Positions 1-55,677 of a stretch of 55,677 bases of DNA are shown piece after piece. The stretch spans positions 1 to 55,677 of the forward strand of contig DVDV01000351.1 of NCBI GenBank assembly GCA_015296075.1, given 5' to 3'. The notes under the pieces are model-generated. The model did not search any database. It had not been told where the DNA came from and saw only the letters and a list, made by a program, of their open reading frames with translations. Each line of letters starts with the position of its first letter. Positions within the stretch are counted from its first letter, which is position 1. The translations under genes and the position numbers were made by a program. This DNA comes from Leptolyngbyaceae cyanobacterium M33_DOE_097. Its GTDB lineage: Bacteria > Cyanobacteriota > Cyanobacteriia > Leptolyngbyales > Leptolyngbyaceae.

Positions 1-86
1 CGCTCAATTCCTGCTTTCGCTTGGCGATAGCGCTGTTCCAATTCCTCCAGGCTTAAGTGAGGGGCAATTTGAATCCGTCGTGGCAT
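1..86 (-). CDS. IS630-family transposase, N-terminal fragment (runs off the left edge)
   Basis: An ATG at 84-86 on the minus strand opens a reading frame of 28 codons that runs out of the window. It begins MPRRIQIAPHLSLEELEQ and continues with QRYRQAKAGIER. This is the usual start of the helix-turn-helix DNA-binding domain of cyanobacterial IS630/Tc1-mariner transposases (recalled family pattern). Only the first part is visible, so intactness and the DDE catalytic triad cannot be judged. The terminal inverted repeat was not identified; a GC-rich repeat at 140-201 lies just upstream. Confidence 0.7.
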   Translation of the reverse strand, partial: MPRRIQIAPHLSLEELEQRYRQAKAGIE

Positions 87-139
87 TACTTTTTCCAAAC
101 CCGCTACTCTTATTATGTACGTTCAAGCGGATTTGATAT

Positions 140-201
140 AAGTCCCCCGATCTGGCGGCTTCGCCGCCCCCAAATCTCCGCTAAAACATCAATCAAAAAG
201 T
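140..201. repeat. Dispersed palindromic repeat, copy A (inverted relative to 55050-55111)
   Basis: About 62 bases containing a GC-rich palindrome (GGCGGCTTCGCCGCC) flanked by a CCCCCGATC block and an AAATCTCCGCTAAAA block. Its reverse complement matches 55050-55111 at nearly every position, including ACTTTTTG, TTTTAGCGGAGATTTGG and GATCGGGGGACTT. Each copy lies beside an IS fragment at an edge of the window. It is non-coding and probably a REP- or MITE-like element. Confidence 0.8.
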
Positions 202-250
202 CTGTTTTTGGATGGTATAGCGCTACGCATAAAAGTTGGTACAAGAGGAT

Positions 251-297
251 GTGGGAGCTGCGCTCCCAGCCAGGGGTTTCACCCCTGCACCCCGTCC
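251..297. repeat. GC-rich hairpin repeat, copy 1
   Basis: Two adjacent small palindromes, TGGGAGCTGCGCTCCCA and AGGGGTTTCACCCCT, followed by a GCACCCC tail. The same architecture, with substitutions that mostly keep pairing, recurs at 19128-19176 and more loosely at 55117-55158. This points to a mobile or frequently copied hairpin element rather than a gene. The stretch 87-433 contains no convincing gene; it holds this repeat, copy A of the other repeat and the glnA terminator. Confidence 0.7.
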
Positions 298-372
298 TAA
301 CATTTTCCAGTATTGCTATAAGTAGCCACTATTGTTCTGATTTGGCGCGATCGCACTGCCAATCGCCTTTCG

Positions 373-404
373 AAAAAAAACAGCCATCTTGCTGGGATGG
401 CTGT
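373..404 (-). terminator. Rho-independent terminator of glnA
   Basis: Arms 380-388 and 396-404 form a perfect 9-bp stem (ACAGCCATC with GATGGCTGT) around a 7-base loop. Read on the minus strand it is followed by a run of eight U. It lies 30 bases beyond the glnA stop codon. Confidence 0.88.
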
Positions 405-433
405 CTCTGACTAACACGGGAAAGAGCAAATAA

Positions 434-1852
434 TTAGCAGTCGTAGTAGAGGGCAAACTCGTAGGGGTGAGGCCGAATGCTAACCGGAATCACCTCGTTA
501 TCGAGCTTGTAGCTAATCCAGGTGTTAATGAAGTCTTCAGTGAAGACACCACCCGCCGTCAAGAACTCATGATCATTCTCAAGGTTCTTCAGCGCATCCA
601 TCAATGAGCCAGGAGTCGAAGGTACCTTCGCCAACTCTTCAGGGCTGAGGTCATAGATGTCCACATCCAGAGATGAACCGGGATCAATTTGATTCTTGAT
701 ACCGTCGATACCTGCGCACAGCATGGCTGCAAACGCCAGGTAGGGGTTACAAGAAGCATCCGGGCAACGGAACTCAAGCCGCTTCGCTTTTGGATTTGAA
801 CCCGAGAGCGGAATTCGAATCGAAGCTGAACGGTTACCTTGAGAGTAAGCCAGGTTCACAGGAGCTTCAAAGCCAGGAACCAGACGCTTATAAGAGTTTG
901 TTGTGGGGTTGGTGAATGCCAACAGGGCAGGGGCGTGCTTCAACAGACCACCGATGTACCACAGAGCAGTTTGGCTCAGGTCTGCGTAGCCATCACCAAA
1001 GAAGGTGGGTTGGCCTTCCTTCCAGATCGACTGGTGGCAGTGCATCCCGGTACCGTTGTCGTTAAACAAAGGCTTCGGCATGAACGTGACTGTCTTGCCA
1101 TACTTCTTAGCAACGTTCTTAATGCAATACTTGTAGGTCAAGAGGTAGTCAGCCGCTTTTACCAATTCAGCAAAACGGAAGCCCAGCTCGCACTGACCGC
1201 CCGTTGCCACTTCGTGGTGGTGCTTCTCGATGGGTACGCCACAATTTGCCATTGTCAACAACATTTCAGTTCGAATGTCTTGCAATGTGTCTGTCGGCGC
1301 AACAGGGAAATAACCTTCCTTATAACGAGGCTTGTAACCCAGGTTTCCACCCGGTTCTTCGCGACCAGAGTTCCAACGCCCTTCGGTACTGTCAACGTAG
1401 TAGTAGCCAGAGTTTTGAGTTTGGTCAAAGCGAACGTCATCAAATACGAAGAATTCTGCTTCGGGGCCAAAGTAGGCAATATCGCCGATACCAGTGGACT
1501 TCAGGTAGTCGATCGCTTTGTAGGCGATCGCGCGAGGACAACGGCTGTAGAGTTCGCCTGTCCGGGGTTCAATAATCGTGCAGATCATGCTAAGGGTCGG
1601 CACTTCCATGAAGGGGTCGATCCAAGCGGTATCTGGATCGGGCACCATTGCCATGTCTGAGTCGTTGATCGCTTTCCAGCCTCGGATACTTGAACCGTCG
1701 AAAGCAACACCCTCAGTGAAGCTGCTCTCATCAATCATGTTGTGGTACAGCGTCAAGTGTTGCCAGGTGCCTGGGGTATCAATAAATTTCAGGTCAATCA
1801 ACTGAATTTGATCACGCTTGATCCATTCCAGGATCTCTTGCGGGGTCGCCAT
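434..1852 (-). CDS. glnA: Type I glutamine synthetase (GlnA)
   Basis: 472 aa, the usual length for GSI, which ligates ammonium to glutamate using ATP in the cytosol and is the entry point of nitrogen assimilation. Visible signatures are FDGSSIRGW (51-59), [10 protein letters not shown] (129-138), the ATP/metal region [10 protein letters not shown] (266-275) and the glutamate-binding stretch around [17 protein letters not shown] (315-331). The Tyr equivalent to the enterobacterial adenylylation site is present (Tyr400, in IYDLSPEE). Known cyanobacterial enzymes are instead controlled by small inactivating factors (IF7/IF17), which are not seen in this window. The start is well set: AAGGAG lies just upstream of the ATG. 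Transcription is probably NtcA-activated from the promoter at 1994-2035, and the gene appears monocistronic. Confidence 0.97.
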
Positions 1853-1993
1853 GAAGTACTCCTTAATAGCTGTTCTGTCTCAACAAGGGGAAGAAAGTTA
1901 CCCCAAAACAAACGCAAATCCCTCCAAATGGTCGCTATAGAAATCGCACTACAGCGATACCCCAGATATTCAGGCTTACGTTTCATCTGAATC

Positions 1994-2035
1994 ATCCTAG
2001 AGATAGGGTAAGGCGCAAATTGTATCGCAAGATAC
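1994..2035 (-). promoter_or_regulatory. NtcA-activated (class II) promoter of glnA
   Basis: A perfect NtcA box, GTA-N8-TAC, lies at 2022-2035 inside a longer inverted repeat (ATTGTATC-GCAA-GATACAAT). On the minus strand it is followed by exactly 22 bases and then TAGGAT (1999-1994), which fits the TAN3T -10 box. GTAN8TAC-N22-TAN3T is the known layout of NtcA-activated cyanobacterial promoters. The predicted transcript start near 1987 gives a leader of about 135 nt. The rest of 1853-2447 shows no gene. Confidence 0.9.
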
Positions 2036-2447
2036 AATCTTGAGCTTCCCGAAAACAAATTTGAGGGTTTTCTTAAGAAAATAGATAAAACTCATGAAAG
2101 GTTCGGCGAATCGGTTGTTGTAGTGACATTCGATCGCCCTTTTCTCTATCAAAGAAATGTTAAGTAAAATTACAACAAGATCGCTGAAAAGCACGACTTA
2201 GCACCGTCTTACGGTACACATCGTGGTAGACTGATGCTTAATATTTGAGCCAAAAAACCACTACCCAAGCCTTAACCTTTGACAGCAAAATTAGTTCGCT
2301 GTGTTCAAAAAAATTAACAGAAAAATTTAGTAATCTCAGGGGTTGTTTCGTTCTGTAGGCTAGGCGCTCTTAATTAGTGGTAAATTCATTGGCTCAGATG
2401 CATAACGAGTCAAAATATGATTTGAGCAAGATTGGGAGATCCATTTC

Positions 2448-2954
2448 ATGCGGGATGCAGTCACAAGTCTGATTAGAAATTACGACATCACTGGGCGATA
2501 CCTGGATCGCAATGCCCTCGACAGCCTGAAGTCTTACTTTGGCAGTGGGATGGCTCGCGTACAGGCAGCGGCAGTCATCAATGCAAATGCCGCCGATATC
2601 GTCAAACTGGCCGGGTTGCGCCTGTTTGATGAGCTGCCTGAGCTGATTCGTCCGGGTGGAAACGCCTACACGACTCGGCGTTATGCAGCTTGCCTGCGCG
2701 ATATGGATTATTACCTGCGCTACGCTAGCTATGCGATCGTTGCAGGCGACACCGATGTTCTCGACGAGCGCGTTTTAGAAGGGCTGCGTGAGACTTATAA
2801 CTCACTGGGTGTGCCGATTGGTCCCACTGTGCGGGGCATCCAAATTATGAAAGAGTTGGTGCAAGAAAAGGTTGCTGAAGCAGGTATCTCTGCGGCTGTC
2901 GTCGAGCAACCCTTTGAGTACATGACGCGCGAACTCAGCGAAAAAGACCTGTAA
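2448..2954 (+). CDS. apcF: Allophycocyanin beta-18 subunit (ApcF)
   Basis: 168 aa phycobiliprotein of the beta-allophycocyanin type. It replaces one beta subunit in the terminal-emitter region of the phycobilisome core, next to ApcE. The phycocyanobilin-binding Cys82 (YAACLRDMDYYLRYA) and the methylated Asn72 (PGGNAY) are in place. The N-terminus MRDAVTSLI and the C-terminal extension ending TRELSEKDL are typical of ApcF and distinguish it from ApcB at 48649-49134, which starts MQDAITAV and is shorter. It stands alone, far from apcABC, as is common. A weak hairpin follows. Confidence 0.94.
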   Translation: MRDAVTSLIRNYDITGRYLDRNALDSLKSYFGSGMARVQAAAVINANAADIVKLAGLRLFDELPELIRPGGNAYTTRRYAACLRDMDYYLRYASYAIVAGDTDVLDERVLEGLRETYNSLGVPIGPTVRGIQIMKELVQEKVAEAGISAAVVEQPFEYMTRELSEKDL

Positions 2955-2962
2955 GCTTCTCC

Positions 2963-3004
2963 CCATCAGGTTCTAATTAGAGAATCTGGTGGGCACTGGT
3001 TTTT
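2963..3004 (+). terminator. Probable terminator after apcF
   Basis: Arms 2963-2974 and 2981-2992 form a 12-bp stem with G-U pairs around AATTAG. A run of five T follows at 3000-3004 after a short gap, so it is not an ideal intrinsic terminator. Confidence 0.55.
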
Positions 3005-3015
3005 ACTTGATAAAA

Positions 3016-3089
3016 CGGGACTGGCGGGATTCGAACCCTCGACCTACCGCTTAGGAGGCGGTCGCTCTATCCATCTGAGCTACAGCCCC
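3016..3089 (-). tRNA. trnR-CCU: tRNA-Arg (anticodon CCU)
   Basis: The minus strand folds as a complete 74-nt cloverleaf. The acceptor stem pairs GGGGCTG with CAGTCCC (one G-U) and the discriminator is G. The D arm is GCTC-AGATGGATA-GAGC. The anticodon arm has ACCGC/GCGGT around CTCCTAA, giving anticodon CCT. The T arm contains GGTTCGAATCC. CCA is not encoded, as is usual in cyanobacteria. This tRNA decodes AGG. Confidence 0.96.
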
Positions 3090-3118
3090 ATTTGAAAGAC
3101 ATAATAGCATTGCTGCTC

Positions 3119-3155
3119 AAAACCGCTCTGGATGTTAACAAACCGGAGCGGTTTT
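3119..3155 (-). terminator. Strong hairpin terminator after the tocopherol cyclase operon
   Basis: A 13-bp stem (3119-3131 with 3143-3155) with one G-U pair and an 11-base loop. A-rich and T-rich ends allow function on either strand. It separates the minus-strand operon ending at 3202 from tRNA-Arg. Confidence 0.8.
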
Positions 3156-3201
3156 AGCTTTTATATGTAAAGTAATCCTGCAAATTTGTTGACCATCTGA
3201 C

Positions 3202-4634
<1,433 letters not shown>

Positions 4635-4740
4635 TAGGCATTACCTGCGAGCTTTATTGCTATTTTGCCATCTCATGCCCCAATCTTGCACTGGTCATTT
4701 AACGGATGGGGGGCTATTCCTATAGAAAAGTTCAGAATTT

Positions 4741-5247
4741 TTACTGAATCTCGGATGATGGTTGCACCTTTTGCGTAAACTCGTGGGGCAGTTGGTTGAG
4801 TTGAAAGTACTGATGAAATTTATCAGTAACTTGCAGCCAATAGGAACGTCCATCTGTTTGGCGACGCTTACGGACAAACCCTTGCTGCACTAACTCTTGC
4901 ACATGCTGATAGGCGTTAGAGCCTCGCAGATCTACCAAATCTGTTTGGCTAATGGGGCCTTTAAGGGCGATCGCGGCAAGCGTTCGGAGCGCACCCACTC
5001 CCAAATCAGCCGGGATCAGCTTCTGCATCAAACCGTGATAGACCTCGCGAAGCTGCAAGCTAAAGCCTGCGGGTGTTTCAATGATTTCAAGTGCTGTTTC
5101 ACGGCGGGCATAGTCTTCCATCAGTTCTAACACCCCTTCTTGCGCTGCCGCGCGATCGCACCCAGCAAACTCAGCGATCTCCGCAAGTGTCAGGGGTTGC
5201 GCCTTCAGATAAAGAATTGCCTCAATAATCGGAGCCAATTGAGCCAT
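4741..5247 (-). CDS. scpB: Segregation and condensation protein B (ScpB)
   Basis: 168 aa from the ATG at 5247. An in-frame ATG at 5292 would add 15 residues, but the family normally begins near MAQLAPIIEAILYLKAQPL, so 5247 is preferred. ScpB is the winged-helix dimer that, with ScpA and SMC, forms the bacterial condensin that organises and separates chromosomes. The two winged-helix halves are visible (PLTLAEIAEFAG; LKGPISQTDLVDLRGSNAYQHVQELVQQGFV). ScpA and SMC are not in this window. Confidence 0.92.
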   Translation of the reverse strand: MAQLAPIIEAILYLKAQPLTLAEIAEFAGCDRAAAQEGVLELMEDYARRETALEIIETPAGFSLQLREVYHGLMQKLIPADLGVGALRTLAAIALKGPISQTDLVDLRGSNAYQHVQELVQQGFVRKRRQTDGRSYWLQVTDKFHQYFQLNQLPHEFTQKVQPSSEIQ

Positions 5248-5368
5248 AACAAACCAGGAGATAGAACCTTCGGAAGCTCCATATTCGCCCATTTTGGCTA
5301 GCTTGCCCAGATCCGGCTCAGGAGCGCATTAGAAAATAGCCGATGCTGCCTGCAAATTCAGTGCGAGT

Positions 5369-5436
5369 CCCCTTCCCTTTGCCGTTGTTTTCTTCCTTCC
5401 TCTCTTTTTCCCTCTACTCGCTTCTCTTTTCCCACA
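5369..5436 (+). other. Polypyrimidine tract in the scpB-hpt divergent region
   Basis: Roughly 68 bases that are overwhelmingly C and T on the plus strand, with repeated CTTCC, TCTC and TTTTCC units, located 80-150 bases upstream of the phytyltransferase start. A second tract lies upstream of ccmM (32057-32096). The function is unknown. Confidence 0.5.
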
Positions 5437-5512
5437 ATAAAACCTTAAGGAAGACGGGTGATGAGAGGTTGTGTGGTAATTATGCAGAGTGGTCAATCGT
5501 AAGAGGAGTCTT

Positions 5513-6460
5513 ATGAGCCGAGTTGGTTCAAAATCCCCGCAGTCGTTGTCAGCAGATGCAGAACGTCGAGGCTGGCGATCGCAAGCCTATGCCTTTTGGA
5601 AGTTTAGTCGTCCGCACACCATCATTGGCACCAGTCTCAGTGTTTTTGGCATCTATCTGATCGCGATCGCCCAGGGCGTTCCATTTCAACCGCTTGTGTT
5701 GGCAATTACCTGGCTTGCGTGTCTTTGCGGCAACGTTTACATCGTGGGCTTAAACCAACTAGAAGACATCGCGATCGACAAGATCAATAAGCCTCACCTG
5801 CCTCTGGCCGCAGGAGAATTTTCGCGCCGACAGGCTATCGCGATCGTGGCACTAACTGGAATTGCTGCGCTTGTTTTGGCGGCGATCGGTAGCCTAAAGT
5901 TGCTGGCGATGGTCGGCTTAAGCCTCTTAATCGGTACAGCCTACTCTCTGCCGCCCGTGCGATTAAAGCGGTTTCCTCTGTTAGCCGCATTCTGTATTTT
6001 TACGGTGCGTGGCGTGATTGTGAACCTTGGCTTATTTTTTCACTACATTCAACAATGGACAGTGCCACCTTTAATGTGGGCCTTAACTCTGTTTATTGTG
6101 GGTTTTACGGCCGCGATCGCGCTTTATAAGGATATTCCCGATGTTGAAGGCGACCAGCAGTATCGAATTCGTACATTTACCCTGCAACTGGGGCGAGAGC
6201 GTGTATTTCAAATTTCAGTTGCTTTGATTGTCGCCTGCTATGTGGGTATGGCGATCGCGGCTGTTTTTGGTTTGCCGGGTGTTGAACCAAACTTTGTGAT
6301 TGCGTCGCACCTTGTGGCTGCCCTGTTGCTGCTTTGGCGTACTCACAAGGTGGATTTGCATAGCCGGACAGCCGTGGGTAAAAGCTACCAATTTATTTGG
6401 AAACTTTTCTTTCTAGAATATTTGCTGTTTCCAGTCGCATGTTTGCTCCAGCAAAGTTAG
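5513..6460 (+). CDS. hpt: Homogentisate phytyltransferase (UbiA family; VTE2/Slr1736 type)
   Basis: 315 aa from the ATG at 5513, which has AGGAG at 5504-5508; a GTG at 5489 is the less likely alternative. This integral membrane prenyltransferase joins phytyl diphosphate to homogentisate, the committed step of tocopherol synthesis. The first Asp-rich motif is NQLEDIAID (81-89) and the second is KDIPDVEGD (206-214). RPHTIIGTSLS, GTAYSLPPVRLKRFPLLAA and YQFIWKLFFLEYLLFP are hallmarks of the phytyltransferase subgroup. About eight to nine hydrophobic segments are seen. It is transcribed divergently from the operon carrying tocopherol cyclase. Confidence 0.93.
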   Translation: MSRVGSKSPQSLSADAERRGWRSQAYAFWKFSRPHTIIGTSLSVFGIYLIAIAQGVPFQPLVLAITWLACLCGNVYIVGLNQLEDIAIDKINKPHLPLAAGEFSRRQAIAIVALTGIAALVLAAIGSLKLLAMVGLSLLIGTAYSLPPVRLKRFPLLAAFCIFTVRGVIVNLGLFFHYIQQWTVPPLMWALTLFIVGFTAAIALYKDIPDVEGDQQYRIRTFTLQLGRERVFQISVALIVACYVGMAIAAVFGLPGVEPNFVIASHLVAALLLLWRTHKVDLHSRTAVGKSYQFIWKLFFLEYLLFPVACLLQQS

Positions 6461-6766
6461 GTCACCCTTAAAACTTAACTGTTGCTCAAAATCTATTTCT
6501 ACAATATCAACGTATTTACTACAGGGCCGACGGAGAGGCTTTGATTGTTCTTGATTTAGCCCCTTCGCATGGCAAGCTCATTGTTGGATGCTACTTACTT
6601 TTAGTAGAGAGTAAGGCTTTCCACTTTTAATTGAATTCGATTACATTAATCGACGGAAAGGGCTTGCGTTGGCACGGGCCCTTCAATTGCGATAGTTGCC
6701 ATTTCTCTATGCGTAACACTTTCAATTTTGCGCCTGCCGTTTCCCATACATCTGGAGAGGTACTGT
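6461..6766. other. Intergenic stretch without a recognised gene
   Basis: 306 bases between hpt and the DUF4079 gene. One short inverted repeat is visible (AAGGGC ... GCCCTT near 6658-6688). I see no open reading frame with a ribosome site, no tRNA-like fold and no repeat shared with the rest of the window. Confidence 0.5.
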
Positions 6767-7528
6767 ATGTTAGCAACCGATGATCTTTTGTGGTTAATTC
6801 ACCCGGCGATCGCCATCACCTTTGTGTTTCCTCTGATTGGGATTGTGATTTATAAATCCCTGCAGACGCGTCAGCGTCGTTTAGAAGTTGCGGCAGGCGC
6901 TAAGAGCAAAGTTCCTCCGTCGGCTGGGGCTGAGCATGTGCAGATTGGCCGATGGCTGAGTAGCTCGGTTGTTGGCATTACACTGCTAGGCATGGCGCAT
7001 CCTTTATTTACTAAAAAAACAGCTCAAGAAACCTGGGCGGCAAATTCAGGTCAGTTCATTTTTGTTTTGTTAATTTTTGTTTTGAGCGTTGCCTCTTTAG
7101 TGTTTTTACATCGGGCAAAACCAAAAATTTGGCGCGCAGTTTTTGCCACTTTAACTGGCATGGGGATTTTTATTTTGGGCTGGCAAAATGATTTGCAAGG
7201 TAAACCAATTGTTTGGCGTCGCGATTTTGAGTGGCAGGTTTCTCACTTCTATTTTGGAATTGCTGCGGCTATGTTGATGATTTTTTCGCTGGCGACTATC
7301 CAAGACATTTACAAGGATCGAATGAATCGTTGGCGGAATGCCCATATCATTCTCAATTCCATTGCTACTTTACTTTTTATCAGCATTGCGATTACGGGGA
7401 CACGCGATTTGCTAGAAGTGCCTTTGACATGGCAAAACAAGTACATTGAGCAGCTTTATATCAATCAATGTCAAACTCAGCCATGTGAAATTAAACCTGC
7501 GCCTGCTCCTGCAGAACAATCAAAGTAG
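6767..7528 (+). CDS. DUF4079 family integral membrane protein
   Basis: 253 aa from the ATG at 6767, which is preceded by GGAGAGG at an ideal distance; an upstream TTG at 6728 has no ribosome site. About six membrane segments are visible: residues near 8-28, 60-78, 91-110, 119-137, 157-175 and 190-208. LIHPAIAITFVFPLIG and HFYFGIAAAMLMIFSLATIQDIYKD resemble the cytochrome b561-like DUF4079 family found in cyanobacteria and plastids. The polar tail is Pro/Ala-rich (KPAPAPAEQSK). No function is established. Neighbours do not suggest an operon. Confidence 0.8.
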   Translation: MLATDDLLWLIHPAIAITFVFPLIGIVIYKSLQTRQRRLEVAAGAKSKVPPSAGAEHVQIGRWLSSSVVGITLLGMAHPLFTKKTAQETWAANSGQFIFVLLIFVLSVASLVFLHRAKPKIWRAVFATLTGMGIFILGWQNDLQGKPIVWRRDFEWQVSHFYFGIAAAMLMIFSLATIQDIYKDRMNRWRNAHIILNSIATLLFISIAITGTRDLLEVPLTWQNKYIEQLYINQCQTQPCEIKPAPAPAEQSK

Positions 7529-7620
7529 AAAATCGTTGCGAATGGAAGTGCGATCGCTGCTTTGAATAGGTTATTCAATCAAAGGATGACAACAAGAGAA
7601 GCGCCCACAATCAGCGCATT

Positions 7621-7651
7621 AAAAAAGGTGGAGATGTTGAGATTCTCCACC
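7621..7651 (-). terminator. Intrinsic terminator of the 50-aa gene
   Basis: Arms 7627-7634 (GGTGGAGA) and 7644-7651 (TCTCCACC) form a perfect 8-bp stem, followed on the minus strand by six U (7626-7621). Its polarity matches the small gene at 7757-7909 rather than the upstream plus-strand gene. Confidence 0.8.
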
Positions 7652-7756
7652 CAGTCACTTCACTAGAAACCACCCTTTCGTCCGAAACTTCTACAGCAAG
7701 TTTGCTGCTTTAAGAGGTAAAAATAAGTCGTTGCGTCTAAAGAGTTGGGATGATAA

Positions 7757-7909
7757 CTAACCTTTTTTGTTGCGTGACCGCTCGCTTTTCTCCCCTTCAA
7801 AAGGCTGAACGCCTGATGATGGATACGAGTCGTCATTAGCACCAAAAATGCGAGACATTGCATCTGAAATGTACTCAAGCATATCGTCGATCACTTTTGG
7901 AATTGACAT
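7757..7909 (-). CDS. Small conserved-looking acidic protein, 50 aa
   Basis: An ATG at 7907-7909 with a strong upstream GAGGTGA starts 50 codons ending in TAG at 7757. The product begins MSIPKVIDDMLEYISDAM, then SRIFGANDDSYPSSGVQPFE and a charged tail SERSRNKKG. The pattern of an amphipathic helix followed by DDxYPxxGVQPF resembles a family of 40-55 aa cyanobacterial proteins I recall, none with a known role. The matching terminator at 7621-7651 supports a real transcription unit. It is shorter than most gene-calling cut-offs. Confidence 0.75.
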   Translation of the reverse strand: MSIPKVIDDMLEYISDAMSRIFGANDDSYPSSGVQPFEGEKSERSRNKKG

Positions 7910-8482
7910 AGAAATCACCTCAATCCTTAGCTAATTGTTTCGAGTTCAACAAACAATTTGAACATGGAAATTAAAGTGTTTCGGTATAGGCTTACATAGA
8001 CTCTTTGCAATCTAAGTAAGCTTTTAAGTAAAGCGCGGACTTTAACCTAATCCATGTTCCTTAACAAGAATTCATCGATAAGAATATTGATTTACTTCTT
8101 GGTTTCCTGACATCTTTATTATCGGAAGATTCTAGAAAAACAGGTCAGGTTCGCATTAAATGTTAAAGTTTCCGAGTTAGTAAGTATTCACGGTACTTGT
8201 AGCGATTACTCCTAACAAAATAAAGAACATTAATTCTATTTAGAGGATGGCTGAATAGCTGAGATTTCACACAAAACTTCTCCTATCCTCTTAAACTCTC
8301 ATCAGGCTCCATTTTCGGCGTAGAAAAAGGAGAGATAGAGTTAAAGTCCCTTCTTTCAGCGTCGGAGGCATAGAAAGCAGGCATTCAGACCAACACAAGA
8401 GCTATTTAATCCAGGTTATAGCCATAGTCATCCTGGTTAAGACGAAAGCTGCTTGGGGCGAATTCCCACACTCCCATTCTCC
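7910..8482. other. Long intergenic stretch, no gene seen
   Basis: About 570 bases upstream of the 50-aa gene with no convincing reading frame. AGAGGAT (near 8241) and ATCCTCT (near 8284) could pair across a loop of about 37 bases, so a structured leader or small RNA is possible, but there is no clear promoter or T-run. The MITE-like element at 8483-8610 follows. Confidence 0.4.
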
Positions 8483-8610
8483 TAATACCAATTCTTCAAA
8501 ACTGGGCTACAGATGATTATTTGTAAGGACGGTATTTCCTTCGGAAACGCTACGCGAACGCGAACCGCCCGTACGGGGATCTGTAAATGGGATTTAGAGA
8601 ATTGGTATAA
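8483..8610. mobile_element. MITE-like element, 128 bp
   Basis: Ends are near-perfect inverted repeats: TAATACCAATTCT at 8483-8495 and AGAATTGGTATAA at 8598-8610 (one mismatch). The interior has a GC-rich block (ACGCTACGCGAACGCGAACC) of a type common in cyanobacterial miniature elements. No transposase is encoded. A 60-codon frame across it lacks a ribosome site and is not called. Confidence 0.65.
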
Positions 8611-8632
8611 GCCAGCCATCCTTGCTCACCGC

Positions 8633-8661
8633 AAAAAGAGCCAGAGCGATCGCCCTGACTC
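8633..8661 (-). terminator. Intrinsic terminator of prfC
   Basis: A 10-bp stem with two G-U pairs (8638-8647 with 8652-8661) around GATC, followed on the minus strand by U5. The stem incorporates a HIP1-like GCGATCGC core. It lies 31 bases beyond the prfC stop. Confidence 0.75.
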
Positions 8662-8691
8662 AGTTGTTGCAGTTTTGTTGAAAGCCCAGTG

Positions 8692-10320
8692 TTAGAAGCC
8701 TTCGGGTTGTTGCCCAGAAACCACAGGGGCGATCGCGCTGAGTTTCAAATCGGGGTGATCGGCTTCCACCTGGTGCAAGTTCCACTCATTCCGAAATAGC
8801 AGCACAGGCCGATTCCAGCCATCTTTCACTATGGCTGTGTTGAACAATCGTCCCACTTTTTCGAGTGCTTCCCAGCCATCGGTGACCCAGCGAGCAACGC
8901 TATAGGGCAAAAGATCCAGGTTGGTTTCGACTCCGTATTCATTCAACATGCGAAACTGCACAACCTCAAACTGAAGTTGCCCCACAGCCGCCAAAATTGG
9001 CTCCCGCTTGGCCTCGTCGGCGGAGTACATGATTTGAATCGCCCCTTCTTCTTGCAGTTCAGAAACGCCTTTGCGGAACTGCTTAAACTTTGAGGGGTTG
9101 GGATTTTTCAGATAGGCAAACAACTCTGGCGAAAAGCTGGGAATGCCCTCGTATTCTAGGTTTTTACCAATGTAGATCGTGTCACCGATCGCAAATACTC
9201 CAGGGTTGTTTAGACCAATGACATCGCCTGGATAGGCTTCTTCAATCACTTCACGATCCTGGGCAAACAGTTTTTGCGGACGTGAAAGGCGAATCGTTTT
9301 ACCTGTACGGGCATGACTGACCACCATATCTTTCTCAAACTTGCCAGAGCAGACGCGCACAAAGGCGACGCGATCGCGATGTTTGGGATCCATATTGGCT
9401 TGTAGCTTAAACACAAACCCCGAAAACTCTGGGTAAGTGGGAGGCACAACCCCAATCGTGCTGGTATGGGGGGCTGGCTTGAGAGCATAGTCGAGAAAGG
9501 CTTTGAGAAATAACTCGACCCCAAAGTTGGTCATCGCACTACCAAAGAAAACGGGGGTGAGCTTGCCCTGGTGAATCTTCTCAAGATCAAACTCAGAACC
9601 GAGGCCTTCTACCAACTCGATTTCGTCTTTGAACTGATAGTAGAGGTCTTGTTCAAGCAGGTCTTCAATGCGTGGATCGCCCAAATCAACCACGGTATCT
9701 TTCGCTTCTCTTGAACCGTGTTCAGACCGCTCAAATAGGTGAATTTGTTGGGTTTGGCGGTCATAAACACCCTTAAAGCGATCGCCCATGCCAATCGGGT
9801 AATTTACCGCGTAGGTCTGCAAGCCCAACTCCTTCTCAATTTCGTCCATCAACTCTAAAGGCTCTCGGCCGGGGCGATCTAGCTTGTTGACAAACGTAAA
9901 AATAGGCAGCCCCCGTAGTCGGCAGACTTCAAATAATTTGCGAGTCTGTGGTTCTAGACCTTTAGCCGCGTCAATTAACATCACCGCATTATCGGCTGCG
10001 GCCAATGTGCGATAGGTGTCTTCGCTAAAGTCCTGGTGGCCGGGAGTATCGAGTAAATTGATCTGGCATCCCTGGTAGGTAAATTGCAGTACCGTTGAGG
10101 TGATCGAGATCCCCCGTTGTTGCTCCATTGCCATCCAGTCAGAGGTGGCGTGGCGTTGTGCACGACGAGCTTTAACCGCGCCCGCTTCGTGAATCGCACC
10201 TCCGTACAGCAATAACTTTTCGGTGAGGGTTGTCTTACCTGCGTCGGGGTGAGAAATGATGGCAAAATTTCGCCGCATTTCAACTGCCTGTTGCAGTTCA
10301 GCCTCAATTTCGGTAGACAT
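8692..10320 (-). CDS. prfC: Peptide chain release factor 3 (RF3)
   Basis: 542 aa from the ATG at 10320; an in-frame GTG at 10344 is less likely. RF3 is the translational GTPase that recycles class I release factors from the ribosome. Visible motifs are the P-loop SHPDAGKTT (23-31), switch I/G2 around RGISITST (69-76), DTPGHQDF (91-98) and NKLDRPG (145-151). The long C-terminal half ([33 protein letters not shown] and following) is typical of RF3 and excludes EF-G or LepA. Length is normal. It is followed by its own terminator. Confidence 0.96.
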
Positions 10321-10510
10321 GGGAATACCTGGCAAATGGATCACACAAGAATCTAAAGTCTAACAACATCCGTGAGGGGCTTCAACAAAGATCGGCGATC
10401 GCTGCTTAAACTTTCGCCCGTTGCATCTGTCGATATAGCGATCTTGTTTGGACTGTGAAAAGGTTGCCGCAAAACCCTTTTCGTGAACCCTTAATCGTTG
10501 CACGAATCAG

Positions 10511-11281
10511 CTAGGACTGCTCCAGGCTAGGACGCTTAAAGAGGTAAAAGGCCAACCCAAAGAATGGTAATAACCGGGCAAGCCACAACATTTGGCGATT
10601 TTGCCACTTGCGACGGGCCATATCATCACTCACTAACCAGCCTTGAAACAACCAGAAGACGCCTAAATCGACCACAAAAGAGTATGTCAGGCGATCGCTC
10701 CGGAGCAAAGTCAACAACGCCTCCCAGCGATCGCTCAAGTTGCCCCACTCTGGCCGAGCCAGCATTGCCCAAAGTAGAGCAACTCCGGCTAGTCCGATGA
10801 TAGCGATTGGGAGGAAGCGGCTTTCCCCCAGTTGCTCAAGTCGGGTTAAGGGTGGAGTGGGTGGTTCTGGATTTGAGCGCCGCACGCCTAACCAGGGCAG
10901 GTAAAACACATTTGTTAGAAAGGCTGTGCCAAGCAAGAACGGCAAAATCGGCAAACGTTGGTTTCGTCCGTCTACCATGAAGCCCCAAAACAACAGTCCC
11001 CAGGCAATCACCAGGTGAAATAAGCCTTCTAACGCGGGATTGAGAACGGGGGCGATCGCCGGAAAGAGAAGTGGCATCACAAACCCAAAGTTAAGGCTAA
11101 GATCAAGCGCCGTTTGCAGCGTCTCAGGTTGAGTATGCAGCAGCGAAGGCCCCGGCGGAAAATTACTTAAGAGCAGGTAGCCGACGTAAACCACCCAGGC
11201 CAACCAGACGAAAATTTTTGCACCACTTCGTTGCGGTGGTTGATCAACTCCAAGGGGTTGGGTGGCAAATTCTGTCTTCAT
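10511..11281 (-). CDS. Integral membrane protein of unknown function
   Basis: 256 aa with about six to seven hydrophobic segments: near 24-41, 64-82, 87-104, 112-129, 157-176, 199-218 and 233-249. It contains WLAWVVYVGYLLLSNFPPGPSLL, GFMVDGRNQRLPILPF and FVVDLGVFWLFQGWLVSDD. I believe it is conserved in cyanobacteria but cannot name a function. Its ATG lies 10 bases after the htrA stop, so it is probably co-transcribed with the protease, though no functional link is evident. Confidence 0.75.
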   Translation of the reverse strand: MKTEFATQPLGVDQPPQRSGAKIFVWLAWVVYVGYLLLSNFPPGPSLLHTQPETLQTALDLSLNFGFVMPLLFPAIAPVLNPALEGLFHLVIAWGLLFWGFMVDGRNQRLPILPFLLGTAFLTNVFYLPWLGVRRSNPEPPTPPLTRLEQLGESRFLPIAIIGLAGVALLWAMLARPEWGNLSDRWEALLTLLRSDRLTYSFVVDLGVFWLFQGWLVSDDMARRKWQNRQMLWLARLLPFFGLAFYLFKRPSLEQS

Positions 11282-11291
11282 GCTTGCTTTG

Positions 11292-12506
11292 CTACTGTCG
11301 CGCTGATGGAAACGCCTGTGGCTTTACTTTGACCTTGAGCGATCGCCCATCCCGCAAAACTTCCACTTCAAGATTGCCCCCGATTTGGCTAGCTTCAACC
11401 TGGCTTTGTACATCAACTGCCGTTTTAACGGGCTTTCCACCTACTTTTAAGATCACATCGCCCTGCTCTAACCCGGCTTTGGCGGCAGGTGAACCATCGA
11501 CGACTCGTACAATTAAAACGCCTTCGTCCTGGTCAACTTTTAAATTGGCATCTTGCTGTTCGTTAATGTCTTTACGCACGGAAGGGGTTAAATCAACCAT
11601 CTGCACCCCTAAAAAAGGATGCTCAACTTTGCCCTTGGCAAATAACTGATCGGCAACTCGCTGCGCTGTCTCAATTGGAATCGCAAACCCTAACCCCTGT
11701 GCATCGGCTCGAATCGCAGTGTTAATCCCAATCACTTGACCGCGATCGTTCAACAACGGTCCCCCAGAGTTGCCAGGATTAATGGCTGCATCGGTTTGAA
11801 TAAAGCTAACTCGCTTGTCAGAGGGCACCCCTACCTGCGAGCTAGAACGCCCCGTCGCGCTGATGATGCCTGCGGTGACGGTGTTATCAAGCCCTAAAGG
11901 ATTGCCGATCGCGATCGCCCATTGCCCTGGCACCAAGCCTTCTGATCGGCCTAACGCCACAGTGGGTAAATTATTTGCATCAATCTTAATAGCGGCGACA
12001 TCGGTGACGGTATCAACCCCAACCACCTTGCCCCGAAAGGTGCGGCCATCTTTCAGCGTCACATCTACAACGTCAGTGTCTTGTACCACATGAGCATTTG
12101 TCATTACCCGCCCATCGGCTGTCAAAATAAAGCCTGACCCAATCCCCCGCTCGACCCGCTCTTGCGGAACGGGTAAATCTTCACCCCCAAAAAAACGCCG
12201 AAAAATCGGGTTCTTCAATGGTTCTGGGATGTCATTTGAAATCCGTCGGGCTGCATCAATGCGTACAACGGCAGGACCCACTTTTTCGACGGCTTGGGCA
12301 ATAAAATTGGCGCTGCCAGAAGTGCCAGGTATAAGCGCGGCTTTGCTCGGTGTGCCCGATACCGGCTGCACTTTCATCGTGTCGTTCGGTTGTGGGCTGT
12401 TAACCCGCCCCTGATTTAACCAATACTGACCACCAATCATGCCAATTCCGCTGCCAATGGCTAACAGAGAGATGTAGGTTGCCAAATGCTTAAAGGAGAG
12501 ACTCAT
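11292..12506 (-). CDS. HtrA/DegP-family serine protease with PDZ domain (HhoA/HhoB/HtrA type)
   Basis: 404 aa from the ATG at 12506; the frame extends upstream to 12605 without a better start. A signal-anchor or signal peptide lies at about 8-26. The trypsin-like domain shows His139 (TNAHVV), Asp169 (VTDVAAIKI) and Ser247 (NPGNSGGPLL). A single PDZ domain follows at about 300-395 (GSPAAKAGLEQGDVILKVGGKPV). These proteases degrade or refold damaged proteins in the periplasm or thylakoid lumen. Which of the three cyanobacterial paralogues this is cannot be settled. The membrane-protein gene at 10511-11281 follows directly. Confidence 0.93.
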   Translation of the reverse strand: MSLSFKHLATYISLLAIGSGIGMIGGQYWLNQGRVNSPQPNDTMKVQPVSGTPSKAALIPGTSGSANFIAQAVEKVGPAVVRIDAARRISNDIPEPLKNPIFRRFFGGEDLPVPQERVERGIGSGFILTADGRVMTNAHVVQDTDVVDVTLKDGRTFRGKVVGVDTVTDVAAIKIDANNLPTVALGRSEGLVPGQWAIAIGNPLGLDNTVTAGIISATGRSSSQVGVPSDKRVSFIQTDAAINPGNSGGPLLNDRGQVIGINTAIRADAQGLGFAIPIETAQRVADQLFAKGKVEHPFLGVQMVDLTPSVRKDINEQQDANLKVDQDEGVLIVRVVDGSPAAKAGLEQGDVILKVGGKPVKTAVDVQSQVEASQIGGNLEVEVLRDGRSLKVKVKPQAFPSARQ

Positions 12507-12808
12507 AGGTGTGTGGTAAGCAAACAAAGCGAGTGATATAACCCTAACCCATGTTCTGGCAGAATTGATGCTTCCTGAAGTCAAGATGTTAAAAAAAAGC
12601 TGCAAAACCTTTAGCAGCAGGATCTAGGCAACAGTTATCACCCGGCTAAATTTCTTGCTGCACATAAATTGGCTCAGGGATAGAAGTGACACTTACAAGC
12701 AGTCGCATGCGAATCGAATCACTTGGCTGGAGGAGCAATCTCCTGACAATTTGATAATTGCGTGCCTAGACTGGTAAAAGCCCAAGCTAACGGCAACTGG
12801 AGGGAAAA

Positions 12809-13729
12809 ATGCGGCAGGTCGCTCAAATTTGCCTGTTCACCTTGTTTTTAAGTGTTATTGGTGTCACAACTGACACAGTTTTTCAACCCACCAAGCATGA
12901 GCGATCGCTTGCCTTAGCTGCTCCTAAAACATGCCGTCCGGCTGCCCTTTCTCAGCTCAAACGCCACAAAATTGCGGCTGGTGAAACGCTGGATAGTATT
13001 GCTCGCCGCTATAACCTCATTCCTGCCACGTTGATGGGCTTCAATCCGGTGCTGCAAACAGGTAAAGCGCCTGTCGGTGAAGTCATTGTGATTCCGCCTT
13101 ACAACGGTATTCGAGTGGCACTTGCGCCAGGGCAAACGTTGCGCACTGTAGCCAAAGCCTACAACATACGTCCTGATGTCTTGTTTGAAATTAACGGTTG
13201 CCAACCGAATCCGCGAGTTGTCTTTGTGCCGGGTGTTAACTGGTCGCCGATCGCAGCTTCCTCGTCTGCGGCTACAGGGGGTACAACCGTCGATAGAATC
13301 GTCAGTGGTTTTCCTTTGCCGAAAGCCCTCGCTAAAACCGAAGTTTTACTTGGCTACGGGTGGAAACTTCAGCCTACGACAGGAGAAGTTGCTTTTCACA
13401 GTGGCATTGATTTAGCCGCACCTGTTGGTACGTCAGTATTGGCATCTGGGAATGGCACGGTTGCGTTTGCCAGCAACCAGGGTGTGTACGGAAATCTCGT
13501 TGTGATTAACCACGCTCAGGGTTTGCAAACCCGTTATGCTCAACTGGGCAGTATTCGAGTCAAGGTTGGTCAGACAGTTAAACAGGGGCAAGTGCTCGGA
13601 ACTGTTGGCACCAGCGGAACTCCTAGTTCTCGGCAATCTCACCTGCATTTTGAGGTGCGATCTCGCTCTGAGTTGGGCTGGGTTGCTGAAAATTCAGAAA
13701 CCTATCTAAAGAAGATTCTGGCGCAGTAA
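12809..13729 (+). CDS. LysM-domain M23 (LytM-type) metallopeptidase
   Basis: 306 aa, exported (hydrophobic N-terminus 5-20), with GGAGG before the ATG. Two LysM-like peptidoglycan-binding repeats lie at about 51-97 (KIAAGETLDSIARRYNLI) and 100-143 (ALAPGQTLRTVAKAYNI). The C-terminal M23 domain carries the zinc ligands His197 and Asp201 (HSGIDLAAP) and HLHFEV (His278, His280). It is expected to cut peptidoglycan cross-bridges or to act as an EnvC/NlpD-like amidase activator; the intact ligands favour an active enzyme. It is convergent with the acyltransferase gene 20 bases downstream. Confidence 0.92.
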   Translation: MRQVAQICLFTLFLSVIGVTTDTVFQPTKHERSLALAAPKTCRPAALSQLKRHKIAAGETLDSIARRYNLIPATLMGFNPVLQTGKAPVGEVIVIPPYNGIRVALAPGQTLRTVAKAYNIRPDVLFEINGCQPNPRVVFVPGVNWSPIAASSSAATGGTTVDRIVSGFPLPKALAKTEVLLGYGWKLQPTTGEVAFHSGIDLAAPVGTSVLASGNGTVAFASNQGVYGNLVVINHAQGLQTRYAQLGSIRVKVGQTVKQGQVLGTVGTSGTPSSRQSHLHFEVRSRSELGWVAENSETYLKKILAQ

Positions 13730-13749
13730 TTGCAGTAGTCACCTGCCCA

Positions 13750-14559
13750 TTAGCGGAATGGTAGCTGTAAAAGCTCACTTGCCAAGCGGGTCAAGCGGTT
13801 AGTGAGTGCTTTTGTGAGTGTTCGGGCATCTTCTTTAACGGAGCCGATCGCATAGTCAGACACTCGGATTGGCTCACCCAGTTTGATAATGACTTTTGTC
13901 CGCCAGGGCACCAGTGGGTTGCTATACCGCAGGGCGATCGGCACAATCTTGACATCCGAAGCGGGGTAGATAGCGGCCGTTTGTAGTGCTAAGCGAGCTA
14001 ACCCTGGCTTCAAGGCATGAGGTAATGCTTCCCGGTAAATATCGCCTTCGGGAAAAATGACCAAAACTTCCTCTTCTGCCAATAACTCGACTCCATATCG
14101 CAGACTGGCGATCGCAGGATGCTTGGTATCAACCGGAAAACCACCCATCCGCCGAATAAACCAACCTTGAAGTCCCACGACCTCGTCTGCCGTCACCATA
14201 AAGTGCAAGTGACGACCCGTAACGTAATGTCCGGCTGCTAGCGGTACCAAAAGCGCATCCCACCGTGATCGATGGGTCGGCGCTAAAATGATTGGACCAC
14301 TGGTGGGCAAGTTTTCTCGCCCCAAAATGGTGATCCGACCAAAGTAAAATGGGATTACCGCGTATTTTCCAAGTGGGTAAGCCAGCTTGAGCAGCCAGGG
14401 AACGAGACGTGAAAACGGTGTAGCGGTCTTGAGATGATACTTTTGTCGAGTTTGTCGATTTTCCGAACTTCGATTATTAAAACTGAGCGAAAGCAATGGT
14501 AGACGAGCCTGAACGGAAAGATCCGCTACACGGCGAACATCAAAGAATAGCGGTGACAT
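13750..14559 (-). CDS. PlsC-family 1-acyl-sn-glycerol-3-phosphate acyltransferase
   Basis: 269 aa from the ATG at 14559. The frame is open to a TTG at 14652, but no ribosome site supports either start well. Family motifs are the catalytic HX4D block THRSRWD (His96, Asp101), RRMGGFPVD and FPEG (169-172). These enzymes acylate lysophosphatidic acid at the membrane to give phosphatidic acid. The surrounding sequence (GRITILGRENLPTSGPIILAPTHRSRWDALL, in two parts) resembles the Synechocystis Sll1752-like subgroup rather than the shorter Sll1848 type; that assignment is from memory. Confidence 0.88.
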   Translation of the reverse strand: MSPLFFDVRRVADLSVQARLPLLSLSFNNRSSENRQTRQKYHLKTATPFSRLVPWLLKLAYPLGKYAVIPFYFGRITILGRENLPTSGPIILAPTHRSRWDALLVPLAAGHYVTGRHLHFMVTADEVVGLQGWFIRRMGGFPVDTKHPAIASLRYGVELLAEEEVLVIFPEGDIYREALPHALKPGLARLALQTAAIYPASDVKIVPIALRYSNPLVPWRTKVIIKLGEPIRVSDYAIGSVKEDARTLTKALTNRLTRLASELLQLPFR

Positions 14560-14938
14560 ATAGCGAACAAGGGAACAGAACAGCGGAGACGAAAACTTGA
14601 AAATTTTGAAAACCAGAGAACTGTGCCAAATTAGACACTCCGTACAGGTCAAATAAATAATCGCTGATCGTAGCTTTTTCTAATAATAAGAGCAAATCCA
14701 GTTCCTACCTCTACCGTAGAAAAGACTTGCGTTCCTGCCTCATTCCAAGGGACAGTTTTGTTTTTGGCATGAAGGTCTTCGGAAAATATGAAATACCTGG
14801 AAGTGCAAGCACTTGTCACTTTGCGCTTTGTCAAGTACCGAGAAATCCTGCAGTCACCTGGTTATCAAACTGTGGATCTTACTGAGATTGCGTCTCTTAC
14901 CTTACGTTCACAGCCAATTGGTGAGAACCTGGTTGACT
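14560..14938. other. Intergenic stretch, no gene supported
   Basis: 379 bases between the acyltransferase and tadA, both on minus. A 61-codon minus frame (14649-14834) has no ribosome site or recognisable sequence and is not called. The first 93 bases could encode an N-terminal extension of the acyltransferase if a TTG at 14652 is used. Confidence 0.4.
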
Positions 14939-15439
14939 TTAAATGAGCTTTCCTGCCTCCCGTTTTTGTTGAAACCAACGTTGCAATAGCGTCCGGGAAG
15001 GTGCTTCTAAAATGCCGCCAATCACTTCAACTTTATGGTTGGAAGCCGCGCTGTCAGGCAGATTGATCACTGAGCGAACACAACCCGCTTTGGGGTCGTC
15101 GGCTCCATATACTAAAGTTCCTAAACGAGCTAAAACCAAGGCTCCGGCGCACATAGGGCAGGGTTCAAGATTGACGTAGAGGGTACAGTTTTGTAAATGC
15201 CAGGTTTGTAAGGCGATACCTGCCTGACGCAGGGCCAAAATCTCAGCGTGGGCAGTTGGGTCTTTGTCCCGTTCGCGCCGATTTTCGGCGATCGCAATGG
15301 CGTTTCCCTCTGCACTAACAACGACCGCTCCAACAGGCACCTCCCCGGCCTGAGCCGCCGCCTCAGCTGCAACTAATGCTTGCTGCATCCAATAAGTATG
15401 GTGGGCGTAGATGGAATTTTCATTTTTCTGGTGACACAT
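14939..15439 (-). CDS. tadA: tRNA-specific adenosine deaminase (TadA)
   Basis: 166 aa from the ATG at 15439; an upstream TTG at 15469 is less likely. TadA converts A34 to inosine in tRNA-Arg(ACG). The zinc/catalytic motifs of the cytidine-deaminase fold are present: HAE (His64, Glu66) and PCPMCAGA (Cys94, Cys97). GEVPVGAVVV and GADDPKAGCVRSVINL are TadA-specific. An N-terminal extension of about 15 residues precedes the usual YWMQQAL start. The gene stands alone. Confidence 0.94.
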   Translation of the reverse strand: MCHQKNENSIYAHHTYWMQQALVAAEAAAQAGEVPVGAVVVSAEGNAIAIAENRRERDKDPTAHAEILALRQAGIALQTWHLQNCTLYVNLEPCPMCAGALVLARLGTLVYGADDPKAGCVRSVINLPDSAASNHKVEVIGGILEAPSRTLLQRWFQQKREAGKLI

Positions 15440-15687
15440 GGGCGATCGCCCCTCATCCCAATCAACCAACTCGACATTTAGAATAAAGCTACAAGCGCCA
15501 TTAAGAAAAAATGAAGTTTAAGTTTCCTTGAAAAACGAACTTTCAGGTTTGCACTCTGACTTCATTTGCTAATTTGCAAGCTTCTCATTTGACTTAGTTA
15601 AAGAGAAAGGAATCTGCACGCGTGGCTGCTAAATTTATGAACTTAGTGTAAGGGTAAGCAGTCATCTTTGCTAAGCCTGTAAATTTG

Positions 15688-15797
15688 CTATGAGGATGGG
15701 CTGGTAAACCTTTTGAAACAGATGCCCCATCCTAACAATTGAAGTTACTAGAATAGTTAAAGAGAGATAGCGGTTTTGGCGATCGCTCTTTTTTTGC
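15688..15797 (+). ncRNA. Candidate small RNA (structured, terminator-like 3' end)
   Basis: In the 385-base gap before the ABC ATPase, AGGATGGG at 15692-15699 can pair with CCCATCCT at 15727-15734, closing a 27-base loop in which CTG and CAG can also pair. Further on, AGCG and CGCT bracket GTTTTGGCGAT and are followed by a run of seven T at 15789-15795. The ATPase ATG lies only 30 bases beyond. It could be an sRNA, or a leader with an attenuator for the ATPase gene. No Yfr1 core motif is present. Confidence 0.35.
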
Positions 15798-15824
15798 TGC
15801 CATATTTCATCTCGGTTAGAAAAA

Positions 15825-16544
15825 ATGCCCAACTCTGTGATTATTCGGCTTGAAGAAGTTTATAAAATCTATGGCTCTGGTGAAACAGAGATTAAAGCCC
15901 TAGCAGGTGTACATTTCACGGTAGATAAAGGCGAGTACTGCTCAATCATGGGGGCGTCAGGTTCGGGCAAATCAACCATGATGAATATTATTGGCTGTCT
16001 CGATCGCCCATCATCAGGTCGTTACTACCTGGATGGCGAAGATGTGGCTCAATTGTCGGACAGTGCGCTGGCGCATGTCCGTAATCGCAAAATTGGGTTT
16101 GTCTTTCAGCAGTTTCACTTATTGCCGCAACTCACCGCGCTTGAAAATGTAACGTTGCCTATGGTTTATGCCAACGTGCCAGATCGCGAGCGTCAAGCCC
16201 GTGCTGCAAACGCACTTGCACGAGTCGGTTTAGCAAACCGGATGAATAACAAACCGACACAGTTATCTGGAGGGCAACAGCAACGGGTGGCGATCGCACG
16301 CGCAATTGTCAACGAGCCAGTTGTGTTACTAGCCGACGAACCCACAGGTGCGCTGGACTCCCACACCACTCAAGAAATTCTCAATATTTTCACAGAGCTA
16401 AACCAGAGTGGCATGACTGTTGTTATGGTGACTCACGAACCAGATGTTGCTCGCTGTACACGCCGCATCATCTGGTTCAAAGACGGTCAAGTGCTGAATC
16501 CCAATATGAACCCTGAGAGCCTGACTCAGTTACAAACGGCTTAG
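15825..16544 (+). CDS. ABC transporter ATP-binding protein, MacB/LolD/DevA type
   Basis: 239 aa with Walker A GASGSGKS (43-50), Q-loop [18 protein letters not shown], signature LSGGQ (147-151), Walker B VVLLADEP (166-173) and a switch His in VTHEP. It belongs to the MacB/LolD/DevA class that powers export of macrolides, lipoproteins or, in heterocyst formers, glycolipids. The usual partner genes (membrane-fusion DevB and permease DevC/MacB) are not adjacent: the next gene is convergent and overlaps by four bases at the stop codons. The substrate is therefore unknown. Confidence 0.9.
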
Positions 16545-17242
16545 CGTGCCCAGTCCGTACTCTTCCACAACATAAAGAATAAAACACTTGAGATCAAAGC
16601 ACCGATCGCCCATTTGACCGAGTTCTTAACCAGGCTGGCTAACTGACCTGACCGTGCCTGGTCAAATTGAGCTTGCAGCTGAGCTTTTTGCGCTTTAACG
16701 CGCTCTAGAACAACGGATTTAAGCTGTTGAGGATTCTCTACGTCAACTTGAATGCCTTGTGCCTTTAACTGCTCTTGCGCACGCGGATCTTTCAACTGTT
16801 CAGATAAGGCTTTTAGCTGTTCGGGTGTACCTTGACTAATAGCCTTTTCAAAATTGTCTAAAGTCGTAATGCGCTGGGCTAGCTGCTGGTTTGCCGCATC
16901 CGAAACGCGATTGTTAATCCGAATGGCGGAGATGCCACTTAAGGGACCCATCAGAAAGAAGATCAAAGCCAACAGCAAGCAAAACCAGGAGAGGATCTTT
17001 AAGAAGATTGGCTCAAGTTTGCCTCGGTCAAAATATTCACCAAAGAAAACAAGCCCTAAACCCAGAATCGGGACGACAACTCGATCAACGAGACTTCCAA
17101 TTGTTTGCAGTTCCCAGGCAGGGTCAGTAAACTTTGGCGGAATTAAAATCGTCAACGAGTCAATTATGAAAAAGATGAGCAAACCATAGCCCACCCAACG
17201 TAATCGATAGACAGAGCGGTTTTGAGTTGATGAATCAGCCAT
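16541..17242 (-). CDS. HpsJ-like protein, cyanoexosortase-associated
   Basis: 233 aa membrane protein. Hydrophobic segments lie at about 14-32, 48-66, 79-99 and 208-226. Between the third and fourth is a long, charged, helical region rich in Gln, Lys and Ala (about 108-200; EQLKALSEQLKDPRAQEQL), likely a coiled coil outside the membrane. This layout fits the HpsJ-like proteins that occur with cyanoexosortase A. It ends the minus-strand unit CrtA - associated protein - HpsJ-like with a 45-base gap. HpsJ itself was named for hormogonium polysaccharide; a direct role here is inference. Confidence 0.72.
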   Translation of the reverse strand: MADSSTQNRSVYRLRWVGYGLLIFFIIDSLTILIPPKFTDPAWELQTIGSLVDRVVVPILGLGLVFFGEYFDRGKLEPIFLKILSWFCLLLALIFFLMGPLSGISAIRINNRVSDAANQQLAQRITTLDNFEKAISQGTPEQLKALSEQLKDPRAQEQLKAQGIQVDVENPQQLKSVVLERVKAQKAQLQAQFDQARSGQLASLVKNSVKWAIGALISSVLFFMLWKSTDWAR

Positions 17243-17287
17243 ACTTTTGGCTCCTTAAAATTCAGGGCGATCGCAGAGAAGATGTAA

Positions 17288-17998
17288 TTAAGATTCTGGG
17301 GGGTAATTTGCCTGCAACCATTGTTGAAGTGGACCCCAAGCAGCCTCCATCTTCACATAGGAGTCTTGCACCTGATCCAAACTTTTTTCTGGATTAGGGG
17401 GCAGGGGCATCGACATTAAGGTAAATAGACAACGTTCGTCAAAAACTGAATCAGTTTGACCAACCAACCAGGGTAGTATACGTCCGGGACGTAGATCATT
17501 GCTATATCGATTTTGCTGAAACTCCGGGTTCGTCAAAGTGCTTTTTCCACGCGGATTGATGCAAGCGGTGAGATATAGCCGCTCTTTATGTGGAAGGACA
17601 CCAAAGTTTCCAATCTGAGGGTTGTACTGCGCTTTCAGCTTTACATTACCCTCTTTGACCTCCGATGCAACATTTAAAAAACGTCCGACATTGCCATCAC
17701 CCGATTGTGGCCGAATATCAACTCGAAGTACCTGATTGCCTTGTTTATATTCGTACGAACGCCCAACAACCTCACCCGATTTTTTTGGATCAAGGCTGGT
17801 TAAAGGCTTTGAGCCTACCAATTGCCAGCCCGGTAAGGGCACCGCTTCAGGTAGTTTGGCTTTGAGAAAAGGGGCAGGCTCGCCTCCTTTAGGTGGTTTT
17901 GGGGTTGAGACAGCCTTAAACAATACGGCAACGCTCGCCACAAATAGGACAGCCAGTAAAGGTAATTTGGCTGATGTAATGCGCGCTGAGGCATCCAT
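17288..17998 (-). CDS. Cyanoexosortase A system-associated protein
   Basis: 236 aa with a single N-terminal membrane anchor (about 12-29) and an extracytoplasmic domain. VPLPGWQLVGSKPL, GRSYEYKQGNQVLRVDIR, YLTACINPRGKSTLT and LFTLMSMPLPP match, as I remember it, the family that follows cyanoexosortase A in many cyanobacteria (EpsI-like companion). It starts 7 bases after the exosortase stop, so it is co-translated. It is presumed to assist sorting or polymer export; the mechanism is unknown. Confidence 0.82.
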   Translation of the reverse strand: MDASARITSAKLPLLAVLFVASVAVLFKAVSTPKPPKGGEPAPFLKAKLPEAVPLPGWQLVGSKPLTSLDPKKSGEVVGRSYEYKQGNQVLRVDIRPQSGDGNVGRFLNVASEVKEGNVKLKAQYNPQIGNFGVLPHKERLYLTACINPRGKSTLTNPEFQQNRYSNDLRPGRILPWLVGQTDSVFDERCLFTLMSMPLPPNPEKSLDQVQDSYVKMEAAWGPLQQWLQANYPPES

Positions 17999-18005
17999 TG
18001 ACTTT

Positions 18006-18848
18006 CTATGCCCCCTTGATAGGTGTTTGTTTGGGTGTTCTTAAAAAAGCAAACCAGCAAAAAGCACCAAAAATGGCAACGGCAATGACTGAAAAGAGCA
18101 ATGAGCCTTGCCCCGTATGCCAAAACTCAAATAGTGCTTTTTGGTTTACTAACAGCGCCATGATGCAAACCCGAATGGCGTTGACAAAGAAGCCGATTGC
18201 CACAGCTACAACTATGCAAATAACTCGTTGAATCGGGCGCAGAGGAAACATGAACAGAAACAGAACGGACACACAGAGCATTTGTAGAATGCTTTGTGCG
18301 CCAGAGCAGGCTTCGTAGACTTCTACACTGCGACCACCCGAAAGATGTAGAAAGACACCATCACGGCGGGTGTCAGTGCCGGTGTACCAAAGCATCACGT
18401 TAGACGCTTTAGCCGTGATGATGGGAAGTGGCAAACCCCGCAAAATTCGCTCAGCCAACGGGTAAAACGCCATAAACCCAAAAATGGCTAACTCGCGCCA
18501 ATACTGCCGTAAACCTGAGAAACCAGATGCAATGAATGCCAACCCTAGTAGCCCGATAAACGGCAATGCACACAAAAAGAAGTTAGAAGTAGGGAGTGCT
18601 GAACTTCTCAGTAGCATGAGGCCGAGCAGGGTAGCTCCTGCGATTGTTGCAGGCAGAGTGCTATGAAACTTGAGATTTTCGCGTTTTTCCCACAGTAGAG
18701 TGCCAGCTGCAATCCAAAACAGGGCACTGGTAGCAAATAAATCTTCTTTGTAAATGCGATCAACCAGAGTTAAATGAATCGCCGCGATCGCAACGGCGAT
18801 GCCAAGCAGCCAAAACTTTGGTTCCTTTAAACGGCTAGTCAATTCCAT
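18006..18848 (-). CDS. crtA: Cyanoexosortase A (CrtA)
   Basis: 280 aa, about eight membrane segments. The exosortase/archaeosortase catalytic triad is visible: Cys181 in YEACSGAQS, Arg226 in NAIRV and His244 in FWHTGQGSLLFS. The enzyme is predicted to recognise PEP-CTERM tails, cut after the membrane-spanning part and pass the protein to an envelope acceptor. The companion and HpsJ-like genes follow, and a PEP-CTERM protein is encoded just upstream at 19198-19815, separated by 349 bases with a hairpin, so it is probably a separate transcript. The name CrtA is shared with an unrelated carotenoid enzyme. Confidence 0.9.
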   Translation of the reverse strand: MELTSRLKEPKFWLLGIAVAIAAIHLTLVDRIYKEDLFATSALFWIAAGTLLWEKRENLKFHSTLPATIAGATLLGLMLLRSSALPTSNFFLCALPFIGLLGLAFIASGFSGLRQYWRELAIFGFMAFYPLAERILRGLPLPIITAKASNVMLWYTGTDTRRDGVFLHLSGGRSVEVYEACSGAQSILQMLCVSVLFLFMFPLRPIQRVICIVVAVAIGFFVNAIRVCIMALLVNQKALFEFWHTGQGSLLFSVIAVAIFGAFCWFAFLRTPKQTPIKGA

Positions 18849-19026
18849 CGTTTTAGACCTGTCATCCTCAAATGGGCACGTTCAGATGTAAGCAAATCAA
18901 GCCATCTAAACTTGAGCAAATTTAAGGCTAAGTTGCCTCACAAGAAGGGCCAAGATTTTTGGCAAGCCTTCTCCCTGTTTATTGCATAATTCTAAGATTC
19001 CAGCATTTAGGCAATATCTCAACACG

Positions 19027-19053
19027 AAAGGGAGCGAACTTTACGCTCCCTTT
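19027..19053. terminator. Hairpin between the PEP-CTERM gene and crtA
   Basis: Perfect 10-bp stem (AAAGGGAGCG with CGCTCCCTTT) and a 7-base loop. There is only a short T stretch on either strand, so termination of the PEP-CTERM transcript is likely but not certain; partial read-through into crtA is possible. Confidence 0.6.
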
Positions 19054-19127
19054 GCAATTCTGCTTAAATTAAAAGTTCTTTGACCAGAAACTAGTGTTGC
19101 AAACCATAAATTTTGCAACATCGGGGA

Positions 19128-19176
19128 GTGGGGGCTTCGCCCCCAGAAGGGGGTTTCACCCCCTCCACCCCCTTCC
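19128..19176. repeat. GC-rich hairpin repeat, copy 2
   Basis: TGGGGGCTTCGCCCCCA followed by GGGGGTTTCACCCCC and a CCACCCCC tail. It aligns with 251-297 along its whole length, the differences mostly preserving pairing. It sits 22 bases beyond the stop of the PEP-CTERM gene. Confidence 0.75.
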
Positions 19177-19197
19177 AAAACTTTCGTTTTGGTGTAA

Positions 19198-19815
19198 CTA
19201 GGCTTTAGAACGACGGCGACGGGCATAGGCCATGCCAATACCAGCCAGCGTTAAACCACCCATTGTGAAAGGCTCAGGTACTGCTTTCGCTTTCACGCCA
19301 AAGTCGTTGAAGTCCTTATCGTTCTTATTGCCTCGGTCATCAAACCAGATGGTGCTGCCACCTGCTAAATCACCGGAGAACTTGGCTTGTTGACCGAAGG
19401 GGTTGAGCGAGTTAGAGCTGAACACAGTCCCCATGAAATCTTTGCCAAAGGTGCTAGCTAAACCTAGAGTGTAGGTCTTACCAGCCTGGAAAGTGTAGAC
19501 AACGGAGTTGATGCCGGTGCTAGATTTCACTGCGTCACCAAAGGTGCCTTTGAAATCACTAGCAGTCGAATCGTAAGGCTTAGCTTCGTAGAACAGAGTT
19601 TGAACCATGTTGGCAGTAGAACCAACAACCTCATAGATCCCCAAAGAAGACTTGTAAGCCCCTTGAGAAGTTAAAAATGAAAACTCAACTTGCGTATTGG
19701 TGTCAAACGTGATGCCACCATTGCCAAACGAAAACGCTTGAGCTGGAGCTGCAATGCTAGAAACTGCAACTGCTGCAGATGCAACAGTCAAACCCGCCAC
19801 AATTCTTTTATTCAT
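19198..19815 (-). CDS. Exported PEP-CTERM protein, likely CrtA substrate
   Basis: 205 aa. A signal peptide (MNKRIVAGLTVASAAVAVS, then AQA cleavage near 27) precedes a polar, low-Cys domain. The C-terminus (179-205) is a classic PEP-CTERM tail: VPEP, a hydrophobic span TMGGLTLAGIGMA and a basic end RRRRSK. WFDDRGNKNDKDFNDFGVK just before the tail resembles the acidic D-x-D-F-N-D region of DUF4114-type surface proteins (inference). The neighbouring crtA suggests it is processed by that exosortase. No enzymatic motif is seen. Confidence 0.88.
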   Translation of the reverse strand: MNKRIVAGLTVASAAVAVSSIAAPAQAFSFGNGGITFDTNTQVEFSFLTSQGAYKSSLGIYEVVGSTANMVQTLFYEAKPYDSTASDFKGTFGDAVKSSTGINSVVYTFQAGKTYTLGLASTFGKDFMGTVFSSNSLNPFGQQAKFSGDLAGGSTIWFDDRGNKNDKDFNDFGVKAKAVPEPFTMGGLTLAGIGMAYARRRRSKA

Positions 19816-20201
19816 AAGCTAAATCGGAGATGATGGTGAGAATTGACTAACCTGGGTGAATGCTGAAGCCACTCATGAAAAACCTTTAGCGGCTTCAAGT
19901 GTCACCTTTCTTAACATACCCAACTCAGCCCAGTAACTTTCAACTTCGGAAACACACACCGCTTATGTAGCAATCATGACAAAAGAACCAGATATCGCCC
20001 AGGATTTTTGCTACTTCTTCATACAAGGCTTACAGGTTCAGTCTCAATTATGAACTTGGTCTCTGACTCAAATTGCAGATTAAACTGCTGAGTTTTCGAC
20101 AACTCAAGCCTTCTAAAAAATAGCAAAGATAATTGAGCAGGCCCACTCATCTTTATATCTCTGATGAGAGGTAGGGGAGATTTATAAATCAGCAGAGGTT
20201 A
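19816..20201. other. Intergenic stretch, no gene seen
   Basis: 386 bases between the PEP-CTERM gene and the TPR gene (both minus). It should contain the promoter of the PEP-CTERM gene, but I see no convincing -35/-10 pair, operator or structured element. Confidence 0.4.
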
Positions 20202-21041
20202 CTATTTCAACTCAAGAAATTTTCTGAGCGCTGCAACCATTTTAGGAGGCCAGTGGCGTACGTTTTCAACCCAATCAATATTTTTATAGCGAGTGTCAAG
20301 CCCAACCGTTGATACCCATTGGCTTTCTGCTTCTCCTTGATTGCCTTCAACCCAAAGCGCGGCTGTTAGAGCGGCACGCATATCAGCAAAAGTGGGGTAT
20401 TTGCGAACCAGATGGCGCATGTTACGAATCGCATCGTCAGTTTTACCAACCTGGTAGAGTGCCAGAGCGTAATTAGCGCGGGCGAAAACGTATTGGGGGG
20501 CGAGATCAGCTGCTGTTTTGAAGTCCTCGATCGCCTGTTCCCATTGACCGAGTTTGGACTCAGCATTGCCCCGATTACCATAAGCGACCGGATCTTTAGG
20601 ATCCAGTTCAAGCACGTGGTTGTAGTTAGCGATCGCTTCCTCATATTTACCCAGACCCTCTAAGGCTGCACCTCGGTTGAGGTAAGGGTCTGGCGCATCA
20701 GGCGCGAGTTTAATCGCCTGGTCATAATCGGCGATCGCATCAGTTAACTTATTTTGGCTGACGCGTGAGTTGCCCCGGTTACTCCAGATGGCTGGGTTTT
20801 GCGGAAATTTTTCAATCAAATCAGTCCAAAGCGTTTCTGCCTGAGCAAAATCACCTTTGTTGGTTGCTTCAAATGCCTGATCGGCGATCGTCCCCATTTC
20901 TTGCACAAAATTCAGCAGATTGGCTGCACTGGGTACAACTTCGGTGGGCGGGTTATCTGCTAGAGAATTGGTTGAGCCACTTAACCAGGTTGAGCAAATT
21001 AGCAATAAAGTAGCGACCAGTCGGATCAGGGAGCGTTTCAT
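20202..21041 (-). CDS. Exported tetratricopeptide-repeat protein
   Basis: 279 aa with a signal peptide (about 1-28, ending SLADN). Four or more TPR units follow from about 50 to 220; the clearest are AIWSNRGNSRVSQNKLTDAI, PYLNRGAALEGLGKYEEAI, AYGNRGNAESKLGQWEQAI and ARANYALALYQVGKTDDAI, each ending in a D/K-LAP-type turn. TPR arrays bind partner proteins; the location would be lumen or periplasm. The ATG is 16 bases after the ruvB stop, so it is probably co-transcribed with ruvB without an obvious functional tie. No ligand can be named. Confidence 0.88.
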   Translation of the reverse strand: MKRSLIRLVATLLLICSTWLSGSTNSLADNPPTEVVPSAANLLNFVQEMGTIADQAFEATNKGDFAQAETLWTDLIEKFPQNPAIWSNRGNSRVSQNKLTDAIADYDQAIKLAPDAPDPYLNRGAALEGLGKYEEAIANYNHVLELDPKDPVAYGNRGNAESKLGQWEQAIEDFKTAADLAPQYVFARANYALALYQVGKTDDAIRNMRHLVRKYPTFADMRAALTAALWVEGNQGEAESQWVSTVGLDTRYKNIDWVENVRHWPPKMVAALRKFLELK

Positions 21042-21057
21042 AAAGGGTGATGGTGGT

Positions 21058-22182
21058 TTACGACAAAATGCGAAGCTGTTGGTTGGGCGGTTGATAGCCC
21101 AAATGCTGATAAGCCGATGGGGTCACAACTCTGCCACGGGGAGTGCGGTTGAGATACCCGATTTGAATGAGATAGGGTTCATAAACCTCCTCAATGGTCT
21201 GGGCATCTTCACCAGTCGCCGCTGCCATTGTATCTAGACCGACGGGCCCACCACCAAAGTGCTCAACCATAACACTCAGCAGGCGTCGATCAGTCCAATC
21301 TAAGCCACGTGGATCGACGTTGTACAGCTCTAAGGATTCTGCGGCGATCGCCTCTGTTATTGTGCCAGCTTCTTTTACCTGAACATAGTCGCGCACCCGA
21401 CGCAAGAGACGATTGGCAATTCGTGGGGTGCCACGCGATCGCCGCGCAATTTCCATCGCGCCATCTTCACTCAGGGGCAAAGCCAGCAACCGACCCGTGC
21501 GAATCACAATTTGGGTTAATTCGTCTAACTCGTAAAACTGTAAGCGTTGAATCAAGCCAAAGCGATCTCGAAGCGGTGAAGATAAGGCTCCCACACGGGT
21601 TGTTGCCCCAACCAATGTAAACGGCTGCAAGGGCAGCGATCGGGTGCGGGCACTCGTACCTTTGCCGATTGTGATATCTGCCCGAAAGTCCTCCATTGCA
21701 GGGTAAAGCAGTTCTTCAGTGACGCGGGGCAGACGGTGAATTTCGTCAATAAACAGCACGTCACCTCGTTGGAGATTCACCAGCAGACCCATAATGTCGC
21801 GAGGACGCTCTAAAGCGGGGGCTGTTGTGATTTTGCAGTTTACCCCAAGTTCCTCTGCCAGAATCAGTGCCATCGTGGTTTTACCCAAACCTGGCGGGCC
21901 GTAGAGCAGTAAGTGATCAAGACTTTCTTGCCGCGCCTTACAAGCTTGGATGGCAATGCCTAAGACTTCCTTTAGAGCTTTCTGCCCAATGTACTCGCCT
22001 AACTGACGCGGCCGGAGTTTCTCCTCTTGCTTCCCGTGTTCTTCTGGTTCGGCATCGGGTTTGAGCAAACCAGACGATTTGGTTGGCAACCCTGAACGCG
22101 CCGCTTGAGGTGTTGTAAACAAATCACCTTGAGGACGTTCTGGCAAGTCAGAGTTTGGTTCTTTAGAAGAAATAATGGCCAT
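21058..22182 (-). CDS. ruvB: Holliday junction branch migration helicase RuvB
   Basis: 374 aa AAA+ motor that drives Holliday junctions through the RuvA tetramer. Walker A is GPPGLGKT (95-102), Walker B with DEIH at 146-149, sensor 1 GATTR (192-196), and the Arg finger region LRDRFG follows. The C-terminal winged helix ([38 protein letters not shown]) is complete. The N-terminal extension of about 55 residues is longer than in E. coli, as in other cyanobacteria. RuvA and RuvC are not present here. Confidence 0.97.
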
Positions 22183-22416
22183 ATTTGGAAGCCTTTGCCT
22201 TTCCGGTCATTTGTACTATATCCAGGACTGGTGGCGATCGCTCAACAATCAAATTAAAGCGCTAAACATTTTTAAGTTTTTTAACAAAGTTCTAAACTAT
22301 AAGTAGTTCGACACCAAAGACTTAGCTGCTCAACTTTTGGGTTGCAAGTCGCAAGAGCGACTGGTGATGACTTGGGTAAGAATACTTGCCAAGCTACTGT
22401 TACTGATGAGAATTGT

Positions 22417-23232
22417 ATGCCCTCAAATGCAAGTGATGAGCCAATTTTGCCCCGTCTACCGGAGGCATTAGTGGAAAATATTGAGGCTGGTCAAGACTCA
22501 GAGCTAAAAGCGGCGCTATTGGAAAACGTCGCTTTACGTGAACAAATTGCGAACCAAACTCACCTCTTACAATTGATGACTCACCAGTTTGCGACGCCCC
22601 TGACATCTCTCAGTGGGTCGTTGGTAATGTTAGAGGAAGCGGCACTATCGGCTGAGCAATCAAAGGAGTTTTTAGAATTTGTCCATCAAGATGTCAGTCG
22701 TCTGCGAGAACTCCTGCAAGACATTCAATCATTACAAAATCTAGAAACCGGAAAATTAGAGACGCAGCCCCAGCCATTTTGCATTGCCAGTCTAGTCGAA
22801 GAAGTGATGCAGGGGTTTGCAATTCATATGCCTGTTTATGAGTTTGAGCCAGCCATCCCATACGTGAATGGCGATCGCTGGCAGACGGCGCAAGTGTTGG
22901 TGAATCTGATCTCCAATGCGATTAAGTATTCACCAGATGGCAATCCGATTGAGATTGGTGCCGCGCGAGTCCCTCCTGATTGGATCGAAGTGTGGGTGCG
23001 TGATTATGGGCTTGGTATTCCTGAAGCAGACCAGCCTCACGTGTTTGAGCGGTTTTACCGGGTTAAGCATCGCGATCGCCAGCATATTCACGGCACAGGG
23101 CTGGGGCTGTCACTCTGTAAGCACCTAATCGAAAACCAGGGTGGAATGTTGGACTTTGAGTCTAAGCATGGTGAAGGCAGTCGATTTTTCTTTCGGCTCC
23201 CGGTTTGGGATGAGGTGGTTTGCGACACTTAG
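22417..23232 (+). CDS. Soluble sensor histidine kinase without a recognisable sensor domain
   Basis: 271 aa from the ATG at 22417; a TTG at 22342 would add 25 residues. After a short coiled-coil-like stretch comes the H-box LMTHQFATPLTSL with His56, then the N-box NLISNAIKY (Asn167), G1 DYGLGI, F-box ERFYRV and G2 GTGLGLSL (226-233). The residue after His is Gln, where most HisKA kinases have Glu or Asp, which may alter autokinase or phosphatase balance. There is no membrane span, PAS or GAF domain, and no adjacent response regulator. Confidence 0.88.
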   Translation: MPSNASDEPILPRLPEALVENIEAGQDSELKAALLENVALREQIANQTHLLQLMTHQFATPLTSLSGSLVMLEEAALSAEQSKEFLEFVHQDVSRLRELLQDIQSLQNLETGKLETQPQPFCIASLVEEVMQGFAIHMPVYEFEPAIPYVNGDRWQTAQVLVNLISNAIKYSPDGNPIEIGAARVPPDWIEVWVRDYGLGIPEADQPHVFERFYRVKHRDRQHIHGTGLGLSLCKHLIENQGGMLDFESKHGEGSRFFFRLPVWDEVVCDT

Positions 23233-23304
23233 GATTGGGGATTGAATAAGATCGGATATTTTTCTGTCGCAAGGGGCGAACGGCGGTATAGCCTTCGGTA
23301 TTGT

Positions 23305-23340
23305 TGCGCTAGGGCTATGCTAGGGCTGCGCTAATGCTCG
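23305..23340. repeat. Short degenerate direct repeats (TGCGCTAGGGCT-like)
   Basis: Three imperfect units of TGCGCTAGGGC / ATGCTAGGGCTGCGCTAATGC lie in the gap between two convergent genes. Such short units are common in cyanobacterial intergenic DNA. No function is implied. Confidence 0.4.
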
Positions 23341-23421
23341 TCCCCAAAAGTATCGAAGTTATTAATTTCCATTCCTTAGCCTCTCGCTGATGACTGGAGG
23401 CCATTCTTTCAGGAGTGGCGG

Positions 23422-24906
23422 TTAAAAATCGAAATAGATGTAAGGTAACGCTCCTTCGGGTGCTAACACCCAAACTGCATAGAGACATAGCGGTACTAAC
23501 AACAGTTTCACGATCCAACTGAATTGAATTTTTAGGGCGCGATCGCACAGGTAAGCAAACCCCATCAGCACGCCCAAGCTCCAAAGCACCATACCAAACT
23601 GAAAAGGTGCTAAGCCTAACGTTTCGCCATAGACCTTTTGGGCAAACTGAGCATCCGCCGAATAACCCCACAAGCGTTGCACGACTAGAAGCGAATCCTT
23701 CAAGTTCGGCAAACGAAAGAACACCCAACTTGCGAACACCATACCCTGAGTCAGCATCCAGGCAACCACAACACCGGGCAAACTTTGCCAAAAGCGTTTC
23801 AGCCAATCAACGGAACTGGAGACTGCATCTGTTAGTCGATGAACGACCAATGCTAAGCCGTGTAGTAAACCCCAGACGATGAATCCCCAGGCGGCACCGT
23901 GCCAAATTCCTGCGATCGCCATCACAATCATTAGGTTCAGACAGGTGCGTTCTAATCCCTGACGCGAGCCTCCTAAAGGGAAATAGAGATAATTCCGCAG
24001 CCAATCGCCTAATGTCATGTGCCAGCGTCGCCAAAAGTCAGCAATGCTGGTTGTGAAGTAGGGAAAGTCAAAGTTTTGCGGTAGCTCAAACCCTAGCAGC
24101 ATCGCAGTGCCACGAGCTATGTCAACGTAGCCGCTGAAATCGAGATAGATCTGAAAGCCGTAAGCCACAATCCCCAACCAGAGGTCGCCGCTTCCCGCCC
24201 GCAAAGTGTTGTCAAAAATCAGCTTGACCGGAGTTGCCAAATTGTCGGCTAACAGTCCTTTCTTTGTTGCCCCCCAAGCAATTAACCACAGACCTTCTGA
24301 GATGCGGTCAAGCGATGGAAAGGATTGGTTCTGGAGTTGGCTGATTAACTGGGGGTAGCGCGTGATCGGCCCATTAATCAGCTTAGGAAAGAAGAGTTTA
24401 TAAGCTGAGAAGCGCAGAAATTGCTGTGCCGCCGGAGCCCCTCGATAGACATCGACCAGGTAGGCAATACACTCAAAGCTAAAAAAGCTGATTCCCAGTG
24501 GCACCAGGATGTTGATTTTCTCAACTTGTTGCGGCAACGCCTGCAAACCAAGCAGATCGCTTGCTACCGAAGCTAAAAACGGGATGTACTTAAAGCCCAA
24601 GAGCAAGGCGATGTTGAGTACAATGCCCAGCCAAAGCAAACTCAAGCGGCGGCGGTTCCATGCCTGATGCTCAGCGTGCCAGTTTTCTTCGCGCCAATCA
24701 GCCGGGAGCGCGATCGCCCGCCCAATCTGATAGTTGACCCATGCACTTGCGACGAGCAACGGCACATACTGAGGTTGCTGGGTTGTGTAGAAGACAATGC
24801 TCGCGGCCAATAAAACCCAGAGGCGCAACCATTGGGAGGATACAAGCCAGTACAGCAAAAGAACGCTGATCAGAAAGAAGGCGTAAGTCAGGGAGATAAA
24901 ACTCAT
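23422..24906 (-). CDS. MBOAT-family O-acyltransferase (AlgI-like)
   Basis: 494 aa from the ATG at 24906; a TTG at 24927 is possible. About ten to twelve membrane segments are present. The membrane-bound O-acyltransferase signature is complete: FWRRWHMTLGDWLRNYLYFP, then the catalytic His336 in AGIWHGAAW. The N-terminal part (VPLGISFFSFECIAYLVDVYRG) is typical of the AlgI/DltB group, which acetylates exported polysaccharides. A partner such as AlgX/AlgJ is not adjacent. The GNAT gene lies 64 bases upstream on the same strand. The acceptor polymer is unknown. Confidence 0.9.
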   Translation of the reverse strand: MSFISLTYAFFLISVLLLYWLVSSQWLRLWVLLAASIVFYTTQQPQYVPLLVASAWVNYQIGRAIALPADWREENWHAEHQAWNRRRLSLLWLGIVLNIALLLGFKYIPFLASVASDLLGLQALPQQVEKINILVPLGISFFSFECIAYLVDVYRGAPAAQQFLRFSAYKLFFPKLINGPITRYPQLISQLQNQSFPSLDRISEGLWLIAWGATKKGLLADNLATPVKLIFDNTLRAGSGDLWLGIVAYGFQIYLDFSGYVDIARGTAMLLGFELPQNFDFPYFTTSIADFWRRWHMTLGDWLRNYLYFPLGGSRQGLERTCLNLMIVMAIAGIWHGAAWGFIVWGLLHGLALVVHRLTDAVSSSVDWLKRFWQSLPGVVVAWMLTQGMVFASWVFFRLPNLKDSLLVVQRLWGYSADAQFAQKVYGETLGLAPFQFGMVLWSLGVLMGFAYLCDRALKIQFSWIVKLLLVPLCLYAVWVLAPEGALPYIYFDF

Positions 24907-24970
24907 ACTCGCGTTGGCGGCGAACAATGGCGTTGATTATAGACAAGCTTGCAGCGATCGCCCAACCAAT

Positions 24971-25525
24971 TCAGGAACTTTTTTGTGATTGCCAAGCGTG
25001 AGCTTTGATTTCGAACAGTTCAAGTTCCTGGTTGTAATAGCGGTTGGTGCGACCTAAGCGAGTCATTCCCAAACGGCGCATGACCTGTAGCGATCGCTCA
25101 TTCTTAGGATTGGCCACCGCATAAATTTCAGGTAGATGCAGCGTATTAAACCCATAGCTCAGAACAGCTTGAGCGGCTTCTGTGGCATAGCCCTGTCCCC
25201 ACGCTTCATACTTTAAGTGCCAACCGATTTCAAAATCGTGGGTCGGCTGTTCGTCTTCATCCCGCAGTGGAATGAGAAGAACGGTACCAAGCAATTCGCC
25301 TGTTGATTTCAGTGCGATCGCCCAACAACCCGAGCCGTTTCCTGCCTGCATAAATCTTGACTGCCAGCGCCTCAAGGTTTCACGCGCCTGCTCAACACTT
25401 TCCATGCGAGTAAGGAGATAGCGTGTCACTTTGGGGTGCTGATAGATCTGTAAGGCAGCCTCTGCATCAGCTTCAGGTTGCCATTCACGTAGAATCAGGC
25501 GGTCAGTCTCAGCGAAGGTCGGCAT
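24971..25525 (-). CDS. GNAT-family N-acetyltransferase (RimJ/RimL-like)
   Basis: 184 aa. The start ETDRLILREWQPEADAEAAL is the classic RimJ/RimL opening. The acetyl-CoA site follows in the order FEIGWHLKYEAWGQGYATEA, then AVLSYGFNTLHLPEIYAVANPKN and S-x-x-V-x-x-x-LGM. It could acetylate a protein N-terminus or a small amine; the substrate is unknown. It lies 15 bases downstream of cupB and is probably transcribed with it, though the function looks unrelated. Confidence 0.88.
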   Translation of the reverse strand: MPTFAETDRLILREWQPEADAEAALQIYQHPKVTRYLLTRMESVEQARETLRRWQSRFMQAGNGSGCWAIALKSTGELLGTVLLIPLRDEDEQPTHDFEIGWHLKYEAWGQGYATEAAQAVLSYGFNTLHLPEIYAVANPKNERSLQVMRRLGMTRLGRTNRYYNQELELFEIKAHAWQSQKSS

Positions 25526-25540
25526 TAGCAGAAGTTAGTG

Positions 25541-26689
25541 CTAAACCCCACAGTCTTGCAAACTGACTAAGCGAGAGTCAACCAAGCGATTCATCCAGCC
25601 TTCCAGGTAAGTCCGATTGGTTTGACGCTCTTGCGGGTCAGTTGTATCTACGGGATGTGGCATGAGGCCCAAGATCGCCGCAGTTGTTACGCAAAACATT
25701 GACTTTTGAAAGCTGATACAGATGTGTACCCGTAGGTCTTCTTCTCCCCGCAATGAGTGTTGATAGAACTCGTGCAAGTAGTCTGGCAAATAGTGGCGCA
25801 TATCTTGCATTAAGAGCGTAGGAGGAATGCCAGCCCCACCAACGGGTAGCGGATCGGCGTAAAGTGCCCCATAGTTAAACCGCTCTGGCTCTGGCGAGAT
25901 TTGTTGAGCTTGAGCGTTATACGAAACGGTGCCCATAAAGGGAAACGAACGGAAGAAGACCGCTTCTACATAGGGAACGGCTGTGTCCATCAGAAATGTC
26001 AACCCTGCGCTTTTGGGGATGATGTCGTAGGGCTTGCCGTCGATCATAACGGTGTAGGTAATGGGCTTACTCGCGGCTTCTACTAATCCGTTTTTGACAT
26101 GTTGCACCACATCGTTGATCGAGTGAATTTCTCCGCGATCGTAGCGGTCTGACAGTACCAAAAACATACTGCTCATGACCTCCCAAAACTGGCCCAGCGC
26201 ACTGTAATAGCAGAGCTGGCGAATCTGCTCAGGCAAAAAGCCAGGAAATGCTTTCGTAACGCCTGACATAAGAAAGTTGCCTTTGAGTTTGGCTTGCCCG
26301 GCTGCTTGTGCCCGTTGCGTGAATTCGGGACTGTCGAGATAGCTGTCTAACCCGCCGCCGCCATGATAAAGCATGGCTTTCATGCAATATTCAGCAAACT
26401 CATAGTTGATGCGATCGTGCCACCAGTGCCGCAACAGCTTTTTCGTTGATACGTCGCCGTTGAAGTATTTGAAAAAGGGAAATAACTCTAGAAACTGGTG
26501 GTCTGCAATATAAACCAGGTTTTGCCAGTAGGCATCCAGCACATGACCGTAACTTTTGAGAATGCCGACAACCTCAACCACATTATCAGGTGACTCAGGC
26601 AGCAACGCTCCGCCTTCCTCAATGCGATAGATCAGCGAGGCTAGAGGATGCTCAGAAGTAATGCGATCGCGGGTGGAAACCATATTCAT
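25541..26689 (-). CDS. cupB: CO2 hydration protein CupB (ChpX), NDH-1 CO2-uptake subunit
   Basis: 382 aa, soluble, of the CupA/CupB family that converts CO2 to bicarbonate on specialised NDH-1 complexes at the thylakoid. Conserved blocks are WHDRINYEFAEYCMKAMLYHG, YYSALGQFWEVMSSMF, PKSAGLTFLMDTAVPYVEAVFFR, GAGIPPTLLMQDMRH and FQKSMFCVTTA. It lacks the roughly 50-residue insertion before WHDRIN that I recall in the low-CO2-inducible CupA, and no cupS follows, so the constitutive CupB is favoured. It is the last gene of ndhF4-ndhD4-cupB (84-base gap after ndhD4). Confidence 0.85.
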   Translation of the reverse strand: MNMVSTRDRITSEHPLASLIYRIEEGGALLPESPDNVVEVVGILKSYGHVLDAYWQNLVYIADHQFLELFPFFKYFNGDVSTKKLLRHWWHDRINYEFAEYCMKAMLYHGGGGLDSYLDSPEFTQRAQAAGQAKLKGNFLMSGVTKAFPGFLPEQIRQLCYYSALGQFWEVMSSMFLVLSDRYDRGEIHSINDVVQHVKNGLVEAASKPITYTVMIDGKPYDIIPKSAGLTFLMDTAVPYVEAVFFRSFPFMGTVSYNAQAQQISPEPERFNYGALYADPLPVGGAGIPPTLLMQDMRHYLPDYLHEFYQHSLRGEEDLRVHICISFQKSMFCVTTAAILGLMPHPVDTTDPQERQTNRTYLEGWMNRLVDSRLVSLQDCGV

Positions 26690-26772
26690 ACGGCGAGAAG
26701 CACAAGAAGGTTATTTATATGTTTGGGGATCAACGACAAAATTTGCAACTTTCTAAGGAAGAAAAGCAGGTT

Positions 26773-28299
26773 CTACAAAACTTTGAGAGACGTTTTGGGC
26801 GAAGTGGTTGACGGGGTTACGAGCGGAGTCGTTGCGATCGCCCCTGGCCCGGTTAGCATAGCTGTCAGTGTTGTTTCACTCCAATGCACCAGCCAACTAG
26901 GCTGTAAACCCCAGAGAATAATCAGCACGGTCAGAATAATGCCAGGGATGCGATCGCGCCACTCAACCCGGGGCAGATTGGAAAACTGGTCTGGAAGTCT
27001 GCCAAAAAAGGTGCGGTTTACAAGTAGCAGGAGGTAGACAGCCGTTAAACCAGTACCGACCATCGATAACAAGGTCTGAACCGGAAAAACCGGAAAACTA
27101 CCCCGAAACACTAAAAACTCTGAGATAAAGCCCATCATGCCAGGAATGCCTGCACTGGCCATTACTCCTGCAATCATCAGACTGCCGATCAACGGCAAGC
27201 CGCGCTCTGGGTTCAATAATCCACGTAAAACGGTGATGTCGCGAGTGCCAGTTTTTTTATAAACCACTCCAACCAGGAGAAAGAGCAGCGCCGAAATTAA
27301 CCCGTGACTAACCATTTGAAACATGGCACCCAAGTTACTTAATGGAGTCGCTGCTGCTGCTGCCAACAAGATGAAGCCCATGTGCCCAATTGAGCTGTAG
27401 GCCACCATCTTCTTCATATCTTTTTGAGCGATCGCGGTGAATGCTCCATACAAAACACTGACAACAGCCCAGGTTGCCAGGTAAGGAGCCGCGATCGCCC
27501 ACGCTTCTGGAAACAGACCCTGGTTAAACCGCAGTAGACCGTAAGTGCCTAACTTAAGTAGCACACCTGCCAACAAGACCGAAACAGGTGTGGAAGCCTC
27601 AACGTGAGCGTCAGGCAACCAGGTATGGAACGGTACAAGCGGGATCTTAATGCCAAAGCCGACAAGCAAGGTGCCTAAGAGAAGAAATTGGCTGCTTAAG
27701 GGCAAAGATGCAGCTAATGCTGGATTGTACTCAAAACTATCAGCCCCACTGAGCCAAACAACACCTAAGAAGCCAGCCAGAATCAAAACCCCTGAAAAAG
27801 CGGTGTAAATCAAGAACTTTGTGGCCGCGTAACCCCGACGTGCGCCTCCCCAGATACCAATTAAGAAGTAAAGCGGAATCAACTCCAGCTCATAAAACAA
27901 GAAGAAGAGCAACAAGTTATGAGATAAAAAGGCTCCCACAACACCAGCGTTAAGCAACAGTATGAGGGAGTAATAGAGGCGAGGCCGTTGAATATCGGGG
28001 TCTGTGCTGTAAACAGCGATCCACGTCAACAGCCCATTGAGAACCACGAGTGGCAGCGATAGCCCGTCTAACCCCAGGCGGTAGCTCAGCCCTAATTGAG
28101 CAATCCAAGGCAGGTTTTCAACAAATTGCAGGCTAGTCAACTCAGCGTCAAACTTAAAGCCCAGTAGAACGGACCAGACAAATGACAAAATTGCCACGGT
28201 AAAGGCGATCGCTCGTCCTGTCAGTCGGCCATGCTTCTCAGGCAACAGCGCCACAATCAGAGTACCAAGCAAAGGTAAAGCAATTAGAAGGCTAAGCAT
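26773..28299 (-). CDS. ndhD4: NDH-1 subunit NdhD4-type (CO2-uptake complex)
   Basis: 508 aa, about 14 membrane segments, Nqo13/NuoM family proton-pumping antiporter subunit. Diagnostic stretches are LPDAHVEASTPVSVLLAGVL (quinone/proton channel region with key Lys and Glu) and AIAQKDMKKMVAYSSIGHMG. NdhD paralogues 3 and 4 pair with CupA and CupB; the order ndhF-ndhD-cup and the CupB-like neighbour favour NdhD4. It lies 42 bases downstream of ndhF4. The role is electron-flow-coupled CO2 hydration rather than respiration. Confidence 0.85.
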   Translation of the reverse strand: MLSLLIALPLLGTLIVALLPEKHGRLTGRAIAFTVAILSFVWSVLLGFKFDAELTSLQFVENLPWIAQLGLSYRLGLDGLSLPLVVLNGLLTWIAVYSTDPDIQRPRLYYSLILLLNAGVVGAFLSHNLLLFFLFYELELIPLYFLIGIWGGARRGYAATKFLIYTAFSGVLILAGFLGVVWLSGADSFEYNPALAASLPLSSQFLLLGTLLVGFGIKIPLVPFHTWLPDAHVEASTPVSVLLAGVLLKLGTYGLLRFNQGLFPEAWAIAAPYLATWAVVSVLYGAFTAIAQKDMKKMVAYSSIGHMGFILLAAAAATPLSNLGAMFQMVSHGLISALLFLLVGVVYKKTGTRDITVLRGLLNPERGLPLIGSLMIAGVMASAGIPGMMGFISEFLVFRGSFPVFPVQTLLSMVGTGLTAVYLLLLVNRTFFGRLPDQFSNLPRVEWRDRIPGIILTVLIILWGLQPSWLVHWSETTLTAMLTGPGAIATTPLVTPSTTSPKTSLKVL

Positions 28300-28341
28300 A
28301 AGCTTCAGATACCAGAAAAACAGGAAAGGGAAGTGAGTTTG

Positions 28342-30177
28342 TTAATGCAGGACAAAGGTTAAAAGCGCTCCAAAAATGCTGACCCCAATCAAAATAGTCA
28401 GCAAGTAAAACTGCGATTGCCCGGAAATGCTGTACTTTAGGCTTTCACCACTAAAGATTGAAACAAACCCAACTAAGTTAACGAAGCCATCCAAAACATA
28501 GCGGTCAAACCAGGCACTTACCCGTGAAACGGTGCTGACAAGCCAAACGACGGTGACCTCGTAAAGTCGCTGAACGTAAAAATCGTAAGCCAGCAAGTCT
28601 TGAATGAACTTGAGCGGAGCCTGAATTGGTCTGGCCCAGGTACGGTTAAGGTAAATTGTGCTACCGACAAGACAACCTGCCGCCCCTGATAGTACCAGTG
28701 GAAGAGCGGTTTGCCAGTTGAAATAATCCCAACTGGGCAAGAACGACAAGCCTTGCAGCATCACAGGAACGAGCAGCGTAATCACAGACAAGGAAACTAG
28801 CGGTATAGCCATCATCCAGGGCACTTCAGGTGCACGTCGTGTTTTAGGTTGAGGCTGACCTAAGAAAACCAGGCGGAAAACGCGTGTCAGATTGAGGGCC
28901 GTCAGGGCATTCACTAAAAAGATCACAACGACTAGCCAGGGAGCATCAACCCAATAAATGTTGACCCCCTCACGCATTGCCCAAAAACCTCCAAGCGGTA
29001 GTAGGCTGATTAACCCAGCCGAGCCTACCAGGTAGGCAGTCGTTGTAGCTGGCATCCGTGACCATAACCCGCCCATTTCAGTAATGTCTTGGGTCGAGGT
29101 GGTGACAATCACAGCCCCTGTACTCATAAACAGCAATGCTTTCGCGATCGCGTGAGCAAACAGGATATAGAACGCAAAGTTTGTCCACTGAGTCCCGATC
29201 GCAATGAAAACAAGCCCTAAGTAAGCGCTGGTCGAGTGTGCTAAAGCCCGCTTAATGTCAATTTGTGCGATCGCTACGAGGGAAGCCCCAATCGCTGTCA
29301 TCGTTCCCAGAACGACTAGAGCCGTGGAAGCAACGGGTGATAACACAAGGATGGGCTGCAATTTCAACAGCACATAAGCCCCACAAGCAACCACCACCGA
29401 GTTCCGCAGAATCGATGCGGGGTTCGGCCCCTCCATGGCCTCATCCAGCCACAGGTGAAGCGGGAATTGGGCGCACTTACCAATCGGGCCTGCAATCAAT
29501 GCTAGACCTAACAGCGCCGACACAACGGGATTTAACTCTGCTGTTTCAGCCCATTCATACAAGTCATTGAAGTTGAGGCTACCTGCCATACTGGCTAGAG
29601 CCACCACACCCATTAAGAGCAAAACATCCCCAACCCGCTTAGTTAGAAACGCATCTCTAGCCGCCGTAACGACAAGCGGTTGAGCATACCAGAAGCCAAC
29701 CAACAGATAAGTAGAGAGGGTCAGCATCTCTAACAACGCGTACGTCAGAAACAGGGAGTCACTCAGGGCTAAGCCACTCATCGCTGCTTCAAAAAAGCCC
29801 ATCAAAGCAAAGAAGCGAGCGAGTGCCCAGTCTTTTTCCATGTAGCCAAGGGCAAAAAACTGCGCCAATAGACTCAACCCCGTGACGAGCTCGGCTGCGC
29901 CCATGCTAACGGGGGAAACTTCGAGTGCCAGACTTAAATCAAGGTCGGCTGCCTTGAGCCAGTGAATAATGAACTCTTGCGACTCATGCCCCAGGGTGGC
30001 CCGAAAGACGAACAGCCCGTGCAGAAACGCTACAACGGTCATAAACAGGTTGAAATAAGCGGCGGGCCGGGGACCTGTTTGACGCACAAGACCCGTTGAC
30101 CAGGGTAATGTCAAAATTGCTCCCAGCAGCCCATAGCAGGGAATCCACCAGCAGGTGTCAAATAAAAACTGATCCAT
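28342..30177 (-). CDS. ndhF4: NDH-1 subunit NdhF4-type (CO2-uptake complex)
   Basis: 611 aa, about 16 membrane segments, Nqo12/NuoL family. Recognisable are WWIPCYGLLGAILTLPWSTG and RQTGPRPAAYFN at the N-terminus, AARDAFLTKRVGDVLLLMG, CAQFPLHLWLDEAMEGP and AIAQIDIKRALAHSTSAYLG, all characteristic of the NdhF3/F4 subgroup. NuoL-type lateral-helix sequence is shorter than in respiratory NdhF1. It is first in the ndhF4-ndhD4-cupB unit, transcribed away from the carboxysome operon across a 724-base gap. NdhF4 rather than F3 is inferred from the CupB-type partner. Confidence 0.85.
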   Translation of the reverse strand: MDQFLFDTCWWIPCYGLLGAILTLPWSTGLVRQTGPRPAAYFNLFMTVVAFLHGLFVFRATLGHESQEFIIHWLKAADLDLSLALEVSPVSMGAAELVTGLSLLAQFFALGYMEKDWALARFFALMGFFEAAMSGLALSDSLFLTYALLEMLTLSTYLLVGFWYAQPLVVTAARDAFLTKRVGDVLLLMGVVALASMAGSLNFNDLYEWAETAELNPVVSALLGLALIAGPIGKCAQFPLHLWLDEAMEGPNPASILRNSVVVACGAYVLLKLQPILVLSPVASTALVVLGTMTAIGASLVAIAQIDIKRALAHSTSAYLGLVFIAIGTQWTNFAFYILFAHAIAKALLFMSTGAVIVTTSTQDITEMGGLWSRMPATTTAYLVGSAGLISLLPLGGFWAMREGVNIYWVDAPWLVVVIFLVNALTALNLTRVFRLVFLGQPQPKTRRAPEVPWMMAIPLVSLSVITLLVPVMLQGLSFLPSWDYFNWQTALPLVLSGAAGCLVGSTIYLNRTWARPIQAPLKFIQDLLAYDFYVQRLYEVTVVWLVSTVSRVSAWFDRYVLDGFVNLVGFVSIFSGESLKYSISGQSQFYLLTILIGVSIFGALLTFVLH

Positions 30178-30762
30178 TCATCGAATCCTTTATGCCGTAG
30201 CTATCACCACACCCAAACTGTTTGCCAACAGCTCCTGATAATTAAAAAGGCTATGACTGATAAGAAGTTTTAACAGTTGTTTCAAACGCCCAGCCAGAGT
30301 AGCCTAGACTACCTCAGTTTAAGGGAGCAAGACTCATTGGAAATACTTTAAGGTAACTATAAGTAGCAGCCTATAAACGCCTATCGTTCAATAAATCCTG
30401 CCATTCAGCTTAACTGTTTGTCATCCAAAAGTTGAGGAAGCTGCCAAAAAAAGTTTACTCACCAAAGGGTTAACCTACGTTAAGTTTTATTTATAAGTGA
30501 AAACTATAATTCATCAAGCTTTTCATTAGCGGGTTGCGGAACCAGTCTATGATGAGAGCAACAAGCAGTCTATGCTTGTAAGCGGTGTGTGCATGCTTGC
30601 TTTGCTGGTAGGGATAGTGAAATTGTGCTGGTCAACTAACGAGCGATCGCGAGTAGATGGCAGTGCAGTCAAGCTTCGCAGCTAAATCTTGCACCGCATG
30701 GTCTTCAGGTTTTAATCAGCTTCATTAATAACCCTAATTTGTAACTATCATTGGACTTTATA

Positions 30763-30791
30763 TTGTCAAGCGGCAAGCAGAATCCTATGCT
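30763..30791 (+). promoter_or_regulatory. Predicted sigma70-type promoter of the ccm operon
   Basis: TTGTCA at 30763-30768 and TATGCT at 30786-30791 are separated by 17 bases, giving a start near 30798 and a leader of about 104 nt before ccmK2. The 30178-30901 gap contains no gene; a short inverted repeat CAAGCA-GTCTA-TGCTTG (30562-30578) is also present. No known CCM regulator site (CmpR or NdhR/CcmR) was recognised with confidence. Confidence 0.55.
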
Positions 30792-30901
30792 GAGTTATGA
30801 AAGTTGAAGATTTTCTGAAAGGCTTGAAAATGCGACTTCCCGTCAAAGTTTTCATTCCTGAAGACAGACATTAGTTTTGCTTATTTTTCAGGAGAGCGAC
30901 A

Positions 30902-31210
30902 ATGCCAATCGCTGTTGGGATGATTGAGACTAGAGGTTTCCCTGCTGTTGTGGAAGCTGCTGACGCAATGGTGAAAGCCGCTCGCGTTACTCTGGTTGGT
31001 TACGAAAAGATCGGTAGCGGTCGCGTCACCGTAATTGTGCGGGGTGATGTGTCGGAGGTTCAAGCTTCTGTTGCTGCGGGAATTGAATCTGCTAAGCGGG
31101 TCAATGGTGGTGAAGTTCTCTCGACTCACATCATTGCTCGTCCCCATGAGAACCTAGAATATGTTTTACCGATTCGCTACACCGAGGCTGTAGAGCAATT
31201 CCGTGGCTGA
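30902..31210 (+). CDS. ccmK2: Carboxysome shell protein CcmK2
   Basis: 102 aa, one BMC (Pfam00936) domain; hexamers tile the facets of the beta-carboxysome shell. The pore-region motif [19 protein letters not shown] is intact. The C-terminus ([11 protein letters not shown]) and first position in the operon match CcmK2 of other beta-cyanobacteria. AGGAGA precedes the ATG. It is nearly identical to the CcmK1 that follows, which has a longer tail. The 156-base spacer before ccmK1 contains a 12-base direct repeat. Confidence 0.95.
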
Positions 31211-31304
31211 TCGTAATTCCATGGCGTTGGGCTGGTTCTAGCGCTAGGTTTTAGTTTTCTGGTTTGACTGGCGAAAACTTTTAATAGCAAAGGTTTAGCC
31301 AATA

Positions 31305-31353
31305 TTTACTTGGAAGTTCACGCTCGTAGTTTTTGACAACGTTTACTTGGAAG
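31305..31353 (+). repeat. 12-base direct repeat upstream of ccmK1
   Basis: TTTACTTGGAAG occurs at 31305-31316 and again at 31342-31353; the second copy merges with the ribosome site of ccmK1. It may be left from a duplication of the leader or may bind a factor. Confidence 0.5.
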
Positions 31354-31366
31354 GGAGTTCGGAAAA

Positions 31367-31708
31367 ATGGCAATTGCAGTTGGAATGGTTGAAACTCTTG
31401 GGTTTCCCGCTGTGGTAGAAGCAGCTGACGCGATGGTGAAAGCTGCCCGTGTAACCCTGGTTGGTTACGAAAAGATTGGTAGTGGTCGCGTCACCGTGAT
31501 CGTGCGGGGTGATGTGTCTGAAGTACAAGCTTCTGTCGCTGCTGGAATTGAAAACGTTAAGCGTGTGAATGGTGGTCAAGTTCTCTCGACCCACATCATT
31601 GCTCGTCCTCACGAAAACCTGGAATACGTTCTGCCAATTCGCTACACCGAGGCAGTTGAGCCTTTCCGTGAAAGCGTGAGCGGCATCCGTCCAATTAGCC
31701 GCTCCTAG
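31367..31708 (+). CDS. ccmK1: Carboxysome shell protein CcmK1
   Basis: 113 aa BMC-domain protein. It differs from CcmK2 at few positions in the domain (for example [11 protein letters not shown] for [11 protein letters not shown]) but carries a C-terminal extension, [15 protein letters not shown], typical of CcmK1. The extended tail can influence hexamer stacking and facet assembly. GGAAGGGAG lies upstream of the ATG. It is followed by ccmL after 9 bases. Confidence 0.95.
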
Positions 31709-31717
31709 TAACCTCTG

Positions 31718-32017
31718 ATGCAAATTGCAAGGGTTCGAGGAACTGTTACCAGCACCCAAAAAGAAGACAGTCTGCGAGGGGTGAAGTTTCTGGTTTTGCA
31801 GTTGCTCAACGATGAAGGGCAACTGCTGCCAGAGTACGAGGTAGCAGCGGATAACGTTGGAGCTGGAGTTGACGAGTGGGTGCTGGTCAGCCGTGGTAGT
31901 GCCGCTCGTCAAGTCCAAGGTAGTGAACAGCGTCCCGTTGATGCGGCAGTTATCGCCATTATTGACACCGTTAGTGTCGATGGCCGACTGATGTATAGCA
32001 AGCGGGAGCAATGGTAG
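31718..32017 (+). CDS. ccmL: Carboxysome vertex protein CcmL
   Basis: 99 aa of the EutN/CcmL fold; pentamers cap the twelve vertices of the icosahedral shell. MQIARVRGTVTSTQKEDSL, LVLQLLN and the Val-Asp-x-Ala-Val-Ile-Ala-Ile-Ile-Asp motif (VDAAVIAIIDTV) are characteristic. It starts 9 bases after ccmK1 with no clear ribosome site, suggesting coupling. Length is normal. Confidence 0.96.
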   Translation: MQIARVRGTVTSTQKEDSLRGVKFLVLQLLNDEGQLLPEYEVAADNVGAGVDEWVLVSRGSAARQVQGSEQRPVDAAVIAIIDTVSVDGRLMYSKREQW

Positions 32018-32056
32018 GCCAGACAAAGAGGTGAAGGCATTGAGCTGAAGGGGATG

Positions 32057-32096
32057 AGTCTATCCTTTCCTTTCCTCTTTTCCTTCCTTTTTTGGT
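32057..32096 (+). other. Polypyrimidine tract before ccmM
   Basis: About 40 bases made almost only of C and T (CTTTCC and CTTTTCC units) in the ccmL-ccmM spacer, 31 bases before the ccmM ATG. It keeps the mRNA leader unstructured and may tune ccmM translation; that is inference. Confidence 0.5.
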
Positions 32097-32127
32097 GTTG
32101 TGGGTTTCACATTAAAGAGAATTGATT

Positions 32128-34167
32128 ATGGCAGTTCGCATGCACGCGGCTCCACCAACGCCTTGGTCGAGAACGCTTGCTGAACCAAAAATCGATAAGT
32201 CGGCGTACATTCACGCTTTCTCGAATCTGATCGGCGACGTTCGGATTGGGGCTGGTGTGTTGATTGCTCCAGGTACCTCCATTCGCGCAGATGAGGGTTC
32301 TCCCTTTCATATTGGGGATGGCAGCAATATTCAGGATGGGGTTGTTATTCACGGTTTGGAGCAGGGGCGCGTTCGGGGAGATGATGGGGCTGACTACTCT
32401 GTGTGGGTCGGTAATGGTTCATCGATCGCCCATCTTTCGCTGATTCATGGTCCGGCTTATATCGGTGACAACTGCTTCATCGGGTTTCGGTCAACGATTT
32501 TCAATGCCCGAATCGGTGCCGGCAGTATTGTCATGATGCACGTATTAATTCAGGATGTGGAAATTCCGCCAGGGAAGTATGTTCCTTCGGGCGCAGTGAT
32601 TACTTCTCAACAGCAGGCCGATCAGTTGCCGGATGTAAGGGAGCGCGATCGCCAATTTGCCAGCCATTTGGTTGGCTTGCATGGGGCGTTGAGACCAGGG
32701 TATCGCGATTCTGACGATGCCGCTCGCCTTGCGCCACCTCGTGAAGAGCAAAATCTGTCCAGTCATTCCAGTCAGCAAAATATGAATACCTACGCACACA
32801 ATCAAGCAGCTAGCCTCGGTGCCGATGTCGTCAATCATGTGCGGCAATTGCTGGCTCAAGGCTATCGAATTGGCACCGAGCATGCCGATGAGCGACGCTT
32901 TCAAACTTCTTCATGGCGCAGTTGTGCGCCGATTCAAACGGCAAATGAAGGCTCAGTGTTAAGAGAGTTAGAGTCTTGTTTGTCAGAACATTCGGGTGAG
33001 TATGTTCGCCTGATTGGGATTGACCCCCGCGCGAAGCGGCGTGTTTTTGAAACAATTATTCAACGTCCTGATGGCAAGGTCGTTGCCCAGGCAGGTTCCA
33101 GTAATGGTCGGGCAAGCTATGCGTCTGCCAGTAAGTCCTACAGTTCTGCGGGTAGCAATGGCCATTCCGGTGGTGGTCTTTCAGGTGATGCGATCGCCTT
33201 TGTTCGCAACATGCTGGCTCAAGGGGCCCGCATTGGAACTGAACACGCCGATGCTCGTCACTTCCAGGTGAGTTCTTGGTCAAGCTGTTCTCCAATTCAA
33301 GCAAACCGTGAGTCAGATGTTGTTTCTGCTCTGCAAGGTTGTTTGGCTGAACATGGTGGTGAATATGTCCGCATGTTTGGAATTGACACACGAGCGAAGC
33401 GTCGTTTAGGCGAAATCATTATTCAACGCCCCAATGGCAAAGCTCCAGCAGGTGGTGGCGGTAGCTATCAGCCTAGCTCCAGCTCCAGTGCGTCTAGCCC
33501 TAGCTATGCGCCTAGCGGTGGTTATGCGGCGACAGCTCAGCTCAGCCCCGATTTAACTCAGCAAGTAAATCAGTTGGTTGCTCAAGGCTGCAAGATTGCG
33601 ATTGAGTTTGCTGATAAGCGTCGTTTCCAAACCAGCTCTTGGACAACCGCGACCGTTGTTGAAAGGGGTGGGTATGCCCAGGCGATCGCTCAAATCGAAG
33701 CGGTTCTAGCTGATCACGCGGATCATTACGTTCGAATTGTGGGTATCAACCCAACAGCCAAAACGCGGGTGGCTGAAGTGGTGGTTCACCGTCCAAATGG
33801 CAAGTCTGGTTCGGCACCCAGTTCTACAAGCAGCTATTCGGCTCCGGCTCCGTCACCCAGTTACTCTGCGCCTAAAGCTCCCAGCAATGGAGCCGGGGCA
33901 AACCTCAGTAATGTAGCGGGGCAAGTGCGTCAGCTGTTGATGCAAGGCTGCAAGATTGGTGTTGAGTTTGCCGATGAGCGTCGCTATAAAATTGGCTCTT
34001 GGACAACAGGGCTATCGATTGACTCAACCCATGAATCGGGTGTGATGTCTGCGATTCAGTCCTTCTTGAATGAACACTCAGGTCATTATGTGCGCCTTAT
34101 TGGTGTTGATCCAAAGGTGAAGCGGCGTGTGACTGAAGCCGTGATCCACAAGCCAAGCAAAGGATAA
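32128..34167 (+). CDS. ccmM: Carboxysome assembly protein CcmM (gamma-CA-like domain + four SSUL repeats)
   Basis: 679 aa from the ATG at 32128 (a TTG six bases earlier is dismissed). Residues 1-190 form a left-handed beta-helix of the gamma-carbonic anhydrase type; the zinc-ligand positions His75, His102 and His107 are kept. Four Rubisco-small-subunit-like modules follow at about 230-317, 350-437, 471-558 and 592-677, joined by Ser/Ala/Pro-rich linkers. They bind Rubisco and condense it. SSUL1 and SSUL2 have a Cys pair spaced 18 apart (266/284; 387/405), as in modules reported to be redox-sensitive; SSUL3 and SSUL4 lack it but share QGCKI. The gamma-CA domain has only one Cys (116). An in-frame ATG at 32782 could start a short M35-like form. 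Confidence 0.96.
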
Positions 34168-34179
34168 GTAGTTGGGAGT

Positions 34180-34217
34180 AGGGGTGAGGGGGTCTAAACG
34201 CTCACCCCTCTTTTATT
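34180..34217 (+). terminator. Attenuator-like hairpin between ccmM and ccmN
   Basis: Arms 34180-34188 (AGGGGTGAG) and 34201-34209 (CTCACCCCT) form a perfect 9-bp stem with a 12-base loop followed by a T-rich stretch. It lies 12 bases after the ccmM stop and 30 before ccmN, inside the operon, so it probably terminates a fraction of transcripts. Confidence 0.7.
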
Positions 34218-34239
34218 TCAGTTGGTGAGAAATTAACGA

Positions 34240-34878
34240 ATGTCTTTGCCGTTACTGCGATTGCAACCGATTAGCATCTCCCACTATCAAATCAGTGGTG
34301 ATGTGTCGATCGCAGATGGGGCCGCGATCGCGCCAGGGGTGTTGATTCAGGCGGAACCCAACAGTCGCATTGTGATCAAAAGTGGTGCCTGTATTGGTGT
34401 GGGGTCGATTCTCCATGCCTCCAACGGGGTGGTCGAAATTGGTGAAGGAGCCAATATCGGAGCTGAAGTGTTGCTAATTGGGCAAGTCAGAGTCGGCGAT
34501 CACGCCTGTATTGGTACAGCCAGCACTATTTTAAATACCTCAATCGAGAGTGGACAGGTAATTCCACCGGGTTCGTTGATTGGTGATTCAAGTCGTCAAA
34601 CGCAAGAGTTACAGGCAACCGATACGGTTGTGGTGGCCGAACCAGCCGTGGAGTCAACTTCTAATCACACAACGCCTGAAGTTTCACCCACATCACCCGT
34701 ACCACCCAGTGACCTGGCTAAAACAGAAGATAGTGCTACTTCTCCGACTGGGGTTAAGGTCTATGGGCAGATGTACGTCAACAATATGTTTGTCAAACTA
34801 TTTCCCAATCAAAAGCCTGCCTCCGAGTTTGATACTTCAGATAAGCTGGCTTCCTCCGATGACCCCTGGAATGACTAG
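34240..34878 (+). CDS. ccmN: Carboxysome adaptor protein CcmN
   Basis: 212 aa. An N-terminal hexapeptide-repeat beta-helix (about 15-118; VSIADGAAIAPGVLIQAEP, VVEIGEGANIGAEVLLIGQV) binds the CcmM gamma-CA-like domain. A Pro/Ser/Thr-rich linker leads to the encapsulation peptide VYGQMYVNNMFVKLFP (174-189), an amphipathic helix that recruits the CcmK shell. Here about 22 polar, acidic residues follow that helix (ending DDPWND), slightly more than I would expect. It is the last gene of the ccmK2-K1-L-M-N operon. Confidence 0.93.
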   Translation: MSLPLLRLQPISISHYQISGDVSIADGAAIAPGVLIQAEPNSRIVIKSGACIGVGSILHASNGVVEIGEGANIGAEVLLIGQVRVGDHACIGTASTILNTSIESGQVIPPGSLIGDSSRQTQELQATDTVVVAEPAVESTSNHTTPEVSPTSPVPPSDLAKTEDSATSPTGVKVYGQMYVNNMFVKLFPNQKPASEFDTSDKLASSDDPWND

Positions 34879-34917
34879 TAGGTTAATCCACGCGGGATGA
34901 GATCGCGAGACGAATTT

Positions 34918-36618
34918 TTAGAGAATGCGCCGCCGCACCAGATCTGCTGCCTCAGCGACGGTAATCGCCCCATCCTGGTTACTGTCTAGACCTCGGTTTT
35001 GCTGGTATTCAATGGAGGGCGTTCTAAATAAGACGTAAGAACGACCCCGTCCAATCGCGATTGGATAGAGAACAGCCATATAAGCATCCTCCAGAGTATT
35101 CAATCGCCCCCAATAAGGACGAAAATATTTTTCAACAAAATCAAGCTGTTGCACAGCCGTCATTCTGGCGAGGGCTTGAGTGGTTGTGCCCAGAGCGATC
35201 GCCGTACTGGGGATAAATTGAATCAACCCGGTTGCCCCGCTTTGGGAGTTGCGAATTGAGGGACTAAACGTGCCACCCGTCTCAAAGCTCATCACTGCCA
35301 TCAGAAAAATTGGCTGCGTCTGGAGCTGATTGGCAATTTCGATTACGCGTGCCCGAAACGTCTGGGTTGTATTTTGAATGCCAATTACCCCGTTGCCAAA
35401 CGGCTCATTAGGATTAATCGGTGAATTAAGAACCAGTGAAATCACAGCGCTAGAGAGCCTTCGACCACTGCGGTCTAAGCCATCAACGACAATCCGCCGA
35501 TCGCCCCCTGAGTTGAACGTGTAACTAAACGCCCAGCGGCCATTGCTAATCGACGCTTCGGTGAGGGGCAGGTCAACCCCGGCAACTGGGCTACGGGCAC
35601 GAATATTGGCGACATCACCAGAGGCTGTGCCTTGAAAGGTAATTGCTGCATTGAGATTTTGAATTGATTGATTGGCTGGACTCGTGATCACAATTCGTCC
35701 GGTTGGATCATCCCCTGACGGAATCAGGCGAAGCTTGATGGCCGCATTGGCGATTTCATTACTGGCTGTGTTCAACCCGTAAACAATAATTTGGCGATCG
35801 CCCTCTGAGTTGAATGTGTAGCTATATTGCCACTCGCCATTTACAACGCGGGTTGTACCCAGAAGATACTCGACATTTCCAACGGGACTGACAATGCGAA
35901 TACTGGTTATGTCAGTTGCGGCATTGCCTTTCAACTCAACTGGTACATCAATCGGCAGTTCTTGATTATTGCCTGGTGCAGCAATGCCCAACGACGATTT
36001 GATCATGATGGTCACTTGGGCAGTTTTCACGAGGCGACCACTCCGATCGAGGCCATCAACGAACAGTTGCCGCGTCCCCGATGTGTTAAACAAGTAACTG
36101 AAGGCCCAATTCTCATTGGTGACGGTGGTTGTGCCCAAGACCAGCTCAGTGCCAGCCACCACGACACGAACTCGAATATTGGCGATATCACCAGTGGCAG
36201 TGCCACGAAACGAGATCGGATTGTTGATTTCGTGAACCGATTGGTTAATGGGTTCTGTAACGACGATTTGCCCAACGGGTTGAGTCCCAGGTGGGACAAG
36301 GTTAATCGTAAGCGAGGCATTGGCGACACTGTTACCTGCCGCATCAACAGCCGAAAAAATGATGATGCGCTGCCCTGCTGTATTAAACGTGTAAGGAAAC
36401 ACCCATTTACCATTCTCGACTTGAGATTGACCTAATAAATATTCGGCTCCGGCAAAGGGGCTGGTTACACGAATGCGAGCTACCTGACTGGTTGCAGCTC
36501 CTTTAAATTCAATACGTGTGCCAATTTCAATCTGTTGGTTGGGTTGGGGGGCGACAACCTGAATAGTCATTGGGGCTAGCTTCAGCAGAACAACAGCGAT
36601 CGTACTCTGAAATATCAA
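34918..36618 (-). CDS. Four tandem Ig-like repeats plus lytic-transglycosylase-like domain and EF-hand
   Basis: 566 aa from a TTG at 36618 with GGAGAAGGA just upstream; an ATG at 36570 (550 aa) has a poor site. Residues about 17-110, 117-207, 209-300 and 307-398 are four homologous beta-rich repeats with the pattern ITSPANQS, then GTATGDIANIR, then NGxWxFSYTFN, G-x-R-x-I-x-V-x-G-L. Residues about 415-530 resemble an SLT (lysozyme-like) domain: Glu446 in SFETGG, then SGATGLIQFIPSTA. An EF-hand-like loop (DSNQDGAITVAE, 545-556) ends the protein. Peptidoglycan binding or cutting is inferred. No clear signal peptide is seen. It lies antisense between ccmN and ccmO. Confidence 0.82.
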   Translation of the reverse strand: MIFQSTIAVVLLKLAPMTIQVVAPQPNQQIEIGTRIEFKGAATSQVARIRVTSPFAGAEYLLGQSQVENGKWVFPYTFNTAGQRIIIFSAVDAAGNSVANASLTINLVPPGTQPVGQIVVTEPINQSVHEINNPISFRGTATGDIANIRVRVVVAGTELVLGTTTVTNENWAFSYLFNTSGTRQLFVDGLDRSGRLVKTAQVTIMIKSSLGIAAPGNNQELPIDVPVELKGNAATDITSIRIVSPVGNVEYLLGTTRVVNGEWQYSYTFNSEGDRQIIVYGLNTASNEIANAAIKLRLIPSGDDPTGRIVITSPANQSIQNLNAAITFQGTASGDVANIRARSPVAGVDLPLTEASISNGRWAFSYTFNSGGDRRIVVDGLDRSGRRLSSAVISLVLNSPINPNEPFGNGVIGIQNTTQTFRARVIEIANQLQTQPIFLMAVMSFETGGTFSPSIRNSQSGATGLIQFIPSTAIALGTTTQALARMTAVQQLDFVEKYFRPYWGRLNTLEDAYMAVLYPIAIGRGRSYVLFRTPSIEYQQNRGLDSNQDGAITVAEAADLVRRRIL

Positions 36619-36889
36619 TATTTCCTTCTCCAGGCCAATTTAAATAGGGTGTCGCGATCGCTGCTTTTAAGACTGCTTTATTTTCTGCTGTCGCTAGAGA
36701 AAAATGCCAAAACCGTGAGTTTTGCCTCATTCTGCTTATCTATCCAAAGGGAGATTCAATGGCACCGCGATCGCCAAATCTAATTAGAAACATTGGAATA
36801 AGTAAAGGCATACGCTTGATTTAGCCACGTCTCTATTCGTATCCCGGTTAGGATAGAGGTAAGATTACGTGTCACATAGATAGGTTTGA

Positions 36890-37735
36890 ATGAGCCGCCG
36901 CGAAGACTTTACCGACACCGCCTTAGGATTAGTCTCAGCCCAGAGCTTTCCAGCCATTGTGGGAATCGCCGACCACATGCTGAAATCGTCTGGGGTGACG
37001 CTAGTGGGTTATGAAAAGATTGGGAGTGGGCACTGCACGGCGATCGTTCGCGGTGGGGTAGCCGATGTACGTTTAGCTGTACAAGAAGGAGCCGAACGGG
37101 CGCAACAGTTTGGCCAAACCTTAGAAACCCTGGTCATCGCCCGACCCATGCCTAACTTAGAAGCTGTCTTGCCAATTGGTCATCGTCTGGCTCAACTCGC
37201 AACGGGTCGAGGTCACAGTAAACTGAGCAATATGGCTGTCGGTCTTCTGGAGACGCGGGGCTTTCCGGCAATGGTAGGTGCTTCTGATGCGATGCTAAAA
37301 GCCGCCGAGGTGGCGCTGGCTGGTTATGAAACCATTGGCTCAGGACTTTGTACGGCGATTATTCGAGGGACTGTCTCAAACGTGGCAATCGCTCTGGATG
37401 TTGGCATGTTAGAGGCCGAGCGGATTGGTGAGTTGCATGCGGTGATGCTAGTGCCCCGTCCCCTGGACGATCTTGATCAGACGCTACCATTGGCAAGTTG
37501 CTGGATCGAAGAAATGCAACCGCTGCGAATGCCGCTCAACATCAAGGAAACCGAAAAAGAGCAAGTGGCTTTGGCCGAAGCCGTTACCCAACCGCAAGAA
37601 CTGGCATTGCCTGCCCCCAGTGAGACACGGGCGGAGCCTCTACCCTTAGAAATGCCGACAGCCAGACCCGTCGAAGTCGAGATTGAACCGGATGAAACGG
37701 ATGATACTCCCAAGTTGCGTCGCCGCAAAAGCTAG
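36890..37735 (+). CDS. ccmO: Carboxysome shell protein CcmO (tandem BMC domains)
   Basis: 281 aa with two fused BMC domains: about 10-95 (SFPAIVGIADHMLKSSGVTL; KIGSGHCTAIVRGGV) and 113-197 (LETRGFPAMVGASDAMLKAA; TIGSGLCTAIIRGTV). Such proteins form pseudohexameric trimers in the shell, and CcmO is needed for carboxysome assembly. A long acidic, Pro-rich tail (200-275) ends in RRRKS. It is separated from ccmN by about 2 kb with an opposite-strand gene, so it has its own promoter. It is convergent with the Coq4-like gene, three bases apart. Confidence 0.94.
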   Translation: MSRREDFTDTALGLVSAQSFPAIVGIADHMLKSSGVTLVGYEKIGSGHCTAIVRGGVADVRLAVQEGAERAQQFGQTLETLVIARPMPNLEAVLPIGHRLAQLATGRGHSKLSNMAVGLLETRGFPAMVGASDAMLKAAEVALAGYETIGSGLCTAIIRGTVSNVAIALDVGMLEAERIGELHAVMLVPRPLDDLDQTLPLASCWIEEMQPLRMPLNIKETEKEQVALAEAVTQPQELALPAPSETRAEPLPLEMPTARPVEVEIEPDETDDTPKLRRRKS

Positions 37736-37738
37736 GGC

Positions 37739-38212
37739 TTAATCCCAAGCGCCTGCATTGTGAATCCCATATTCCTGGCGCAGCGATCGCAGCGATCGCT
37801 CCATCACGCTGGCCGGGTCAATATAAGCATCAATTCGCTTGTAAACGGCAAATCCCTGTCGTACGCCGCGCCAGTACAACCGACAAACATGCAGTGGGGT
37901 GTAGTAGTGATCGCCAAAAGACTGGCCCCGCAAAGACATACCCAGTAATTCTAAAAACACAACGAAACTCTGCGCGTAATAGTACCAGGGTCGTTTCCAG
38001 GTGATGGATGTCAACAAAAAACCGATCAATTGCAACTCTTGATCCAGCGCTGTGCTGTAGCCCGTCACTACATGCATGATGTCGTGTCGCAGCATGTCCT
38101 CCCAGGGAATGCGAAGTCGCCCGACCTGCAAGTCTTGATTTTGCACAAACTTAGGGTTCGCCAGATAATACCGTTCCAACCCTGCTCGCAAACTGATTTG
38201 CTCGTTTTCCAT
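37739..38212 (-). CDS. Coq4-family-like protein
   Basis: 157 aa. LRHDIMHVVTGYSTALDQELQLIGF contains the HD-x2-H spacing and a downstream Glu that form the metal site of Coq4, the ubiquinone-synthesis protein. Cyanobacteria make plastoquinone, so a role in quinone methoxylation or decarboxylation is uncertain. WRGVRQGFAVYKRIDAYIDP near the end is also family-like. No signal peptide; one moderately hydrophobic stretch (SFVVFLELLGMSL). The gene is isolated, convergent with ccmO. Confidence 0.75.
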   Translation of the reverse strand: MENEQISLRAGLERYYLANPKFVQNQDLQVGRLRIPWEDMLRHDIMHVVTGYSTALDQELQLIGFLLTSITWKRPWYYYAQSFVVFLELLGMSLRGQSFGDHYYTPLHVCRLYWRGVRQGFAVYKRIDAYIDPASVMERSLRSLRQEYGIHNAGAWD

Positions 38213-38547
38213 AACTGTGACTCAAGCTCAAATAATTGCTCGTTGTTCTAGCTTCAGTCATATGGGGAGGCGTTTCACCAACAGCAGGACGAGATCGCAG
38301 CCGTCACAATGCACCACGCAAGACAGAAACGAATCTAACTGTGCCGAAGGATGTACAACGATTTGGTCGAGAGAATAACCAACTCTGAAGTGATTGGGGA
38401 TGTTCAACAGTTAATTTTCAGATGGATGAGAGGTCTCTACTTCGTTAAGCCTTTGCGAAGCCCGTGAAACTTCTATTGGCGATTGCAGAAGAACTAAGCC
38501 TTAATGGGAGCGAATCATCTGTTTTTAAGCCGAACTGCACCCTCACC
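38213..38547. other. Divergent intergenic stretch, no gene supported
   Basis: 335 bases between the Coq4-like gene (minus) and the coiled-coil gene (plus). A GTG at 38464 in frame with the latter could extend it by 28 residues, but it has no ribosome site. No repeats or operators were recognised. Confidence 0.4.
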
Positions 38548-39150
38548 ATGTCAAATTCTGAACCAACCAGCGATCGCTTTCGTTCTGCAACCGAGTTTCC
38601 TAAATCAATTACACATCTGGATTTAGGGGCAGCCAACGAAGTTTATCTTGAACTTCGGGCCAGTCTGGTTCACAGCAATCGCAGTCGTGCCCAATTATCT
38701 CGGTGGAACCAGGACTATCGCCAGTCAAATTTGCAATTGCGGCACCAGGTTGAGCGGATGCAATCACTTGTGGGAGAGCTGGAGCAGGGTAAACGCGCAC
38801 TTGCTCAAGAACAACAACAGGTTGTCACTGCCTTAACAAGCGAAATTAAATCCCTCTCAACTCAACTAGATCGGCTCTCAGATGCTTTTGGGTCAGTTGA
38901 AGATTTGACCGATCCCAGTACAGGACAATGGAACTTTTTCGCTTTTCCAAACAGACTATTTCAATTCTTAGGGGCAGTTAAAAGCATTGTGTTGTTCTGG
39001 CGTGAGGAGAAAGAACTGCCACCTGCAACCAACAATTCCCCTCCACAAATCATCAGTTCTAACAACCAAACGGACTCGACAGAGCGGCTTGACCAGCCCC
39101 AGATGTATGATGATCCTGCATCTCAAGGGCGATCGCTGCTAGATCGGTAA
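38548..39150 (+). CDS. Coiled-coil protein of unknown function (upstream partner of 39156-39557)
   Basis: 200 aa from the ATG at 38548. The core, about residues 35-120, is Gln/Leu/Ser-rich with heptad-like spacing (QLRHQVERMQSLVGELEQGK; EIKSLSTQLDRLSDAFG) and likely a coiled coil. A hydrophobic patch (FPNRLFQFLGAVKSIVLFW) follows and the tail is polar and disordered. No known domain was recognised. It is followed after 5 bases by another small coiled-coil gene, so the products may interact. Confidence 0.7.
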   Translation: MSNSEPTSDRFRSATEFPKSITHLDLGAANEVYLELRASLVHSNRSRAQLSRWNQDYRQSNLQLRHQVERMQSLVGELEQGKRALAQEQQQVVTALTSEIKSLSTQLDRLSDAFGSVEDLTDPSTGQWNFFAFPNRLFQFLGAVKSIVLFWREEKELPPATNNSPPQIISSNNQTDSTERLDQPQMYDDPASQGRSLLDR

Positions 39151-39155
39151 AAGTA

Positions 39156-39557
39156 ATGGGCAAAAAACGAATTACCCAGCTCTTAGAGCAACTCGAAGCC
39201 AACCGTCAGGCTGAGTTAGAAAATGCGGCGGCGATCTTTACGGTGGCTCAAGTAGCCGTTAACAAGTTACAGGAGCAAGTCGGCGAATCTTCTCAGACCG
39301 CCCTGCTTCCGGCTGCGACCATTGACCCAGCTGCTGAAGAAATCACTCAAGCAACGCTCCGAGAAAAGTATGGTTCCCATCAGGCCTGCCGCGCCGCCGC
39401 TAAAGCTCAAGGCATCCGGTTCTCCAAAAATCCGACCTGGGAACAGTTGGTTGTTGCCTTTCGCTATGCGGCACAACTGCGCCAGGTTGCCAACGACTAT
39501 TTGCAAGCGCAGCCCCATCCTGCAATGCGCGGCGTCACAATCGAGCTGCGGTTTTAG
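39156..39557 (+). CDS. Small protein of unknown function with N-terminal coiled coil
   Basis: 133 aa. The N-terminal 40 residues are helical and charged (LLEQLEANRQAELENAAAIF), followed by an Ala/Thr linker and a compact C-terminal part (TLREKYGSHQACRAAAKAQG, then IRFSKNPTWEQLVVAFRYA) that looks like a small helical, possibly nucleic-acid-binding or protein-binding, domain. It begins 5 bases after the preceding gene, forming a likely two-gene operon. No name can be given. Confidence 0.7.
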   Translation: MGKKRITQLLEQLEANRQAELENAAAIFTVAQVAVNKLQEQVGESSQTALLPAATIDPAAEEITQATLREKYGSHQACRAAAKAQGIRFSKNPTWEQLVVAFRYAAQLRQVANDYLQAQPHPAMRGVTIELRF

Positions 39558-39636
39558 CGATCGCCCAACTTGAGCCTGGTTGTCTCCTCCTTTTTCTCTG
39601 AGGGAATCCTAAAGGTAGAACTCAGGGGCATTGGTT

Positions 39637-41103
39637 GTGACTTTAACTTCTTCGTCGGGTATCGCAGGCGATCGGCTGCGCGAGCAACTGCAAAAAATTT
39701 GGGGCTACTCTGACTTTCGCCCACCTCAACGCGAAATTGTAGAATGCCTGGTCGCCAAGCGCGATGCCCTGATCATCATGCCAACCGGGGGCGGAAAATC
39801 CATTTGTTTTCAGCTACCCGCTTTGCGCCAACCTGGTTTGAGCCTGGTTGTTTCGCCACTGGTTGCGCTCATGGAAAATCAGGTGCAAGAACTGTGGGAG
39901 CGACACCCCAAATTTAAGCAATGGGTGGCCGTGCTGCATAGCCAACGCTCTAATTTGGAGCGGCGACAAACCCTGCGATCGCTCGAAACAGGGCAACTGC
40001 GACTGCTCTATCTCTCACCGGAAACATTGCTCAGTAAACCCGTCTGGGAAAGGCTGTGCCAACCGGATCTGGTGGTTCATCGCCTCGTCTTAGATGAGGC
40101 TCATTGCTTGACCCAATGGGGAGACACATTCCGTCCGGCCTACTACCGTTTGGGGGCAGTGCGTCCGGCATTGCTGGCGGCAAAACCAGAAGGGAATGAG
40201 ATCGCGATCGCCGCGTTTACGGCAACCGCCGATCCACAAGCGCAGCAAACGATTCAACGCATTCTTCGGCTACAAAAACCACAACACTTTCGCCAAGATC
40301 CCTACCGCTTAAACCTGCAACTGAATGTGCAGACCGTGTGGACTCCTCGACAGCGACGACAAAGCCTTTTACGCTTTATTCAAAGCCATCAACGGGAGGC
40401 TGGGCTGGTCTATGTCCGGACTCGCCGGGACAGTGAAGAGTTGGCGGAATGGCTCCAGAAAGAAGGCTATCGAACGGCTCCCTACCATGCCGGACTCAGT
40501 TCCCAAGAGCGGCGCGAGATCGAGCAGGCATGGCTATCTGACCAATTACTCTTCGTGATTTGTACGTGTGCATTCGGCATGGTGATTAACAAATCGAACT
40601 GCCGTTGGATCGTGCATTTCCACGCACCGTTATTGCTGTCAGAGTATGTGCAAGAGGTCGGCCGGGGGGGAAGAGATGGCAAACTTGCGATCGCCCTAAC
40701 CCTTGTGAGTGAACCAACTGGATGGCTGGATGCAGAAGATAAGCAGCGGTGGCAATCTTTTCAGGCGAAGGAGCAGAAGCAACGTCAAAAAGCAAACGAT
40801 ATTGCCAGAAAATTACCGTCTCAAGGCGGCGTAGAGTGGGTCAAACAACAATTTCGGCAAGATGGCGCGATCGCCCTGGCTTTACTCCATGCGACTGGGG
40901 ATTTAGAGTGGCAAACCCCATTTGATTTTGGCTTGAACCCTCAAAAAGGTCGTCCAGAAAAACCAGACAACCTGCAAGCCGGACGCCAGATGCACCAATT
41001 TCTCCACTCGCGCCAATGCCGCTGGCAGTTTCTGCGAACTGCGTTTGGGTGTGACACTTTAGCGACGGACTGGCGTTGTGGTCATTGTGATAACTGTTGC
41101 TGA
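39637..41103 (+). CDS. RecQ-family ATP-dependent DNA helicase, short form
   Basis: 488 aa from a GTG at 39637 (a TTG at 39631 is the alternative). RecQ opening motif WGYSDFRPPQREIVECL, Walker A PTGGGKS, DEAH box LDEAHCLTQWGDTFRP, TATA-DPQAQ and arginine-finger motif VQEVGRGGRDGK are present, and a zinc module closes the protein (CRWQFLRTAFGC, CGHCDNCC). It stops there: the winged-helix RQC and HRDC domains of E. coli RecQ are missing, as in other short RecQ proteins. Motif V reads AFGMVINKSNCRW, where AFGMGIDKPDVR is usual. It presumably unwinds recombination intermediates. Confidence 0.9.
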   Translation: MTLTSSSGIAGDRLREQLQKIWGYSDFRPPQREIVECLVAKRDALIIMPTGGGKSICFQLPALRQPGLSLVVSPLVALMENQVQELWERHPKFKQWVAVLHSQRSNLERRQTLRSLETGQLRLLYLSPETLLSKPVWERLCQPDLVVHRLVLDEAHCLTQWGDTFRPAYYRLGAVRPALLAAKPEGNEIAIAAFTATADPQAQQTIQRILRLQKPQHFRQDPYRLNLQLNVQTVWTPRQRRQSLLRFIQSHQREAGLVYVRTRRDSEELAEWLQKEGYRTAPYHAGLSSQERREIEQAWLSDQLLFVICTCAFGMVINKSNCRWIVHFHAPLLLSEYVQEVGRGGRDGKLAIALTLVSEPTGWLDAEDKQRWQSFQAKEQKQRQKANDIARKLPSQGGVEWVKQQFRQDGAIALALLHATGDLEWQTPFDFGLNPQKGRPEKPDNLQAGRQMHQFLHSRQCRWQFLRTAFGCDTLATDWRCGHCDNCC

Positions 41104-41110
41104 TCGTGAA

Positions 41111-41141
41111 AATTCCTCAAAATCATCGACTTTGAGGAATT
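41111..41141. terminator. Bidirectional hairpin between recQ and the 61-aa gene
   Basis: Perfect 11-bp stem (AATTCCTCAAA with TTTGAGGAATT) and a 9-base loop. On the minus strand it ends in AATTTTC; on the plus strand the T-run is absent. It lies between convergent genes. Confidence 0.7.
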
Positions 41142-41198
41142 CAACACCTGATTCAGATGCTTGCAAACGTGACCAAAATAGACCAATTCGCTTAAGGA

Positions 41199-41384
41199 CT
41201 AATCGCTGGCACCTTCATTCTCAGTTGCTGCGCCTTCTTGGTCCATATCTCCCTCGCCAGAGCGATTACCACCGTCATAACGCCGCTTACCAAAACGACC
41301 AGAACTACTCTTCTTGCGAAACTTACGGGCGTAGGCTTGATTACGTAGTGCTTTCTCTTTTTTTAGGTTTCGGCGTTTAGCCAT
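41199..41384 (-). CDS. Small very basic protein, conserved in cyanobacteria
   Basis: 61 aa. The first half is extremely basic (MAKRRNLKKEKALRNQAYA, then RKFRKKSSSGRFGKRR) and the second half acidic and Gly-rich. I recall the MAKRRNLKKEKA...ARKFRKK opening as conserved in cyanobacterial genomes, without a known function; nucleic-acid or ribosome binding is a reasonable guess. AAGGAA precedes the ATG. Confidence 0.78.
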   Translation of the reverse strand: MAKRRNLKKEKALRNQAYARKFRKKSSSGRFGKRRYDGGNRSGEGDMDQEGAATENEGASD

Positions 41385-41534
41385 GTTCCTTGTAAACTCC
41401 CTCTGTCATTACGATTGGCAATAGCAACGGTTTGATTTGCTATTGGTTTGAAAAAATTCCCACAGGGGAACAATACTATCATACTGAGTGCAGATTAGAC
41501 TAGAGCTTTCTATTCAAGATTGGTTGCGCCGAGG

Positions 41535-42926
41535 TTAAGTAAACTGTTGTTGCACCAGGCTTGCAGCCAATTTAAGAGCGTCGGCTGAAGAATGAATTTT
41601 TCCTTCGGCACGGCTGAGTTGAATCTCAGCAAGTAACTGCCCAATGCGAGGCCCTGGTGGTAGTCCTAATTCGGCCATTAAGGTCTGCCCTGTCAGCAGT
41701 GGATGGGGATGCGAGACCGGGTCTGCTGGATCCAGATAGCGCTGTAGCATACTTTGCAGAGCCGCTTGAGGAATCCCCTGCCCGATCGCCAAAACAGCAA
41801 GCGCTGGAAACGTATGCCCCACAGCTTGAAAGAAAAGGCATTGCGATCGCAAGGTGAGCGGCAATGTCACCTGTTCAGCCGCATCAATGGTGGTTGCCTC
41901 ATGTAGTTGAGTCAGACCTCGCAAAATGGTGGATACGGCTTGCACTTCATTGCGGCTGTATTTGAGCCGTCGAAGCTGGTCTTCAGCCGCGCTTGGGTCG
42001 GATGAAAGCAGACAAATGAGCCGAGCGATCGTCAACCAATTGCGGGTTGAGCCAGATGCCTGGTCTTCAAAGCCAGACGGTGCTTTGTCAGACTTGCCGG
42101 AATTTTGCCGCAACGGAGCGTGCAGTGCTTGATAAAACTCTGGCATAGTTTCTTGCAGAACGAGGGCTGCGCAGTCGATGGCAACGAGTCGCTCGATCTT
42201 GGCCAGGGTGACATCGGGGAACCAATCTTGCAGCAAGCCATCTTCCCAGGCGGCTTCTAGCCAGGGCGTGCCTTTTGCAGTGCTGACAAGGTAGTTGATT
42301 TCTGACTGCACCCGTTCAGCAGCAATACGTTTGAGCAAAGGGGCTAGCCGACGGATCTCCTGGCGAGTTTCAGGCTCAACCGTGAACCCAAGTTGAGCGG
42401 CTTGGCGATAGGCCCGCAATAAGCGCAAGGGGTCTTCTTCAAGGTTGGTGGGCGACACCATACGAATTGTGTGCTGACGCAAATCGCTGTAGCCCTGAAG
42501 GGGATCGATGATCCTGTCTGTATGGGGATTGTAGGCGATCGCATTCACCGTAAAATCGCGCCGCTCCAGGTCAATCTCCAGGCTATCGCCGACCTGTTGG
42601 GCAAAGTCAGCCGTGCCATTCTTAAAAACAACCCGCGCAATGTTGCGCTCAGAATCAAGCAAAACGTAGCCCGCTTTGTAGTGGCGGGCGATCGCTTGAG
42701 CGGTTTCAACGGCTTTTTCGGGTAGCACAAAGTCTAAGTCGAGATAGTCGCTGGTGCGCCCCAACAAGGCATCGCGGACACTACCACCCACTAAGCACGC
42801 AGAGATTGGCAGCCACTCCAAATCAAACAACCATGTCTCTGGAGAAAGTGCCGATGAAGCCACACTTAGGGAAATAAATGAATCTAAATTTGAGGTCAAG
42901 TAAGGCGAATCCGATAATCCTTTCAT
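41535..42926 (-). CDS. CCA tRNA nucleotidyltransferase / poly(A) polymerase family
   Basis: 463 aa. The nucleotidyltransferase core shows LVGGSVRDALLG, the metal-binding acidic pair in YLDLDFV, then ERRDFTVNAIAYNP, DPLQGYSDL and EEDPLRLLRAYRQAAQLGF. These class II enzymes add CCA, or only CC or A in species with split activities, to tRNA 3' ends; the tRNA-Arg here lacks an encoded CCA, so such an enzyme is required. The C-terminal half is helical. Whether it is full CCA-adding or partial cannot be told. Confidence 0.9.
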   Translation of the reverse strand: MKGLSDSPYLTSNLDSFISLSVASSALSPETWLFDLEWLPISACLVGGSVRDALLGRTSDYLDLDFVLPEKAVETAQAIARHYKAGYVLLDSERNIARVVFKNGTADFAQQVGDSLEIDLERRDFTVNAIAYNPHTDRIIDPLQGYSDLRQHTIRMVSPTNLEEDPLRLLRAYRQAAQLGFTVEPETRQEIRRLAPLLKRIAAERVQSEINYLVSTAKGTPWLEAAWEDGLLQDWFPDVTLAKIERLVAIDCAALVLQETMPEFYQALHAPLRQNSGKSDKAPSGFEDQASGSTRNWLTIARLICLLSSDPSAAEDQLRRLKYSRNEVQAVSTILRGLTQLHEATTIDAAEQVTLPLTLRSQCLFFQAVGHTFPALAVLAIGQGIPQAALQSMLQRYLDPADPVSHPHPLLTGQTLMAELGLPPGPRIGQLLAEIQLSRAEGKIHSSADALKLAASLVQQQFT

Positions 42927-43102
42927 CCTACGATGCCGCTAACGAACCAGCAGGTGCAAGTAAAATTTGCAAAATTGGGCGATCGCTTCTCAATGTAATG
43001 AAAATCAACCTGCAAGGTGCTGAATATTTTGTACGCCTGCGCTAGATTAGCAGAAACTAAGACATTTCTGTTGCGTTTGCTCAAAGCGGGAGGGTTAAGC
43101 CC

Positions 43103-43351
43103 ATGTGTGTTTGTGTTAACTGCCTCTACGTCGATCGCTGTACGACCTACCACGCTGTTGAAACGCAGCACCAGCAGCCCCACTTGACCGAAACTCCTGA
43201 TTTTGAAGCGACTGAGCCAACGATTAACGTCAACATTCGAACCAGTGGCGACGAGATTGAGATGGAATGGGATGTAGTCGGTTGCGCCAGCTTTACCGCT
43301 GACCAGGGGCGTTGGTCACGCTTGCGTCCGGGTGAACTGGTGCCCACCTGA
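43103..43351 (+). CDS. ycf34: Ycf34 family protein
   Basis: 82 aa. MCVCVNCLYVDRCTTYHAVE opens with a cluster of four Cys (2, 4, 7, 13), followed by QQPHLTETPDF, EMEWDVVGCASF and GRWSRLRPGELVPT, the recognised Ycf34 pattern of cyanobacteria and red-algal plastids. Synechocystis Ycf34 has been reported to bind an iron-sulfur cluster and to affect photosynthetic electron transport. The gene stands alone and is convergent with the next. Confidence 0.95.
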   Translation: MCVCVNCLYVDRCTTYHAVETQHQQPHLTETPDFEATEPTINVNIRTSGDEIEMEWDVVGCASFTADQGRWSRLRPGELVPT

Positions 43352-43383
43352 AGAAAAAGTTTAAGGTTGCCCCTTATGTCACG

Positions 43384-43412
43384 ATTCCCGGATTCATCAA
43401 GAACCCGGGAAT
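43384..43412. terminator. Hairpin between ycf34 and the convergent secreted-protein gene
   Basis: ATTCCCGG (43384-43391) and CCGGGAAT (43405-43412) form an 8-bp stem with a 13-base loop. T-rich DNA follows on the plus strand (TTTGAGTTTT). It may serve both convergent genes. Confidence 0.55.
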
Positions 43413-43419
43413 TTGAGTT

Positions 43420-44862
43420 TTAAGGAGTCGATTGTGACTGGAGACGCTTCATTTCATCTTCTAGCTCTTTGGGGGTAGCAGGCATCCAGTTATCGCCTCG
43501 CAGTCGTCGCAGCATCGCGATTGCCTCTTCCCGTGATTGGCCTGTATTGGCTTCGTAGCGTTTCCAAAAGTCGTTCCACCAGCCAGGTGGCTCTTTTTTG
43601 TCGCCATCATATTCGGTCGGTCTACCTGTTTCGCCATCTACAACCAGGCTGCCGACGTAATCGGCATCATCGTAAACGCGAGCAATTTGTTTGCGAATGT
43701 CTCGCATGTCAGTCTCGCCAATTTCGCCATTACTGGTCGCTTTGTAAAACTGCACCGTCACCCGCACTGGAAAGCGTGGATCGCGCTCAATTTCCAGGTT
43801 GTCAATCTCGGTAAATGGCCCCTCAACTTTGCCATGTCCGATGACCGCGTTTTCAATATCACTACTACGGGCTTCAAGCGTCATTGCTGCGGGGGCTGGA
43901 GCCGCCAGAAACGCATCATTCATGCTTCTGCCTGCGTTCTTTTGCTTGAGCGGCACCTGGATCAACAAAACCATGTTGAGTCCGGTTTCACCGGCGGCAT
44001 CTATGCCCGGCTCGATGGGAGTGCCTGGGGTGCCTGTTGACCCAGCTTGAAAATCACTGGCTCGCTGACCCGTGAGGCTGGCGCGATCGCCATTTTTGTT
44101 AAAGAACAACCGCTGTCCCCAGGTGCGTCCGGCTGCAAAGCCATCTCTGGTGTTATCGATAACGGTGACACTGGTGCCCTCGCGAGTGGCCAAAATTGTG
44201 AGAACTGCTGGGTCTTTTTGTACCGACTGGTAGTTAAAAATAACGGGGTTAAACTCTGCCTTGCCACCTTTAGGAATGGGTAAAAAACACGCTTGAGCAC
44301 TGACCAACGCGTGGGTGTCACGTTCTGCCAAAAGTGATTTTTGAGTCCCTTTCCACGATTGGGGGGTGTGCAGATATTTGCGAATGTCGCCCAAAAATTC
44401 TTTTAGAGAAACCCGTTGTAGACCCTTGCCTTTTTCATTGCCGACCAGCAGATAGAAGCGATCGAGGGGAATGTCTGCCGTCTTGTCAGAAAAGTTAGGA
44501 TGCCGAATCACGGGCATCAGGCTCAACTCATACTCCCGCGTTTTGGGATTCATCTGCTGCACTTGAATCGTCACGTCGCTGATGTTGGGGCCGACGCTGG
44601 ATCCTTTGTAACGGCCCGTATCTTCCCAGGTGATGTTAAGGATGTTTAAGTCTTGCCGTTGAGCCATTCTTTGGGCTTCGGGGTCGCTGACCATGCGCAC
44701 CGTCTTACGAATCACCGACTGATAGTTGTAATAGGTGACTAAATCACGTGGGTCAGGACTTTGGGCAGGTTTATTGGGCATCGCAGCTTGAGGCTTGGGA
44801 ACAGCAGAGGCAAGCAAAGGAATAGGCAAAATCGTCAACAGGGCAAGCAGCACAGTTCGCAT
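43420..44862 (-). CDS. Exported protein of unknown function
   Basis: 480 aa from the ATG at 44862, which has AGGAGA upstream; the frame extends to 44934 without support. A signal peptide (MRTVLLALLTILPIPLLASA) precedes a long, soluble, mixed domain with short recognisable blocks such as FNYQSVQKDPAVLTILATR, EGTSVTVIDN, GQRLFFNKNGDRASLTGQRA and VRVTVQFYKATSNGEI. The end is Trp-rich then basic (GWWNDFWKRYEANTG). I do not recognise a family. Location would be periplasm, lumen or outside. Confidence 0.8.
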   Translation of the reverse strand: MRTVLLALLTILPIPLLASAVPKPQAAMPNKPAQSPDPRDLVTYYNYQSVIRKTVRMVSDPEAQRMAQRQDLNILNITWEDTGRYKGSSVGPNISDVTIQVQQMNPKTREYELSLMPVIRHPNFSDKTADIPLDRFYLLVGNEKGKGLQRVSLKEFLGDIRKYLHTPQSWKGTQKSLLAERDTHALVSAQACFLPIPKGGKAEFNPVIFNYQSVQKDPAVLTILATREGTSVTVIDNTRDGFAAGRTWGQRLFFNKNGDRASLTGQRASDFQAGSTGTPGTPIEPGIDAAGETGLNMVLLIQVPLKQKNAGRSMNDAFLAAPAPAAMTLEARSSDIENAVIGHGKVEGPFTEIDNLEIERDPRFPVRVTVQFYKATSNGEIGETDMRDIRKQIARVYDDADYVGSLVVDGETGRPTEYDGDKKEPPGWWNDFWKRYEANTGQSREEAIAMLRRLRGDNWMPATPKELEDEMKRLQSQSTP

Positions 44863-44989
44863 AAAAATTTCTCCTAAACGGCACTCCGAAACACACACCC
44901 ATAGACACAAGCAAACCAATATTGCTCTGTTCAAGCTAACTTTTGAATCAGAACTACACCGTCAGGTTTCGGTTTCCGCAACGATCGCC

Positions 44990-45325
44990 CTAACTGTGCT
45001 GAAAATGCTTGCGAACGGTTTTTGTGTTGACCCAGATTAAAAAGGCGATCGCGCTCAGCGCATCAAGCAGCAAGGCTCCCTGCTCACGCCAGGAGTGTTC
45101 AAGCCAGCTAAATAGGTTAAGAAAAGCAAACAAATACAGCAGAATTAATATCCAACGGGCCCAGTTTTTTCCTTGCCAAAAGTACCAATACAAAACAGAG
45201 GTGAATAGCAGGATAAATTGCAAACCATTTCTATCAACCATTAATGAATAGTTGAGCAGAAAAATTGAAGTTAAATTCAAACTATAAAAAACAGCCGTTA
45301 TCTCAAAAAAATGTGGCGATTTCAT
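44990..45325 (-). CDS. Small integral membrane protein of unknown function
   Basis: 111 aa with AGGAG nine bases before the ATG. About four hydrophobic segments: 9-28, 36-50, 57-74 and 86-98, separated by short loops such as WQGKNWAR. Composition is aromatic-rich. Similar four-helix proteins are widespread and functionally unassigned. It lies upstream of the secreted-protein gene on the same strand with a 127-base gap. Confidence 0.65.
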   Translation of the reverse strand: MKSPHFFEITAVFYSLNLTSIFLLNYSLMVDRNGLQFILLFTSVLYWYFWQGKNWARWILILLYLFAFLNLFSWLEHSWREQGALLLDALSAIAFLIWVNTKTVRKHFQHS

Positions 45326-45601
45326 CGGCTATAGCTCCTGCAGACAAAGACTTTTGTTGGTAATACAAAATGAGTTTCAAAGTCGAAATTTGTTTGAGTT
45401 GTGAAGCGAAAGTATCGTCCCCAATCTAGATAGGAACACTCAAAAAAATAAACAAATTTGTTTGTAAATCAAAAGTCTTTCAGCGCTTAGTCAAGCTAAC
45501 GAAATAAGTTCGGTTTGCTATCAGCAAACATCGTTGTAAACCTGCCTAATCTACTGAATTCTGCCTTCCTTGCAGGATGGTCAAACGTGCGCTGTAAACT
45601 A

Positions 45602-46375
45602 CTAGGCTAAGATGCCGTGCAAAATGCTCTCTAACTGATCACTGGACTCCAGGTCAACGGCTTGCAACAGCCCTGATGAAACCAAATGCTTTGCCCGTTG
45701 CTCAGTAGAGTTACCCTCTAATGCGTTAGCAATAATATCTGCGGCTCGGCCACTCCTAGCAATCACAATGATCGATCGCCCTTCTTCAACACTTTCAGCT
45801 GCATCGATCCACGTGATTTCGCCACCATTAATCAAAACAGAGACAGAGGGGTTTTCTCCAGCTAAAACACTGGCAACATGGGCCAAACAGGGAGATTCAT
45901 CTCCCCAAGCGGAGCCAGGGGTTAAAACAAAGTGCGTATGGTTTGGCTCTAGCGGAGCCGCGATTTCTTGGGGGGCGGGTTGACCAGGAAAGATTGCCAC
46001 CCCATAGGGTAAAACACCAACCAGCGGAAAACTTGCTCCAGACTCCGCACGCGCCATGCCCATCATTCGCATTACGCCTGCGTCGGTTCCACCATCTACC
46101 ACATAGGCACCGATACGTTCGGCGAGTGGGGCGAGAACAGTTGTAAATAGCGATCGCACCCGTTCAAAGTCTGCTTGGCTCAGTTGACTTGCACCCCCAA
46201 CTACGACCAGCACTGGTCGCGTATGGGTTAAACCAATGCGGCTTAAAACAACCTTTAAGTCAGAGTCATGACGAATTTTGACTGCTTCGGCAACAGCCTG
46301 GCTGGGAAATTGAACTTGGAAGGGTTGCTCTGTTGAATACGTCACAGGACGCACTAGGGTAGATCGGAAACTCAT
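45602..46375 (-). CDS. SLOG-superfamily (LSDAT_prok/TRPM-like) protein
   Basis: 257 aa. After a roughly 50-residue lead comes a Rossmann-like core: PVLVVVGGASQLS, then AYVVDGGTDAGVMRMMGMAR, FPLVGVLPYGVA, PNHTHFVLTPGSAWGDESP and SVSVLINGGEITW. This is the pattern of the SLOG fold related to the ligand-binding region of TRPM channels, thought to bind nucleotide-derived molecules. In bacteria such domains can sit in stress or conflict systems, but here no effector gene is fused. The next gene upstream on the same strand, 85 bases away, is an alpha/beta hydrolase. Confidence 0.82.
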   Translation of the reverse strand: MSFRSTLVRPVTYSTEQPFQVQFPSQAVAEAVKIRHDSDLKVVLSRIGLTHTRPVLVVVGGASQLSQADFERVRSLFTTVLAPLAERIGAYVVDGGTDAGVMRMMGMARAESGASFPLVGVLPYGVAIFPGQPAPQEIAAPLEPNHTHFVLTPGSAWGDESPCLAHVASVLAGENPSVSVLINGGEITWIDAAESVEEGRSIIVIARSGRAADIIANALEGNSTEQRAKHLVSSGLLQAVDLESSDQLESILHGILA

Positions 46376-46460
46376 TATGGTCTATCCATAGAAAGTTAGA
46401 CCTAGAGTTCCCAAAAAATATGGTGCTTTCGCAAGAATTCACGCAAACAAAAAACTCAGC

Positions 46461-47390
46461 CTACTTTTGCGACAAGTATTTACCTAGAAAAGGCAGAATG
46501 CCTTCGGCTAGTTTGTCGGGATACTCTTCATGAAGTCCTAATGAACCTGGCATCCGATAGACTTGCACCCCTGAAAAATGAGCCACAACTTCAACTTCTG
46601 CTCGTGACTTGGGAGGCATCTCTTCCCCAATCACCATCATGGTTGGCACAGATAGTGGCTGAAACCAACTTAACCACTCTTCCGAATCATGCGTGACGTC
46701 GAGATTACCAGTCACAAAAGCGGCTGAGGCAAACCGTGCGCCCCGTCGTCGAGTTGTTCGCGATTTTTGTCGAATGAGTGCCCGCGTCACATGCTTAGGG
46801 TTGGCATACACATGCCGACGATACATCAACCGCAGAAACGGAGGCAGCGTATTCAAAAAATAGAGCAGTTGCCCTAAGACAGGGAAACCAATGACTTTGC
46901 GTAAAAAGTTATAAAACCACCGATTTTCACCAAAAGCGGTGGGTAAAGGCCCACGCCACGTTGGTGCTGTCAACACAATCCACGACCAGGGAACAGGTTT
47001 GCGCTGGGCTAACTCCATCACGTAACCAGCGGCATGCCCAGCCGCGATGACGACAACAGGATCTGAAAACGTGCTGGTGACAAAGGCTTTGAGTAAGCCT
47101 CGATAAACAGCTGGGGTGTAAGCGATCGCGGGTCGAGAGGACTGCCCAAAACCTGGCCAATCCAACACAAATACCTGATAGTTTTGCGCCAGGATATGGA
47201 CTAATTCAGCCATTTCTAGGCGTGTAGAGACAGAGCTGAGCGCAGGCAAAAGCAGAATTGGTTGCCCCTCACCAACGACCTCATACACGACTGAAACGGG
47301 TTTATTCTTCCAACTCCAGCGAAATTCCCGCACATCACCCCCCAGCATGGTAGGTAAATCAGATGTTTGGGTAGATGCATTTAAGACCAT
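46461..47390 (-). CDS. Alpha/beta-hydrolase fold protein with an altered nucleophile elbow
   Basis: 309 aa. The fold is clear: oxyanion-side ILLLPALSSVSTR, DWPGFGQSSRP (77-87), a nucleophile-elbow region VVVIAAGHAAGYVMELA and a late His in LGLHEEYPDK. At the elbow the canonical Gly-x-Ser-x-Gly reads Gly-His-Ala-Ala-Gly (118-122): the catalytic Ser is Ala120. It may therefore be a non-hydrolytic or binding protein, unless another residue serves. It lies 85 bases upstream of the SLOG gene on the same strand. Confidence 0.85.
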   Translation of the reverse strand: MVLNASTQTSDLPTMLGGDVREFRWSWKNKPVSVVYEVVGEGQPILLLPALSSVSTRLEMAELVHILAQNYQVFVLDWPGFGQSSRPAIAYTPAVYRGLLKAFVTSTFSDPVVVIAAGHAAGYVMELAQRKPVPWSWIVLTAPTWRGPLPTAFGENRWFYNFLRKVIGFPVLGQLLYFLNTLPPFLRLMYRRHVYANPKHVTRALIRQKSRTTRRRGARFASAAFVTGNLDVTHDSEEWLSWFQPLSVPTMMVIGEEMPPKSRAEVEVVAHFSGVQVYRMPGSLGLHEEYPDKLAEGILPFLGKYLSQK

Positions 47391-48093
47391 CCCGACACGT
47401 CTTTCCTGGAAACACTGTGATTATTTTGAAGATACTTGAGTGAACAAGCAAGCGTAGGATAGCTCATATCGGTAATTTTGAGTCATCAAAAACAAATACA
47501 TTGCAACGTCTGTTGATGAAAAATTGAGTCTGCTGAGGTGCTTGAAATCGCGCGATCGCCGACCATCCAGCAGCATGAGGACAGGTGAGAGCAGGTAAAC
47601 AGCGCAGAACTCAGAAAACGGGGGCGATCGAAAAATCTTTCAAAACTGGATCCATGGGAACTGGCTCTGGCGAAAGCAACTCCGTCATTCATACATACAG
47701 CAAGTTAAATCTAAACATTTCTTGATAGAAGTGAAACCTTCTTAGGAAAGAGTGATGCGTCCCCTTTCTGGTGCGACTTGTCGCAAGTTTGAGGCTTGCA
47801 TAACCAGCCGATTAAGCCGCCAAAACTGAGGAGAAATATTACAAACTATTACGGAGATTTCGGGAGGGTGAACTGGATGCCGCAAAATGTTTTCGGAAGG
47901 TAACCGAGTCTGAAGCTTCTGTATTATCTGCTATCAGGGTTTTCACCTGGTGTAGTACGCTGAGTCACAGTTTTGCAGGAGTTGTTAGTGTCCAGGCTTT
48001 CGAGCTTGGAAGCTTACGAAGCAGGCTTGGAAACCAAAAAAGGGAACTCCCATTTAAACACAATCGGTTACATTCTTCTGGAGGAATCCATCG
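47391..48093. other. Long region upstream of apcA, no gene supported
   Basis: 703 bases. Small frames at 47486-47692 (minus) and 47973-48158 (plus, overlapping apcA) lack support. The apcA promoter must lie here; TATTAT at 47922-47927 is one possible -10 box but no good -35 accompanies it. ApcE, which precedes apcA in many cyanobacteria, is absent. Confidence 0.45.
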
Positions 48094-48582
48094 ATGAGTA
48101 TTGTCACGAAGTCAATCGTGAATGCAGATGCCGAAGCTCGTTACCTGAGCCCCGGTGAACTGGATCGGATCAAGGGCTTTGTCACTTCTGGTGAAAAGCG
48201 TCTGCGGATTGCTCAAACTCTGAGCGAGTCTCGTGAGCGCATCGTTAAGCAAGCTGGCGATCAACTGTTCCAAAAGCGCCCTGATGTTGTTTCTCCTGGT
48301 GGAAACGCTTACGGTGAAGAAATGACCGCAACCTGCTTGCGTGACCTCGATTACTACCTGCGCCTTGTCACCTACGGAATCGTTGCAGGTGATGTTACTC
48401 CTATCGAAGAGATCGGGATTGTTGGCGTTCGTGAGATGTACACCTCTTTGGGTACTCCCATCTCTGGTGTGGTTGAAGGCGTTCGCGCAATGAAGAACGT
48501 TGCTGCTTCCCTGCTGTCTGCTGAAGACGCTTCTGAAGCTGGTTCCTACTTTGATTACATCATCGGCGCAATGGGTCAGTAA
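48094..48582 (+). CDS. apcA: Allophycocyanin alpha subunit (ApcA)
   Basis: 162 aa phycobiliprotein; heterodimerises with ApcB and stacks as trimers in the phycobilisome core, passing energy to the terminal emitters. The phycocyanobilin attachment is Cys81 in [12 protein letters not shown], and [15 protein letters not shown] is typical of the alpha chain. GGAGGA lies before the ATG. It leads the apcA-apcB-apcC cluster. Length is the family norm. Confidence 0.97.
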
Positions 48583-48648
48583 GACTCCGCCCCGTTCTGT
48601 ACACAACCAAGCACTTTGTAGGCAACATAATTTAAGGAATTTTCGACC

Positions 48649-49134
48649 ATGCAAGACGCAATTACCGCTGTCATCAATTCCTCCGACGTTCAAGGTAAGT
48701 ATTTGGATACTGCCTCTTTGGAGAAACTGAAGGCTTACTTTAGCACTGGGGAACTGCGCGTTCGTGCGGCTACCACTATCTCTGCTAACGCTGCTCAAAT
48801 CGTTAAGGAAGCAGTTGCTAAGTCCTTGTTGTACTCGGATATCACCCGTCCCGGTGGTAACATGTACACCACTCGTCGCTATGCTGCTTGCATCCGCGAC
48901 CTCGACTACTACCTCCGCTATGCTACCTATGCAATGCTGGCTGGCGATCCTTCCATTCTCGACGAGCGCGTGCTGAACGGCTTGAAAGAGACCTACAACT
49001 CCTTGGGTGTGCCCATCTCTGCAACTGTGCAAGCAATCCAAGCAATGAAAGAAGTAACCGCTAGCCTTGTTGGTGCTGACGCTGGCAAGGAAATGGGTGT
49101 TTACTTCGACTACATCAGCTCTGGCTTGAGCTAA
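48649..49134 (+). CDS. apcB: Allophycocyanin beta subunit (ApcB)
   Basis: 161 aa. [20 protein letters not shown] is the standard ApcB start. Asn71 (PGGNMY), methylated in known proteins, and the chromophore Cys81 ([13 protein letters not shown]) are present. It begins 66 bases after apcA with AAGGAA upstream. It pairs with ApcA in the core trimers. Confidence 0.97.
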
Positions 49135-49305
49135 GTTGTCATAGGTCACAGCTCAGTTGATTACACCTGACAGATGACCACTCGGTGAGGTTCGGAAGTT
49201 GGGAGTGAGTGCTAGCCCATCGGAGACTATTCGATAAGTTTGGTTTCATTGGTCTAGTGTTGACTCTTAGCTTCCGACCTTGCGTATAAAGAGTTAAGAA
49301 GCAGA

Positions 49306-49352
49306 AATTAAAAATTAGAAACAAGTGCAAAGAAGCTTTTTAATTTTTAATT
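49306..49352 (+). repeat. AT-rich inverted repeat in the apcB-apcC spacer
   Basis: AATTAAAAATTA (49306-49317) and TAATTTTTAATT (49341-49352) are perfect inverses 23 bases apart, followed by more AATTTTTAATT-like units. The resulting hairpin lies in the 291-base spacer before apcC and could stabilise the 3' end of apcAB mRNA or reduce read-through to apcC (inference). Confidence 0.5.
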
Positions 49353-49425
49353 TTGCATTTTTAATTCTTCAGCGGAATTTCCCCCGTTAAATCTACGATT
49401 TCACTATCCACCAGGAGAGAATTCC

Positions 49426-49629
49426 ATGCGGATGTTTAAGATCACGGCATGCGTTCCTAGTCAGACTCGCATCCGGACGCAGCGCGAACTTCAAAACACC
49501 TATTTTACGAAGCTGGTTCCCTACGAGAACTGGTTCAAAGAGCAGCAACGCATTCAAAAAATGGGCGGCAAAATTGTCAAGGTTGAATTGGCAACTGGTA
49601 GACAAGGTGCCAATACAGGTTTGGCGTAA
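49426..49629 (+). CDS. apcC: Phycobilisome core small linker ApcC (Lc 7.8)
   Basis: 67 aa, the CpcD-like linker that caps and stabilises allophycocyanin trimers in the core. MRMFKITACVPSQTRIRTQR, then ELQNTYFTKLVPYENWF and GGKIVKVELATG, are diagnostic. GGAGA precedes the ATG. It lies 291 bases after apcB and is followed by a strong terminator. Confidence 0.96.
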   Translation: MRMFKITACVPSQTRIRTQRELQNTYFTKLVPYENWFKEQQRIQKMGGKIVKVELATGRQGANTGLA

Positions 49630-49668
49630 CCTGTCGCAACTTGCGTTGAGTCAGCAAATTGCACTTAG

Positions 49669-49692
49669 AAAGAGGTCAGACGACCTCTTTTT
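49669..49692 (+). terminator. Terminator of the apcABC cluster
   Basis: AAAGAGGTC (49669-49677) and GACCTCTTT (49682-49690) form a 9-bp stem with a 4-base loop AGAC, running into a T5 stretch. It lies 40 bases after the apcC stop. Confidence 0.88.
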
Positions 49693-49875
49693 ATGCTTTA
49701 AAGGCGAGTCTAGTTTGAAGGCGTTGGAGCGGTTTTTGCAATTTTGTTAAGTCTTGCCCTTATTTCCCGCTACCTTCTCTCAAATTTAGGAAAAGGGGTG
49801 TTTTAACCCTCTGGGTGTGAGCGGTTGTTTTTAAGCTGGGCAGACTACAAATGCAGGTTTTGAGGTGATTATTTC

Positions 49876-50601
49876 GTGCAGCCAGTCTGGGTTAAGCCAC
49901 CCCAAATACTCAACATTTCGCAGCGCACTTTGCATCTCTGGCGGGTCAATTTAGCGATCGCCCCCGATGACCTGGCGCACTTATCAACCCTACTTTCAGA
50001 TGAAGAGGCTCAACGCGCCCAACGCTTTCGATTTGATCGCGATCGCCACCGCTTCATTGCAGCCCGTGGGACACTCCGCCAACTGTTGAGCCATTATTTG
50101 CAGAGTTCTGCAACGCAGATCCAATTTGCGTATGGGGCGCATGGTAAACCTGAAGTTGCCTACCCCAAAACAGATTTAACGTTTAACCTGGCTCACTCGC
50201 AAAACACAATGGTTTGTGCGGTTACTCAGCAACATCGGGTTGGGGTTGACCTGGAATTTTTGCGCGAGACGAGTGACATTCTGGATTTGGCGCGACGGTT
50301 TTTTCAACCAGCGGAGTTTGCCGCGATCTCCCAATTGGATGAAACGGAACAACAACAGACGTTTTTTCGACTGTGGACAGCCAAGGAAGCAGTTTTAAAA
50401 GCTCTTGGGAGTGGCTTGGCAGGCTTAGCCGGGGTAGAGTTTCGCTGGGTCGGTGATCAGCTCGAACTAACCCGCTTGGAGCAAGAAACCGTTGCACCGT
50501 CAAAATGGTTGATTCAAGGATTCACGCTGCCAGAGGGGATGGGGGCGATCGCCTGTGAGCAAAACGACCTGGATGTAGATTGCTTTGAGTGGGGGCAGTA
50601 G
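49876..50601 (+). CDS. Sfp/HetI-type 4'-phosphopantetheinyl transferase
   Basis: 241 aa from a GTG at 49876 preceded by GAGGTGA. It loads carrier proteins with phosphopantetheine from CoA. The magnesium-binding motif GVDLE (123-127) and the second motif FRLWTAKEAVLKA (164-176) are intact; KPEVAYPK and FNLAHSQN lie before them. In cyanobacteria such an enzyme can serve fatty-acid ACP as well as any PKS/NRPS. No carrier-protein gene is adjacent. Confidence 0.92.
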   Translation: MQPVWVKPPQILNISQRTLHLWRVNLAIAPDDLAHLSTLLSDEEAQRAQRFRFDRDRHRFIAARGTLRQLLSHYLQSSATQIQFAYGAHGKPEVAYPKTDLTFNLAHSQNTMVCAVTQQHRVGVDLEFLRETSDILDLARRFFQPAEFAAISQLDETEQQQTFFRLWTAKEAVLKALGSGLAGLAGVEFRWVGDQLELTRLEQETVAPSKWLIQGFTLPEGMGAIACEQNDLDVDCFEWGQ

Positions 50602-50883
50602 CCGTGAGATCACAATCCACCTTCATATCGAACGCGCAGTAGAGGTCTGCCAAGCCAACTTTGCCAGGTAGAGAAAACGAATGACGAATGGCTCAGTCAT
50701 TATCGACCCTGCAAAATTCTTTTGGTGAACTACTAGAGAACCGTGGAAAAACGTTTAGCAACAATACTGCGATCGGGCTGTAACTGCGGCTGCTCCAACG
50801 GACCTGCAAAGCTTAACCATCCACCGATTTAGGAAATTTAGAAGGATGGCAATCAGCCTATCAGCCTACTTCTTGTGGCTCTA

Positions 50884-50899
50884 GTTCGGTAAGCCGTAC
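50884..50899 (+). promoter_or_regulatory. K-box upstream of groESL
   Basis: GTTCGG-TAAG-CCGTAC matches the cyanobacterial groE regulatory element GTTCGG-NNAN-CCNNAC exactly. In other cyanobacteria it has been linked to light- and heat-responsive transcription independent of HrcA. It lies 11 bases before the predicted -35 box. Confidence 0.85.
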
Positions 50900-50910
50900 A
50901 GAGAAAAAAG

Positions 50911-50939
50911 TTGCGAAGTGATCCCTTGTTGGCTAAATT
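50911..50939 (+). promoter_or_regulatory. Predicted groE promoter
   Basis: TTGCGA (50911-50916), 17-base spacer, TAAATT (50934-50939), the -10 box overlapping the first bases of CIRCE. The transcript start is expected near 50946, inside the operator. Confidence 0.7.
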
Positions 50940-50964
50940 AGCACTCAGGAGGGGAGAGTGCTAA
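50938..50964 (+). promoter_or_regulatory. CIRCE operator (HrcA site) of groESL
   Basis: TTAGCACTC-N9-GAGTGCTAA, a perfect consensus CIRCE. HrcA bound here would block the -10 box and transcript start. The rest of 50602-51030 holds no gene. Confidence 0.97.
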
Positions 50965-51030
50965 TCTCTACTCCAAGGTTTTGACCCTAACCTCTTCGTA
51001 CACATCCACTCATAGGGAGAGATCCAAACT

Positions 51031-51342
51031 ATGGCAGCCGTAACTTTAAGTGTTGCAAACGTGAAGCCCCTGGGCGATCGCGTTTTCGTTAAGGTGAGTG
51101 CCTCTGAAGAAAAGACCGCTGGTGGTATTTTGCTACCTGACACAGCAAAAGAAAAGCCCCAAGTCGGCGAAATCGTTGCTGTTGGCCCTGGTAAGCGTAA
51201 CGATGACGGTTCTCGTCAAGAGATCGATATCAAAATTGGTGACAAAGTTCTGTATTCCAAGTATGCAGGCACTGACATCAAGATCGGTACTGATGAGTTT
51301 GTTCTGCTTTCCGAAAAGGACATTCTCGCCGTTGTGAGCTAG
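51031..51342 (+). CDS. groES: Co-chaperonin GroES
   Basis: 103 aa. The mobile loop [19 protein letters not shown], the family signature near [12 protein letters not shown], and [14 protein letters not shown] are present. The heptameric lid closes the GroEL cage during ATP-driven folding. GGGAGA precedes the ATG. It is followed by groEL1 after 120 bases, and the operon is controlled by K-box and CIRCE. Confidence 0.98.
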
Positions 51343-51408
51343 TCATCTTCCCACAATTGTGTGCCATTCGTTAGGGGCATGAGCTTGCAACTGGCGTTTG
51401 GCAAATGA

Positions 51409-53100
<1,692 letters not shown>

Positions 53101-53109
53101 TCTTGCGAT

Positions 53110-53133
53110 CAGGGGGTTCGTTGGAACCTCCTG
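53110..53133 (+). other. Hairpin in the groEL 3' region
   Basis: Ten base pairs (53110-53119 with 53124-53133, one G-U) around GTTG lie 10 bases after the groEL1 stop, before the main terminator. It may protect the mRNA 3' end. Confidence 0.5.
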
Positions 53134-53150
53134 CATAACCTAAAGGATTG

Positions 53151-53182
53151 GCGATCGCTCGTAAAGCAGCGATCGCTTTTTT
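53151..53182 (+). terminator. groESL terminator made of two HIP1 copies
   Basis: GCGATCGCT (53151-53159) pairs with AGCGATCGC (53168-53176), followed by TTTTTT (53177-53182). Each arm contains a complete HIP1 octamer, which is itself palindromic. Confidence 0.85.
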
Positions 53183-53323
53183 GTCGCTAATTGCAAATTC
53201 TATCTGGATTGTAAAATCATGAATCATATAGAACTGCAATATTTCTTCTGCTGTTGGGGTTAGGTTAAACTTGCAAGCTGATAGAGCAGATGCTTATCTA
53301 CCCCCCATCTACCCCCGCGATCG

Positions 53324-54214
53324 ATGAGTAATCAAACGGCCACTAGCCTCAAAAGAAATCATATTTTCTGGGTCATATTCTTAGCGTTTGTGCTGACAAG
53401 TTGTGTTGCAGAGCCACCTGCTAAGTCAGATACCCAGACCCTATCTGACTGCTCACTTAAAGCGGCGCAACAAAGCCAGGTTGAAGTCCGCAAGATTGCC
53501 TCGGCTCAGCTAAAAACAGGAACTGGTAACAGCACGCCCGTCATTTCAAATGCACAGAAATTTATTATTCCGGTGCCAGCGTGGGCGCAGGCCGGGGAAC
53601 CGCTCGTTTATCCGCAAGGCAGTGACAAAGCAGGGCAAGTCATTTTGGACTACGAAGGGAAGCCCATTGGCGATCGCGGCTTTGTTTTCTTTAACGGCAA
53701 AGACAAGTCTTGGCAGGCGGTGAGTGGGGATGGTAACGGTGTCATTATCATCAATGAGGTGACGCAAAACCAGGCTCAGCAGCTTTATCAAAAGATTCAG
53801 GAGTTTCAACCTGACCCCAATAACCTGACTCTGGCTCAATTTAAGCAGGTGATTGACTTTGCCCAAAAACAGCTCGGTCTGGTTGATATGTACAACTCGA
53901 CGCGCACTTTTATTAAAGAGAAAATGACTCCGGCGATCGCGGGTGAGGTGCCCAAAGTTAATGGTAAGGAGGTCGAAGCGTATGGCTTTAAGAAAAGGGA
54001 TGACCGGGATGTGAATCAGGCGATTTATATTCCGGGGCGTTTTGTGTTTGAGGGGCCGGCTGCCAGTCCCCAAGAGTTTGCTGAGGGTGGCGTGATTGTT
54101 GAGCAGGGTGGCAAGATGCGTGGGGTGCAGCCTGACATTTTTGTGCGAACTTATCGGCTTAGCGATGGACGACCGATCTCTGCTGTGACTGATTTGAAGA
54201 CTCAGTGTAATTAG
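53324..54214 (+). CDS. Putative lipoprotein of unknown function
   Basis: 296 aa. After a basic start and hydrophobic span (IFWVIFLAFVL) a lipobox LTSC places the mature N-terminal Cys near residue 27. The mature part is soluble and polar, with DYEGKPIGDRGFVFFNGKDK, FKQVIDFAQKQLGLVDMYNS and a late MRGVQPDIFVRTYRLSDGRP. The family is not recognised. It stands between groEL1 and the M15 peptidase on the same strand, with 60 bases to the latter. Confidence 0.78.
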   Translation: MSNQTATSLKRNHIFWVIFLAFVLTSCVAEPPAKSDTQTLSDCSLKAAQQSQVEVRKIASAQLKTGTGNSTPVISNAQKFIIPVPAWAQAGEPLVYPQGSDKAGQVILDYEGKPIGDRGFVFFNGKDKSWQAVSGDGNGVIIINEVTQNQAQQLYQKIQEFQPDPNNLTLAQFKQVIDFAQKQLGLVDMYNSTRTFIKEKMTPAIAGEVPKVNGKEVEAYGFKKRDDRDVNQAIYIPGRFVFEGPAASPQEFAEGGVIVEQGGKMRGVQPDIFVRTYRLSDGRPISAVTDLKTQCN

Positions 54215-54274
54215 TTCTAGTGGTGGCTTTGCCTAAGCTAAATTAAATAATCCGCTTATCTTTAATCAACCTGC

Positions 54275-54979
54275 GTGAAGCCCTACCAACGTATTCCAAT
54301 TCAAGAATGTGGCGAACCCCTGGTTGCTCTGTCAGCCGATGTTTTTTCACTGGTAGAACCTCATCCCTACGCGGTGTTGGGTGCTCCCTATGGGGGTAAG
54401 TCGCCTTTTTTTGTGCGGCAGTCGGTTTGCGATCGCCTGCTACAAGCCCAGCAACAGCTTCAGCGCACCCATCCTGATTGGCGAATTCAGGTTTTTGATG
54501 CGTATCGCCCGATCGCTGTTCAACAATTTATGGTTGATCACACCTTTGCTCAACTGGTGCGGGAAAAAGGACTTGACGCTAGGCAATTAACTGCTGATCA
54601 GCGAGCCGCCATTTATGAATTGGTGCTTGAGTTTTGGGCAATTCCCAGTGCTGACCCGGCCACGCCTCCACCTCATAGCACTGGAGCTGCGATCGATGTC
54701 ACTTTTGCTAATGCGACAGGCTTGCCGGTCGATATGGGTTCACCGGTTGATGAAGTCTCGCCTCGCTCGTATCCTGACCATTTTGCCAATTGCACCGATG
54801 CCGCCGCAAAACAGTACCATCAGTGCCGCATTTTGCTGAGACGGGTGATGACTGAGGCAGGTTTTACCCAGCACCCGAATGAGTGGTGGCACTTCTCTTT
54901 TGGGGATCAGATGTGGGCTTGGTGTATTCAGCAAGCAGGGAAAGGGGCGACGATCGCTCGTTATGGTGCGATCGGGTAA
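54275..54979 (+). CDS. D-alanyl-D-alanine dipeptidase, M15 family (VanX/DdpX type)
   Basis: 234 aa from a GTG at 54275. The zinc motif S-x-H-x-x-G-x-A-x-D is met by HSTGAAIDV, and the C-terminal EWWHFSFGD supplies the catalytic Glu and last His ligand. VFDAYRPIAVQQFM is the family's conserved Arg region. Such enzymes split D-Ala-D-Ala, usually recycling cell-wall peptides; resistance is not implied, since no VanH/VanA genes are near. No signal peptide, so probably cytoplasmic. Confidence 0.9.
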   Translation: MKPYQRIPIQECGEPLVALSADVFSLVEPHPYAVLGAPYGGKSPFFVRQSVCDRLLQAQQQLQRTHPDWRIQVFDAYRPIAVQQFMVDHTFAQLVREKGLDARQLTADQRAAIYELVLEFWAIPSADPATPPPHSTGAAIDVTFANATGLPVDMGSPVDEVSPRSYPDHFANCTDAAAKQYHQCRILLRRVMTEAGFTQHPNEWWHFSFGDQMWAWCIQQAGKGATIARYGAIG

Positions 54980-55049
54980 TAAACAAGTCTGACGATTTCT
55001 TGGGAAAAAAAATCCCTAATGCTGACTCGGAAAAACTTCTCTAAGAAAA

Positions 55050-55111
55050 ACTTTTTGGTTGGGGTTTTAGCGGAGATTTGGCGGCGGCGGAGCCGCAAGA
55101 TCGGGGGACTT
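55050..55111. repeat. Dispersed palindromic repeat, copy B (inverted relative to 140-201)
   Basis: Contains TTTTAGCGGAGATTTGG, a GGCGGCGGAGCCGC palindrome and GATCGGGGGACTT; it is the reverse complement of 140-201 with few changes. It is followed directly by a hairpin repeat related to 251-297. Confidence 0.8.
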
Positions 55112-55116
55112 CCCCC

Positions 55117-55158
55117 CGCGCCCCCGCTCGTAGGGGCCTCACTCCCCTACAACCCCCG
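55117..55158. repeat. GC-rich hairpin repeat, divergent copy 3
   Basis: GTAGGGGCCTCACTCCCCTAC followed by AACCCCC keeps the layout of copies at 251-297 and 19128-19176 (G-run, TCAC, C-run, then a C-rich tail) but with different bases. The gap 54980-55620 otherwise contains no gene; a GGGGGGCAACGCCCC palindrome lies near 55483-55497. Confidence 0.5.
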
Positions 55159-55550
55159 CAAGGTGGTGTCGGTGGGTGTTGAATGGTCAGCTAGCTAGAC
55201 GTTGAGGGTGACAAGATTGGCGCTTCGATCGTTGACAGAGGGTACGGGTGACGTGAGGCGACGGTTACAAGTGCGATCGCCTTCGTTGTTTGCCTGAGGC
55301 ACTTTGCGGTGTAAATGACTTACGAAAGCGGTTTGATTTTAGAAATGGCGTTCTGTTGGGAGTGCAAGATGTCGCTTAAGCCTGCGTAGTGGGGTTCCCA
55401 CTTCACCGTTAAACCCTTTTGTCATGCATTGGGATGAGCAGTACCTTCCGTAGGGGAGGCGGTTCGTTCTCTTGCGGGTTTTTTGGGGGGCAACGCCCCA
55501 AGGGTTGCTGGCTCGAAAGAAATGAACTCAGAAAAACTTTCTGATTGGAA

Positions 55551-55576
55551 TGAAGTGGACCCTAAAAACTGGACAG
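55551..55576. mobile_element. Probable terminal inverted repeat of an IS3-family element
   Basis: TGAAGTGGACCC followed by TAAAAACTGGACA lies 45 bases before the transposase start and resembles IS3-family ends. The other end is outside the window, so the exact boundary is not fixed. Confidence 0.55.
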
Positions 55577-55620
55577 AGGGTTAAGCTACACAAGGGTTAA
55601 CCGGAAGGAGGGTGAAACTT

Positions 55621-55677
55621 GTGAGCAAAAAACGCAAACAATACAGTGCACAATTTAAGGCGAAAGTGGCCTTGGAA
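55621..55677 (+). CDS. IS3-family transposase OrfA, N-terminal fragment (runs off the right edge)
   Basis: A GTG at 55621 with GGAAGGAGGGTG upstream opens MSKKRKQYSAQFKAKVALE, continuing beyond the window. This is the standard start of the helix-turn-helix OrfA of IS3 elements (recalled family pattern). OrfB and the frameshift site are not visible. Confidence 0.8.
   Translation, partial: MSKKRKQYSAQFKAKVALE

Follow-up and report, generated by a model that had tools for sequence, protein, structure and literature searches.

We examined a 55,677-nucleotide stretch of contig DVDV01000351.1 from Leptolyngbyaceae cyanobacterium M33_DOE_097 (here, the window). An open reading frame list and a domain search of the window place ccmM inside a ccmK-L-M-N cluster, and the locus is a standard beta-carboxysome cluster. 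Two NDH-type membrane proteins are also encoded in the window, on the strand opposite to the cluster. The features are as follows, with TeCcmM denoting the Thermosynechococcus protein whose gamma-CA domain is PDB 3kwc.

30902..31210, + strand: shell protein, BMC domain (ccmK)
31367..31708, + strand: second shell protein, BMC domain (ccmK)
31718..32017, + strand: vertex protein, EutN_CcmL (ccmL)
32128..34167, + strand: ccmM, 679 aa, stop included; open reading frame read from the ATG at 32128
32128..32748, + strand: gamma-CA-like domain, residues 1-207; gap-free alignment to 3kwc
32473..32475, + strand: C116, sole Cys of the gamma-CA domain
32524..32526, + strand: S133, Cys in TeCcmM (3kwc alignment)
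32707..32709, + strand: D194, place of TeCcmM Cys194 (3kwc alignment)
32725..32727, + strand: R200, place of TeCcmM Cys200 (3kwc alignment)
32818..33081, + strand: SSUL1, residues 231-318, Cys pair C266/C284
33178..33444, + strand: SSUL2, residues 351-439, Cys pair C387/C405
33541..33807, + strand: SSUL3, residues 472-560, without the pair, C488 in QGCKI
33904..34158, + strand: SSUL4, residues 593-677, without the pair, C608 in QGCKI
34240..34878, + strand: hexapeptide protein, presumptive ccmN from its position and C-terminal peptide
36890..37735, + strand: tandem BMC protein, two BMC stretches, presumptive ccmO

The mechanical list begins the ccmM reading frame six bases upstream of the ATG, at a TTG. 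Pfam recovered hexapeptide repeats and four RuBisCO_small stretches, and residues 1-207 match PDB 3kwc (E 1.6e-97), placing a gamma-CA-like left-handed beta-helix domain at the N terminus. The four SSUL modules fall within the range of three to five for beta-carboxysomal CcmM. The whole protein has seven Cys residues (116, 266, 284, 387, 405, 488 and 608). Met219 (32782) precedes SSUL1, and inspection by eye revealed no clear ribosome site for an internal short-form start. Among named relatives in the genome collection, L036, from an uncultured Leptolyngbyaceae, matches best (71% in the best segment).

The initial annotation had held that the gamma-CA domain keeps three His ligands with a single Cys and cannot form the activating disulfide of TeCcmM. 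Both points held up in the gap-free alignment to 3kwc. The ligands H75, H102 and H107 are all retained. Of the four Cys of the TeCcmM domain (116, 133, 194 and 200), the window domain has only C116, with Cys133, Cys194 and Cys200 replaced by Ser, Asp and Arg. With D194 and R200 occupying the places of Cys194 and Cys200, a TeCcmM-type disulfide cannot form. The nine active-site residues that we checked, at positions that we chose from what is known of gamma-CAs and from the 3kwc alignment, read RDENQDHHH and are identical to those of TeCcmM.

A search of the genome for ccaA, which the same annotation had suggested as a check, found the gene. This genome (99.93% complete) carries two beta-CA (Pro_CA) genes, one of which encodes a 292-aa protein with the C-terminal tail ...WLTPEQAERIYRGS, ending RIYRGS. 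Its best solved relative is PDB 5swc, which we take to be CcaA of Synechocystis; the match covers residues 9-224 and excludes the tail. The tail WLTPEQAERIYRGS is of a putative CcmM-binding kind, and a Q..RI tail was found in 52 of the 64 genomes whose best beta-CA matches were fetched. Passages of PMC8580825 describe the recruitment of CcaA in S. elongatus, where the C-terminal peptide of CcaA is bound by the gamma-CA domain of CcmM. According to a passage of PMC13249358, Thermosynechococcus is without CcaA.

We then compared the state of the Cys194/Cys200 pair with the presence of a CcaA-family beta-CA, called at a score above 150 bits to the CcaA of the window genome. Among 386 genomes searched, 203 had a match; 78 with weak or distant matches (e.g., G046 and G177) were left out, and the survey rests on the 125 whose CcmM was clear. 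Of these, 92 retained the pair and 33 had lost it. We found a CcaA-family beta-CA in 30 of the 92 pair-keepers and in 32 of the 33 pair-losers; the remaining loser, G231, has a 25-residue piece at a contig end that is 96% identical to the CcaA of a congener. With G231 counted as CcaA positive, the keepers divide into 62 without and 30 with CcaA and the losers into 33 with and none without, such that the pair is present in every one of the 62 genomes that have no CcaA. Counted by genome, among which there are related species, the association has a Fisher p of 7e-13 (n = 125), and it persists after collapse to genus-state classes (33/25/18/0; p 5e-6). Pair losses are spread over 12 of 28 families. 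A tree-based independent-pairs test had only three usable pairs (mean 1.6 in the expected direction, 0 against, 1.4 with no difference) and was underpowered (median p 0.5). Since 30 genomes keep both, CcaA allows the pair to be lost without making its loss obligatory. As a rule of thumb, loss of the gamma-CA Cys pair in this sample always comes with a CcaA-family gene.

The active site is intact (RDENQDHHH) in 91 of 92 keepers versus 6 of 33 losers. Those six are the window genome (G000), G052, G077, G205, G276 and G290, and membership of this small group makes the window CcmM a good test case for whether gamma-CA activity really depends on the disulfide. All stages occur within the window's own family: G283 keeps the pair and is without CcaA; G054 keeps the pair and has a CcaA (L246) that ends early, with the RIYRGS tail in no adjoining frame; the window CcmM has lost the pair with its active site intact; and G179 has one Cys left and altered His ligands.

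An association between pair loss and CcaA has already been published for smaller strain sets, to which larger counts are added here. Passages of PMC5472144 (12 alkaliphiles) and PMC9120777 (17 thermophiles), both comparing Cys and active-site regions, link a gamma-CA that looks active with a lack of ccaA, and part of the review PMC13249358 describes the domain as mostly inactive where CcaA is encoded.

Taken together, these observations make it very probable that the window encodes an ordinary CcmM of a filamentous cyanobacterium, with CcaA as the main CA, a gamma-CA domain that serves as trimer and dock, and a disulfide lost in the presence of CcaA. Carboxysomal CA activity would come mainly from the separate beta-CA CcaA, bearing the tail described above, and the gamma-CA domain would keep its trimer fold and its docking of CcaA. 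With CcaA present, the redox-activating disulfide would be unneeded and lost; we infer that this took place before the active-site residues decayed. Because ccaA is present in the genome, the missing disulfide needs no special mechanism. Weighing against this reading are the intact active site, the relatedness of the species together with the underpowered tree-based test, the 30 genomes that keep both CcaA and the pair, and three pair-losers of a single genus whose CcaA-family protein does not have the RIYRGS tail.

Because its active site is intact, the gamma-CA domain might still work, and one alternative has it as an active CA beside CcaA, independent of a C194-C200 disulfide. All nine checked residues, including the three His, are as in TeCcmM, and none has changed in the window, whereas S. 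elongatus has altered two (RDEIQEHHH). We nonetheless regard this alternative as unlikely. Altered active sites in 27 of the 33 pair-losers are what would be expected after loss of function, and the window domain has also lost the Cys at place 133, a residue found in 92 of 92 pair-keepers and 23 of 33 pair-losers but replaced by Ser here. A passage of PMC9120777, judging from primary structure, has ccaA-bearing Leptolyngbya-type strains relying on CcaA. AlphaFold2 models of the gamma-CA domains (mean pLDDT 72.7 and 72.3) place a helix in the tail (model residues 196-204) of the pair-keeping relative L037 and none in that of the window protein, a comparison that is weak because both tails have pLDDT below 50.

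Two side observations concern other arrangements of these components. The tailless CcaA-family beta-CAs of the three pair-losers are L256, L257 and L266, from G077, G052 and G205, respectively; in all three genomes the CcmM pair is lost and the active site kept. Separately, four of the seven genomes of one genus (G002, G292, G387 and G388) encode a second, smaller CcmM-like protein of about 305 aa (L283:4650-5567, - strand, and L284). This mini-CcmM combines a gamma-CA domain that has the Cys pair and an intact active site with one SSUL without a Cys pair. The main CcmM of G002 and G292 no longer has the pair, and its active site is altered; a division of labor between the two proteins is possible. 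Inspection by eye of the 10 kb around the mini-CcmM in G002 revealed no ccm genes.

The SSUL region was also examined. As the initial annotation had recognized, SSUL1 and SSUL2 carry 18-spaced Cys pairs (C266/C284 and C387/C405), and a single CcmM does contain two kinds of module. Its description of SSUL3 and SSUL4 was right as to the missing pair and the Cys in QGCKI; its statement that they had lost the pair goes further than the module tree, which is unrooted and fits a pair that was lost as well as one that was never there. Nor is a mixture of modules special. We collected 207 CcmM loci, which gave 199 distinct proteins; after four one-module proteins were left out (two fragments and two mini-CcmMs), 195 proteins with at least three modules remained, a set in which some species may count twice through near-identical proteins from two collections. 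The pair was present in 376 of 720 modules, and mixed modules are not unusual because 184 of the 195 proteins combine pair and other modules. In S. elongatus, too, disulfides occur in SSUL1 and SSUL2 only (passages of PMC8580825 and PMC13214033). Among 127 four-module proteins, the pair-pair-none-none order of the window, shared by its close relatives L036-L041, is joint commonest with none-none-pair-pair (23 each). Among the matches listed in a literature search, none was a survey of where along CcmM the SSUL Cys pairs lie.

Pair modules also share the companion residues G20 (360/376), H23 (344/376), P39 and H59 (370/376); G20, H23 and H59 vary in other modules. On an unrooted FastTree phylogeny of 442 modules, built from the surveyed genomes and L036-L041 only and with columns 17, 37 and 55 removed, the pair state requires 15 changes and module position 86. 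Fifty within-protein shuffles gave a mean of 134.8 changes for the pair state (lowest, 115), and the state is therefore inherited rather than toggled. The pair modules do not form a single clade, as the best split misplaces 115 of the 442 modules. At least one pair module is kept by all 195 proteins; in 2,000 shuffles that ignore relatedness, 13.6 proteins without any would be expected (lowest, 5). On this basis we tentatively suggest, as a possibility that we would not yet favor, that there are two old SSUL lineages, one redox-switchable and one redox-blind, and that no CcmM can do without at least one module of the switchable kind, in any position. If so, the redox switch would be essential to carboxysome building in beta-cyanobacteria generally. 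The counts do not establish a matching requirement for one or more redox-blind modules (11 of 195 all-pair proteins versus 18.6 expected, lowest 8, again in shuffles ignoring relatedness).

In the window CcmM, the four modules would tie Rubisco into a condensate, with SSUL1 and SSUL2 able to form a redox disulfide and SSUL3 and SSUL4 unable to do so; binding or linking by the latter two is probably independent of redox state. Arg residues R251, R252 and R298 mattered for homodemixing in S. elongatus (passages of PMC8580825). When these were mapped via L226 (presumptively the S. elongatus protein, whose Cys numbering it fits with an offset of one), the R251 and R298 places were Arg or Lys in all four window modules, and the R252 place was kept in three, being His in SSUL2. 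SSUL3 and SSUL4 look functional in this comparison, because positive charge is kept at the homodemixing places. According to passages of PMC8580825, Rubisco binding in S. elongatus is under redox control in the short form, M35, and the long form, M58, had essentially equal Rubisco affinity in both redox states. It follows that binding by the long form does not have to be gated, even by SSUL1 and SSUL2.

The CcmM of S. elongatus PCC 7942 (M58/M35) resembles that of the window in having a gamma-CA-like domain followed by SSULs, disulfides in SSUL1 and SSUL2 with none in the last module, and a CcaA alongside; it differs in having three SSULs rather than four. That of Synechocystis PCC 6803, like that of the window, has four SSULs of which two carry redox Cys pairs, but in the reverse order, its pairs lying in SSUL3 and SSUL4 (passages of PMC13214033).

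The Cys of QGCKI had been taken as the mark of a second kind of module. We reject it as a motif shared by SSUL3 and SSUL4, which are only 41% identical, because the residue varies in the nearest relatives: in the six nearest named ones, the SSUL3/SSUL4 site reads H/H, L/Y, C/H, Y/C, C/Y and Y/Y. The same variation makes it very improbable that C488 and C608 form a second redox device, such as a disulfide between modules or between protein copies. A Cys at this site (column 17) is indeed enriched in pairless modules (43/344 versus 6/376; p 2.5e-9, relatedness ignored), and 11 of the 195 proteins carry it at least twice. The enrichment, however, also fits a general relaxation of pairless modules at a site otherwise Tyr, where Y, H, F, L, A and S also occur. 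A sequencing or assembly artefact, for which we found no evidence, can be set aside with near certainty given that the frame stays open over 679 codons, that all four modules are intact and that L036-L041 have the pair-pair-none-none pattern too.

An SSUL module also occurs outside CcmM in this genome. The Rubisco activase on contig C182 (L002:1498-2892, - strand) has a C-terminal SSUL module in which the second Cys of the pair is present and the first is not.
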